Notes under the pieces: model-generated | Database searches by the model: none | The model's input: only the letters and a program-made list of their open reading frames with translations | What the model was told of the DNA's origin: nothing | Program-made: the position numbers and the translations under genes | Shown: piece by piece, positions 1 through 64,000 of the stretch | How positions within the stretch are numbered: the stretch's first letter is position 1 | How the letters are laid out: each line of letters begins with the position of its first letter | Source of the DNA: Hydnum rufescens UP504 | Taxonomy: Eukaryota > Basidiomycota > Agaricomycetes > Cantharellales > Hydnaceae | Assembly (NCBI GenBank): GCA_014904985.1 | Contig: MU128971.1 | Span: 164,303-228,302 of the forward strand | Direction of reading: 5' to 3' | DNA length: 64,000 nucleotides

Positions 1-1927
<1,927 letters not shown>

Positions 1928-2010
1928 GATAGTCAGTGGGAAGTTTGGAATTCACGACCGGCGAGGTTTTTATACTCTATTCCTAGTTGAAGTGACACGT
2001 CGACAAATCG
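1928..2010 (-). promoter_or_regulatory. Putative BiP promoter: TATA box and ACGT-core element
   Basis: Read on the minus strand, a TATAAAAA box lies at about 1968-1976, some 45 bases before the start codon. About 25 bases further upstream, at 1996-2001, is GACGTG (read on the minus strand). An ACGT-type core is what unfolded-protein-response factors of the Hac1/XBP1 family bind in other organisms. The TATA box is seen directly; the stress-response role is inference. Confidence 0.35.
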
Positions 2011-2081
2011 GATTTCTCCGATACTGAACACATATGATCCATTTAGATTCTGGCTGTACATCTGTACATGTACAGCACACT

Positions 2082-4214
2082 CTAGTTCTTACAAGCATAC
2101 GAAATCAGCCCGTACCTATCCTCCACGTCATCAGAAATTGTTCCCTTGTCGGGACACAGCACTTACTTTCCACTAACTCTCCACCCCTTCTCCTGCTCGT
2201 CCAATTTCTCCGCAACTCCAGGTTCCAGACCCACGACCACATCGGCCTTGCACGTCCGTAATGATAAGATGGGTATGTGCCCTCCCAGCGGACCTGGGGC
2301 AGAGGTCAATGTATACGTATAACAAACTATCTTCGTGACCTACCAATTGCACTTGGTAGAGGTGTCGAAGCAGACCATTTCACGTCAGCAGTGAGCCTGG
2401 GAGGCCATCGAGTTAGTAGGGACGTATTCAGCGTGTTGAATGTCAAGCCTCCACCCACTTGCGATAGCTAAAGAGTCAACTCTTTGTCAGTAGTTATACC
2501 AGGTTTGGCTATTCTGACTCACTTCAAGTCGCCCTTAAAGATCACTAGAGCACTCTTCTCCAATTGATTGATGAGACTAATCTGTTCGGGAAGTCTCCAG
2601 AATGAATAAGGGAGAGTCCAAAATGTGGCTCCATCTAATGCGGAGTTATCTCCTTCCCTCCTGTTAAAATCCACACTGAGCGGTCCAATCGGGGTATCCA
2701 GGGGCACGGAGAGTTCAAAGGCACCGCTCGCAATGTGAGATCTCCATCGTCTCATCATGCCGGTAAGGGCAGCCGCTTCCTGGTCAGAGGGAGAAGGGTA
2801 CGACGAAACGAAGAATGACACCCAGTCTTTCTCAGCCAGTTGCGAGGCGAAGTCCTTAGGAAGCACATCTGAGACAAACCAGGGCAGAAGTTTGGGACTA
2901 CAAGGCACACATCTGGAATCTGTCAATGAAACAAAGCGAGCAACGTACTGGAAAACCACTTTAGAGACAAAAGGAGTGTGGGTCACGAGGAAATCAGCCA
3001 AGACGAGATCGGTGAATAGCTTAATCAAAAGCGACTAAGCAATACATGCCACCGAGGGGAGGGGAAATATGCACCTCGAAACCAGCTACGGATATTAGGA
3101 ACGAGAATGAGAACATGAAATTATCAAGGTGTTATTTTTCTCATCACGAAGGTTGGATAGGTGGACACACAGTTGTCAAGCACCACATCGATCTGAGCAT
3201 CCCTCAGATCCTTGAGCGATTCCCAAACTTGCTGTGAATCGTTGCGGAGGATATGGTCCATGCTTGCAGCCTGTGCAATTTTCCCGACAGACTGCAACGC
3301 TTGTATGTCTTTGTAATCCAATGACGGGAGGAGAGACAGGTCGGTCGCATTTCCCCTATGATCCGTTCGTGTGTTAATAATACTCAGAGAGCTGAGGCAT
3401 GGAGATGGAATCAAACCAAAGACACATCTGAATCATTTCTCCAAAAAGTATTTCCAGACGAGCGTCGTCCATTGACATGGAGGATGAGGCATCATCAAGA
3501 TCTGCCATAGTCACGGCGAGCTCTGAGAATACACATTATACCAAACACTCCCTACACAAGGCCTGAAACAGCACCTACGAAATACAGCCTTTCCGCTCGC
3601 TTGGAAAGTAAAAATCTTCTGATGCTCAAAGGGGTCATGCTGAGACCAATGCACCGTTAATGCAAACCACGATCGCACGAGTCGATATCTGGTAGAGGAC
3701 GACGATTGGAACGTGATGCGTAGAGAAAGTATTCACTGGCTCACAAATAACATCTAGATCGATTGTTTCAGCTAGAGTCTCGGAATCTGGCCATGGGATT
3801 ACGCACTCTGCAAAAAGCCATGGTGCAGTAAACCAAGTATTGAGCTCCAGGTTTATCAGGGCTTGAAGCTCGTCGTTGTAGACCGAAATATCGACGCCAC
3901 GGTCATCCGGAATGAATCGAAGGGGGCGATCTCTGCTCATCTCAGCTTTGAGCTCCGAGAGACTCCGGATTAGTTGCTTGCCCTCGACAATTTTGTTGTA
4001 AAAATTATCAGTCGAACCCTTGGTCATGATTTCATGGTTTGCTTGATGCACATTGTCAATTATGGAGGTGATTATTACGGGCCATCTCTTGACTGGTGTT
4101 ACGTTTCAGCATCCTTATGACCGAAATCGGTGCAGCTCGGAACAACGAACCAACAGTCTCATAGGCAAATCTATTAGCAGAAGACTCTTTGCTTTGATCA
4201 GCGTACAATTCCAT
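2082..4214 (-). CDS. ARMT1: DUF89/ARMT1-type damage-control phosphatase
   Basis: This is a metal-dependent phosphatase of DUF89 subfamily III (human ARMT1, yeast YMR027W type), which removes phosphate from damaged sugar phosphates. The ATG at 4214 begins MELYADQSKE. Exon 1 is 4214-4151 and exon 2 4092-3803. Joined pieces read FAYETVVKRWPVIITSIID, DRPLRFIPDDRGVDI, TWFTAPWLFAEC, LFGEMIQMCLWGNATDLSLL, then DNSGFELFTDLVLADFL with the family's Asp-Asn metal site split over two introns, PKLLPWFVSDVLPKDF, VIFKGDLNYRKLT, LRTCKADVVVGL and SGKYGLISYACKN before the stop. About nine small introns are needed. The junction near 3803-3690 could not be closed cleanly: the downstream exon reads YRLVRSWFALTVHW but its frame does not join a simple GT-AG exon, so a micro-exon or a sequence error is possible there. 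Family assignment is firm. Confidence 0.88.
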
Positions 4215-4570
4215 CAGTCAAACACAGCACGCACGATGCTTCATCCTTAGGGGAGTAAGGTGGGTGTGGTGGGAGGAGCTGCATTTGGGTTTGTCCGAGG
4301 CAGTGACCGGACCCAAAATGGATTCCGCGACTTCCGTCGACTTGGCTTATCTCCGAAGTCAAGCCAAATAGACTCGAAGTCGGCTCAAGTTACATGTAAC
4401 AATGATACGTACACGTTGGAAAGCCATACTCTGCCTTGGATCAACTGTCAACTGTACTTAGAGATCAACAACAGCAGCAAATCAGTAGTGGAGTTGAGCC
4501 GGCAACTGCCGGGTCAAATCGGACCACACATTTGGTCTCCTCGAACCTCTCTTCCATCAGCTCGGCCACA
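4215..4570. promoter_or_regulatory. Divergent promoter interval between ARMT1 and aconitase
   Basis: The 356 bases separate two divergently transcribed genes, so they should hold both promoters. Positions about 4325-4395 contain a piece of the dispersed GACTCGA/AAGTCGG-type repeat also seen near 22,940, 23,950, 24,500-24,850 and 27,740. No clear TATA box stands out. Confidence 0.4.
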
Positions 4571-7561
4571 ATGTTCAACTTAGCGGCTCGCAGCGCCAAG
4601 CTCGGCCGTGCCATCCAGTGCATTGCCAATGGGGGCATGGCTACTGCTGCTCCTCGCATCGGCGACACCAAAGTAGAAATGTCGCCCTTGAGCAGACCAA
4701 TTTCATAAACTATCAACGTATCGAGGACAACCTGACCGTGGTCAGGAGCCGGTTCGTCGCCTCTGCTCTCGTGGGGCAGCCGATGGCATACTCAACCCAA
4801 CCCACTTTTTAGGCTGAACCGGCCTCTCACATTATCCGAGAAGATTTTATATGGACATCTTGACGACCCCCAGAACCAGGATATCACCCGTGGCATAAGC
4901 TACCTCAAACTGCGTCCCGATGTGTGTCGATGTTCACACCTCCTAATATCCCCCCGTTATTCACGCCCCTCCCAACAGCGTGTAGCTTGCCAAGATGCAA
5001 CAGCTCAAGTGCGCCTGTAGATCAGCGCCGGTCTGTAGTGTTCTCATCATCCTTTGTCTCTTCCTAGATGGCTCTCCTCCAGTTTATGTCTGCTGGAATA
5101 CCCACCACTGCCGTCCCTACCACTGTCCATTGCGATCACCTTATCGAAGCCCAGGTCGGTGGTCCCGCAGACCTCGCCCGGGCAATCAATATTAATAAGG
5201 AAGTATATGACTTTTTGGCGACTGCTACTGCAAAAGTATGTTATACATAATATAGAAAGTGATTCTCTGACTGACTTTCGTACCCATCCCAGTACGGTAT
5301 TGGCTTTTGGAAACCGGGCTCCGGCATCATCCACCAAATTATCCTTGAAAACTATGCCTTCCCTGGGGGACTCATGATTGGAACTGACTCACACACTCCC
5401 AATGCCGGGGGACTAGGCATGATAGCGTGTGGTGTCGGGGGTGCGGATGCTGTTGACGTCATGTCGAACATTCCGTGGGAACTTAAATGTCCCAAAGTCA
5501 TCGGCGTGAATCTCACTGGCAAAATTGGGGGCTGGACCACTCCCAAAGGTAAGGGTGCATGGACCGGTGTCCCTAACCCATCTCACCGTTTCTCTCGAGG
5601 CAGACGTCATTTTGAAAGTTGCGGGCATCCTCACGGTCAAAGGTGGTACTGGGGCGATCGTTGAATACAAAGGCCCTGGTGTGCAATCGTTGTCATGCAC
5701 GGGAATGGCCACGATCTGTAACATGGGTGCCGAGATTGGTGCCACAACTTCGCTCTTCCCCTTCAACTCGCGTATGCACGACTATCTCAAAGCGACGAAA
5801 CGGGCAGGAATCGCGCAATACGCCCAAATGTTTCAACACAATCTTCGCGCCGATGAAAACGCGGAGTACGACCAGGTCATCGAAATCAACCTTTCTGAAC
5901 TCGAGCCCCACATCAACGGACCCTTCACCCCGACCTTGCTACTCCTATCTCCCAGTTCGCCGAGGAAGTGAAGAAGAACAATTGGCCCCAAGAACTCAAA
6001 GTTGCTCTCATCGGATCGTGCACCAACTCGTCTTATGAGGACATGTCACGATCTGCATCCATCGCCCAGGAAGCTGCGGAACACGGTTTAGAGGTCAAAA
6101 GTAAGTTCACCATCACGCCCGGTTCTGAACAGGTCCGTGCTACTATCGAGCGTGACGGACAAATTGGAGCCTTCGAGAAAGCCGGAGGCCTAGTACTTGC
6201 CAATGCGTGTGGGCCTTGCATTGGGCAGTGGGATCGAAAGGATGTAAAAATGGGCGAGATCAACTCCAGTCAGTCTGGGCAGCTCACCACATCCCTTGCG
6301 TTAACCATCGTCTATAATAGTTATCACCTCGTACAACCGGAATTTCACTGGTCGCAATGATGCGAACCCTGCCACACATGCATTCGTCGCTTCTCCGGAT
6401 ATTGTCACTGCCATGGCCTTCGCTGGCGACCTGACTTTCAACCCTTTGACCGACACCCTCATCGGCGCTGATGGCAAACCTTTCAAATTCGCCGACCCAT
6501 CCGGCAATGAGCTTCCTCCCCGCGGCTACGATCCTGGGGAGGATACCTATCAACGTCCCCGAAAGATCCCGCTAGTGTAAATGTTGCAGTGGACCCGAAG
6601 AGCGATCGCCTGCAACTTCTCCAACCTTTTACTCCGTGGGACGGCAAAACACCAACTGACTTACCGATCCTGATCAAGGTGAAGGGAAAATGCAGTATGT
6701 CCGCCGTGGGTCGAACTTTTTGTGTGCTTAGGACTAATGTAATTTTCCCTGCAGCCACTGACCATATTAGCGCCGGTGGACCCTGGCTCAAATATCGTGG
6801 TCATTTGCAAAATATTTCTCGTGCGTAATACTCCTCTCTACTTATCTCAGGATCCCGAATCCCACTTCCGTTCAATAGAAAATTGTCTCATCGGTGCGAT
6901 TAACAGCGCCAATGGCGAAGCAAACAAGGTTCAGAATCAGTTTACTGGTGAATGGAAAGGTGTTCCGGCGGTCGCTCAAGAGTACCGGGAGAATGGCGTC
7001 AAATGGGTCGTCATCGGTGATTCCAACTACGGCGAAGGATCATCCCGTGAACATGCGGCTCTCGAACCACGTTATCTTGGCGGTTTGGCTATTATTGTGA
7101 GGAGCTTTGCGCGGATCCACGAGGTCAGAAGTATCGTTACTCGAATTGTCGTTATGAATTTAACCCTTTGTCTACTTGAGCTAGACCAACCTTAAGAAGC
7201 AGGGAATGCTTGCTTTGACCTTCGTTGACCCTGCCGATTATGACAAGATTAAGCCTGATGATCGTTTAGATATCAAAGGTCTTGACTCCTTCGCCCCCGG
7301 GAAGAATCTCAGACTGGGTGTGAAACACCGGGATGGGCGGTACGAGGTACGTTGGACTTGCAAATATCGGGGTGTACAATGCTTACCCTGATGGATCCCA
7401 ACACCAGGACATCTCTTTAGCACATTCCTTCAACGAAGGACAAATTGAATGGTTCAGGGCTGGGTCGGCTCTTAACCTGGTACGTCGTTGACTTGTTGTC
7501 CAACTAGCTGTCTCACTTTCGCCTCCGTTGGCAGATGGCTAAGCAACTTCATGGGCCATAG
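4571..7561 (+). CDS. ACO1: Mitochondrial-type aconitate hydratase, with three apparent one-base deletions
   Basis: Aconitase converts citrate to isocitrate in the mitochondrial TCA cycle using a 4Fe-4S cluster. The ATG at 4571 opens a basic, Arg-rich presequence. Exons: 4571-4751, 4813-4921, 4979-5008, 5068-5235, 5293-5548, 5604-6268, 6321-6694, 6755-6820, 6879-7123, 7185-7346, 7408-7479, 7535-7561. Recognisable blocks include [28 protein letters not shown] and [10 protein letters not shown] (cluster cysteines), [34 protein letters not shown] and [16 protein letters not shown]. Three places need a missing base to keep the family sequence: after 4690 (PL|EQTN), in the C-run 5928-5931 (FTP|DLAT) and in the C-run 6557-6560 (QRP|PKDP). 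Each shifts the frame by the same -1. Because the rest is perfectly conserved, sequence error is likelier than gene death. It converges with the karyopherin gene, 127 bp apart. Confidence 0.95.
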
Positions 7562-7688
7562 TGTTGAAGCTCGATAACAGATTTGCCATGCTATTAGCTT
7601 TGGTACTCTCTAGTTTCCACGTGTAAATAGTAAATACATTTTTTTCTCCATTTACACGCGAAATCTTGGACCTCCCAGGTGTGGATCG
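7562..7688. other. Convergent intergenic spacer
   Basis: The spacer lies between the aconitase stop and the karyopherin stop. It is AT-rich, with runs around 7620-7665 that could serve polyadenylation on either strand. Nothing else is recognisable. Confidence 0.4.
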
Positions 7689-10600
7689 TTACAGAAGTTG
7701 TCCTGCAGCGTAGGAGGTACCGTTCAGGCCTCTCCCAATCAGCGACAATTCATTCGCAGCAGTGAGCGTTTTCTGAGTTGAGCGGGAACTGCAAAGCATT
7801 TGCTATGAGCAATGACCTCGACATCGAGATTCAGATAAACTACTGTACCTAACGATTGCTTTTACGAATGCATCTTTGGTGGCTTGATTAATCCTGGCGT
7901 TTCTAATTAACCGTTCCTACGGCATTAAAGGTTGGTAGGTAGTGATTCCGAATGCGATGCTGACAGGAACCCACCGACAACATACTGTGATGCAACCATT
8001 CGCGAGACTCCGAGGGAAGCTTGGCCACGAGCGTTGCAAGTACTGTGGCAAGGTTCGGCACAGAAGAACGGGGCGCTTCACCCACTATTCCGAGCACAAG
8101 CGCTCCCAACATCTCTTGACCGTGTAGACGGAGACAAGCACGCGCTGGTTCAAGGTTCTCTGCATCCTCCATGGAGCCCTTGATGTACGTCACCTTGACA
8201 AGGAGACACTTGGTCAATTGTTCAGTCATGACATGGATAATGCGGCACACGAGAAATTTGCAACTTCCGACCAAAGAATATCGCTCTTGCAAACTTAGAG
8301 ATTGAATGGCGCATCGCAACACACCCGAGGAGAGCTCTGCCGGTAATATGACCATGGCATGCAAAAACGTGCGCGTGATCTCATCCATGCAGGCAAAGAA
8401 AGCCTGGACGAGATCCGGGTTCTATTATCGCTTGATGCATGAGTCGATGCTCTAAACCACTAATCCAAGCTCAGGGATCGTCAACCTACCGTCTCCATGG
8501 CTCCCGGTGTACCAAGCGACCGTAGGGACGATATGACAAGACTCTGCGCAGCTTGATCAACCAGGTTTCGAACCTGCCCACCTGGCTCGGGCTTCAGTGA
8601 AATGAAGGACGGAGGATCCAGCTGAACGACCAGACGAGAGGCCAGGTTAAGCCAGACGGCGGTCAGCTGGCGGTCGGCAGCCATACAGACGAGTTCCAAG
8701 ACAGGTCCCGGAGGCAATGATATCAGTGTCGCCTCACTGGGTAGAGCAGTAATGAATTTTATGAGCTCGCTCAGTACCTGATACAAGCGACATCAGCTGG
8801 TGAGCTGGAAAAAACCGTAATGAGGGGAGCACATTTGCTCACGTCGGCGATTTCAGGCACTGCAGACCACAAGCTCATCGTACGGCCAAGAAGGTTGAGA
8901 ATGGCGTCACGCAGTTGGACGATGGAAAGAGCGTTCCTGCCTCGTTCGATTGAATGATGTGTGCGGACCCCTCCGCTGACTCTGGATCAGTAAAGTGGAA
9001 TGTATCCGGTGATGGACTGAGTCCCTTGGCGCAAGCGGTCAATATTTTCAACTGAAGTTCCACCTCTAGGCGGGCTTCCTCTGATTGCTGCTGTGAATAT
9101 TAGGCCTTTAGCAGTGCAAGTCACGATCAACATAGTGAGACTTACCCCTGGTGCGCAGTCGAGAGCATTTGCCATTGCTCGACCACAGGACGTACTATTA
9201 CCTAGTATAACAAGCATCGTTACTTTGACAGTGAATTGAGTAAAACGGTCTGGTTCACACCTCAGTAGGGGCTATCGCTTGTTCGGGATGCAGGGCTTGG
9301 ATCACGCTGGAAATGGCTTCGATAATTTTAGCTCGTTCAAAATCCTGAAAGTCTAATGGATTCCGGTGAGGCCAAAGATACGAAATAACTAGGACGACAT
9401 ACAGGAATAGATACAGAACTTGCGTATAGCTCCGCGAACGAAGCAATATGGGGTGCTAATTGGGTTCGGTTGGCGTCACATAATTGCTTGAGAGCACTGG
9501 CGGCGATGAAAGATATTGTGGGGTCTCGAACGGCAACGACCACAAAGGAAATACAGCGAAGAAGAATGGATGCATCCTGCGATGTAAACCATGTTGCATA
9601 TTCCCCTATGCTCTAATCATCAAGCAGGTACAAAAGAAATAATAGAGGGACGCGACGTACCAATCAGACTTAAGGCAGTCTGCCTGACTAGATGATTCCC
9701 AGCCTCAGGAAAACGCTCAAGGGCTCCGAAAAGTCGGGACAGATAGGCATTGGATTGAAGAGGAACGGCGTCCTGGGCGCTCTTAACGCAGTAAAGGGAA
9801 GCTTCGACATCCTAAAGTAAACGTTGATTACACAATAACCCCGGGTTGATGATAGGCATACCTCCCAAACAATATCTGAAGGTTTTTTGGTGAGCAGATC
9901 CCGGACAATAGGCTCCACGAGTATCCGTAAAGTCTCATCTCGAATTATGTAGTAGCTGCAAAAAATGTGGTCAGTGGCATATTGCATCCTTTGATTCCAA
10001 CTGTTTGGATTACGCATTGAGCACTGCCTCGCCAATGTCTCGACGATATCTGGACGGAATTTCGTCAGGATAGGTGGGAAACGGGAGGAGATAACTTACG
10101 CGATAAAAACGTCGATTTGATCTGAACGCGTGACATATTCCTATCGGGTGAGAAATCAATGGGCGACAAGCTTGAAAGCAACCGTACCATTAGACCAAGA
10201 CTTCAAAACACTGGGTGGGGGCCATCGAGACTTTCTTTGGAGAATACCCACAAGCTCCGCATACACCTGATGGACGATACTCATCTGGGCGCCCTCGGTA
10301 TCTGAAAAGAAGTCGGCGTCAAGTAGAGCCTCGCCGAAGTATGTCCAGAAAGAGATCGTCATCTTGGCGAGGGGAATCTTCGGATCAGAGGTACTCCACA
10401 TAAAATCAATGAAAAGAGGCTAACATCACTTTCCTGCTCATCTACTCCATACCATCCTGGAAAGCCAGAGAAACCCATGAACACTCTGAGAAAAGTCTGG
10501 ACTCTCGGGTCAGGAAGGTGAGTCGCAATAAACGAAATAGAATGGTCTCCAAGAGCGACAAGGAGCTTGCACAGTGCCCTGGAAGACTCGTCGATCTCAC

Positions 10601-11847
10601 CCGCTAGAGGACTTGTCCATGAGCGGGCGTATACGTGCGTGAAGGGAAGAGACTCACATTCCAGACTAGAATCATAGATCAACCTTCCCTGGTGTTCGAG
10701 CCAGAAAAGGATTGGTTCGGTCAAGATTTTGGTTCCTGTACCACCGGACAGCGAGGAAGAGGATAGGATTTCGATGACCACATTACATGATGGTATGAAC
10801 ATGTCGGACTGCGACAAATTAGATAATAGAAGAGGGACAAGGGTCGTGATATCGCTGGACAAAAGGCATGTAGTTAGAATATAGACGGGCGAAAGGGGAT
10901 AACTACCTCGACGGTACATGCTGAATCCAAGCCTCGAAGCACTTGAGTGCCGCTAGTTTTTCGCTCAAGGGCCGGCGAGGTTGATTAAGGGAAGTAGTGA
11001 CAGCTTGAGAAACCATGGACGTCGCTTCTCTGATCGATGCATTGAGATGTATTCTGCAGTACGCCGGGTCAGTAGAGTAAAACAAGGTCGATTGACAGAA
11101 GGTAACACCTGCTAGGTCCTACCAAATCGGACCTCGATACCTCCTCCGCCACGATGGATAGGTAGTCTAGAGCGGCCTCTGAAGACATACCCATTGAAAT
11201 TAGAGAGGATGAGGACGACAGAACCCAATTCGGCCATCGTGAGGGATTGAAAGTACACAGACGCAGGGCCAAGGAGACCAGCTTTGAAGAGGGAAAGCAG
11301 TCAGTATTCGCGGTATTTCAAAGAGAAAGAAAGGTACCGCTGCGTATAGCTTTCGAAGAACCACTTTACTGTACGCATTGACCGAGGCGTAACCTGTGAG
11401 ATTCAGAAGTGATTCACGAAAGACATCAACGTCCGTATCGGGAAGCGTATCCCTTTGCTATAATTAAGTTGCCACATATGGAGACAAGTGAACTGAGGCT
11501 TACCAGTCGCGGGAGATCTTGACCTGAGCAGTATGTGCACCGAAGAATTGAACGTTCGGATCCTAGGCGCCATGTTCTGGTCATTCGAAAACTAGGATCC
11601 GACCGAATGTGCATACCTCATGGTGAAGAAAGGGTGCAATCAGACTCCAAGCCTCAACGCGTTTCTGAACGTCGAAGAGCTGATGCTGCAACAGTTGCTG
11701 TTGGGCTGGGGTACATTGACCAGAATACAGTTGTAGCACGATCTAATGCTCATCGAGACGAGTCGGTGAACGCCTAGGGAACAAGATATAGAGACAAACC
11801 GAAGAGGCTTGTTGAAGGTCATTCGGTGAGAGTGTCGGTATACCCAT
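7689..11847 (-). CDS. Importin-beta family karyopherin, importin-13/Kap122 type
   Basis: This is a HEAT-repeat nuclear transport receptor that carries cargo through the pore under Ran control. The ATG at 11847 begins MGIPTLSPNDLQQASS; after an intron the N-terminus reads IVLQLYSGQCTPAQQQLL and DVQKRVEAWSLIAPFL, then NVQFFGAHTAQVKISRDW, the arrangement typical of importin-13/TNPO3 proteins. The middle holds SRALCKLLVALGDHSISF and FSGFPGWYGVDEQESD, also typical of the group. The 3' end is spliced as HSMLS, ERLIRNARINQATKDAF, then SKCFAVPAQLRKTL to LLstop at 7689. The gene contains many short introns that were not all mapped. The family call is firm; assignment to the importin-13/Kap122 branch rather than Mtr10 rests on the central motifs. 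Confidence 0.85.
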
Positions 11848-12236
11848 CTCTAAATCACATGAAAGCGGCCCTTCCCGAACCTCATTATCTAATACTATAC
11901 CTAGCTCTTCGTGGCCGGTTTGATGCCTCGAAAATGCGGGGAACGAGTAGTATGGAAATTATATGGAGCTTGAGGTGTACATTTCTGGTGATAGATGGGG
12001 GTTTCTGTAGGATATGCCATCGAACGAAGTTGAGGGACATGGAACTCGCATCATTTTCTGCATGAATTAATGGTTGAAACCTAATTTTGTGTATGCATGG
12101 TGCGTAGGACAAGTCCTGCGGTAACCGCATAGAATAGATGGGATGACAGTGGCATGCAAGTTATTGCGGAAGATAATGTAAGGTCAAGGCTACTATATGG
12201 ATACACAGTTCACGTCCGCCCCAAGACCCCAAGCCG
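11848..12236. other. Intergenic, karyopherin upstream region
   Basis: The 389 bases lie between the karyopherin start and the end of HPC2. They must hold the karyopherin promoter and the HPC2 3' end. No convincing TATA box, repeat or small gene is visible. Confidence 0.35.
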
Positions 12237-14558
12237 TCATTCAGAAGCTTCTTCCTCTTGCTCAGCCTGCTCTGCCAGTTGCACCTTTTTCTTCATGTTG
12301 CTCACTGCCCAATAAAGTAGCACCTATTCAGCACATGTAGATTCATGCGATAGACTCGTTCTACGCACTCTCACGAGATATAGCACTTGTGGTCATCCAC
12401 CCTTCAGGAAATATGGCCACAATCTAGAGAGAGACTTAAGAGGAAGAGAGCAGGCGGGAGATGAACCCCCACCTTTTGGTACAGCGCCTTCCTCCTGGTC
12501 TGCTCACTCACGTGTTGATGATTATCAGGCTCGTATTCGCTGGAGTCGAAAGTTTTAATTCAGCCTAGAGCCACAGTCGGAAGACGAAATTGGAGACGGA
12601 CGCTATCACATTTGCCATGCTGACCAGCTCGTTGTTTAAGTTGACAAGCTGCCACACCAATCCCTTGATCGCATCGGTCCAACGATACTTCTGTGCAGGT
12701 GGAGCGGCATCACGCTCCTTTTTGGTAGCTTGGGTTCCGGACGCCGCTTCCTCGACAGCAACAGTGAGGGTTTCTCCCATTACACCCCCCTCACCTTCCA
12801 TCTCCTGGGAAGTAAACCAGCAACCGATCAGCATTGCCTTAGATCTAAAAGGATTATTGCATTGACACCACGTACGGCGGCCCTGGCTGCACGCTTTTTT
12901 TCCTGTTTTCCTCTGCATCCGATGGTGAGAATTGGAAGAAAGTCCAATATGACAATCAGAAACCGGCTCACCCCATCTCGCGACATCATCCCGATGCGCC
13001 TGCTGAGCCGCGTTAAAACCAGCGATAACCAGGTCACGGAGCTGCTCAAGTAAGGCATCCATGCGCTTGTTGATGATTTGCTGATGTCGGTCGTAAATAA
13101 GTCGCTTGACAAGTTTCTATAATGATGGGTTAAGAAACTAGCAATGGCGAGAAAAACGCGATCAAATCTACCTTCATGGTAAAATTATTATAGGGAAATA
13201 TCTCGGGAAGGTATCGGAAGAAATTATCATCATACTCGTCCAGTTCCACAGCCTTTAGAGCGACATCTGCCAACGGGGCACGTAGGGCTGTGGGAAATTT
13301 ACTCTTGACAGTAAAATCTTCCTTGCCAATGGCTTCCTGTAATGTGCGGAACTCCTTCTCCAGGGCTGGAGAAAATACATGCTAGGAAGACCCCGGTGAT
13401 TAGCGGGAGTGGACAGGCTAGAATTAAGCGCAGGCTGCGAACCACGTCAGAAACACTAGATCGTTTGCGTTTCTTGGAATCCATCGAGTGCGAATCAGCA
13501 GGCTGAATGGTATCGGAAGCGATGGGACGATCAAGAGGGACATGGAGACCTTCTCCATTCTCCATTTTCATCCTTTTAACTGGAGAACGACCTTGCTCTT
13601 GATTTGTATGGTCGTTATCATCGACCAATGCGATGGGACTATCACGGGTACCATCGCCGAATAACATGGGCGAGGTGCGGCCTGACCCGCTGGATTTATT
13701 CTGATTTGTTGGGCCTTGGTCGACAGTAGACATTGATGGTGCGGAAGTTGCAACGGAGTCTTTATTAAAAGGCAATGATGCTGAAGCTCCGGCGGGGGCG
13801 AAGCCTGGGAGATGTCTCTTCTTCTTCGGCTTCTTGAGCGCGCTAGAGGTACTATGAGATACACCGGGCAGCAAAAGGGTGGCTAATCCCAAGGACTTGA
13901 CATACCTGTCCAAGACCAAAGTAACATCTCCACTGTTGACGTAGAAGCCCTTCTGCTTGGTTTGGGCGAAATGAGTTGGGGCATCAACACCAAGATCCGA
14001 GTCGTCGATAAAAGGGTCATTGAGATCATAGTACTCATTGTCGGGATCCACGCGTTTCTTACGACGCCTGACTTTTGTTGGTGGATTGTTGGTGGAAGTC
14101 TCAGTGACTTTGACAGCACTCTCGTCCTCGTCCTCGTCCTCATCGCCACTACTACTGACACTGTCTCTCCGGATGGGTGGTGGAGTTGGATGGCGTTGAC
14201 CGGTGTCTTTTGTGAGTTGGAGAATGTTGACGGAGTAGTTACTGGGACCGCCAAGGGCGATATTGAGCCGGACAGTAATAGGAGCAGGCGGTGGCGGCGG
14301 CGGCGGCGGCGGAGTAGTTCTTGTTGCAGCAACAGCAACTTTCGATTTTGGTTTTGACCTTTCTGCAGGAGGATGGGGATGGTTGTTATTGATTTGCTCG
14401 GAGACATTGTCGTTTGGCCCAGACCCCAGGTTTTCAGTTGCCACACCATCTAAAGGGATGGTGGTTGGGGAGGACGGCGAGGGCGAGGCATGGGAATGAG
14501 AACGAGTGGGAACCAATGAGCCCACGTCGGACGTTGCCCCACCATCTACCTCCTCCAT
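12237..14558 (-). CDS. HPC2: HPC2/ubinuclein subunit of the HIR histone chaperone complex
   Basis: Hpc2/ubinuclein helps the HIR complex deposit H3-H4 outside S phase. The ATG at 14558 starts a Ser/Pro/Asn-rich, disordered N-terminus with a nine-proline run and an acidic GDEDEDEDES patch. The signature Hpc2-related domain follows: NEYYDLNDPFIDDSDLG and QTKQKGFYVNSGDVTLV. After a second disordered stretch with basic clusters, a helical domain reads FSPALEKEFRTLQEAIG, FFRYLPEIFPYNNFTMKK and RWTDAIKGLVWQLVNLNNEL. The end joins as LYQKIVAIFPEGWMTTSAIS, then SREMSNMKKKVQLAEQ and an acidic tail ending EEEASE. About seven introns were placed, including one at 13906 (GTATGT), and no frameshift is needed. 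The family assignment is clear from the Hpc2 domain. Confidence 0.9.
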
Positions 14559-14941
14559 CTTATTTATTTGGGAGCTGGATCAGGAGACGAAAGGAAACGA
14601 GTTGCCCGAGCCCACAGACGCGTAGGATCCGTGTGAGGAAAGAGGAGCAAGAACGGAATGGGAGGAGATTTCTGAGGCCAGAAGATGCGCGAATTTGTTC
14701 AATATTCGACTGCTATAGTGTATACCCCTCTTACACCACGGTGTCTCACTGCTACAGTCTACATGTCTTAGCAGTGCATCTCTGATTACGCACAGTGCCC
14801 TGCACCGTACAAAGTATCCGCAATTCTGAATGGTTCCATATGTAGCATAGGGCCATAGATTATTATTGCATATGGAATGTGGAACTGTACACTTCCAAGT
14901 CATGTTAGTTAAAGATTTGAAGACATGTATAGTAAACCCTC
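14559..14941. other. Intergenic, HPC2 promoter region
   Basis: The 383 bases lie upstream of HPC2 and downstream of the velvet gene. A stretch at about 14,660-14,800 could contain transcription start signals, but no motif is decisive. Confidence 0.3.
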
Positions 14942-17723
14942 TCAAGAGCTAGAACGATCGGATGTGATGTACCCAATACTCAGCGTATTCTTCTTCACCA
15001 TCGTCGGATTGGCATCATGGTTGGGCGAGGGCAGGATGATGGGAGAACGGGGCGTCCCAATATTATTAGGGATGGCCCCTCCTAGGACCCCCATATCAGG
15101 ATCAGATGCTTCTCGACGGAACGACATATGAGGGTGGGGCACTGGACCACCATAAAGAGATGACGAATCCACAACCGCCGAACCATAGCGGTGATCACCA
15201 TCGTAGGACATTGACGCAGGACTTTGAGCAGGAACGGCCTGGCCGTGAGAATAGTACGAATGAGGGATGTGATCATGTTGAGGTTGGGGTTGAGGGTGCG
15301 ATACGTGGTGACCTTGGTGGTGATGGTGGGGGTCGCCTGCATGTGTACGGGATGGTGCTCATGAGGTGGCACTCCTCCACGGAGTGGTGGCAACGTCAGA
15401 TTCGGATTATGTTCGGGCGGAGGGGTAGGGCGCACAGAATCGTCGGAAGACTTGTCCCGGGTGATGGTGTCAAATGTAGGTCGGCTGCCTGGCCTCCCGG
15501 CGGCCTCCACGTGGACTGCACTTTGTGCAGGATATGTCAACGTTGACGACTCCTGCGGGGCTCGATAATTGAACGACGCCTGCTGGGCTTGGACCGGCCC
15601 ATTGGACCACGTCCCTGAAGGTGCTGAGTTACGGATGTGATACTGCGCATGGGGGTCGTAGGACAGCTGCTGGACGGGTGGATGGGGCTGGTGCGTCAGG
15701 TTTTGAGAGACAGTTGCCACATGGCCATCACGGGGATCGGAGGGGTAATACTGAGAAGTCGGCATGGTAGAGTAGTGCGACTGGCCACCGTGAGGGACCG
15801 GATATGAAGAATACGAGCTCGAGCTCTGAGATGGAACGTTATCTCGTTCTCGCTCGTGCCCCAAGGGAGCGGTTCGGGCCTCTCCAATAGACATCTCTTG
15901 TGAGGCACGATACTCGCCTGGAGGCGCTCCAACTGGGTGATAAGTATACCCTTGCGAATTGGAACGATATCAGCCAGGTTCCTACAAGTACCAGGTAGAA
16001 AGACATATACGTACCGGTAGCCAGATGTTGCTGCTGGTGATGGTGGGGCAGTTGTGACGAGGGTGGTGGTGGAGGGTGTTGAGAGTAATAGGGTGCTTGG
16101 GGATATGAGAGATAAGAATGAGGGGAAGCGGGAGGATACGGCGAATGACGAGCCAGTGCTTCTCGCGGGGGTCCTTGTGTGGGCATCTCATGAGGCGAGC
16201 TGTAAGCCCCCGGTGGCGGCGGGGGAGACATGCCATAGACTGGACGAGAAGTTACCCGGTGTTGTTGTTGTTGCTGAGGTGGCACGGCAATTGAAGTGGC
16301 ACCAGAAGCAGACGGGAAATTCTGAGTCTGGCTCGGAGGATACTGCTGCTGAGGTTGCCGATTGGCTGCACCTTGCCTTCCAGTAGACCAACCGGGTGAT
16401 GCCGTCTGGGGATGTTGTGAGTGATGTGCTTGGTGTGATTGAGGGGGATATACAGGTGAAAGAGGCTGGGCGGGAGCGGGATATTCGGGTTCGGTCGGAG
16501 GCCCAGGGGCAACGGGGTGGATGGGGGGCTGGGTGGGTTGTGACGGCACATAAGATCCGCTAGGGAGGACGGACCAAGAGTCCACACTGCTGCCCTGTTC
16601 ATCGCTGGCATTTTGCGAGGTCGACGTATTCATCAACTTTGGCCGCTTCGTGGTGCGCTCGAACTTGCCTTTCCCCTTGCCCAAGTCCGAAGCGGCTCGG
16701 GGACGCTTCGCAAGGCGACTGTCTTCAGGGGACAATCCGGAACTGGACGCAGTGACGGGCAATGTTTCGGGATCCTCGCCAGGAAGAGTACCATCGGCGT
16801 CGTTGGTAGAAGAGACGGCAGAGATTTCTTGCGTATCCGGATATCCTTTCGTATCCGAATTTTGATGCCCTGATCAGCCAAAGAGCACGAGAGCTGGGTG
16901 GACTCTAGACGGAAATGAAAGACACGGAACACTACTGAGTCTCACGGATAGTAAAGAGAGCGGCAGCCGACCTTCCATGCCCGGGAACTTTTTTGCTGTA
17001 TACACATAGAACGGATTGGAGAAAATGGATTTACAGTGATGGACTTTCGGGCTGGATACAAAAAACGATGTGGATTAATCGAGAATAGTGGGGCCCCACC
17101 AACATACCCTTTAACTTCAAACAGACTTAGTTTTAACCTATAGCTACCTTCGGTGCGCACACTGAGATCCGGGAAGACGAAGAAACCGGCGTCCTGACCG
17201 TTGTTTTCCGAGTCTTTAAGATGATATAGGCTCGAAACAACGGAACCCGTTGTGCAACGAGTCTTGCCATCCTTGAGAACGTGGAGCTCATCGTCAGAAT
17301 CCGGAGAGGCTAATGATGCGAACATAAAATAATAAGGGTTTTGGAGGAAAGGAGCTGGAGGCAGCTGGAGAGTCGGTACGCGAGTGCGAGCCTCCCGCTG
17401 GATCGTGTTCAATAACGCGAAGCTGAACGATCGGTGGGGGATCGATTGGGCGACGATCAGCTGTTCATGAAGAGAGAGAGATAAGACGGAAAAGACACTG
17501 AGGATGGTGAGGATAGTGTATGATACCTTTTCCTCCTGGGGAGAAGGGATATGAAGGGAATTAGAAGAGCACGAGAAGGGAGCGATGGAAAACAGACTGA
17601 CCAAGACCGCACATCCTCGCCGCCTTGGGCTGCTGGCGGACGATGAGCTGGTATTCTACGAAGTTGAGCAGCCCAGTGAGCGCGATGAGAAAGGATAGAG
17701 CGCGTCCGTGTACCTGTGTTCAT
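14942..17723 (-). CDS. Velvet-domain regulator (VosA/VelB-like), with probable indels
   Basis: Velvet proteins are fungal DNA-binding regulators of spore development and secondary metabolism. The coding part of exon 1 is only 10 nt (17723-17714); exon 2 is 17655-17602. Joined pieces read EYQLIVRQQPKAARMCGLG, RRPIDPPPIVQLRV, QNPYYFMFASLASPDSDDE, CTTGSVVSSLYHLKD, GFFVFPDLSVRTEGSYRLK, HHCKSIFSNPFYVYTAKKF, and ADQGIKIRIRKDIRIRK. A long Pro/Gln/Ser/His-rich tail follows, including poly-Q and an NLS-like KRPR, ending SDRSSS at 14942. Three frame problems exist: 17350-17410 (a +1 shift, or a 52-nt intron with weak donor GTTATT), about 16826-16831 (RK|EIS, -1), and about 15349-15351 (a C-run, -1). 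The downstream reading frame is clearly coding after each, so error is likely. The domain is certain; the subfamily is tentative. Confidence 0.85.
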
Positions 17724-17892
17724 AGAAAAGCCAGAGAACGGGGAGATATGTCGTTTGAAGGAATCCTGGTACTTGGCCACGATTTCAGAAAACAGGACCC
17801 CCAACGAATTTATATTCACCGCCTTGAAAATCTGCTTCCGGAGGCATGCATCCGGTAGTATTCTAACTACAGGCGTCTAAGTGCAATTTTTT

Positions 17893-19407
17893 CTACAACC
17901 CCAGTTCGTCCGCATACGGTAGCTGAACTACATCTCCGATTGCAACATACGTGGGCTTTCCAGCCAGCAGGGTTCTTGTTGCCTTCGGAGGAAAAAATGT
18001 TGCTTTAATATATACGCCCATAATAGTCCGCAATATTTCCGAAGACAAACCTTGGTAACCTCCGGTTCTCCCACTCCTTCAAGAGCCTTCAATGGATTTT
18101 CAACGGTGTGGGTTGATTTCGTAAGTAGCTGTGCACATAATGTCCTCAGCCTGACATCGCGTTCAGAAACCACAGGTCATACCTGAGCGGCTACAGAAGC
18201 TGTCAGTCCCTCATGTCCTTCAAGAGCGCTTGCCGCGGAGAACCTAGCCTTCGAAAGCGCCCGTGTAAGAGCATCGGAGTTGATGGCGCCAGCACCGGCA
18301 TCTTTGAGTGCCTTCACGGCAATCTTTCCTGCCTCCTTCACCACTTCAGTGGTCGGTCCTTGGATCAAGATACCCAGCAATGCTCCATCACTGTACGATT
18401 CATGCACAACCTGGACGGAGGCTTCGACGGGAAGCACTGACAATGGAGAAAGGCCCTCAGACCACTTCATTGACGGAGTCGGGTCGAGATATGATGAAAG
18501 TACCGCGAGAGGTGGTGATGGTGTCGACGTGCCGAATCCAATGAAAATCGTTGGGAGGGTGTGTGCGCTGATTCGCGATTCACCTCCATAGTACTTGGTG
18601 GGGATAGTCGCCGTTGTACCAGATGTCAATCCTTCCAAACTTTTCTGCACCAGTTGTGTGAGGTCCGCGACTTGGACATTGGAACCGATGATCGCTACGT
18701 TATCCTTGGTGAATGTCTGCGCGGCGAATGCCTTCACGTCTTCAACAGTAATCGTGTTATGTGATGGTGCTAGCAATGGATTTCCGAGCCCACTACGGAA
18801 GGCAAGAGTGTGCGCGACGTCAATGGCGACGACAGCAGGATCAGCGGAGGCTGCGCGGGCCTCAGCCTCAATTTGCGGAGCCACAGACTCGTGGAGTTCA
18901 TGATTTGCAAAATTAGATGAAGTGACGAGGCCAGACAGAACATCGACAAAGTATTTCCTAGACACTGGCTCAGTAGCGCTCAATTTTTGTCACAATGCCA
19001 ACGTACTCATCACCGCGCAAGAATTGAGCTGTGAAAGCAAGGTATTCCCTTCCAAGAGTGACCGAGAGCACGACCTCCAAGCAACTCGCTTTCCCTAACT
19101 GTTTTCAATGCGGAACGTTGGGAGGTGCCCTATAGCCAGAGGAATAAATTCACAAATCAGGCTGGGACAATATCCGATAAGACTGGAGGAATAATTGACC
19201 GACCTTAAAGGCGAAGTTTTTGAGGACATGAGCTAACCCGGGCTTGGCTTCAAAACGTGGGCCTGCTTTGAGAACGAGCGATACCGAAGCTGCGGGTCGC
19301 CCGCCGTCGACGACCGAGACCTTGAGTAAGGACTCAGAAACGGTAGCAAAACCACTACTTTGAAGTAGACGTGCACGACATGCTCGAGCTGCCGAGCGAC
19401 GGAACAT
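17893..19407 (-). CDS. QCR2: Cytochrome b-c1 complex core subunit 2
   Basis: This is a core (M16 peptidase-like, non-catalytic) subunit of respiratory complex III in the mitochondrial inner membrane. The ATG at 19407 starts an Arg/Ala-rich mitochondrial presequence ending near SSGFATVSE. Following blocks are VSLVLKAGPRFEAKPGLAH, QRSALKTVRESELLGG, REYLAFTAQFLRGDE, KYFVDVLSGLVTSSNF, then a long exon with FRSGLGNPLLAPSHNTI and IFIGFGTSTPSP. The C-terminus joins over two introns as THTVENPLKALEGVGEPEV and GKPTYVAIGDVVQLPYADEL, with the stop at 17893. Between GG and VLSV at about 19071-19073 one extra base is present relative to the family reading. Neighbouring genes are co-oriented but separate. 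Confidence 0.92.
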
Positions 19408-19832
19408 GAGCGAAGACCAAACAGTAATGGTCGGCAGTGGGCCGGCGTTTGCCGGCTGGAGATTTCTACGGTACTCTTGCTCAAAGCAATTTCATGTGTG
19501 GAATTGTCTAGCAAACTGTATCAACAGATCCTAAATTTATGCTGGAGTTTTGCTGGCGCTACAGCTCCGAAATCTTCAAGTACAGACATTCCCTACCATT
19601 TGCACGCGCTATTACTCGAAGTCAGCCATATAATAATTAGGCGGATTATGTCTACCTCGAATAAAAAATACGTATCATGGGACTTTGTCTGTGGTGGGGC
19701 ACTGGCGAATCTCGCACATTAACGGACGGCAGAGGTGGAGCTGGCAGATACTACTATTGAATTATATAACATCCTGCGTAGGCACATATAACGAGAACGA
19801 ACAGGAGAACATGCTCCGTCATTCTGAAGGTA
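19408..19832. promoter_or_regulatory. QCR2 upstream region
   Basis: The 425 bases precede QCR2 on the minus strand and follow the acyl-CoA synthetase. AT-rich segments at about 19,620-19,680 and 19,755-19,800 may carry promoter or polyadenylation signals. No gene or repeat is recognised. Confidence 0.3.
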
Positions 19833-22121
19833 TTAGTCCTGCTTATAGGCCCTCTGGAAATTAAAATAACTCAGAACACTTTCAACACCACTCGGAAAGA
19901 TGAAGACCCACCTCGATCTCCTCCCGATACCTGGCTTGAAGGGCTCGTCGCTGGATTTTCTGAGCAGCAGTGACGAGACCCGATTCAGGGGTCCACTCAT
20001 CAGGAGTCAACACGACGGCTTCGATCATTTCAATACCTTTGAAGCTGGCTTTCTTCCCAACGGCATTGCACTCCTTCAAGACGACCTCCTGGACACTTTT
20101 ATCAGCGCACAACGCATGGATGTCTGCCTGCTTGGCATCTAACTGAAAACCCGGTGGAGGTGTCGAAGTTAAGAAGAATCGTAAATTCGCCTCGTGAGGG
20201 AAGACAAGCGCCATTGGCTGCCTAGCATCGGGGACGGCGTGGATACAAACATTTGCAACGAGATGGCAGGATTTATAAGTGGCCTCAAGGCGTTCGAGGG
20301 CGATGTATTCTCCGCTCTGGAGCTTTACGAGATTCTTGATACTATGATATAGCCACTAGTGAGGAACGCGGGCGGGGCAAAAAAAAAAAACAAGAACCCA
20401 CCGGTCGATGACCCTGAGTGTACCATCAGCGTTCCATTGGCCTACATCGCCGGTACGGAACCATCCATCTTTGGTGAACACGGTTTCGTCATTATTGAGA
20501 TCGTCACGGCGGAAATACCCCTTGGAAATGCTTGGCCCACGAATCCACACTTCCCCTTGCTGAGGGGTCCTACTCGTAAGGTAGTCCGCCTCTCGGACAT
20601 CCACCAGCTTTACTTCAATCGAGGGCATGGGCTACCCGAAGACCCATAACCCTGTTGCTCAGGCGTGAGAACAGTACACATGCTATGCAAACCAACCAAT
20701 TTAGAGTTGAAGAAAGGTCTGTTACGACGGTACGAACCCGCACGACTCAGTCAAGCCATAGCCTGGAAGCCCGGATTAGGCGTACCGACGAAGACAGAAA
20801 AACAGTGACCCACCTTGGAGGATCTGGAGAACAGCGACGTTCATGAATTCTTGGGTTTCAGACGACATGGCCGCCCCCCCGGTCAGTCCGATTCTTAAGC
20901 GCCCGCCAGTCTGCTGTCTGATCTTGGAAAATACAATGGCATCCACAAGGGAAGTCAGGATGGGGATGTTGTTCCTTTTGATGGCATAGGCAGCCCCAAA
21001 GACAGCCTTTGCGATCATACCACCCTGGTTTACCTTTCCCACAATGCCCTTTCGGATCGATTCCCAGACCGCGGGGACGCCGACCATTAATGTGGGACGG
21101 AAGGCACCAAGGTCACCTTTACAATTGCGAACCGAGGTATCTGTGAGTGTTTTCACTTTGCCGTAGCCGGTAGTGACGCCGGAATAGTAGAGAAAGAGTT
21201 CGGTTACATATTCCAGAATGTGGGCAAGAGGTAAAAATGCGAGGAAGGTGTCGTCTTTGCGGAGAGCGTGGTTCAATGCTCGCCAACTGCACCGACAGAA
21301 GCGATAATATTGCGGTGAGTGAGCATGACGCCTTTGGGAGAGCCGGTGGTTCCACTGGTGTACATGATGCAGGCGAGATCGTCGGCTTTGGGGAGACGAT
21401 CGTTCAGATCAAGTTGACTAGCAGCCTCCCCGGCCTTGAACAATTCGTCAAGCGATAATATCTTGACGTCGGGACTTGAGGCACCCAGTTCTTGCAGGAC
21501 AGCTGGGTTTGCGATATCGTCGTAGATAACGAGCTTAACGGTGGGTGTCTTGGGAAGGACGCGTGCGAGAGTACCAAGGAGGTCTGCGTTGGTATAGACG
21601 GCGACGCAACTGGGCTCATGGAGAGAATGCTGAAGCCCCTCCTCGCCGAGGGTCTCGTATGCAGTAGCGATAACCACACCCACTGAGGCACAAGCATGAC
21701 CTATAAGCCTCCAGCGAAGGGTGGTTCCAGCGTAAATATTGAAGACGCTGCCCTTTTCAACGCCAAGACTGGCAAGCCCACGACCGGCAAGAATGGCTTT
21801 GTCGTGGAATTGGTTGAATGAAAGAAATTTGTAGGGCGAGAGCTGGAAGTACTTCCACTTCTTCTTTTCGGTGACAGATTTCCCCGCGACATTCTTGGTG
21901 ACTTCTTTTTCTTCCTCGACAACTTTTTCTATGTCCCGCCAACCCACCGCATCCTTGTCGCCATGGGCTCGCTTAGAAGCGATAAGGATGTCATGAATAG
22001 TGTCAACGCCCTCGGCCGGCTGCGTGATCAGTGCATTGGGGTGGGCGCTGCTGCGTCTGGGTCGCGTTTCTCCGGGGGGTGCTGGAGGCCCAACTTCTTG
22101 GCTACTGACGGGGGAAGGCAT
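19833..22121 (-). CDS. Long-chain fatty acid-CoA ligase (FAA/ACSL type)
   Basis: This enzyme activates long-chain fatty acids to acyl-CoA through an acyl-adenylate. The ATG at 22121 begins MPSPVSSQEVGPPAP. The AMP-binding P-loop CIMYTSGTTGSPKGVMLTH is followed by FLAFLPLAHILEYVTELF, TLMVGVPAVWESIRKG, GLTGGAAMSSETQEF, GYGLTESCG, GEVWIRGPSISKGYF, DGWFRTGDVGQW and KNLVKLQSGEYIALERLE, the usual order of ACSL motifs. The C-terminus is REEIE then RAYKQD after a last small intron. Two -1 frame breaks interrupt otherwise conserved sequence: at 21275-21277 (GEH|LNHAL, a T-run) and about 20,630-20,640 (GSP|MPSIE, a C-run). Both are best explained as lost homopolymer bases. No signal peptide is evident; peroxisomal or ER location cannot be decided here. 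Confidence 0.92.
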
Positions 22122-23383
22122 GGATATGGGAAGACACGGGAGTGCGGGGTTGAGTTTGGAAGTGATGGAAGAGAAGGCAGATGGTCTGGTAAACCCCGAG
22201 ATCCCCAATCGGGCAATTCAATAACATATTCCGTCAACAAGTCGAGGACAGATATGTCCGCCCGCCCCGGAATGGATCCCAGCCCCCGTTGGACAGCCAG
22301 GACCCCGGCGAGCCATTGATTCACAAGACGGCATTTGCCTTCCGACAAAATCCGTGTCCAGGGGGACCAGAAATCCGTAAATTCTGGATCTAGGTAGCCC
22401 CGACCTCGAAAAATACCAGATCCATGTGACTATGAAAATAGCATTTTTCCGTTTGATGGGTTTCTATTGCCTTCCCGCGCGCTCAGTATCCCCCCCCCCC
22501 AGTTCCCAGACCATCCCCAACAATGGTGGGGATAATCATAATTGCCTTGCATTGAAGAAATGCATGCCAGCATGCTACTGCAAAGTGGATCTAGGATCTA
22601 CCCGCTGAGCGCTGATATCCGTGACCTTGAGAACCTAGGCTCGCGTGGTTCGCCGCGTTTTTTTGGCCCCAAATCCATAAATCACCCTCAAAGAGCAGTG
22701 GTCATGTGCAGCCCCTTTCAACGGTACAAGATGGGTTTTTTTTGTGCGGAGCCACTGCGGAGCCCCACTTGGCAGCTGACAAAATCCAGGATCGCGGCAT
22801 ACTTGTATGCTGAATGAAAGTGAAACTGCATTTACCAGATAGTGTGGTGCCAGCGGTTACTGCGATGTACATGATTGTACATTAGTGTTGCCGCGACTCC
22901 GCCCGGCTGTGCTTGTGTTTGGTCCCCTACCGCCCCCAGACTCGACTTGTGCTTGGAGTCGGCTCAAGCCGACGAATTCGAAATCAATTCAGTTGACCTG
23001 ACTCAGCTTCTGGGCGACTCGACTCACAGCTCGAGCCGACTTCGAGTACGAGTCCCAATAGCTTCAAAGCAGTCATTAACGCCTAGTGAGACACGTGAGC
23101 TCGGCCTACATTTCAGGGGCACCTTATATGTAATAAAGCATATCTCCCATACTGTACGCGCCATAAATAAGTCTATGAAAGCGTAACATAACGCCTTGAA
23201 AGTACGGTGTAACGATCTGAGAAATAACATAATAATCCGGGGAGGGCTTTCACACTCCTCGAGTCCAGCGTAATGGCCTCAAAATCCGTCCGAGACGTAA
23301 GATGACAAAAATTAATATTTAGACGCCTTCCCAAGGCCCAAAAATGAAGTCATGGCCAGGGGAGAAAAAAGGAAAGGAAGTGC
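22122..23383. other. Intergenic with low-complexity DNA and GACTC-repeat fragment
   Basis: The 1.26 kb upstream of the acyl-CoA synthetase have no convincing ORF. Around 22,490 is a 10-C run. Positions about 22,930-23,060 carry a fragment of the dispersed GACTCGAC/AAGCCGAC repeat. The rest should include the acyl-CoA synthetase promoter and the 3' end of the next gene. Confidence 0.4.
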
Positions 23384-23761
23384 CTAATCATCGAGAATCA
23401 AGACTTGACCGGCGATCTCCAGTGTCTGGTAGGGACTGGATCGAACAAAACTAGGAATATGTGAAGCTACATTGTTTTCGTCCTCATCGTCAGAAAGATC
23501 GAGGAGACCATTAGATTCCTAGTTTGGGAGTCGCCCATCCACATCCATCTGCAAATTGGCCCCAGATCCTAGTGAACCATTATTGACCATCACTCCAAGG
23601 ATATATACTAATGAGCACTTACTGGCGCCATTCTTATCCACTTCAGTCTCTGCATCACCCACAGTTTCTGGGACAGTTTCACCTTCAGCATCCTCATCAG
23701 TTAAGCTCTTCTTGATATTATTATATTCATCCCTCGTTAAATGTTGAACAAAGCGGTCCAT
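23384..23761 (-). CDS. Small acidic hypothetical protein
   Basis: Not recognised. The ATG at 23761 starts MDRFVQHLTRDEYNNIKKSL, followed by an acidic stretch (DEDAEGETVPETVGDAETE). A GTAAGT donor follows NGA near 23,627. Further on, another frame reads GLLDLSDDEDENNVASHIP and ends QVLILDD at 23384. The splice joining the two was not resolved in phase, so either an unmapped exon or an indel is involved. Upstream of the ATG the same frame stays open back to a possible acceptor, so this could also be the last exons of a longer gene. It borders repeat DNA. Confidence 0.4.
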
Positions 23762-25600
23762 AGGGCCTTTGAATTCATCGTTGCAATTCGTTCTTGTTTT
23801 GGCAAGTAGCGCAACAGAAAAAAGTTTTCCACAGTATAGCTGAAGGGAAAATGTTACAGCTGTAAGCCCCAGTCACAGGTCACTGAGGCCTGTGGGGCTT
23901 AGGGGTCACACCTATCCAGGCCATTCTGCTGCCTGGGGGGAGGACTCGACTTCGGGTTGGGCGACTCCGCACGACTTTCGTCAACTTTGGCTCATCTCCG
24001 AAGTCAAGTCAAATTTACCGACTTGACTTTGACTCAAGCCGACTTACTGTCCTATTTCAACCATAGTTCGGTCACAGGTCACAGCGACGTTTTTCTGACC
24101 CCCGGAAATGCGCTCCGAGCCTTATTGGGGGGATTTTCTAAAAATAGATTTCCTGATTACAGTTAAGTATATGTATATTGCTGCAAAGTTAAAGGTATGC
24201 TGTGTGTTTCTGGATCAATTGTTTGTACTTATAGACTCATGCAACACCAACAAATCAGTGTTTGATGTTTGAGCAAAGTCCATCCAAGGGAGAGGAGTGT
24301 CAGAAACATGTGCTGACTAAGCATTAAGTTCGCCATATGGCAGATCAATAACGGCATAGAGAGATGGCAGAAACTTACCTTGCGTGGTGGATTGATGGAA
24401 ATGTCTCATTTCCACATCATTATCATTAATGAGACTAAGCTTGATATGGATGATTCCAAGGTTTGTACCTATTGTGCCCTAAATATGACTTGATGACTTG
24501 AGCTGACTTCGAACAAACCCACGTCAAGCCAAGTCAATGATTTGTAATCAGTGGGCTTGGCTTGACTCGCTTGAAAACAGCCTGACTCGGACTCAAGTCG
24601 ACTCGAAGTCCGAGTCGCGGCAACACTAGCGGAAAGTCGAGAGTGTTGCTGTCACTCGGCTCGACTCGACTTAGACTCGACTTGCTTCCGAAGCCAAGTC
24701 CGAAATCAGGACTGGACTTGGGCTTGAGTCGACTCAAGCAACGACTCGTAATATATTTTATACATAGTTAAAAGTCCTTTCTACCAGGGACTTGGCTCGA
24801 GCTCAAAACGGACTTGGCTCGGGCTTAAGTCGGCTCAAGTCCGAGTCTGCGGCAGTCGGACAGGGACTGGACTCCGAAGATTCGGCAACTGCCACCACTC
24901 AACACCATCATTGCCCCACAAAGTTACAAACAGACAGGTTGACAGTACACAGTCATTACTAGACAAAAAGCATGAGGTCGAGGGGGTTTCAGGCGGTCGC
25001 CTAAGGCATGGTAGACTTAATCCCACAAATGCTAATCAACAAAGCATGAATATTTGAATATTTCGCGGAAGAGCATACCAGGTGCACGCGAATTAGGTGA
25101 CGTATTTCTTTGAAAGACTCGATCCCCGATTTTGATAGGTAGAACAAGAGGCATATCTCAAAGGCAGCCAACGGAGGCAGATTGAAGGCTCAAGGTACAG
25201 AGTGAGTATTATTCTACATCCGGATCAAGAAATATTTGCGAGTTAAAGCCAACTGAAAGGCGCCGGTCAAAACTTTTTGTGATTCGCTGGAGCGGAAGCT
25301 TCGTGCCCGTGCCCGCCGGGCCAACCCGACCATCATATGAGCTGCCGTCCGCAAGTAAAGGATACACGGTCAGCGTTAGAATCGATGAGCTATTACGGCC
25401 CGTGTTTCTCCGGTGTTCAGGTGAGTAGGGATTGTAGGATGGATTACGTCTTTGATCCACGGTGCCAATAGACATTGATTTGAATTTGAACTCGAATTTG
25501 GGCAATCATGTTTCTCCGGTGCTTCAGGTGAGTTGGGATCATAGGATGTATGATGTCCTCGTATGGTGAGAGAATTAATGCTTCTCAGTGAAATCACCAT
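23762..25600. repeat. Repeat-rich interval with dispersed GACTCGA-word repeats
   Basis: No host gene is visible. Words such as GACTTGGCTTGACTC, GACTCGACTC and their complements recur at 23,945-24,045, 24,485-24,870 and elsewhere in the window. At 24,045 a TA dinucleotide is followed by CTGTCCTATTTCAACC, the end motif of the MITE family seen near 43,349 and 46,897. Around 25,400-25,450 and 25,508-25,556 two similar 45-50 bp segments (core TTTCTCCGGTG) lie in the same orientation. Confidence 0.55.
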
Positions 25601-25602
25601 TA

Positions 25603-26392
25603 CAGCAATAATCATATCGATAGGGAAGTTTGATCTTATTGCTATAGAAGAGTGACAAGCTTTTGCTTGAAAAATTGAATTGACCACGTCAGTTATTGTC
25701 CGGGGTCTTACCCCGTGACTGTACTTGTGACTGCCCCGAGGTCAATTCAAACCACAATGGATGAGTTGCCAGACCAGCTCTGATGTTGACCCCAAGGGAT
25801 GCCTATGACTCCAGGAGTAGGCAGGATCACCAGCCTCTATATATAGAGGCTGGGATCCCTTTGTATACACGTAACATAGTACCCAATTATATTGACTATT
25901 GCTGTCCAAATGTATGGCGGTTAAGGTCCCAAATAAATCACCTGATTCTTACGGGTAACCCGATCGGGCCGTGGAGACGGGAAAATGGCAGTAAAGAACC
26001 GGCTCTGAATACTTTTGAGATTCTCCTTACTGTAGGGTGATGTTTGGGACAGTCGGTCTTCATCCCAGTCACTTCCATCTCCCTAAGACCTCATTCTCAC
26101 AAATCACATGATTTATTTGGTGCCTTAACAAACAATACAGTTTGGTAACCACCTGCGTCTATTCAAAGGGGTCCCAGACTACTCCAGGAGCACGGCGACG
26201 TTTTCGCCCATGCCTTGTGAAGTGCAGACGCGAGTCGAGTATTCAACATGAGAAAATGGAGAGCGGCATTCTCCGTTACAGCACATGACCTCTTGAATTT
26301 CATATGGACCCCAAACACCCTGAGTGCTCAAAAACTTTCCGGATCAAATCAGCCACAAAAATTAAATTTCCCTATCGATATGATTATTGCTG
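25603..26392. mobile_element. TA-flanked non-autonomous element (MITE-like), 790 bp
   Basis: The two ends are inverted copies of about 28 bases, starting CAGCAATAATCATATCG on the left and ending with its complement on the right. Each end is bordered by TA (25,601-25,602 and 26,393-26,394), the duplication expected for Tc1/mariner-type insertion. No transposase is encoded. Inside, 25,830-25,853 is a perfect 24-bp palindrome centred on TATATATA. Confidence 0.6.
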
Positions 26393-26439
26393 TAGCATGG
26401 GCTGACCCGCGCAATTAGGGTTCACTGGGGCTCCCTCGT

Positions 26440-27100
26440 CGAAGGGTCCACTATGGGTGCGGGGATGGATCGTGCAAGCTTTGCTCTCCCAAGCGGGTTG
26501 ATTATGGTTACAATTCAATATCGCCTTGGATTACCCTTTCCCATTGCTCCGAATTCTTCTAGCTTGCCGTACGTGACTTGGACCCCTGTTGAGAAGAGTC
26601 GTAGTGTCCATGCTCTCCAATTTGGTCTGTCTGGAGGCGAAGCTCCAGATGGCGGCTGCTTCCCTACATTCTGGGGCGACGAGGTTCTGTATGATTGGCA
26701 AATCTACAGTGTTCTTTAAATCGAATTATGCAGCTTCGCCTTCTCGTTTCGGATTGGATACCTTGGATACGGTTCTCATTGTTCCTGAGACTGTAAGCGC
26801 CATGATCCTTGTTTGGAGGAGTGCCTTACGTTCCTCGATTGTGGGTGTCTCTCAGGCTCCATGTGGCTGCGAATATGCAGCGCGCAAATAGTGGGACTCC
26901 TTCATGGACTCTCGGCTATGTCAATTAATACCCGATATTGTCGACGCCGCGTCACTTTTTGTTTCATCGCCACATCTTCCTCTCTTTGATATTCAAGGTG
27001 TCGGCGAAACTTCCCGTTTGCCAAAGACGATTTGTGGCGGTCCGCAGCTTGTCTTCCCGACGTTCGCGGGCACTGTGAGGATAGTGCATCGCAGATAATC
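26440..27100 (+). pseudogene. Relic of a type-B carboxylesterase/lipase
   Basis: One frame reads LIMVTIQYRLGLPFPI, matching the conserved VxxQYRLG block of type-B carboxylesterases. About 130 bases on, traces of the nucleophile-elbow region (SGGEAP, then HSGAT in a shifted frame) appear in the expected order. No frame stays open across the whole region and several shifts would be required. Both ends of the gene are missing. The call rests mainly on one good motif, so it is tentative. Confidence 0.45.
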
Positions 27101-27943
27101 TACAGTGGGGCACGTAATGGCCGTTTTGCCATTGAGAGTTATCATACTGTAGCATGACATTTGTACGCGACCTAGGACGTATGCATGATTTCCTTTGGGT
27201 AGTATACATGGTTCTTCTTTTCATCTTCCGATGCTAAGCTCTATATTCTCTTCTCCTTCATCCTTCTTTTCCTTCCTCATGAGTTCAATTGAAGCCTGTC
27301 TTCATACCTTGAGCATACATGAACCAACTTGATGGAAAATATCCACATGACCAGTCGGGGATTGGCACTTGTCGCTGCTACCAGATGAACAACAGTGCTT
27401 CTTCGGAGTGAATATCTCATGCTGTGTTTTAGACGGAGAGTTCACCCATCTACCATCCCTCTTGATTGGGTCCAAACAATGGGTGTCCCAGACAGGTGGC
27501 ATAGTCAATATGGCTTGTCTCTCCCACCCTCAGAGAGCCCCAGGTACATGTAAGCTGATTCTTCATCCAGGCTAAAGCTTCAGTGCTGCCTGGATTGTGA
27601 TTATGTAAGACGGAGAAGACAGCAAACCTCTATTTCATCCAGCATCGGCGAGGAAGTTACAGTCTGTAGAGAGAAGCCAGCAAAAAGTAGCTCTTGTCCC
27701 CATTTTAAGGGGTCCTGGGGTAGTGTTGCTGCGACTTGCTCAACTGAATTAAGTCGAGTCGCAGAGTTGAAAATTTTCTCGCCAACTACAACAGATGATG
27801 GAATTTTTTTTACCGCTGTATGAAAGAGAGGACAATAAACAGTAGAATTCGTTGAGCTGTGGTGTGATAGGAACACCACAAGGCTATATTTTTTTTGCAA
27901 CTTCGAGTCGCAGCATATCCCAACCAAGTCACGACACCGGCTG
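27101..27943. other. Intergenic and repeat remnants, Nup192 upstream region
   Basis: No gene is supported. Positions about 27,740-27,770 and 27,900-27,910 again contain GACTC-type repeat words. The last few hundred bases must include the Nup192 promoter. Confidence 0.35.
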
Positions 27944-30900
27944 ATGCCGAGTTCGCCTCCGCCAGTGGCCATGGACACTTTCCGACACTTAGAGGTGCAC
28001 CTCAGAGACTTGCTTTGTCGTCCTTCCGAAAGGATCGAATATCCTCTTTATCAAGCTCTGGAAGAGGCAAAGTCCTTGTTTCTCAAACTCTTCGATATTC
28101 CACCTCGTAGTGCTACTGAGAGGGCTGAAATAGAGTCGGGTGAGTCCACATAGCATCTTCTCCTCAATTCCATTCTTATCCTCCCCGGTGCGAAGGAAAA
28201 TTTGTGATACGGGGTGGGGCCTCCGTTTTCAACGATGATTTCAAGCATGAAACATTGTTCCTCGCTCAAGAGTTGGATGGTTCAGAGCGTTTCTGCGCTC
28301 AGCTTCTCCATCATGTAATCCGCTCTTACCCCGCTTCCAGTCGCCAGGGAATAGCAGAGACTGCTCTTTTCGATCTTCATCAGGAGCGGGCCGCATTACT
28401 CGCTTGCCTCCGTTTGATCATCGAAAACGCTGCCCGCGTAAACGCGCCAAATACAAAAGCCTTCCGCATACTTCGAGATTTCGTCTCCGATTTGATTCAA
28501 GGCCCTTTTGAAATGGGACATGACAAGCCGAAAGGCAACATGGCGTCTAAACTGCTCTCCGAAATCGACATTATCTACAATAACATATCCAAGCAGCGTG
28601 ATGCGTTGCGAAATCCTGTGCCGAGCACCTCCCTCGCTCAACCGACTGGTCAGTACTCATTAAATATCTGCTATCACAATTTGATCTCTCTCTGTAGGGC
28701 GGACGAGCTCTTTCAGCTCCATGGCTATAGAGCGAGGATCCGGAGCCTACAGCATGAGAGGCGTCAACTCGGCCACATCATATATCTTATCGCTGCTTCC
28801 GGTCAGCTAATAGCAAGTGATATTACGGCCCTCGTCAAATGGCTTTCACGCGGCAAGGACTTATCAGAAGGTCTTGCCCTTCAACTTCTAACATCTTTCT
28901 TGGCGTCCGTAAATCCTGGTTACGCATTGCCTAATGGAACAGCCGACGGGTCGGATATTTACCGGGATCGGCAGCTGTTCGTGGATATCCATGCTACGCT
29001 CAATGCCTCTAAATGGGGCATGCCGAGTCTCAGAGCAGCCTTGCTTCTCCAGTGGTCCCTCTTTGTTCTTGAAGTCCGGAGTCGGGATCCGAATCTCTTG
29101 GGGGATTACGTCGTCGTTGAAGATGAAGTGGGTACAATGGCGAAGGATGCGATTCGTTCGGATGCTTTTCATGCTTTAGCAATGTTTCTGATCCGTTCAC
29201 GGGGCGTACGGACATCTGCGGACTCTCCAGAATTCCACCTTGCCCCCGACGACTCTGTAGTTTCAGGAAAAGCCCATCGTCTCGGTCGTTTTGACCACCT
29301 CGATCAGTTGGATCCGGACTTTCGACACTATCTCATTGTGTCGATCGAAAGTCTCATCATATCTCTCATTCGTCGAATGTCGCGAGTGCTTCGTGACATA
29401 CGAAAGCAAGAAGAAGACATTGCGTTATATGCTTTGCGAAGTGCTCGGGCCCCCAATGCGTTGTCAGCCCCCCCTCCCCCTCCACGGCGGGATATCGAAA
29501 CATTATTCCGCCTCATCGCTATCATATACGACGAATTGCCACTGGATAGTGCTGTCAAATTTTGGACGGATGACGATGATGGTCGCCTGTTCCCCTTTCT
29601 TAAGTGGGCTGCAGAGTCAAGACAATCGGGGATGATAGTGGGCATGTACGATATGTTTTCTTCCCTGGCCAAGGGGCCCGGTTGTGCCCCATTCACGTAT
29701 AACTTCCTTTCCACCGGTGGCGGTCATTACACGACCTCTGGTGAAGATGCAATGTACGGGACATCAAGCTCGTGTTCGTGGTCCACCCTTTTCATGGCTC
29801 TCCACCACTACGAAGCAAAAATGCCCACCTCACGCATCGTCGCACCCACTGGGCCGTCCAATTCCACGACCGCACAAGCGACAAGCTCTTTATCTTCGGA
29901 ATTCCCACGGTTCGCCCTGTATCCAGAAGAAATCCTCATGTTAAACTCCTTTCTTCGCCTTCTTCGGAACGTCGTCCGATATTCCGTGACCGCGCGAATC
30001 GCTCTTTATGAGAATCCTGATTTCAGGGCCGTTCAGTCACTTTTCAATCTCACCGCCTATTCTATACCCCTGGAACTCAAAGCCATGTTATTTGATACTC
30101 TGTCGGCGTTCAGTGCCCCTGGGGGTGGTTCGGTGGGCAGAGACATAACCCATCAAATGTGGGCAGCCTTGGAGAAGATGGAGATAATTCCTGTACGTGG
30201 AGGCTCGAGCAACATCGTGTTTCCCGTCCGAATAGGTCGATCTGTTGGTGGGGCTGTTGTCGAACTAGAACTCATCGAATCAGTTGGAAAGACGTATCCT
30301 GCCACCACCGCCCTTGTCAATCTCATTAATTCTCTAATCCATACTCCCAGAAAAGGGTTGACCTTGCGGAAAGGATTTGAAATCGACTCGCAAACCATAC
30401 CAGATCAACTTGGGGCAGGCTACCGATTCCCAGGCCTCCGCCCTTACGTGGACTTTGTTATCGACAAGGTCTTCCTGAAAATTTTCGATCGACAGTATGC
30501 ATTCCCTCTCGAGCAGTGGCAAGTCTTCGATGCATGTCTGTGCTTCATCGAAAAATCTCTCGTCAGCTTCGACCTCACTGTCCTGCATGGGGAAGAATTT
30601 TCGACTTGGAGGTCAGGAAACCCTGTTGCGCGGGCGAAAGCGGCCGGTATTCTTGCGAACCTTGCTACCCACCCTGGCTTTTTTGTTTTAAAAGACGTAT
30701 TGAGCAATCCGGTCGTACGGCATAACATACTCTCTGTCGTTAGTGATCGCTTCTTATTCTCCTTTGAGAATGTCAGTGGAAGTTATCCGCTCAAGAAGGC
30801 GACTCTGCGGTCTTTCCGGATCATACACCGCGTATTCCAAATCCAGGGCATCTTTGCTGAGGTCCTTCTTCCCCTTCTCAACGAGGCAGGAGACCTCCCT

Positions 30901-33900
30901 GGTGTCGGAAACATGGGTTTCCCTGTATCATCGATTCTTCCCCTTGACCTATCTATCTTACAAAGCCCTGCCATAATTCCCCATATTGCGATGTATGCCA
31001 CCCTCAATGAGGGCGAACTTCCTCTGTTTGCTATCAAAGTCCTCACAGGATTGAGCGAATCGCCGTATTCTAACAACTTGCACACAAGCACATCGCAACC
31101 CCTGAATCTTCTCGTGGCTGCGCTGCGCGACTCCCCCCATATACATACAATATTAGTAGGATTTGTGCAATGGCTTAGTGCGGTCGGAGAGGAGGAGTAT
31201 GATTCTCCGGATGACGCCCTAGAAGCATTGGGCGAAGATGTTCCTGGATATTCGCGTGTGCCCCTCGCTGAAATGGTTCGTTCAGCCATTCTCCAATTAC
31301 TACTGCAAAACACACAATCCAACATCCCTGCTCCAAATATCGCTCATGTGCTCCTTGGTTTGGAGTACCGCGGTCCTGCTGCAGATATAGTGGTGGAGGA
31401 CCCAATGGCAGCAAAATCGTCCCGTTCTTGCCTCCACGCAGTTCTTGATCTCCTGAACCAAGGTATTCCGAGGGAGGATCAAGGAGAGTCTGTTGTTCGT
31501 GCCCCCCTTTACAAGACACATCCTGCCCTTGCGGAGAGGTGTTATCAGTTGGTTCGTCAACTTTGTGTGCATCCGCTTACCTCCGCGCCCATTGTCCGAT
31601 ACCTGCGGTCTCGCGAACATTTTTTCTTGCGCCAACTCATTGCGTTACCGATGAAAATCCCTGAAGTGAAGCCCGGTAGTATTGGCAAAGTCACATGCCT
31701 CGACGGAACGCAGGTCAACACGACATGTGGAGCGTTGACCGCTTTCCTTCATCTTCGATCGGCCCTCCTTCAATCTGTGGCTCTCGAGATTCATATTCTC
31801 ACAGAGAGCAAACAGACCGTTCGTGCTGAACGACTTGCCGAGATCTTCTTTGATACCCCTGGCGAGTCCGATCAGTATATCGGTCTCGCTGGTGGTATCG
31901 CGCCAATGCCAGGTCAAACACTCATCCGGGCTTTGGAGTTCTTGGAGTCCCTGTGTATCGAGTGGACAGACAATCTTGCGCCAGCGGAGGGCCAGATTCA
32001 CTTCTACAAAGATATCAACTGGAATTCTTGCCTCCGTACGAATGAGCATGGGTGTCAGACCTATGACTTTCGTCCTCTGATGTCTTCTCTCGCTAGTACG
32101 CGGCGTCGGCTCCAACATGAAGGGTCCCTGTCTGCCAATGGGATAAAGCAGCAACTTACGGAAGAAACGTATTACGTGTTGAAAGTTGCTGCTGCTGCGA
32201 ACCATCAAAACGAAGTCGACCATGCCAAGAGTGTCGGATTTTCAGCATGGGCAACGCTACTAAATATTTCTCTTCTCAAAGTGTTCGACCGTATGCCTCG
32301 TGAACGCAACGAGGCGATCCTTCATGCCCTGATAAGAGCACTTCCTCCCTGCATCATGGCCCCTAATACACCATCCGCTACTGCCTTGATATTGTCCATG
32401 GTCCTCGTCTCGTTGATCACAAAACTAAGGGGAAGTCTCCAACACCAGTCTCTTCTTGGTCGCGCGGCGATCAACACTTTCTCCTCCACGCCACCCAATG
32501 ATGGACTTCACACTCTATTCAAACATCTTCTCGAGTGCACTTTGCAGCAAGGGACCACAGAGAAGGTCCGGGGCAATCTGTATGCTTCACTCATTAATTA
32601 TCTCCATATCGCATTGGCGCCAACTCGTGAGACTCCGCCGATGAGCCCTCGACTATCCGAGGAAGCCAGTTCAGTCGAGAACGGCTCCGGACTGGTCGGA
32701 ACACAACCCCTGCCCACGTTTTCCTCTTTGACCTCTGGGACTCTCAGCATCCTCAACGTAGTAGTTGATCGACTGGTCCCCCTTATCTGTAAAGATGCCA
32801 CAGATGGCAGTGAGGTCTGGAAAACGGTGGCATTCACGTTACTCACTCTCCTTATCCGCCTCTCCCGTAACGACCCATCCTACCGTGTGTTGGCGATCAT
32901 GGTTAGACGTGGCTATCTACATACGTTCCTTCAATCTTTGAAGGAATCTGGTCAGGATCTTTTGCAGGTCCTACAACCTGATCCTGGTTGGTGTTTATAT
33001 GTACGAGCTTCAATCGATGCTCACCTGGAAATTATTCTTGCAGCCTCGTTGAACGCGCTTTATGTTTACGAAGCTAAAATGGCACTTCTCATTTGCGTAG
33101 CCCAAACACGACAAGGTGCGAGCGCTTGGTGGAGTCCCGACTTTTCGCATGCCTGGCTCAATCTGAATTCCTGTCTGCGAAACCTGTCACAACGACCGAC
33201 ATACTTCGTGAGTCCACCAATCACGTATCGTCGTTAGAAACGCAATCTTAGGAAACATGTCCAGACCACGATGCCTTTTTGCCCAGTACTGTCGAAAGAT
33301 ACCATCAGTTGGTCATCCCTGCCTTGCAGCTAGCCGTAAGCTGTCTTTATACAATTGGACCTTCTGTATCCCCCGTGACCAAACAGGTTGGTGATGCCGT
33401 TTCCACCTCATTTATATTTGATGACAGTGCATTCTCTTAGGCTCTGGAATTCGTTTTTGCTCACCGCGAGACCCTAGCCAGCTTGTTGCTGGACCTGTCA
33501 TCACATGTATCTTACGCTGCGATGCGGGAGTGTCATCTAATCGTTGCTCTCAGCACTCTTGTGCTCCCCGAGATAAAAGAATCCGATCTAGTATGTGCCA
33601 TGGTTCACTGGTTCTTGATTCGCAATGTCTCACTTTCAAACAGATGGACCCTCTATACTTCAAAGGCATTCACGCCGCTGTGTGCTCGCTTGCGTCCAAA
33701 TGCCTTAACAGAGAGCGTTGGGATCCAGCGATCACAGTGACGAATCAATCTGAAGAGGAGGATTTAGCAAGCACTGCCCCTGGTAGGAAGAACATTTGAA
33801 CTCACGCGGATTCATGACTACATTTATTGGCAGGATATGGAGAGAGCGGAAATCTATTTGCACAGAAACTCTCAGCATCCTCAAGACTCTTGCAACGCAG

Positions 33901-34834
33901 TACAATTATGTATTTAAACTCGGTTTGTGATCTTGGTGGTGCGTTTCACCATGACTTTTGCTTGGGGGCAGCCAATCACCCTTGTACCCTTATAATAGGT
34001 GCCTTCAAGCCAGTTCTACGAGCCTCCCCCCCAATGCGTGAAACAGGACCCCCATCTCACTCGCGCCGTACGCCCGCCCCCTGTGACATCAACGCATTTA
34101 TTTCTTCTGACACTTGCCGATTAGACACAGCTCCCACAATATTGAACACCATCGCAGCCCTCAGTGGGTTGGTCCAAGACTCACAGGATGTATTGGACCA
34201 AATACAGGACATATCCACGAAATTGCATGACGTGGATCAATTGACACCAGAGGAGATCGAGGAGGCAAGAATACTCCGCACTTCACACTTTTATGGCTCA
34301 TGAATTTGGTGTTGGGTAGATCGCACTCCGAGTGGTTATTAATGCCGAGGATGAGATTGATCTTGCACAGAAAAAGGCGCTGGCATGGAAAGAGCTTAAA
34401 GAAGCGCTTGGTCGACGCAGCAGTCGCCTCCTTGCAGACCTCCGTGGGTTGTCTCGTCGACGCTCGTCCCCGCTGCCCAATGACACGACCGGTCTCTTGG
34501 TATAGATTCCGTGGAACTGCTGCTGCTCCTGATCTGGCGCCATCTGGCGAACTCTCTTGGCTCAAAGGTGTTCCATGGTCCACGGTCTCTGACCTCAGAC
34601 ATTACATCAAAGATGGTTCTGCGAGATGAAAGTGCGACCAGTTTGATACCTGTATGGAATGCGATTGATGGACTCAAGGTATGCCTGCGGTCAAATGCAT
34701 CCGTTATCCCATCGTGACAGCCTGTCTTGTAGTTGGAACTTGTGCTAGACCACGGGGCTGTAGTCTCGCGCCGATCATTCTTCGAGCTGGTTAGCCGACG
34801 AATCCGAGAAGCGGTGACCTTAGGTGAGGACTAG
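27944..34834 (+). CDS. NUP192: Nuclear pore inner-ring scaffold nucleoporin Nup192/Nup205
   Basis: This is a large alpha-solenoid scaffold of the nuclear pore inner ring. The ATG at 27944 starts MPSSPPPVAMDTF; exon 1 (27944-28139) joins exon 2 at 28196 to read ESGKFVIRGGASVFNDDF. Exon 2 is exceptionally long, about 5.0 kb, ending TYF at 33207, with FRILRDFVSDLIQGPFEMG and FPRFALYPEEILMLNSFL among its helices. Later short exons read DHDAFLPSTVERYHQLVIPA, FVFAHRETLASLLLDLSS, DPLYFKGIHAAVCSLASK, LVQDSQDVLDQIQDISTKL and ALAWKELKEALGRRSSRLL. Near 34,500 a -1 shift is needed to reach SVELLLLLIWRHLANSLG, and the protein ends RRIREAVTLGED. The total, about 1,900-2,000 residues, fits the family. A 49-nt GT-AG segment at 28,649-28,697 resembles an intron but removing it breaks the frame. 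Confidence 0.9.
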
Positions 34835-34914
34835 GAGGGGTGCCGTAGTTCAGCCCGAATGAGATGCGAGGGTATTAGAGTGTACATATATCAAGTTACG
34901 ACGAGATATGTTTA

Positions 34915-35804
34915 TTAAAATGGAAGAACGCTCCCGGCTCCTCGGAGAGCCATTTGGCCCCCGAAGCGCATCGTTGCCCAACCCCCAGGAAAATACGCTC
35001 CAACATAGGCAATAAGGGCGAGTATTTGCACGATCGCAAATATTAAACTGCCAATATACGACTTGCGCTGCCATTGACGGTGAGGTATAATCTGGTACGT
35101 TACGATATCAGATAAAGCCCGCTTACCCCAATTGAAAAATAAAGAGTGAGCCCAAGAGATCCCAGGTACGCTGCAGAGAAAGGTAGTCTTTCTACAGAGG
35201 CCAGATGCTTGAGGTGATTTATGGGCCGGAGAGAACTGCAAAGCTGGAGAGAAAATATGGATACAGGTGCCATTTGCTTTGCAAAGATGCTCACCCAAAC
35301 ATGACAAGAAGACTTCCTAGACTGAAGGGTGGTTAAGCCATGGAAGCTATCCCTACAAAGGATTTCTCGCACCTGAAAGCCAAAGCAAACTTCCCGGGAC
35401 GTAAAGCCAGAAGAGGGAGAGTAAAGAAAGCGACCAGGAAGCATACAGCAGAGCCGACAAGACAAGCTCCAAAACCTAGGAGTCTGCAATGTTTCGAGCG
35501 TTTGATGCCTCCAGAAATGAGATTAAGAGAATAAGGATACCTTTCCCACCTCCCGAGGGCAAAATAGGCCTGTTCTTCGTTGGTCCTGCGGAAGGGGCGG
35601 CGACGTACATGTCAGATGTGAACGGCGTACATGCACGAGAGGTTACCGTTCGTCTGATCGCACTGGAACATACGAGCTCATGCTATTGTACAACCGGGAG
35701 AGGGAATTGGGCTCTGAAGGGGTATTCTGAGTGGGCGGTGCACTCTGGCTTTGAGCCCAGCGAAACTGAGAAAGAGAGGCACGGAAATTCTGTTCAGACG
35801 ACAT
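34915..35804 (-). CDS. SFT2: SFT2-type Golgi membrane protein
   Basis: Sft2 is a small four-helix membrane protein involved in vesicle fusion at the Golgi. The ATG at 35804 starts MSSEQNFRASLSQFRWAQSQ, the usual polar N-terminus, and exon 1 ends VPVRSDER. Spliced exons then read LLGFGACLVGSAVCFLVAFF (helix 1), FALAFSLGSLLVMFG (helix 2), HLKHLASVERLPFSAAYLG and LGLTLYFSIG (helix 3), and IGSLIFAIVQILALIAYVG (helix 4), ending GAGSVLPF at 34915. Motif order matches the family and no frame break is needed. It lies tail-to-tail with Nup192 (80 bp gap) and head-to-head with eIF5A. Confidence 0.9.
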
Positions 35805-36198
35805 CGAGAGCAGCGGCGATTGCCGGACCTCGATTGCAAGACAAGCGAGGGGATCTCTTTCAGGCAAAACTCCTAGTTACACTGGGAAAATGCGAGCACC
35901 GGAGCATGGAAGAGATTTTCTGGTTGAATTTGTGCTGAAGCATCGGAAACAGAAAATGAATGTTGTAGTAAAAATTGTTCCGCCGGGAATGTATTTTCTA
36001 GTGGGGAGCGATTGAGGGAAAGGGCAAGGTTTAAGGTCTATTCCTCATATGTTCATGACTCGAGGAATGAAGGAGAGGAAAGAGGGCGAGGTAGTGAAAA
36101 TGGGAATCCATGGGACAGGGTCCACGTGGAGTTGAAATTGAAACTCAGCACAGTTTTTTTTTTCCTCCTTCCTACCTGCCTGCATTTCACTGGACACC
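35805..36198. promoter_or_regulatory. Divergent promoter SFT2/eIF5A with E-box palindrome and CT tract
   Basis: At 36,121-36,130 is the perfect palindrome TCCACGTGGA containing a CACGTG E-box. From about 36,154 to 36,182 runs a pyrimidine tract (ten T then CCTCCTTCC), a layout common just upstream of highly expressed fungal translation genes. The eIF5A ATG follows at 36,199. Both elements are seen directly; their function is inferred. Confidence 0.45.
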
Positions 36199-36926
36199 AT
36201 GGTCGATGAAGATCACAACCACACTTTCGAGTCCGCCGGTGCTGGAGCCTCGCTCACATACCCCATGCAATGCTCTGCTTTGAGGAAGGGGTACAGTCAA
36301 ATCATCACTGTGCCTTGTATTTGCCCTTCTCACTTTTTCCGTCGATCGTTCCCTGTTCAGAGGCCATGTCGTGATCAAATCGAGGCCTTGCAAGATCGTC
36401 GACATGTCTACCTCCAAGACCGGCAAGCACGGCCATGCAAAAGTCCATCTCGTCGCCATCGATGTGAGTACAAGTTCTCGGCTTCTTAGTTATCAGTTGT
36501 CCTCATAGTTGCCTTGTTTTCGTAGATCTTCACTGGAAAGAAACTTGTGTGTATCCCTGCGACACCTCCCCTTCCCGATTATTGCTAACAAGCCTCGCTC
36601 ATTCTACAGGAGGATATTTGTCCTTCAACTCACAACATGGATGTACCCAATGTCAACCGTGTAGAATATACGCTTGTAGGTGGTCTTCTGGGATTTTGCC
36701 TAGTCTCATCCTGATCTCTCGGCTCCAGGTGAATATCGATGATGGTTTCCTCAACCTAATGACGCCGGAAGGTGCTTCCAAAGACGATGTGAAAGTTCCT
36801 GAGGGAGAATTGGGTGCGCAGATCTCGTCTGAGTTCGATGCCGGCAAAGAGCTGCTCGTCACCGTCGTGTCCTCCATGGGCGAGGAAATGGCCCTCTCAC
36901 TGAAAGAAGCTCCTAGGGGGGCATGA
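36199..36926 (+). CDS. eIF5A: Translation factor eIF5A (hypusine-containing)
   Basis: eIF5A relieves ribosome stalling and helps termination; one lysine is converted to hypusine. The ATG at 36199 begins [18 protein letters not shown]. Exons join to read [69 protein letters not shown] and [19 protein letters not shown], ending LKEAPRGA. The hypusination site is the lysine in [10 protein letters not shown]. Introns carry good GT-AG borders (for example GTGAGT after VAID). At about 157 residues the length is normal and no frame break is present. Only one copy is in the window. Confidence 0.96.
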
Positions 36927-37319
36927 GCGTGCTGTAGGCAACTTGACTTCCCGAGCTCGTCGCCATAACTTGTAGCCACGTCGCCATTGTCGACGTCTCA
37001 TTGATGCTTTCTTCCACACCTGTTTCTATACTTGTTATCCGTTCCTTGACGCTTCATTACTCAAGTATCTACACGTCTACCGATCTGCACTCTCCATTGC
37101 CTGCTTCCATGCCCTTGTTTTTCATTACATGATTGACTGGTGGTCTGTGCATCCAATGGATCTGTCTAGAGGGTCTTCTGTCGCTTCTATGGTATCAATG
37201 TGGATGCTTGTTTTATTGTACTGAGAGATGAAGACTCATGCGAAGATGGGGGTGGGGACACATTCGCGGTCTTGAGTATCGCCAGAGTGAATGTGGTAGT
37301 GTGGTGAAACTGAAGATAC
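36927..37319. other. Intergenic, convergent gene ends
   Basis: The spacer holds the eIF5A 3' end and the 3' end of the small minus-strand gene. It is T-rich around 37,010-37,130. Nothing else is recognised. Confidence 0.3.
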
Positions 37320-37703
37320 CTAGATTTGCAGTTGATAGTGGAATTGATGGGTGAAGCAGCCGAGAGTTATGTACCGTTCACCATCGCCGTACTTGATTTC
37401 TCCAGATTTGTCCGCCTTCACACCAGCACCCTCGAGAAGGTCTGCGATGCGAAGGGCATCTGGCTCACGCAACTCTCCCCTTGCTGAAAAGAGAGAACAG
37501 TGGTTACCAGGGATTATTCGCTACAATAAAGATCGACACACCTGCAATGCAGAGCGATAGGTCGTCCATCAATATGACCCCAAGTGTCCTAGGCTCTAAC
37601 ATTCTTAGGAAAATCATGGTTGTTTCCTGAGGCTTCCGTGCCATTTTTGAGGTATCCCACCCACTTACACATTGTCCAGGATCGCTTCAATGCCCATGGC
37701 CAT
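37320..37703 (-). CDS. Small unrecognised protein, possible ankyrin-like C-terminus
   Basis: The minus strand reads an ATG at 37703 (MAMGIEAILDN), a GTAAGT donor, further small exons, and a final exon ARGELREPDALRIADLLEGA followed by GVKADKSGEIKYGDGERY, ending FHYQLQI at 37320. The last exon has a GTGTGT/TTTTCAG intron before it. A preceding frame (GRPIALHC) would make an ankyrin-like ALHCAARGE block if two bases were missing; as written the phase gives CIAARGE. Function unknown; the existence of a gene here is supported by consistent splice sites but not by a recognised family. Confidence 0.4.
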
Positions 37704-37798
37704 GTGTTACGTTGTGAAGTAAGGTTAGCGCCAGGCCGGAAACAAAATCCAGGCTCCTGACGACACTGTGTATTATCAGCTTATTCCAACTCGTTCTG

Positions 37799-38840
37799 AT
37801 GCCTTCGGGGCAGGTTTCTTGTCCTAGATGCCAGCGGGCCGTCTATGCCGCGGAGCAGGCGAGTACAGCTCGCCCAAAGTCGAGTCCTTATCTCATGGTT
37901 CCAGGCGCCTGCAGGTAATGGGCCCCGCCCGCAAGGTCAGTACTGCCTTGTTGCGTAGTTCGTCTCATCCTATTCACGTTTCCTCCGGGACACCAAAGAT
38001 GTATCACAAGGCACGTCTGCCGTCTTTATAAAATCACAGTGAGAATGCTGATTAAGTTCTTCAGCATTGCCTGGCGTGTACTTCCTGTGGGGCCAAATTA
38101 GCCCCTGGGGCTGTTCAAGAGCATGAAGAAGAGGTTGGATCATCCCCATGTCCCTCTGCCGTACCTCACCATTTCTTTTCAATTTACCTATCTAAGCCGT
38201 ATTGTCGAAACTGCTACCTTCGCCTGTTTTCGACGCAGGATCTCCGTCATGGAAATCTTCCAACGACGGGGGTGAGGTCGCCACCACCATCCAATCCTCC
38301 TTCTCCCGAACATCGAGGCACTCCAAAATCCATCACTTCTCAGACTACCGGTTCAGGGGCCAGGGAACTCTCTCAGCCCCCAGTTAGTCCCTCGCCCACT
38401 GGGCACCCGAGTCCCCCCTAGCCCGGATTAAACTTGGGGGGTCTCAAACTGAGTGTCCCAAATGCCATAAAGCTGTATATCATGCCGAGCAGGTTCGTGG
38501 GTGCCACTATCAGCTGAAACCTGAGCTAACTTAAATGACGCAGGTGAATGCAGTCGGAAGGAAATGGGTGAGTATTCATCGATTTATTTGTCACTCTTGG
38601 TGTTTCGCCCCAACTTGCCTGTTTCAGCATCGCGCGTGTTTGCAGTGTGTTTGTTGTGCTAAGCGTCTAGATACTCACAATCTTAGCGACAAAGATGGCG
38701 ATCCGTACTGTCGCTCTTGTTATTCCAAGGCGAGGATTATCAAGTTCTCAGTAGACCTGCTGATCGCTCATTTTCTTTCCATTCAGACACACGGTCCTGC
38801 GGGTTCAGGGTACGCGTTACTCGGGAAAGCCGGTGCTTAG
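37799..38840 (+). CDS. Two-LIM-domain protein with three GC-AG introns
   Basis: LIM domains are paired zinc fingers used for protein contacts, often on actin or in nuclei. The ATG at 37799 reads MPSGQVSCPRCQRAVYAAEQ. Exons: 37799-37858, 37915-37935, 37999-38010, 38065-38133, 38197-38492, 38544-38567, 38628-38729, 38787-38840. LIM 1 continues VMGPARK, MYHK, HCLACTSCGAKLAPGAV and PYCRNCYLRLFSTQDL. A Pro/Ser-rich linker leads to LIM 2: ECPKCHKAVYHAEQ, VNAVGRKW, HRACLQCVCCAKRLD, DPYCRSCYSK and THGPAGSGYALLGKAGA. Three introns start with GC rather than GT (37859, 38011, 38730), each phase 0. In the linker (about 38,400-38,430, C and G runs) the frame must shift once, since one frame stops at HPSPP while the next carries the second LIM domain. 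Confidence 0.85.
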
Positions 38841-39244
38841 GTGCCGAAGTGGCAGAAAGGCCGCCTATCTTTATATGCCTTGATTAAGAAACCAACGTGT
38901 TCACGTAGCTGTATCTCATCAATTAAACCTTTACCAGGTGACCCGGAGGCGCAGTACCGTACTAATGAAAATGGGACGCTTCAGGCGTGGGGATGATATC
39001 CGCTTTCATCCGATGAAGTTGGGGAAGCGAAGAACTTGAATATTTGCAAGAAAATGAGGGGAAGGGGGTAACCACCCTGCATCAAAGGTTGTATGGATTA
39101 TGTAATAGTTTGTCATCATTCATGCATATTGGGAAGGAAGAAGCCGTAGTAGCAATTGCACGTTTTCACCTTGATTCTGGACGGGCGCTACTGTACTTCC
39201 AAGTTCTTTCTCTCTTTCCTACTCTCTTCTCTTCTCGCTTCTGG
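38841..39244. other. Intergenic between LIM and GATA genes
   Basis: About 400 bases with no supported gene. They should contain the LIM 3' end and the GATA-factor promoter. Confidence 0.3.
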
Positions 39245-42200
39245 ATGGCCCCCTTCGTACTCAAGTTCAAGGTACACACCACTCCCCGTTATCCTCCTCG
39301 GGTTGTACTCACCTTCCTGCCACACCCTAAACCCTGGGTCAGGGCAACAAGTCTTTCTCCCCATTTTCCCAGCTCTCTGGTGCGCAGGATCGTTCTAATC
39401 ACTGCTCTCTGGTTTCACTCTCTGATCCATACTCTTCCAAAAGATACCGACAGTCTGACTCGTACATGGAAAGTATGCACCAAGGCAAGTTCTCTCCAAT
39501 TAGGCGCCATCTTTACTCCGACTAAGCTTCCGATGCTTAGGTTGCATCTCACCTTGAGCAGGGTGTGTCAATCTCACTGGTCTTCAGCCTTCTTTTGTCT
39601 TCAATTGCTTCATATTCAGGTCAGAGGCTGGAGAATCTGTCATGGCGATGCTGGTTCCTCCATTCCTTGATGGTGGAGGCCGACAATGCCAAATCCAAGA
39701 GAGAGTTTAAGAAAATGACCAAGTCCATGGGTGAGAAGCTCGACAAGGAAAAGGGACGGTATGCACACCGTTGCTAGGTATAATGCCAACACCACTTCGC
39801 TTACTTATCCCATTTCAGGAGTATTGAGGAACTAGAAGCACCCGATTTCAAGGGGAATGATGCTACAAGCCGGGTCAAACAGCGGGCCGAGGAAAAGGAG
39901 CGCTCTCGTGATGCTCACGGTTCTGACGGCTCCTCTCAACCGTCTATGAAGGGCATGCAGTACACTTTCTCGATAGCACCGCCTGTCACGACCACCACAG
40001 TCACCCGTGCGCAACCAAAGAAGCCAACAATTCAGTCCTCTTCCCGAGCTGGCCCTGCTGACCAAATCAAGGCCCCCGCCAACGCCATATCTAATCCCCC
40101 GCAACCTCCACATTTCAACGACACTTTCTCTGTCCCTCAGTATTCGCCAGCCGACATACAACTTCCCGCTTCTCCCGTTGAAATACAGGATCATTTGAAT
40201 CCTTCTCAGAATTTCGTTGTTCCCTCTCAGCGATCCAATTTCTCTAGCGTTGTCCATTTCCCTGCCCTTTTTTCCTCCGATTTTAGTCCTACTGCCCTTC
40301 TTGGCTCCGGTTCTTCCACTCGAGCGAATCCTCGAATGTCGTACGGAGAGGATGTCATTGGTGTTAGCATGGGCAACGGTACTGGACGCGGCAGCTTTGC
40401 CGTCGCCCGCCCTGCATTTGAGTTCCCCCTGGATGAACTCATGGATTCTCCAGACATTCAGGAGTGGTCTCGAGCCGATGAAGAGATGAGAGATGCGCAC
40501 GCACTAGACTTCGTTCAGGACATTCAAGGACTTCACACTAACAATTACGACCTCTCACAATCACATACCCAGCATCTTATCCCCACCAAGCAAGAACCTG
40601 TTCCGCTGTCTCTGCAGTTTTCATATTCCCAAAATGATCATCATACAGTGCAACATCAGACCCCAACAACCATTTCACCCAGCTCGCCAGATCTCAATGC
40701 GCAATTCTCGATTCCAGCAGTCCCACCGGTCCCACTGCCCACTCCCATTTCGACAACTTTAAAAGGGCGCCCACGGTCATCGTCCAAGCATCACCGAGAG
40801 GATGATAATTTTCTCCCACCTACAACACCGACTCGGAGCACTCGTCACTCGCATTCCACTTCAGTCCCCTCCTTCACCAGCATTGTTTCTGATTTACCCG
40901 CTTCAGCGTCTGCCTCGGCAGGGCCTTCCAGACGGAACAGCTTAAAGAGTGGTAGCCGACACCAGCTACCATCTGCTACACCACCTCCCCGCGTGCAACG
41001 CGTTGTTCATGGTAATTCTGCTCCCGGCGGAATGAAGTCGGAATGTGCCAATTGTGGCGCTGTTTCTACTCCGCTGTGGCGTCGGGGCTTAAATGACGAA
41101 CTGAACTGTAATGTGCGTCTATCTCTACATTCTTATCTATATATCTTTACCTTGGTTCTCCAGGCATGTGGCTTGTTCGCTAAACTCGTGAGTGTGAAGC
41201 TCTTATTTCATGAGTGGAGTCTTTATCTTCCTCTTTCAGCACAAACGCGCGCGTCCCAAGACTTTGCGCTCCCAGGCTATTGTAGACAATGGCCGTCAAG
41301 CTGGCTGGAACACCCGCCAAGCCGATATTGCTGACGGAGAGACGGGTGAGAAGTAAAGCTTTTCTTCCAGCCATTTACTCCATGGCTCTTCTTTCTAGTT
41401 TGTTGTTACAATTGCCATACCACCGCGACCCCTTTGTGGCGCAAGGATGATGGTGGAAAGACCCTTTGCAATGCGTACGTTTACGTAGGCATGCTGCAGT
41501 AGTCATTACTTATCGTTCATTGTGTATTTTCCCCTTAGCTGTGGACTATAGTAAGTACCTTCCCTTGCATGCACATTCGTTGGCTTACCCTGGGAAAAGC
41601 CTGAAGTTGCATGGCGAGCGACGCCCATCTTCAATGAAATCCGAAGTTGTCCGTAAACGTGCTAGACATGAGGGCCAGAAAGGAACTTCCCCCACTGATA
41701 CACCGTCCGCCAGCCCTAGTGGCAGTCCCCGGGCATCCCCTCTCCTGGGACCGTCTCCAAACCCCGTTCTTGATAATACAATGCACCCACCCATGCTTCC
41801 CCCTTCGTTCGACTTCTCGGCCAGCGCGTTCGAGTTCTCACAGGTGACGCACGACACTACAGACCGGCTCACCAATCATCATGATGGGGATCATACGGAC
41901 AGCACACTTGGAATGACGTTTTCTCCCCCCGGCGTCTCGTACCTCGAGAACCTGAACTACCCTGGTCCTGTCTCTGCATACAACATTCTGTCGTCTTATC
42001 AGGACCACTCGCAAGATACTACCGGCTCCCTCGAACATTCTACGAATGAGTCGGTCGCCGCGGCGGACGATTCGAGTTCCGGCCAGGGTTCAATTATTGA
42101 TGGCAACAAACGGCGGCGTGTATCTCCGGATGGGGAAAAATCTGGTCATCCTTCAACTGATTCCGCTTCCCGACCTCAGTCCCCGCCCGCGAATGTTTTT

Positions 42201-42421
42201 GAGGTGGGATCTCCTAGAGGTGGTACAACTTACGACAACATATCGCCCTCCTTCGATCCATTTAGCCCCTTTTCCCCTACCCTTTCACCTTTGCACCCAC
42301 TCCTTCTGGATTCGTTCATCCTCCCATGATTGCCTACACTCTCCCGGAGGAAAGTACAGAAAACGATACAATGGAAGGTCACCAAGGATCTGCGGATACC
42401 ACAGGCTTCGAACAATCTTAA
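39245..42421 (+). CDS. Two-zinc-finger GATA transcription factor with DUF1752-like N-terminus
   Basis: The proposed ATG (39245, MAPFVLKFK) is tentative. Downstream exons give SLTRTWKVCTK, VASHLEQG, QRLENLSWRCWFLHSLM, the layout of the DUF1752 region found in fungal GATA regulators, then NAKSKREFKKMTKSMGEKL. The intron at 39485-39540 begins GCAAGT (GC-AG). A long Ser/Pro/Gln-rich exon follows. Finger 1 is CANCGAVSTPLWRRGLNDE...CNACGLFAKL; finger 2 is CYNCHTTATPLWRKDDGGK...CNACGLYYKL, followed by HGERRPSSMKSEVVRKRARH. The C-terminal region is acidic/Pro-rich. One frame stops at 42329 (SFILP); another gives GFVHPPMIAYTLPEESTEN to 42421 and looks like the true end, so a -1 indel near 42,270-42,300 is suspected. 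The two fingers are separated by only about 50 residues; the target pathway (nitrogen, iron or other) cannot be set from this. Confidence 0.85.
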
Positions 42422-43348
42422 CCCGTCCGTCTGTGGAAACGGGTGGGATCACCACTTATCGCTGAGAGTCGGCATGGGATTCCCCAGGATATTTATTTCA
42501 CTCGACCTTCTGCATGCTCGCAGATGTAAACTGCTACATTCCTTTGAGGCTCGTTTCAACACGATGCCCCCCGTTCAATTCCCGTCGAATTAGACAGTCG
42601 CTCTGCTCTGCTGTTGATGTTCTAACAGATCAATGTACCCAAACTAAATCAAGGAAATCAAAGAAATCAATTTTGTACCGGCCTTTCCACGACTAGAATC
42701 AGAGTAGTCGGGCTTCGAGTCGACTGAGGCCCAAGTGGAAGCATATTCTTCCATGACCGCGGCTACCAATTCCTGCTACCAAGTAGTGGGTCTTGGTCAG
42801 ACTCCTAGTCATCTGTCATGTGTGCCTCATTTCTCTGAGAAACAGCTGAGAAAAGAAAAGAAGCCAGCATGCCAGATGACTGGCAAACTTTGTATTGTGG
42901 TCTGTTTGCACTGAGGATTTTATGACCTCAAAAAAGGTCTTGTCAGACTGGTACTTGAGTGGCAAGTATGGTGTGGAGATTATTTGGATTATTCATTCCA
43001 TAATTCCCATTCCCATTCCCATCCACCCTCCTGTTGACTCACTACCTTCAGCTCTGATTCAATACCCATGCTGCAGATGGAATTTCCCTCTTCAACAACC
43101 AATGGTGGCCCCTTCAAATCCACAGGCACCCCAAAAGACTCATGGACCTGGCCAGTGTAGTGCTTGTGGGAAACTTGGTCATGATAGTGCATCTGAAACA
43201 CAATATTCCCTGGAGAATGACAGTGTCCAATGGCTACTGTTTTGTGAATGTCCAAGCAAATATAGCAAAGGAGAATGTGATTCTATACTCCAATGTATTC
43301 AGTTGTGTCAGGCTGGGCTACTGTAGGGTGACAGACAGAGACAGCTTA
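42422..43348. other. Transition from host to transposon-rich DNA
   Basis: No gene is supported. A short frame near 43,140 reads GPGQCSACGKLGHDSA, a half CCHC-knuckle-like string, but it is open only briefly. CpG becomes rare from about 42,900 on. Confidence 0.3.
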
Positions 43349-43652
43349 CTGTGCTATTTCAACTGTAAGTTCTTGTCACATGTCATGGAGGTGTTTGAAC
43401 TGAACTAAAACACATTTGTCATGCATCACAGAGAGTCCTTGAACTAAAAAATCTCAGTGTCACAAAATTTTGCCCTGGGTTCATTGATGTGAGGTTCCAC
43501 TGAGGTCCTTTGTGGATTCTTAATCTAATAGTTGAACTAGTTCCTTGAGTGTCACATGTCATGAGAGTCCTTGAACTAATGGCCACCTGGACAGAAGCAA
43601 AAAAAAATCTGTCATGGAAAATCTGGCTGAACCTATGGTCAAAATAGTACAG
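43349..43652. mobile_element. MITE of the CTGTxCTATTT family, 304 bp
   Basis: The left end CTGTGCTATTTCAAC follows TA; the right end is the complement of CTGTACTATTTTGACC. Inner inverted pieces (CATGTCATG / CCATGACAG) lie near both ends. Nothing is encoded. It resembles the element at 46,897-47,218. Confidence 0.6.
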
Positions 43653-43775
43653 TGCATCTAGCTTGTCAGTCAAGGCAACACTGCCATCAAGGTGTGTGGT
43701 TGCCATGGTCAGGTTTTGGTCAGGTGTTGCCCAATTTGAGTGAAACCTGAGATATGGGAGAAGCAAAACATTTTA

Positions 43776-46700
43776 AGGTAGGTGACATACATAAGTCATC
43801 ACTTCCAGAAGCAAACCATTTCAAAATAAGCACACATCTCCCAGAGTTGCCACAACCACTTTTGTGTTATTTGGCCACCTAGGACATGTAGATAGGATGT
43901 ATTTCTACAACTTCTTGGTCTCAGAATGTCCATATATGGCAGGGATCAGAAGTTATAATGCAAATGGTTTGTAATGTTGGAGATCAACTTCTTTATGCTT
44001 CCCAACTGCGGCAATGCAGTTGAGCTAATTTAGGTTTGGATAATTTTGCACTCCAGAGTGGGCTGAATGTATTGATTATATAATATGCTTTCCTAATTTG
44101 GAAAGCCCTGCTCACATTGCCCTAGTCCCCCCTGCCTGTCTATGGCTCTCAGGAAGAAGCATAAGTGTGCTCAGAACTTGGGAGCATACTCCCAAAGGAG
44201 GGTAAGGGACATATTCATGATCTCAGACACTTTTTCAAACCTCACTGCCATTGAGTTTCAGAATCTGAATTTGGCCCAACCACCCACCCCTCCACTCCCC
44301 TACCTCCCCCCACTCTATCACATAGACCAGTTCTGGTCCACTCCAGCAATTCAGAGTTTTCCTCAGATTTTGGACTTGATTCTGACTCTGATGACATTTC
44401 TTCAGACATCTTGGATGATGTTGACTTGGTTCATATGGCCCCGACCACAGAAGATATGTTCAAAACATGTCTGTTTGATGCCCAGAAGACTCTAGAGAAG
44501 CTTTCAAATGTCAGCAGTCACATATCTGGCCACAGGGTGAAGTACTCAGGTGCCACTTTGAATGGCAAGCATGCAATATGGACACAATATCTAGACCAGA
44601 GGAAGAAGAAGAACCTTGATCACCAAATTGAGGAGATGAAGAGGAAGACTGCTTATGACCACAAGAAATGTGTGATAAACCATTATTTCTCCCCAAAATG
44701 TGATATCACCTCCTCTGCCCCCACCCCTGCCATTGATACTGATCTCCTTGATGTTGGATTTGATGATCCTGGGTTCTCCAAGATGCCACAAGTACAACAA
44801 ACCCAGCCCCCTGATGTCAATAATTCAATTCCATCCTTACCAATATCTTCTCCTTGACTCCCCACTCTCAGCCCCATGACAGGGGATGGGACAGATTCCG
44901 AGGAGGGCCTCAACAGTCCTGATAGGACCACATGCTCCATTCATCCATTCATTTCCGCACCTAAAAGAGAGGATGCAGCTGTGGCTGCTGCCCAACTTGA
45001 GAAGGTCATGCAGCCTCCCCGAAATAAAGGTGCAGGCCACAAGGATCCAGGGCTGGATTTTCCATCTCAGATGCAATATGAGCAGATGCTCATGGTCTTA
45101 TGCACATATGGAACTAAGGCAACAGCCTTCATTGACAAGAAAGGCTGGATTGAGGCATCACAATGGGTTTTGGCTGCATGGAATAGAGGTGACTCTTATA
45201 CATCATGCCTTCAGAAGTGGTGTTGCACATACATGTTGGACCTCACAATGCTGCCAAGGAATATATATGGGACATGGAAGTCATCAATACTCCTTACAGA
45301 TGAGGATCTCAGAGATGAAATCCAGACTCACCTTTGTGGTATCAGGCCTTACATTGCTGCCATGGATATTGTGCAATTCTTGAGCACTCCAGAGATGAAG
45401 ATGTGACTATCGAACAAGCCGATCTCACTTCACACTGCACAGCACTGGCTTTGCATTATGGGCTACCATTGGCAGAAGGAATGGAAAGGCCAGTACTCCG
45501 ACAGCCACGAGTGTGAGGATGTCACATGATATTGCCAGAGTGTGTTTTTCCAGCTATGGCAGAGTATGCAAAGTCAATGCAGAAGTGGGATGATGAGGGT
45601 AATGAGGAAGTTCCTGCATTGCCCCCTGAAAAATGGACCATTGTCTGGTTCCATGATGAATCAATCTTCTATGCTCATGATCACTGCAAAGTTTGCTGGG
45701 TTCACAATTCCGAGTCTGCCAAGCCATATGCCAAGGGAGATGGTGCTTCTCTGATGGTTGCTGACTTTGTATCTGCTGACTATGGCTGGCTGCAAGGAGA
45801 TGACTCTGATGCTTGCATTACACTTAAGCCTGGCAAGAACTGTGATGGATATTTCTCTAATGAAGAAGTACTGCAGCAAGCCACTTGGGCAATGGATGTC
45901 TTGTGCCAAAAGTACCCAAATGAGAGGCATGTTTTCGTCTTTGACAACACTCGTACACATGCTAAGCGCACTGAGGATGCACTCTCTGCTCTCCATATGC
46001 CTTGTAACCCAAGCATTGGGGTATTACTGTCCCCACTTGCAATCCAACTGGAAAAACCCTCCATCTCCCTAATGGCAAGCCACACACTGAGATCAAACAC
46101 ATGGCTGACAACAAACTCTTTACTTCCCAGATGATCACCCAATGCACCCTGGCAAATTCAAGGGAATGGCACAGATTTTGAAAGAGCATGGACATCTGAA
46201 TGTTAATTCCCTTTGTGTGCAGTGTCTGAACTTCAGCTGCCAGTCTATCACCAACAACAGCTGCTGTTGTCAGAACATTCTTTTTTGTTCAGACAACTTC
46301 ATCAATGTTCTGTGCCTGCTAATGACACATTGCCAAGCCAGAGGCTTTGATGTGCTGTTCCTACTGAAGTTTCATTGTGAGTTGAACTTCATTGAACAGG
46401 TGTGGGGCTATGCCAAGCAGGAATATTGAGAAGCACCACTGTCTTCAAGGATTGAGGATGTTGAAAAGAACTTGAAGGCTGCACTCAATATGGTCTCCAT
46501 ACTTTCAATGTGGTGGTAGGTGACTCAGGGTCTTGAATCCCCACCACAGATCCATCTGATTCACGTCTTTAGGTTCTCAAATCAGTCTCTGCAGTACATG
46601 GACAGATATCAACATGGATTGGATGGCCAAGAAGCTGCATGGGCCATGAGAAAATATCATGGGCACCATCAGATGCCTGCAGATGTGACATGGGAGATGA

Positions 46701-46887
46701 TACAGGAGTGGATGGCCTCAAAATCAGCCCAATAATTCCTGTACATACATGAAAAACTCAAATGTTGCCTTTGGACTTGGTTATGGCTTGCAGACTCAAA
46801 CTAAGAATCAGTGCTCAATGATTTTTGCAGTGCACAGCCACATCGGCATTAGCCAGCATAGTGATGACTTATGTGTGTTGCCTACCT
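43776..46887 (+). mobile_element. Tc1/mariner-like DNA transposon with readable ends, 3.1 kb
   Basis: The terminal inverted repeats are about 26-28 bases: left AGGTAGGTGACATACATAAG..., right the complement of AGGTAGGCAACACACATAAG... Each is bordered by TA (43,774-43,775 and 46,888-46,889). Inside, on the plus strand, lies a decayed DDE transposase. The ends agree at nearly all positions, so the boundaries are well supported. It sits between two MITEs. Confidence 0.8.
44142..46735 (+). pseudogene. Decayed IS630/Tc1-like DDE transposase
   Basis: Reading frames in order give KKHKCAQNLGAYSQRRVRDI (N-terminus), a coiled middle, then the catalytic core: WTIVWFHDESIFYAHDH (first Asp, about 45,655), VFVFDNTRTHAKR (second Asp, about 45,945) and KFHCELNFIEQVWGYAKQ (Glu, about 46,390), followed by a C-terminal helix DGQEAAWAMRKYHGHHQM. 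This is the D-D-E order of the Tc1/IS630 group common in Agaricomycetes. Frames change at least at about 44,860, 45,410-45,525, 46,130 and 46,430, and stops interrupt. In HDHCKVCWVH two positions usually Arg in the family (from memory of the family) are Cys, a change CpG to TpG would give. It is unlikely to be active. Confidence 0.8.
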
Positions 46888-46896
46888 TAGTAAGTA

Positions 46897-47218
46897 CTGT
46901 CCTATTTTGATCAATGGTTCACTTCTATTTCATGTGACTGGCATGTGACAGTTGGTGTGATGTTCAAAGCATCTGGTGAGCTGTGACATACCTGTGAAAT
47001 TGTTCTCAGATGTCTCTGAGGGACCCATTTTTGCCTTGGGTAGTGTTAGGTTTTACTTTAAAGCACCCTGTAAGGCCACATGGATCTCTATCTACATGCT
47101 ACATGCTAAAAATAATTATTTTGGGGATTTTCCAAGGTTTTTGAGATGTGAATACCTTTTTTTCAATGTTGACAGAGCTCTGTGATGCATGACAGAACCA
47201 TTGATTGAAATAGGACAG
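46897..47218. mobile_element. MITE of the CTGTxCTATTT family, 322 bp
   Basis: The left end CTGTCCTATTTTGATCAATGG and right end (complement CTGTCCTATTTCAATCAATGG) are inverted copies and are bordered by TA on each side (46,895-46,896; 47,219-47,220). No protein is encoded. A TA duplication and short TIRs suggest mobilisation by a Tc1/mariner transposase. Confidence 0.7.
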
Positions 47219-48456
47219 TACTATGGAATATCTAGACCCTCTGCTTGAGTCTTTGCCTCTACCATTCCCTTTGCATCCCACTTCATGTCCACATCTCATT
47301 AACACCCCTCCTTCACATCTATTTGTTCCTTACACATCTTCAGGGAATGGCATTTAGTTAGTTGTGTCATGTGACTCTAGACTGAGTTACAGTAGCCTGT
47401 ACATATTAGATTTGATCCCAGAGTCATGGGACTTTTGACTCTGAAATTTGATGATATAGTGGAGGAATAAGGGTCAGGGTACATAGAAGCTGCACCCTAC
47501 CTTTCAGGTTCTTGTTTACTGAGTTTTCACTGCAAAATTTGAGGCCTGCCTAGGTGGGTTGTCTTTCCAGTTACCCATTTGTGCATTGAGCACTTGCCTG
47601 ATTAGTTGGTGTTTAAACAAGGTATGAGTTTATACTAGTCTAATTGGAGCATCCCAGCATGTGCATCTCTTTGCTTGCAAGCACTCCTGCTTATTGCTCC
47701 TGTTTCTGGCAGTTCCATGACTCCTTGGGCCTTTTTCTTCAACCTGTTCATGGATGGAATCCTGCTAGTTTCTCAGGTATGCCATGCATTGGCCTACTCT
47801 TTTTACCTCTGCTGAGGTGTTTGGCCATGCTCTGGCCAGATTCATTTTGCAGAAGGTTACTGTACTATTTCGACCAACTGTTCAGTCATGTGTCACATGG
47901 CTGTGTGAACTGAACTGGAAATCTGTGGTTGTCACATGTCACAGGGGGCCATGAACTGGCTTCAGAATGATGTCACAGATGAGGCAAGATACTAGGAAAT
48001 TACCCTACAGAATGAAGGTGGAGGCCCTACAAGAGTGTCTGAGCTCTTTAGGGGGTAATCCAAATGCGGAAAAATGTACTAATAGGAATGATACCACTGC
48101 TCAATTCCACCACCTCGTATCATACATTAGATCCCGGATCTTCTTTTTCCTGTGGCCTCGCCCCTCCTCACTAACTTCAGACTGCTGAGGGAGACTCGGG
48201 AGAGTGGCGGATTGTTCAAATGCACCATCTGCATCAATATCCTCTGCAACAGTCTTCCCGGTATAGAAGAAGGGTTAGGAGCTCCGATGACTGTCAAATC
48301 AAAATCTGGTTCAGCCAGTGTGTAGATAGGAGACTGTGTTTCTGTTTATTCAAATGGGTTGGTTCACTTCGATGGTTGATCACTCTCTGCAAGATATGTA
48401 TGTGTTTATTGGAGAATGGAATGTGATATGGACTAGCAATAGTCAATGATATATCG
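47219..48456. other. Transposon-derived intergenic DNA
   Basis: No supported gene. At 47,866 a single MITE-type end (CTGTACTATTTCGACC) follows TA, with TGTCACATGG-type words after it; no partner end was found. CpG is scarce up to about 48,050. Confidence 0.4.
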
Positions 48457-48575
48457 TAGATGCTTATAAGAAGGCTTATACGTTGTATGGAATGCTTATA
48501 GAAAGGCTTATATGTGGAGGATGCTTATAGGAAGGCTTATACGTCTGGGATGCTTGTGGAAAGGCTTATACGTGT
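48457..48575. repeat. Minisatellite, four units of about 30 bp
   Basis: The unit has the form GATGCTTATAgG-AAGGCTTATACGT, repeated four times with small changes. It contains the short inverted pair GCTTATA/TATACG-like words. No coding potential. Confidence 0.75.
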
Positions 48576-49420
48576 TCGTGTTGCGTTTGTTCGTTTACTG
48601 ATATTTGTGTGTCCTTGTTTACGTCCTCCTAGTCAAAATGCGGATATCTGTGGGCTATAGAATGGTCAGCGCTTGGTTAGTTTGGTTAGTATGCTTCAAT
48701 CTTCTTTCCTGACTCGTATTTCGTTATGCTTACCTTTTCCTTGGATGTCCAGCAACTCTAACCTTAGGTTCTGCAACTATCCTTGGCTTCAGTATTTCGT
48801 GTAGATGGCTTCCAGTAGCTTGGTCTCAACAACCTTGAAGATGACTTAGCTCCAGATGGCTTTAGATAGACAGTTCTTTTAGATATTAAGCAGAATGGTA
48901 GGCAGTAGTTGACAGTGGTTGATTTCCAGAGTGAGGAGATGGGGGGGAACAAGAAATCTGCTAGCTTATATACCTATCTGAAGGTGGCTGTGCATGGAGC
49001 AAGAACAAAAGAGTAATAAAGCTATGAGATCATAGTGATGTCATGGGGGAGTCATAGTGGAGTAGAACAAAGAGTAATAAAGAAATGATGTCATAATGCG
49101 GTCATAGCTGAGTCATCCATAGAGTGTGATGTCATAGTGAAGTCATAGTGATGTCATTCATAAAGAGAACAAAAGGATTCATAAAGGGAATGATGTCACT
49201 ATTTTGCTGAGCTTGTGGAGTGGTTGGAGCATGATGTCACTGATCTTGTGATGTGTTTTGGGGCTCATGGGAAGCGAAATTAAAGGACATCTCCGGGTTC
49301 TGGAGATTAATCTGAGCATAGTCCAGTGGTTAAGGTGTTTTTGTTACTGGTTAATAAAAGGAACAAGTGCATGGTGTGGGATTCGATGCAGAGACAGCAG
49401 TTTGTATCCGTAATAGGCGT
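48576..49420. other. AT-rich non-coding DNA with GTCATAGTGATGTCAT-type repeats
   Basis: Around 49,025-49,215 short words (TGATGTCAT, AGTCATAG) recur irregularly. Nothing is coded. Confidence 0.4.
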
Positions 49421-49429
49421 GCTTGGTAT

Positions 49430-49845
49430 CATTCAATGCGGATTTTTAACAGCTTTCTGGGCGCGGTGGTTCCGAGCAGATCCGGTGTAAACTGACGGAG
49501 AAATTCGTTTTTTACTGATGGGTGTTAATTCTGATAGTAATATCGTTCTGTAGAGTTCAGTTTTAATCTGTTCTTCGCGTGCTCAGTACCGTTGGATGCG
49601 GATTTTTTATATCTTTCTAGGCGCGGTTGTTCCGAGAGTATTGAATGCGAATTGACGGAGGTATTCGTTTTTTACTGGAAATCCTGGATTTTAATAATAA
49701 AATTGGCCTGGAGAGTGCAGTTTTGGTCCGTTCAACTTGTGTTTGGTACCGTTCGAAAGGTGTGAATCGTAGCTTTCTAAGCGTTATATGGGCGTACCTC
49801 TCCGATCAAAACTGACGGAGTTATAAAACGAATTTCGTTTCTGCG
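49430..49845 (-). repeat. Three tandem copies of an about 155-bp unit related to the LTR-like repeat
   Basis: Each copy has GGTACCGTTxGATGCG, AGCTTTCTxGGCGCGG, TTCCGAG and ACTGACGGAG followed by ATTCG, in the same order. The same words, as complement, occur at the right end of the window (63,940-64,000) and near 58,200-58,425; a diverged single copy is at 55,140-55,235. The set is thus a tandemly amplified part of a dispersed repeat lying in reverse orientation here. Confidence 0.65.
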
Positions 49846-49862
49846 CGTAGCCGTAATTAATC

Positions 49863-51750
49863 TCATAATCGGTCATGTGATCGTCCAATGGCTGGAAGTT
49901 GTGTAATTTCGCTTTTTCTGATACTGGATGTTTTTATCTTCCACACCGGAAATGAGACCCCATTCTCTTCATAAAGGTCAGCTCTGACTTCACTGAATAG
50001 TGTGTGAGAAATCACATCACTTAGATGTACATCACTGTCATCAGTAATATTCTCTGTAAAGGGAGGTTCATCTTCATCTCCATTACCCACAAGAGTGGCT
50101 TGATTTTGAGTAGCAGGCCACATGGACAGGGCTTTCCCTTGACTAGTCTTCTTCTTCCAAGGCACTGAACATGGCTGCAAGCGGGGAGCTGATAATTCTG
50201 CCCAAAATGTGGGATCAGCGGTTGGCAACTCTCGAAGGGATTGGAGTACAGCAGGGCTACGCAAGCTATCCTGTGAAAGATTGAATTCCCCTGAGCGGCA
50301 CATCTCAAATGCCTAGGAATAATCTATTTGAGATATTCTTCATGATCCATGAAAGAAAACCCACCTTCAAAACAATATCGGGCTTGTTGATACATCAGAA
50401 TGCATTTACAAGTGTGTGTGGACTCCGATCTCACAATGTAATGACCGATGTGTCCAGATGTATGGATTTGGGATCTTTCCCATCTTCAAGCTTGCATAAA
50501 ACTTCTTCAACTATGGCCCCATGCTGTGTCCGCTGAACAGAATGTTTCAGAATATGCTGAATCCCTACATCACATGGTTGAAAAAGGCCAGTACATCCTC
50601 CGGGGACATAGCTGAGGATGATCCAAGGGTAAAATTTGAATAGCCAAGCCCTAAGGTCCTCGGATGTGTGAACTGGCCAGACATCAATTTGCCATATGGC
50701 CTCATGGCTGAGAGGAAGTGAGAGTTTGACTTTTTTGGCAGTAAAATATGGAACAAGGATGTGTTGAATAAAAGATTTCATCGTGTCACCAGTCACCCAG
50801 TATGTATCAGTCATTGAGGATTCAAACCGAAAGCCAAGAGCCATGGCCTCATCATACCCATCGCAGGTGGGGCTTGGGAGACTCTTCAGGCTTTTGCTTT
50901 GGTATATTGCTGGAATGGCAGCAACTCCCCACTTGCTGACACAGCAACATTCAAGGTGAATGCCCGCTTTTCTTCCTGGCTGATGGCAGATACTTGTTTA
51001 ACACCAATTGCATCATACGTTAAAGAGGAGCTTTGATGATAGATCACTTGTGTCTGGTCTGAATTCACTCGCAAGGCTGCTGGAATATTGTAGTCTCGAA
51101 TTGATAGGGCCTGTTGAAGCAATGCATGGCAGATTTGGTAGTCGGCATCCTCTGGTATTTTCTGGGCTGCCCTCATTGTATGCCATAGGTTCCACCGCAG
51201 TTCATGATGCAGGAACTTCCTTACCCATGATTTGCTAGCATGGAATATGCTTCCGTCCTTTGTAGCATTGGTAAACAGAGTCGGTTCTGCATCTTGGATC
51301 ATGGCAATGATGATGCCTCAGATCGTTACAATTGTCAGTGGGCATCCAGTTTCACGAAGATTCTGTAGCATCGCCTTGATCTTCTCAACAAGAATAGGGT
51401 AAGGGGTCTAGGATTTTCTTTGTTAACAAGTTCTTTTAATGAGATCATTTGATGACTTGATTTTGCACCAGGATTCCCCAACGAGTGTTTTCCCCACCAG
51501 GACTGTAGCCCTTTTCCACCCAGGCCAGTGTTTCATCACTCCAATGGGGCTTGGGACCACTACAGTCAATCATCCTGCCCACCACTTGGGATTTTAGGTT
51601 TTTAAAGAGAGTTGGACTCTGATGCTGAGCCTCCTTCACAATTTCAGTTGGAGACATCTGCCATCCCATGGCTTTTGCTGCATCCTTGAGAATTGAGAAC
51701 AAGGTAGGCTGGTGCCAATTTGTTGTTCAGGCATTGGACACTTGATTGAT
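49863..51750 (-). pseudogene. Decayed pogo/Tigger-like DDE_1 transposase
   Basis: From 5' to 3' on the minus strand the frames read MFSILKDAAKAMGWQMSPTE, GRMIDCSGPKPHWSDETLAW, RVNSDQTQVIYHQSS with EEKRAFTLNVAVSASGELLP (first catalytic Asp region), TYWVTGDTMKSFIQHILVPY, IWQIDVWPVHTSEDLRAW and SYVPGGCTGLFQPCDVGIQ (second Asp and PGGCT block), then a C-terminal tail SGEFNLSQDSLRSPAVLQSL. This order fits DDE_1 transposases of the pogo group. Frames break at about 51,440, 51,300-50,880 and 50,310-50,430. Terminal repeats were not found, so element borders are unknown. Confidence 0.72.
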
Positions 51751-51959
51751 TCTTTTGCGGCCAGCAGCATTTTTTACCCCAGGTTGCCGAAGTGCTTCCC
51801 TGAATGCTCATTTTGGACGAGAGGTTTCTGGTATAAGAATGTTTGGTGCATTGGGAATGTCACAGTGAATGTCGAGTTTTTCTCGCGACATCGCATCCAC
51901 CCTGTGGGATTGCAGACTAGAAGCCAGGATTTCCCCTGGTTACTAGCACCGTAGTTCAC

Positions 51960-52352
51960 AGTTTGCTTATCCCACAGAACATGGCGGCCCGAATTCCCGA
52001 TTCGAGATCGCCGTTGGGATTGCGGTAAATTGGATTCTTGGCGCCCACTGACTCAGGAGTCGACACGAACGGGATTGTGGCACTTCCTGTCGATGACAGC
52101 TTCATCAGATCCCCATCAATATGGTTCCCGTGCATGGAGAGTGACGAGAGGCGATATGGGAAGCCGGGTAGCCTGTCTCTATCTTTTTCTCGCGAAGGAT
52201 CCCTTGAGCTTATCTTCTCCTTTCACTAGGAGATCCTCGCCCTTGCGGGGATGCGTTATCAAGGACTGGCAACTGACAGTTATTATTTTTCCGAGATTTT
52301 GAAAGGGATCACGGAGGATATGTGAAACTGGCAGGCCCTTCGGTCGCGCCTC
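51960..52352. other. CpG-containing unassigned stretch before assembly gap
   Basis: Unlike its neighbours this part has many CpGs and GC-richer text. No gene could be assigned. It ends at the N run. Confidence 0.3.
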
Positions 52353-52377
52353 NNNNNNNNNNNNNNNNNNNNNNNNN
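52353..52377. other. Assembly gap, 25 Ns
   Basis: The run of N is exactly 25 bases, so it may be a placeholder rather than a measured gap. The sequence on the two sides differs in CpG content, so the join may not reflect true adjacency. Confidence 0.95.
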
Positions 52378-53560
52378 GCTACATCAACATTATGGTGTTC
52401 GGTCTAATGTCCGAGTGCAATTGGAACAAGAATCTTTAGTTGCCACTACAACCCGCCATGCCTGGACCATAATTCTCAAAGTAGAAGGAATCTTGATGAT
52501 TTTGATGCAAGTTCAGATGATGACTTGGAGGGTGGTGAGCTGGAGGAGTTCTTTGACTGGAGGAAGCTGGTTTGATAGCTGCAGTGGACCAAGCAATTGT
52601 AGAACTAGATTTTGGATTCAGAATAATATTTCCTTTAACCATGTAAATGCTTTGCATAATAAAATGTCTCATCTGCACTACAGTAAAGCATTGCAGAATT
52701 CTACAAGTTCCAAAGTTGATCTCAAATTGATCTCAAATTGAGCTCAAACCTGACTCTTTTGCTATCAAATACTCTTTTGATCACTTTTTGATATCAAACA
52801 TAATACAAGCCTATCAGGCACTATACAGATATCAAAATGACATACCTTTTAAGGCCCCTAAGACGTTCTGACCAGCCTGAGAAATTCCAGCAGAAGGCAA
52901 AAATGAAGGTGGATCTTGCAAAAATCAATCAGTGTGAATATGCGGCAGAAAGGAAACAGGCCCAACGTGAACAAGAGTGGGAGATAGAAATAGACCATGG
53001 CATTCGGTCACCTGGGGGAACCAAAAAGGTAATTTTTCTTATGCACAACTATTCTGAACTCACTCACATGAACTATAGAAGCAGAAAATTAATGTTGATG
53101 ATGACCGGATAATAGTGGACCCTATCCCCACTGCCAAATATCCGCCCATTTTATGGATTGATAGGCCGATGGCTAGGGGTACTGTGGAGAAGGGAAAATA
53201 CAGATAAATTCGATGCCGGTGGGTCCATGTCTGTGCCATGAGGCATCACTTGGGAAGCTATAGAGAGTTAGAAGGCAGAATTGTGCAGGGGCTGGTCATT
53301 GCAGAGCGATAGCATCCCAGGTGAAGTGTGTGTGTAATTCTCGATTTATATACGCAAGCAGGCTGTCCGACAGGGCACCAAGGGTGACCCATATGAAGTA
53401 TTCATGTGTCCTCGAACTAGAAACTTTATCCAAACCACTATCAAATTAAATTCGAGGATGGTTCACCTATGTGGTCCCAAGTGATCTATGTTGATGGCAA
53501 TGAAGTTCTGAATCTGAATTGTGGCTAGTGAGCACTCAAAACATAGCTTACAACAAGGAT
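52378..53560. other. Transposon-derived DNA, no supported gene
   Basis: A frame at 52,837-53,112 contains a Lys/Gln/Glu-rich stretch (AERKQAQREQEWEIEI) and a possible GTAATT donor, but no family is recognised. CpG is scarce in the first kilobase. Confidence 0.3.
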
Positions 53561-53575
53561 AGGTATTAAGGGCCT

Positions 53576-54055
53576 GTTCGGATGCAAGAATCCAGATTCT
53601 TTGGCCAGATTCTACTATTGAAAATGGGTGGATTCTTTCAATCCAAAAGAATCCAGAAGAATCTACCCATTTTCAATAGTAGAATCTGGCCAAAGAATCT
53701 GGATTCTTGAGCCAGATTCTTTTGGGATAAAGAACCTCGTGTGTGTCGCGGAGGTACAAACCAGTGAGGGTTTACATGCAGTACCTATGCTATATATAGT
53801 AAAAGGGGTCGGCCCTAGAATGGGCCAGAAGAGCGGCAAGGGGTAAAGGCTGCCCACAAACGGGCACGTGACACTAATATGCCATAGCCGATAACCGCCT
53901 ACAACAACAGATTCTACTATTAGAAATGTGTAGATTCTTTCAGATTCTTTTCCAGATTCTTTTGCAAAATTTTCATTTGGTGACAAGAATCCAGAAGAAT
54001 CTGCCATCTGTTTGGCTGCACAGATTCTTTCTGGATTCTTTTGTGGATTTAACAC
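53576..54055. mobile_element. AGAATC/GATTCT-rich inverted-repeat element
   Basis: Arms at about 53,584-53,638 and 53,658-53,711 are almost exact complements, centred near 53,648, built from AGAATC words around GGCCAGATTCTACTATTG. Further copies of AGAATCTG/CAGATTCT follow to 54,050. The start GGGCCTGTTCGGATGC resembles end sequences of hAT/PIF-type MITEs. No coding. Confidence 0.55.
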
Positions 54056-54179
54056 TGCTTCAACACACCATTTGAAAAAGGAATTTTCTGAGGGTATAGA
54101 GTAGGGTGCCAAATTATATACCAGAATATATACCAGTGCCTTTGATAATGTATTTCCATGTTTCCCCAGGTCCCATTGA

Positions 54180-54390
54180 TGTGAACTGCATCAGGAAAAC
54201 CAAGAATGGGTTCAGAGACTTCTGAAGGCTTCAAAGCCTGAGAACCAAAATAAGCATGGTCCTTATTCTGAGCCTTCAAAGCATAAGCTTCATGCCTTCT
54301 GAAGCCTTCTGGAGCTTTCTGAAGTGTCTTTCCATCACAGAAGCCAAGCTCTATAAGCTCTGAGGCTTCAATCAAACAGAGATAAACCTA
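54180..54390. repeat. GAAGCC/GGCTTC-rich subterminal repeat block
   Basis: Words TTCTGAAGG, GAAGCC, AAGCTT and GGCTTC alternate in both orientations and the block ends GAGGCTTCAATCAAACAG. This looks like the end of another small DNA transposon, similar in design to the preceding one. Confidence 0.4.
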
Positions 54391-55295
54391 GCCATATTTA
54401 GAGTCTATTGGGTGAAAAGTTGACAGCAAAAAGACTATGCACAAGGGGATTCCATCATAAAACTGTTGTTGCAAAACAATCTCCAGCATAAAAGACAAAA
54501 CTGTATATAGGATGCATGGATTTCAGTGTCTAGTGTTTAAATATTTGAACACAGATGAGACTTACCAGAATAGATACCCAATACACACCTAAAATGCAGC
54601 AAGTCAGTTCAGCACCAAGGACAGATACAAAATATACATACATATCCAGTACATGTTATTCTGCACACAAGCAACTGGTTAGAAAATGTGTTAAGAGATA
54701 GGGATGTGCCATACACACTGCAGCATCCATCCAACATCCCCCCCATGTGCCAGGGTTTAACATGTGCCAGTCCTATATATGGAACCAAGACTGAGAACAA
54801 GCAAGAGAATGGGATGGAGGCACAGTGATGAGGAGGTAAAGGAGGAGGAAGATGGGTGAAGGAAGTTGGATGAAGAGAGCAGAGTTTGAAAAAATTACAG
54901 TACATAAACAACATTTGCTTCTGCTTCACCCCCAGATGGCTTCTGCTGACTCAACTTGACTCATGGCAACACTGCTGCTAGATGATTATCTTTTTAAGCT
55001 GTTTTTTTTCCCACCCTGGCCACAGGATTCCAGATAGGATAATATTTGAGGGGGAAGAGCATGGGGAGCATTGGCAAGCAGTGAAAATGTGTAAAAACAG
55101 GGCTAGATGGAAGCAAGAGTTCCAATGAGCCTGACCTGTATTTGGTACCATTTGATAGGCATAATTCATAGCTTTCTGTGCACCATTTTTTCCAGAGGAG
55201 TGGATAAAAACTGACAGAGAAATCCAATGAATACACCTCAAGAGTGGTCCATTTGAGCATTGATCACATGACTAGATCACATGACTAATCTGCAA
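54391..55295. other. Non-coding DNA with one LTR-like repeat unit
   Basis: No gene is supported. At 55,140-55,235 is a diverged single copy of the GGTACC...AGCTTTCT...ACTGACAGAG unit described for 49,430-49,845. Confidence 0.4.
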
Positions 55296-55495
55296 AAGCT
55301 CCTGCTATGTGGGCACACAAACTGCCAGGCTACATAATAGAATCCACAAGTCAGAATCAAAGGCCCCAAGCTCCTGTTGTACAGGCACACAGACTGCCAG
55401 GTTACATGACAGAATCCATTAGAGTCAAAGGCCCTCAGCTCCTGCTATATAGGCATGCAGACTGCAGGGTTACATAATAAAAGACAACAGTTTGA
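55296..55495. repeat. Three tandem copies of an about 70-bp unit
   Basis: Each unit begins AGCTCCTG(C/T)T and contains GCA(C/T)(A/G)CA(A/G)ACTGC(C)AGG and TACAT(A/G)A. Copies begin at about 55,297, 55,369 and 55,438. Non-coding. Confidence 0.75.
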
Positions 55496-55909
55496 ACTCA
55501 TTGCTGCTGAGTTGAGTCTTGGCAGTGCAATGTTGTCAGGGTGACACTGCTGTTGAAGCCACAAACAGAAAGAGGAAAGAGATTAATTAACCACACACTA
55601 TCACAGTGGGAATCCTGAGTATACACCACACAACAAGGGACACACAAGTCTCACACCTATTGCAGTGGGAATCCTGAGAGATTGAAACTGGTGATCCCCC
55701 AACTGTGAAGGGCTATAAGTACTACTTCCTGCACACAGCCACCACAGCCACCACAGCCCATCAAGATGACATATCTCCATCATGGACACAGCCCATCAGT
55801 CAGCCTCCACAGCCCATCATCACTAAGCCTCACTAAGCTGATGCAGCTGTGTTATGAATCCTGTGCGCACCTCCACATGGCTATGCCCCAACTTCCATAT
55901 GCATCCCCC

Positions 55910-56284
55910 TTAGCATATATACTTCCAAGGCAGTGCACACCTGGGTACTCCAAAGGTGTCCAAAGTGTATGGAGTAGGGATTGGGACAGGTGGTGTGGAT
56001 TCAGGGACTGGGGGTGGAGGAGGAGGAGGGGGAGTCTGGATTGGCAACTCCATGGACTCATGTGGGGAGCAAGGGAATGACAGGTGCTGACAAGGGCGCC
56101 AATGCTGCCACTGGTTGACTACCCAGCCCATAGCCTGCTGGCTGAGGTCCAATAGAATGAGGGCAATAATAATAAGAGAAATGCCAATAATAAGAGACAT
56201 GCCAATAATGACAAGGATGACAATAACCCCCTTACTGAATGGAGGGAGAGAGGAGATGAGAGCATTTGAAGAAGTAGGTGCCAT
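55910..56284 (-). CDS. Short membrane/proline-rich ORF downstream of chromovirus Pol
   Basis: The ATG at 56284 opens a 124-residue frame: a polar start, one long hydrophobic helix (VIVILVIIGMSLIIGISLII and on), then a Pro-rich tail with an eight-proline run. It follows the end of the Pol fragment by about 60 bases in the same direction, the place where some Ty3-type elements carry an extra ORF. It could equally be an unrelated frame in repeat DNA. No family is recognised. Confidence 0.35.
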   Translation of the reverse strand: MAPTSSNALISSLPPFSKGVIVILVIIGMSLIIGISLIIIALILLDLSQQAMGWVVNQWQHWRPCQHLSFPCSPHESMELPIQTPPPPPPPPVPESTPPVPIPTPYTLDTFGVPRCALPWKYIC

Positions 56285-56343
56285 ATGATAGAGTCAACAA
56301 AGAATGATACTCTGACAGGTAAGTCCTCAGGTGGAAGCAAATG

Positions 56344-57130
56344 TCAATTTGATCCTGACATTACCCCCCTTTTAGGACTTGGCATCATGATGAGTTTTCT
56401 TTGAGTCCAGTCAAATAAAGTATGCTGGGGGACCTCAGTAAAATTTTTGAAGTGGGTGAGAGGTAGGGTATCCCAGATAGCAGTTGCAATATGACATGGG
56501 GAGTTTGGATGGAGGTGATGGAAGTCCTCAAGGAGCTGTTTAGAGTTGCTGAGGTTTGATTCTGGTTCCCAACTGTTTTCCTCAGGGCCATAGCCCTTCC
56601 ATTTAATGAGGTATTGCAGTTTTGTATGATAGAGATGACTGTCCAAGATTGTCTCGACCTCATATTCTGTGTCACCCTTTGCTGTAATGATCAGTTTGGG
56701 TATGGGGGGCTGGCATTGCTCAGGAATACAATCAGGTACAAATGGGCAGAGTTTGCTGACATAGAAAACTGGGTGGATGCATTGGAAGTTCCAGGTGAGT
56801 TTTAGCTGATAGGCTGATGGTGAGATAACTGTGTCAATCAGAAAGGGACCAAACCATTTGTCATCAAACTTCTTGGTAGGGTGTGTTGTTGTGATGTTTT
56901 CTGCATCAAGCCAAACTTTATCTCCTTTTTCATAACTGGGTGCAGTTTGTTGATGAGCATCATAGAAGCATGCCATGTCATGTGCTGCTTGGTGAAGAGC
57001 AGACTTGGCTTCTTCTGTGGCTTGTTTCATACACTTCACAAACTCATCAACAGCTTCCAGGCAGGTTTCCTGAGTAGGCTCTGTGCCCAGGCATGGGTGT
57101 TGCAGGCTGGTCAGCCACTTTTCTGCATCA
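56344..57130 (-). pseudogene. Chromovirus (Ty3-type) Pol fragment: integrase C-terminus and chromodomain
   Basis: The frame reads DAEKWLTSLQ from about 57,130, then EAKSALHQAAHDMACFYDAH, EKGDKVWLDAENI, KKFDDKWFGPFLIDTVISPS and HPVFYVSKLCPF (integrase C-terminal GPY/F-like module), followed by a chromodomain: EYEVETILDSHLYHTKLQY, LIKWKGYGPEENSWEPESNL. These domains bind chromatin and steer integration. The upstream integrase core, reverse transcriptase and Gag are absent: coding homology stops abruptly near 57,130, next to a short inverted repeat (TTAGATATAAT/ATTATATCTA) and the hairpin array. So this is a truncated element. Confidence 0.85.
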
Positions 57131-57321
57131 TATTAGATATAATGAGCCTTGCATTTATTATATCTAGCTAGATGTTTTTACCAGGGGGCCCCCAGGGGCC
57201 CCTGCAATACAATCAAGGGGCCCCTGCCAGATTATGGATTATTAATTTATATATTTATTATTATTAGTATTATATTAGTATATACATCCATAGGCTCGCC
57301 CAGTGGGGCTCACCCTGTGCC
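57131..57321. repeat. Left outer end of the mirrored array: GGGGCCCC-rich segment
   Basis: Positions about 57,179-57,233 contain AGGGGGCCCCCAGGGGCCCC and AAGGGGCCCCTG. A related arrangement in inverted order lies at 63,400-63,463. An AT-rich strip (57,236-57,290) follows. These are taken as the outer ends of one structure. Confidence 0.55.
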
Positions 57322-57732
57322 CAAGAAGAGCAGCCAGAGGCTGCTCTTCTTGTGCAAGTGTAGCTAAAGAAAAAATACGTACCTGGAATTCACACCAGTT
57401 GGGGCCTGGGTTCCATTTGGGTGATCCCTCAAGGGGGTGTTGCTCACAGTTTTCATTTGTGTGGGCCTTCATGGTTTTGTTTGCAGTTTTTGTTCATGGT
57501 GTGTCATTCGGTGGGTCTGTGGTCAGGGGTTTGTGTGGGCTCTGGTCCAATATCTAGAGAACTAATTAATGAATTAGTTAAACATGAATGCAGTGCAAAA
57601 AGAGCAGCTTATGCTGCTCTTTTTGTGCCACAAGAATACGGAATAAAAATATGAAATAAAAAATACCTTGTAGTACCCCACACCCACTGCAGTGGTGTGG
57701 GGTACTGGGGCCATGTACTCTCACTCATACAT

Positions 57733-58270
57733 TGTTGGAGGGACAAATCCCTACTATGTGCAAACCCTATCCGAGGATGATCTTTCAATTAAATGAACCA
57801 TTTCTCATGTCAATCCGGATGTCAATTCCCATGTTGTCATTCATTTGAGAACAAGCTTGAATCCCATATGCCTAGAATCCACAAATCCACATCATTCCTT
57901 TACCTATACATGAGCCAATTTATTGTTCATCTGTGGCACTTCAACAGGCCACCCTAAATTCCACCTTTTTATGCCATACCTCAATGTGGCAACAGCAATT
58001 CAACTTGCTTGCTTTGTTTGATCTTCAATCAATCCCACTTCTGATACATGCTTCCTGTTGCCTCGAGGGCAACTCTAATGAATTGTGATTATGTAATGCA
58101 ACAGATTACACACCTGGGCCTTGATTCCGACTTGCAGACTTGTCACATGACAAATAGGGGCTAATGCAGTGCTCTCAAGGAGTAAACATGGAATATCTCC
58201 CTCAGTTTTGATTGGATCGACTTGAAAAAATAGCTCGCAGAAAGCTATGATTCATATCTTTCCGAAGATA
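57733..58270 (+). repeat. LTR-like repeat copy 1
   Basis: It begins TGTTGGAGGGACAAATCCC and shares, in the same order, many blocks with 63,466-64,000: CATTCCTTTACC, CAATTTATTG, ACTTCAACAG, GAATTGTGATTATGTAATG, TGTCACATGA, ATAGGGGCT, GTTTTGAT. It has fewer CpGs than the other copy. The TG start suggests an LTR, but no matching internal Gag-Pol lies between the copies. Confidence 0.6.
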
Positions 58271-59250
58271 CTAAAAATGAGCCAAACTAATCAAAGTGCC
58301 CCTTCCAGGTCAATTTTACTATGTGTTTCATATATCCCTTCAGTATTTTTCAATTTTATCAGTCAGTTTTGATCCAATTCATTCGGGACAAGCACACCTA
58401 GAAAGCTGTCAACAGTCTGCATCCAATGGCAGCAAGGGAAAAATGAGCAGATTAAAACTTGGCTCTCTACAATTTAACTCCCCCATGTCTCATTCCATTA
58501 TTGCCTCCGCTTTTTTTGATTATTAATGGCAATTATTCTTTTCCCCTCTTATATCTGATGAAGAGTACGTCTAGGACGACCAGTTCCACCATTCCCCAAG
58601 GGATTCTGTGCAGTAGGAGAGGAGGAATAGCTTGGTTAAGCCATATTCCCCTATTCTGACTTGATTTTGGAATATCTCCTTCAGTTTTGAAGCTTTTGAC
58701 TTGATTTCTTTTTCATCATTTTTGCCTTAACCCCACCTTTCCGCCAGTTACCATAGAATTTTTCTGTGATGTATATTAAGTGCAGGAGATGTGAATTTCT
58801 ATAGTTTTTCCCCCTCCCCAGTTTTGAGGCACTGATGTATTGCCACTGGTTTCTTGGGTGGATTCTATCAAGACTACTACACTTTGTCTAGGGCCTCAAG
58901 AGGAGAGCCTTAGGGTGTGGTTTTGTGACCCATATTCATTCTTTGCTCTATTGCTTGAGCAGGTGTTGCTTACAGCATTAGATTTCTATCCAAAAAGACC
59001 TTCCTTCCTTTGAGCCTTAACATTCAGATTGATCCCGTGGTCCCCTCTTTTCATTCTCGATTCCATATCATGGACTGTGGCTGGATTCCTCCCTCTGTTT
59101 CCTGTCTACAACATATGGGGGTTTGTATGGGGGTTCATGCAGGTGCCTGTCATTCAGGTGTCGAAAAGGGGGGTGGGGGTTTTGCCTTGGTATTTATTTG
59201 CCAGGGACATTGAGACCTATGGGAAAAACTTTTAAGTTAGTTAGAAATTA
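58271..59250. other. Spacer in left arm, no gene
   Basis: The stretch holds further TTTTGATC/AGAAAGCT-type words related to the LTR-like repeat (about 58,320-58,425 and 58,675-58,700). Nothing is coded. Confidence 0.35.
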
Positions 59251-59869
59251 AAAACCACACAAAAAGAGCAGCTTTTGCTGCTCTCTTTGTGCAGGTGTAG
59301 CTACCTTATATAGTACCACACACCCACCACAGTGGGTGTGTGGTTCCTGAGGCCCTTGTTGGGTGCATTGCTGTGTGTTGTGTCCTCATTTGGTGTGGTG
59401 TTGTATGTTGTGTTGTTGCTGTATGTTGTGTCATTGGCCCATTGCTGTTCAGCACATTGCTGTGTGTCATGTTGCCACTTGGGCTCGTGCCATTTTGTGG
59501 ATTATCATTCCAGCTTGTACATAGGGGTTCTCCCTGTGCCCTGTCATTTGGGCATTGATAAGGGGGAGTACAGGGGGTTTTGCATTGGTATTGGTTTGTG
59601 AGAATGGTTAATACCTATAGAATAATATTGTTAAATTAGTTAAAAATTAAACACCACACAAAAAGAGCAGCTTTCACTGCTCTTTTTGTGTGGTTGTAGC
59701 TACTGGGGTGTGGGGACTCAACTTATATGGGACCACACACCTGCTGTGGCAGGTGTGTGATTTCTGGGACCCAGATTGGGTGCAGTTGTGTCCTCAGTTG
59801 GCATTGTGGTTGCATCCTCATTTGACATGGTCATGTCCTCATTTGGCATGGTGCTGCATGCCCTGTCCT

Positions 59870-60095
59870 TGGCATGTTGGCATGTCATGTTGGCACATTG
59901 TGTTGCATTGGCATGTCATGTTGCATTGGCATGTTGTGTTGCATTGGTGCATCATGTTGTGTTGGCATGTCATGTTGTGTTGGCATGTGTGTTGCATTGG
60001 TGCATCATGTTACTGTGTTGCGTTGGCATGTTGTGCTGGTGTCTCATGTTGTGTTGGCATGTCACATTGCTGTGTTGTGTTGGTGTTTGGGCTCT
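59870..60095. repeat. GT-rich minisatellite (TTGGCATGTCATGTTGCA-type)
   Basis: Units of about 15-20 bases made of TTGGCATG, TCATGTTG and TGTGTTGG are repeated a dozen times with variation. Open frames over this part only reflect the low complexity. Confidence 0.7.
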
Positions 60096-60336
60096 GGTTG
60101 TTCTGTGGGCTATCATTGTGCATTGGATGAGGGCCCAGCTAGAATAATTAAAAGCATGTTAGTAAAAAATTTGAAAGCAGTGCAAAAAGAGCAGCTTTTG
60201 CTGCTCTTTTTGCACTGTTGTATCTACTAATAAAAAAAACTCACCTTGTGACCACACACCCATGTGGCGGGTGTGTGGTTGCATGGTTGTCTTTCCAGGC
60301 AGTTTGTTGTGGTTGCAGAGATGGAAGAGCAATGCA

Positions 60337-60990
60337 GATTCAACACTGGCAATTGCTGATACTTAAGAAGTGCCCAAGTGCTGGCACTACAGGCACAGTA
60401 CACATCAATAGCAAGCATGTAGATATATAATAAATACTATATAATAAATATTTGTCCAAAAAAAAAAGGGAAAATGACAATGATAATGGGTCAGAGCCCA
60501 ATAAGGCATGATATGGCTAATTGCAAGTGGATTGGGCCACTTCTATGCATCAGAATTGCCCCAAATTTAAATATATCTATGGCATATATGTGCCCTACAT
60601 AGGGAATTAGCCCCATTGCACATTGTGGGCATTTTTCAATTTTCCACGCCTTCAATTCCCTAAATAGGGAATTGAAGGCATGGAAAATTGAAAAATGCCC
60701 ACAATGTGCAATGGGGCTAATCCCCTACATAGGGCACATATATGCCATAAATATATTTAAATTTGGGGCAATTCTGATGCATAGAAGTGGCCCAATCCAC
60801 TTGCAATTAGCCATATCATGCCTTATTGGGCTCTGACCCATTATCATTGTCATTTTCCCTTTTTTTTTGGACAAATATTTATTATATAGTATTTATTATA
60901 TATCTACATGCTTTGCTATTGATGTGTACTGTGCCTGTAGCACCAGCACTTGGGTGCTTCTTGAGTATCAGCAATTGCTGGCATTGAATT
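60337..60990. repeat. Central near-perfect palindrome, arms about 320 bp
   Basis: The two arms are complements from about 60,341 to 60,662 and 60,665 to 60,986, with only scattered differences; the loop at 60,663-60,664 is two bases (CCCTA-AA-TAGGG). Each arm contains the same blocks, for example GGCAATTGCTGATACT, CAGGCACAGTACACATC, TATATAATAAATA and GGGTCAGAGCCCAATAAGG. It is the centre of symmetry of the hairpin modules on both sides. Confidence 0.9.
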
Positions 60991-61039
60991 TTGCCACTAC
61001 ACAACACACCCAGCAACAAGGCAACAACATGACAACATG

Positions 61040-62830
61040 ACCCCGTGACCACACACCCACTGCTGCAGGTGTGTGGTCACAAGGTGAGTTTCCATTCTAG
61101 TAAGTACAACAGCGCAAAAAGAGTAGTGAAGCTACTCTTTTTGCACTGCTTTGAATCTATATACTAACATACTTTTATTATTTCAGATCATGGTCCAAGG
61201 CCCAAGATGAGAACCCATGACATTACAAGGGCCCAGACAGCAAGAACCAAACAAAAATAAACCACAGACCACCTGATGAGTGGCCCCTGAAACCACACAC
61301 CCGCCACAGTGGGTGTGTGGTAATATTTAAGGTAAGTTGCTTTTCCCAATAAATACAGTAGTGCAAAAAGAGCAGCTTTTGCTGCTCTTTTTGCGCTGCT
61401 TTGAGTTTCTCACTAACATATGTTTTAATATTCTAGGTCACAATATGAACCAATGTCCACACAACCCAATTGAAGCCATGCCAAATGAAGACCCAATGAA
61501 CACACCACCAAAACTGAATGAAAAACCAATGTGAACCAGACACCTGACCCGGTGGGTGTCTGGTTCTATCTAAGGTATGTAATTCTCATGTACCCAATGG
61601 CACAAGAAAGAGCTGCCAAAGCTGCTCTTTTTGCATTGCTTTAAATTTTTTAACTAATAATCTTTCATTCTAGGCATTGCCAGAAATGAGGACCCATAAA
61701 GCAAGCCCCCCTACAATGATAACACACCCCCAAAGGAGACCCATGAATGGTGATGCCCTACATGAAGAACCAAACCACACACCTGCTACTGCAGGTGTGT
61801 GGTTCTATATGAGGCATGTAATGCACCCCCAATGGTGCAAAAAGAGCAGCTTTCACTGCTCTTTTTGTGTCACTTTTGATTTTTTTAACTAATATTAATT
61901 CTAGCTATTGCCAGAAATGAAGACCCATGAGCAAGCCCCCAGAACAACAACACCCCCACAAATGACAATGGACCACACAAAGAGAACCACACACCTGCTA
62001 CTGCAGGTGTGTGTTTCTATACTCAGTATGTATGTACCCCTGATGATGCAAAAAGAGCAGCGAAAGCTGCTCTTTTTGCATCACTGTTGATTTTTAAACT
62101 AATGATTTTATTCTAGGTATTGCCACAAATGAAGACCCATGAAGAAAGCCCCCCCAGAATGACAACACCCCTGCAAATGATGACAGACCACACAAAGAGA
62201 ACCACATACCTGCTACTGCAGGTGTGTGGTTCTATACTTGGTATGTAATGTACCCCCAACAACACAAAAAGAGCAGTGAAAGCTGCTCTTTTTGTGTTGC
62301 TGTTAATTTTTAAACTCATGATTTTTTATTCTAGGTATCCCCACAGGTGAAGACCTGTGAAGCAAGCCCCCCCAGAATGACAACATCCCCATGAATGATG
62401 ACACACCAAATGAAGAGATGAACCACACACCCGCAGTAGCAGGTGTGTGGTTCTATACAAGGTATGTAATGTAATGCACCCCCAATGGCACAAAAAGAGA
62501 AGTGAAGGCTGCTCTTTTTGCGTCACTTTAACTTTTACTGATCTAAATTTTGTATTCTAGATCTTCCTTCCCCCCAATGAGTCCATGCCTGAGAACCCCC
62601 CAACCCACCTGAGAACTGTATGGGAAACTGGCAGTCGAAGGTACATGACCCCAGGCAAAAATGAGTACCACACACCTGCCAATGCAGGTGTGTGGTACTG
62701 CAAGGTATTTTTTTTTAAAACTTTCTACATCTACAGTGACACAAAAGGAGCAGCACAAGCTGCCCTTTGGCATCACTTCAAATTTTTTTTACTAATGTAT
62801 GTTATCATTCCATTCTAGGATCAAATTTGA
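61040..62830 (+). repeat. Right arm of mirrored hairpin array: eight intron-like modules
   Basis: Eight tandem modules of 210-250 bp each contain a GGTGTGTGG-type palindrome followed by an intron-like segment. Segments: 61084-61186, 61332-61436, 61575-61673, 61814-61904, 62026-62116, 62241-62334, 62462-62560, 62705-62818 (91-114 nt). Donors are GTGAGT, GTAAGT, GTATGT (four), GCATGT and GTATTT. Acceptors are TTTCAG once and TTCTAG seven times. An ACTAAC/ACTAAT-like branch motif precedes most acceptors. Inside each lies a hairpin of the AAAAAGAGCAGC type. The exon-like parts share ATTGCC, GAAATGAAGACCCATGA and CAAGCCCCC, but carry no common open frame. Confidence 0.85.
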
Positions 62831-63200
62831 AGCTCCTGAAATGACAACAACAGACAGCCATGACCCCCAAATGACCCTGCACAATGGTGAATCACCCAGC
62901 CATGCCTGTCCAAATGGCTAACAATGAGCTGGGTGAACCCCCCCTCCCAAGGACCTATTTTTTTTTTAAATTTATTCTAGGTTATCAAAAACTGGCTGAA
63001 CTCCCAATGAAGGAAGGGAAGGTACCACACACCTGCCCTAGTGGGTGTGTGGTGCTACTAGATAGTGTTTCTTTTAAAAAACATTTAATTTCTATGGACA
63101 GTACCACACACCTGCTAGGGTGGGTGTGTGGTGCTAAGTAGTGCTTTTTTTCTTTTTGATTTGTATGGACAGTACCACACCTGCCCAAGCAGGTGTTTGA
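62831..63200 (+). repeat. Decayed tail of right arm: three more palindromes
   Basis: Palindromes of the TACCACACACCTGC...GGTGTGTGGT type lie at 63,023-63,053, 63,102-63,133 and 63,172-63,197. Hairpins of the other type are lost. An acceptor-like TTCTAG remains at about 62,976-62,981. Confidence 0.7.
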
Positions 63201-63389
63201 ATTCTTGAATACAAATTAATGATGGGACCACAGAATGAAACCCTGGGTGGTATATGTATAATATAGTGATAATAAATAAATAATTATAAATGGAATCCCT
63301 GATATGCCCATATGGCCTGCTGTCCTGCAAGTCTGAGATTCTCTAAGTCAGACCATAAAAGACCATGACTTTTCCCTGATCATTTTCCA

Positions 63390-63465
63390 AGTTCAGAGCC
63401 AGGGGCCCCTGAGGCCCCTTGTCTGAGGGTCCAAAATCACCCCTGGAGGCCCCAGGGGCCCCCAC
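63390..63465. repeat. Right outer end of the mirrored array: GGGGCCCC-rich segment
   Basis: Blocks CCAGGGGCCCCTGAGGCCCC and GGCCCCAGGGGCCCCCAC occur here, the inverted counterpart of 57,179-57,233. The LTR-like copy 2 starts directly after it. Confidence 0.55.
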
Positions 63466-64000
63466 TGTTGGAGGGATAAATCCCTACACCATAGAATCCT
63501 CATCTGAGGCCATTTTCCTTACGAACAAAACAATTACATGTCACCACGCTCATTTAAATTTATTGTCATTTGTTTATTCAAGAAATCAATTGGATTCCCA
63601 CCCCTTTCCAACTCATAATATCGCTTCATTCCTTTACCATGTCCACCAGTCAATTTATTGACTATCCGTCGGACTTCAACAGTCCTCATCAAAAAGGGGC
63701 AGTTTATGCCCTTCTTCAAGTCCATTTTCTTTGGACAAGGCAATTCAACTTGCCATTCTTCCTCAAGACTGTATGGCTTGTCTGTTCTTCCAAGCCATCC
63801 TACTGCCTTAAGGGTGACGAATTGTGATTATGTAATGACGCGGACCAGGCCTAGTTCCGATTCTGGACTCACGGATCTGTCACATGATCCAGATAGGGGC
63901 TGCAATACTCTGAAGGAGTATGTTTCGAATTTCTCCGTCATTTTTGATCGGATTGACTCGAAACGACCGCGCCCAGAAAGATACGAATTGTACCTATCGA
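63466..64000 (+). repeat. LTR-like repeat copy 2, cut by window end
   Basis: It begins TGTTGGAGGGATAAATCCC and keeps CpG-containing versions of blocks that are CpG-poor in copy 1, for example ATGTAATGACGCGG. It ends in GACCGCGCCCAGAAAGATACG, the complement of the tandem unit at 49,430-49,845. It runs off the window. Confidence 0.65.

Follow-up and report, generated by a model that had tools for sequence, protein, structure and literature searches.

Structure of the locus

We analysed a 64,000-nucleotide stretch of contig MU128971.1 of Hydnum rufescens UP504 (the window). Positions 57104 to at least 63465 represent a single copy of a non-coding transposon that is repeated in this genome (Table 1); the copy is inserted in a chromovirus Pol open reading frame (56344-57132, minus strand) that encodes Chromo and SH3_Tf2-1 domains. 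An initial annotation, made from the sequence alone, had described a mirrored fold-back array of outward-pointing, intron-like hairpin modules, with a Pol gene cut off at its left end. Its architecture, outward orientation, intron-like signals and truncated Pol gene were all found again; the transposon nature of the array had gone unseen. The left border, previously placed at 57176, was moved to 57104, where the terminus CAGGCTGGTCAGCCAC begins. The GGGGCCCC blocks reported at both outer ends were recovered on reading the sequence. The window copy has no true right terminus; an LTR-like repeat starts at 63466.

Table 1. Features of the element copy in the window
Feature	Position	Strand	Basis
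Left terminus and subterminal hairpin, CAGGCTGGTCAGCCAC...	57104..57184	+	terminus pattern 276 times in genome
GGGGCCCC-rich block, then AT-rich stretch	57184..57280	.	AATAAA on minus strand at 57254
Left arm, outward modules, broken by nested repeat	57562..60244	-	sequence reading and splice-signal scan
Nested LTR-like repeat (TGTTGGAGGGA...), ~1.4 kb	57733 to about 59112	.	L035 has a repeat 90.9% identical to it
Near-perfect palindrome at the centre, 204-nt arms with a 2-nt spacer	60459..60868	.	self-comparison and 596 core strand hits
Right arm, exon palindromes (family D1) at 61048, 61292, 61535, 61774, 61986, 62201, 62422, 62667, 63024, 63103, 63172	61048..63202	+	self-repeat analysis
Intron-like, GTGAGT..TACTAAC..TTTCAG	61084..61186	+	
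Intron-like, GTAAGT..TTCTAG	61332..61436	+	
Intron-like, GTATGT..AACTAAT..TTCTAG	61575..61673	+	
Intron-like, GC donor, GCATGT..AACTAAT..TTCTAG	61814..61904	+	
Intron-like, GTATGT..AACTAAT..TTCTAG; alternative donor GTATGT at 62026	62030..62116	+	
Intron-like, GTATGT..AACTCAT..TTCTAG	62241..62334	+	
Intron-like, GTATGT..TACTGAT..TTCTAG	62462..62560	+	
Intron-like, GTATTT donor, GTATTT..TACTAAT..TTCTAG	62705..62818	+	
AT-rich stretch with AATAAA at 63271	63240..63300	+	sequence reading
Right GGGGCCCC-rich block	63399..63465	.	sequence reading; right ends known from sister copies L031-L033

The mirrored array was confirmed by central arms (60459-60662 and 60665-60868) that are 98% complementary, by 13 copies in the window of the palindrome ACCACACACC..GGTGTGTGGT, and by splice-like signals exceeding those of shuffled flanks. 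Further inverted pairs link 57.6 kb with 61.6 kb and 59.2 kb with 62.5 kb. The element thus has long inverted arms made of repeated units, and the earlier comparison with fold-back transposons describes its shape well. We propose that the central palindrome may act as a two-way promoter; the AATAAA motifs at 57254 (minus strand) and 63271 are possible 3' ends of a left-arm and a right-arm transcript, respectively.

All eight modules claimed for the right arm were borne out as intron-like stretches between 61084 and 62818. On the left, where four or five clear modules had been counted, two have introns with recognisable donors (60244-60139 and 57666-57562); the donors of two more, with hairpins at 59657 and 59259, are degenerate on reading, and the outermost (hairpin 57321) is doubtful. 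The LTR-like repeat nested in this arm is not part of the element. It is missing at the same place in the sister copy L032 and is flanked by a candidate 4-bp duplication, ACAT.

We considered and rejected coding arms. In the right arm the frames reach 88 aa at most, spliced and unspliced alike, while the longest left-arm frame is 144 aa from M when spliced with first-pass donors and 102 aa unspliced. No Pfam match was obtained for seven of the longer arm frames (159-214 aa), taken from the window and from sister loci, and the window gave no Rfam match.

Copy number and target-site duplications

The initial annotation had suggested a genome search for further copies and target-site duplications, and both were found. 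The exact left-terminus pattern matched 276 times, two right-terminus patterns matched 352 and 42 times, and the central core, with up to 3 mismatches allowed, gave 596 strand hits; reversed controls gave 0 in every case. If most core hits are counted on both strands, there are about 300 centres in the genome, and copies seem to number a few hundred. Element length is mostly 4.4-6 kb. The ends form short imperfect terminal inverted repeats with CA..TG termini, and 7-8-bp target-site duplications, as in KDZ (Kyakuja-Dileera-Zisupton) transposons, flank 6 of the 7 copies that have both ends (the exception being L038).

For comparison between copies we used 21 loci, a non-random sample consisting of the window and the 20 best matches to one window module. 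Outward-type modules were present in all 20 further loci and occurred in both orientations in 18 of them, which argues against an assembly artefact. The inner 200 bp of the central arms agreed at 94-99% in 12 of the 21 loci, window included.

Splice-like signals and hairpins

A typical module reads AAG|GTRNGT, hairpin, ACTAAY, TTCTAG. A tolerant pattern found 16 hairpins in the window, 14 of them within 57321-63357; the one at 63357 did not prove real on reading, so 13 remain in that interval. Across the 21 loci, 217 of 270 hairpins were preceded by a donor and followed by a branch site and an acceptor. For 215 of these 217 this was true of one orientation only, while shuffled flanks passed at 4.75% per orientation. 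Statistically, there is therefore a strong case that the splice signals are real.

Donor, branch site and acceptor follow in spliceosomal order and spacing. The branch site lies 16-24 nt from the acceptor in 190 of the 225 intron calls, a set that covers both strands, contains some antisense or overlong artefacts (e.g. minus-strand 61172-61063 in the right arm) and was made with a donor picker that favours consensus donors. Outside the hairpin the introns have a median length of 62 nt; the comparison with the length of host introns used small numbers. The T content rises from 0.15-0.16 in exons to 0.36 in introns. Among the first members of 45 intron clusters, donors were GTATGT (10), GTAAGT (8), GTGAGT (6) and others (21). 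In some modules GTAT recurs at each end of the intron.

Of 224 modules (224 of the 225 intron calls were used), 175 have a second hairpin where the exon ends, against 2 of 224 after shuffling. Exon and intron hairpins both covary, with compensatory pair types in each. Wobble pairs, used as a test of selection at the RNA level, gave a weak signal: intron hairpins (197 stems) showed a small excess of G-U over A-C pairs (0.60, bootstrap 0.54-0.65) and exon hairpins (188 stems) showed none (0.52, 0.43-0.62), so that roles at the DNA level are still conceivable for the hairpins. A genome search with one junction pattern found no spliced retrocopy. Divergence by site class between subfamilies (62 of 73 module pairs) was set aside as evidence because the modules had been preselected by splice motifs.

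Relationship to KDZ transposons

The left end of the window copy matches ends that adjoin KDZ transposase sequences in the same genome. It is 87.7% identical over 81 bp to that of L051, a locus where the terminus is found within 2.4 kb together with a KDZ domain (PF18758, E 1.9e-46) and additional open frames. Two other loci adjoining KDZ matches, L052 (84.5% over 103 bp) and L053 (87.3% over 79 bp), carry the same terminus as L051 in different flanks. GGGGCCCC blocks also follow the left ends of all three. No match between L051 and the modules was obtained by blastn.

Sharing of termini with transposase-bearing copies was found at the left end only. On C76 no match to the terminus-plus-duplication pattern marked a right end for the KDZ-bearing copy, and the stretch read for the right end of the C5 copy is another dispersed repeat. 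The 30 paired-end elements, which were drawn from 100, 100 and 42 listed termini, contained none of the 150 listed KDZ matches. A hAT origin was rejected on a comparison by eye, none of 90 PF05699 matches lying inside paired ends. The search for a TET/JBP-bearing KDZ element gave one match, below cut-off, and NCBIfam gave none for the L051 KDZ frame or two window ORFs.

The window arms hold only short frames and no PF18758 transposase; the copy is therefore not an autonomous KDZ element, as expected of a non-autonomous one. Its multicopy nature, its target-site duplications and left ends matching KDZ-adjacent ends at 84-88% over 79-103 bp together point to a non-autonomous member of the KDZ superfamily. 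In the portion of Kojima 2025 (PMC12730594) available to us, Kyakuja elements have CA..TG termini and 7-bp duplications, with families devoid of terminal inverted repeats, and Dileera and Zisupton have 8-bp duplications; in its main text, as far as available, 'hairpin' and 'tandem repeat' are absent and 'palindrom' occurs once. Our element resembles KDZ transposons of fungal lineages in its CA..TG termini, 7-8-bp duplications and a left terminus shared with KDZ-bearing copies of the same genome. It differs in having no transposase, in a body that is a fold-back of intron-like modules and, relative to Kyakuja as described in that portion (PMC12730594), in its short imperfect terminal inverted repeats.

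Interpretation

The element is probably a non-autonomous KDZ-superfamily DNA transposon with a fold-back body, whose arms are outward non-coding genes with predicted spliceosomal introns. A KDZ transposase would recognise its ends and move it in trans. Each arm would most likely be transcribed outward from the centre, giving an RNA in which hairpin-bearing exons alternate with short introns and which would end at the AATAAA-bearing stretch before the terminus. The internal hairpin would fold an intron of ~100 nt to about 60 nt. On these sequence signals, splicing of the modules is predicted, and about ten introns may belong to the non-coding transposon itself. Such a gene-like design could confer a benefit, for example escape from silencing. 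A more specific proposal, which we put forward tentatively and with slightly less than even confidence, is that divergent non-coding genes of structured introns are the payload of the element (~300 copies, each having as many as about ten introns, perhaps thousands of introns genome-wide), selected because transcription and splicing aid silencing escape or mobilisation.

The modules might instead act only as DNA, as palindromic transposase-binding or cruciform-forming arrays in which splice-like motifs are passengers of module duplication. Binding-site arrays are common near the ends of DNA transposons, the exon palindromes are 93% Watson-Crick without a significant G-U excess, and the modules are related to one another, so their shared motifs partly reflect shared ancestry. 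However, the motifs agree with the splice consensus of fungi, are correctly ordered and spaced and occur in a single orientation, donors vary between intron clusters yet mostly in allowed forms, and T content changes sharply between exon and intron. We consider this reading unlikely, while giving it some weight. Read-through transcripts could also fold the long inverted arms into a long hairpin, a dsRNA source of small RNAs silencing the family or KDZ elements, but from outward, same-sense splice signals one would expect a pair of divergent transcripts and not a single one crossing the centre, making this very improbable. The introner-like element suggested initially, a module that turns into an intron on insertion into a gene, would account for a many-copy, hairpin-bearing, intron-shaped unit and for GTAT at both intron ends in some modules; it is a poor fit, and hardly credible, because termini and target-site duplications delimit the element as a whole and not the intron. 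Assemblies can go wrong at perfect inverted repeats, but an assembly artefact, named earlier as a refuting outcome, or a chance palindrome is negligibly probable given 596 centre strand hits, modules in sister loci and distinct insertion sites with duplications.

Comparison with other systems

Fungal spliceosomal introns have a GTRNGT donor, a CTRAY branch site and a YAG acceptor. The non-coding transposon described here shares these signals, with about 60 nt outside the hairpin, and differs from such introns in an internal 40-nt stem-loop and a tandem arrangement within a non-coding element. If spliced, its modules would provide a large natural collection of hairpin-containing transposon introns, of use for studying intron spread, the effect of RNA structure on effective intron length, and splicing as a shield against silencing. 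Introner-like elements are likewise numerous intron-shaped units spread by transposition, whereas here the mobile unit is the whole element, with the introns inside. In fold-back transposons (e.g. Drosophila FB and Galileo) the long inverted arms likewise consist of tandem subrepeats; here, in contrast, the subrepeats point outward and bear hairpins as well as splice-like signals, and the left end is of KDZ type, which would tie a fold-back architecture to the KDZ superfamily.

Architecture of the window copy

A mirror structure lies at the right end of the window. Its central arms are 98% complementary and separated by a 2-nt spacer; the outer parts of both arms are joined by weaker inverted pairs. 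We found 13 GGTGTGTGG palindromes and 13 AAAAGAGCAG..CTGCTCTTTT hairpins inside it. A tolerant hairpin pattern gave 16 matches in the window, 13 of them in the mirror structure, two elsewhere and one spurious. The right arm carries eight modules (each a hairpin-bearing exon-like part followed by an intron-like part), the number claimed in the initial annotation, whose three example introns were placed exactly. For the left arm it had claimed four or five; two stand as clear introns and the remaining three are weaker.

The left terminus lies within a chromovirus Pol ORF with Chromo and SH3_Tf2-1 domains, in agreement with the Pol gene annotated at this end. The window copy is without its right terminus, and an LTR-like repeat truncates it there. 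The left arm contains a nested repeat that begins in a similar way and shares 90.9% identity with one in sister locus L035; it is absent from L032 at the corresponding place. The two repeats share the start TGTTGGAGGGAYAAATCCCTAC and only short stretches beyond.

Features of the element and its surroundings in the window (z, RNA folding; introns and exons as predicted)
Feature	Position	Remarks
ORF	45517-46134	no Pfam or NCBIfam match
ORF	50431-50997	DDE_1 endonuclease
Tandem array	55296-55477	68-bp period, 2.6 copies; near chromovirus remnant
Left terminus	57104	within Pol ORF
AATAAA stretch	57254	
Nested LTR-like repeat	57733 to ~59112	~1.4 kb
Central arm, left	60459-60662	
Centre	~60664	
Central arm, right	60665-60868	
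Intron	61084-61186	
Intron	61332-61436	z -6.39; antisense -3.70
Exon	61437-61574	z only -0.77
Intron	61575-61673	
Part of exon with hairpin	61936-62026	z -4.98
Intron	62027-62116	z -6.96
AATAAA stretch	63271	
Spurious hairpin match	63357	
LTR-like repeat	63466-64000	begins 63466

Copies, termini and target-site duplications

The family is a multicopy transposon. The genome of the organism itself (63.2 Mb, 539 contigs) was searched with one window module, as the initial annotation had proposed, and gave at least 340 matches; 1354 places were candidates, of which 40 were scored. All 20 further loci chosen around the best matches carried modules, 18 of them in both orientations. Termini were defined from the alignment edges of these sister loci. 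The left terminus CAGGCTGGTCAGYCAC has 276 exact copies genome-wide, the right terminus CACCTTGGTCAGTCA 352 and an alternative right terminus CAACCYGGTCAGCCAC 42, each with none in the reversed control. Both ends were present in seven loci. Flanking target-site duplications, also suggested for inspection at the outset, were seen by eye in six of these, with 8 bp in L031, L032 and L037 and 7 bp in L039, L043 and L044; by eye, L038 had none. Pairing of the listed ends (100 left, 100 right, 42 other right) yielded 30 left-right pairs; they span 3.6-12.0 kb, and 16 fall within 4.4-6.0 kb.

Relation to KDZ transposons

The family is best classed, at superfamily level, as non-autonomous KDZ (Kyakuja-Dileera-Zisupton), judging by its left end, its target-site duplications and its terminal dinucleotides. 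According to Kojima (2025, PMC12730594), Kyakuja has CA..TG termini and 7-bp duplications without terminal inverted repeats, and Dileera and Zisupton have 8-bp duplications. The genome holds at least 154 matches to PF18758 (KDZ), with 150 of 584 candidates scored. Three of the listed left ends (L051-L053) have a KDZ domain on the opposite strand, no more than ~3.1 kb further inward. These left ends match that of the window at 84.5-87.7% over 79-103 bp and show the subterminal hairpin, then GGGGCCCC blocks. Besides the terminus, L051 (2.4 kb) carries the KDZ domain (E 1.9e-46) and additional open frames; a stop interrupts the frame behind the domain, the additional frames had no Pfam match, and blastn found no match to the modules. 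L052 and L053, compared over 0.5-0.6 kb from the terminus only, were 92-100% identical to L051 in two blocks, with different flanks. In L051 the KDZ frames are oriented toward the left terminus; the left arm points the same way and would thus preserve the orientation of a KDZ gene while lacking its coding sequence. A right end was looked for in the KDZ-bearing copies and none was found; none of the 150 listed KDZ matches fell inside a paired-end element. A stretch beside a KDZ match (L054, G000:C5:445700-447040, part of it N) is a different dispersed repeat, also present in L032, L035 and L042.

Central palindrome across copies

The centre core gave 596 strand hits genome-wide when up to 3 mismatches were allowed, against none in the reversed control, corresponding to ~300 centres or somewhat more because an intact centre can match on both strands. 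Using part of the hit list, we checked 22 pairs of ends and found a zero-mismatch centre enclosed by 10 of them. Identity between the arms over their inner 200 bp was 94-99% in 12 of the 21 loci and 58-78% in four (L033, L034, L036, L046); no central palindrome of this kind was found in five of the 21. When the window was compared with L039 by eye, some differences were present in both arms of one copy simultaneously, which suggests homogenisation or paired change. Several module blocks, changing orientation within 10 kb, occur in L033, L046, L049 and L050; these blocks probably represent nested or adjacent fold-back elements. L042 has two other near-perfect palindromes, around 251 and 7720, unlike the element's centre.

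Intron-like signals in the modules

Module statistics used the loci best matching one window module. Hairpins were taken irrespective of splice motifs (270 hairpins, 21 loci) and passed if the 70 nt upstream contained a GTRNGY donor and the 95 nt downstream both CTRAY and YAG. This was found for 217 hairpins, 215 of them in a single orientation only; shuffled flanks passed at 4.75% per orientation. Module orientations form blocks, each pointing outward. A second picker, which favours the consensus, made 225 intron calls. Their donors included GTATGT (99), GTAAGT (37) and GTGAGT (32), preceded by AAG in 129, and the acceptor was TTCTAG in 146; the branch-to-acceptor distance was 16-24 nt in 190 and the length 89-117 nt in 204. 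T content was 0.36 in introns vs 0.15-0.16 in exon flanks. The median intron of 102 nt has a 40-nt hairpin and 62 nt remaining (quartiles 56-69). Comparison with host introns involves small numbers, since window 1-43000 held 13 intron-like patterns of 50-64 nt vs 4 in the reversed control.

Hairpins and proposed working

Of 224 modules, 175 had a hairpin at the exon end, separated from the donor by a median of 7 nt (shuffled, 2/224), and both exon and intron hairpins show compensatory pair types. RNA-level function predicts G-U in excess of A-C mismatches. Intron hairpins had a G-U fraction of 0.60 (bootstrap 0.54-0.65) and exon hairpins one of 0.52 (0.43-0.62); RNA-level selection is thus weakly supported for the former and not for the latter. 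A search for spliced retrocopies by one junction pattern found none, and no long reading frame was found in the arms.

KDZ ends and the fold-back shape are already known. Within a limited literature check and this one genome, we know of no other element body in which hairpin-bearing exons and introns are repeated. The KDZ transposase of transposase-bearing copies would cut at the common ends and move the element. The central palindrome may drive outward transcription of two non-coding RNAs per copy, both presumably spliced many times, and this working may benefit the element. The 3' ends of the transcripts would lie near the two AATAAA stretches.
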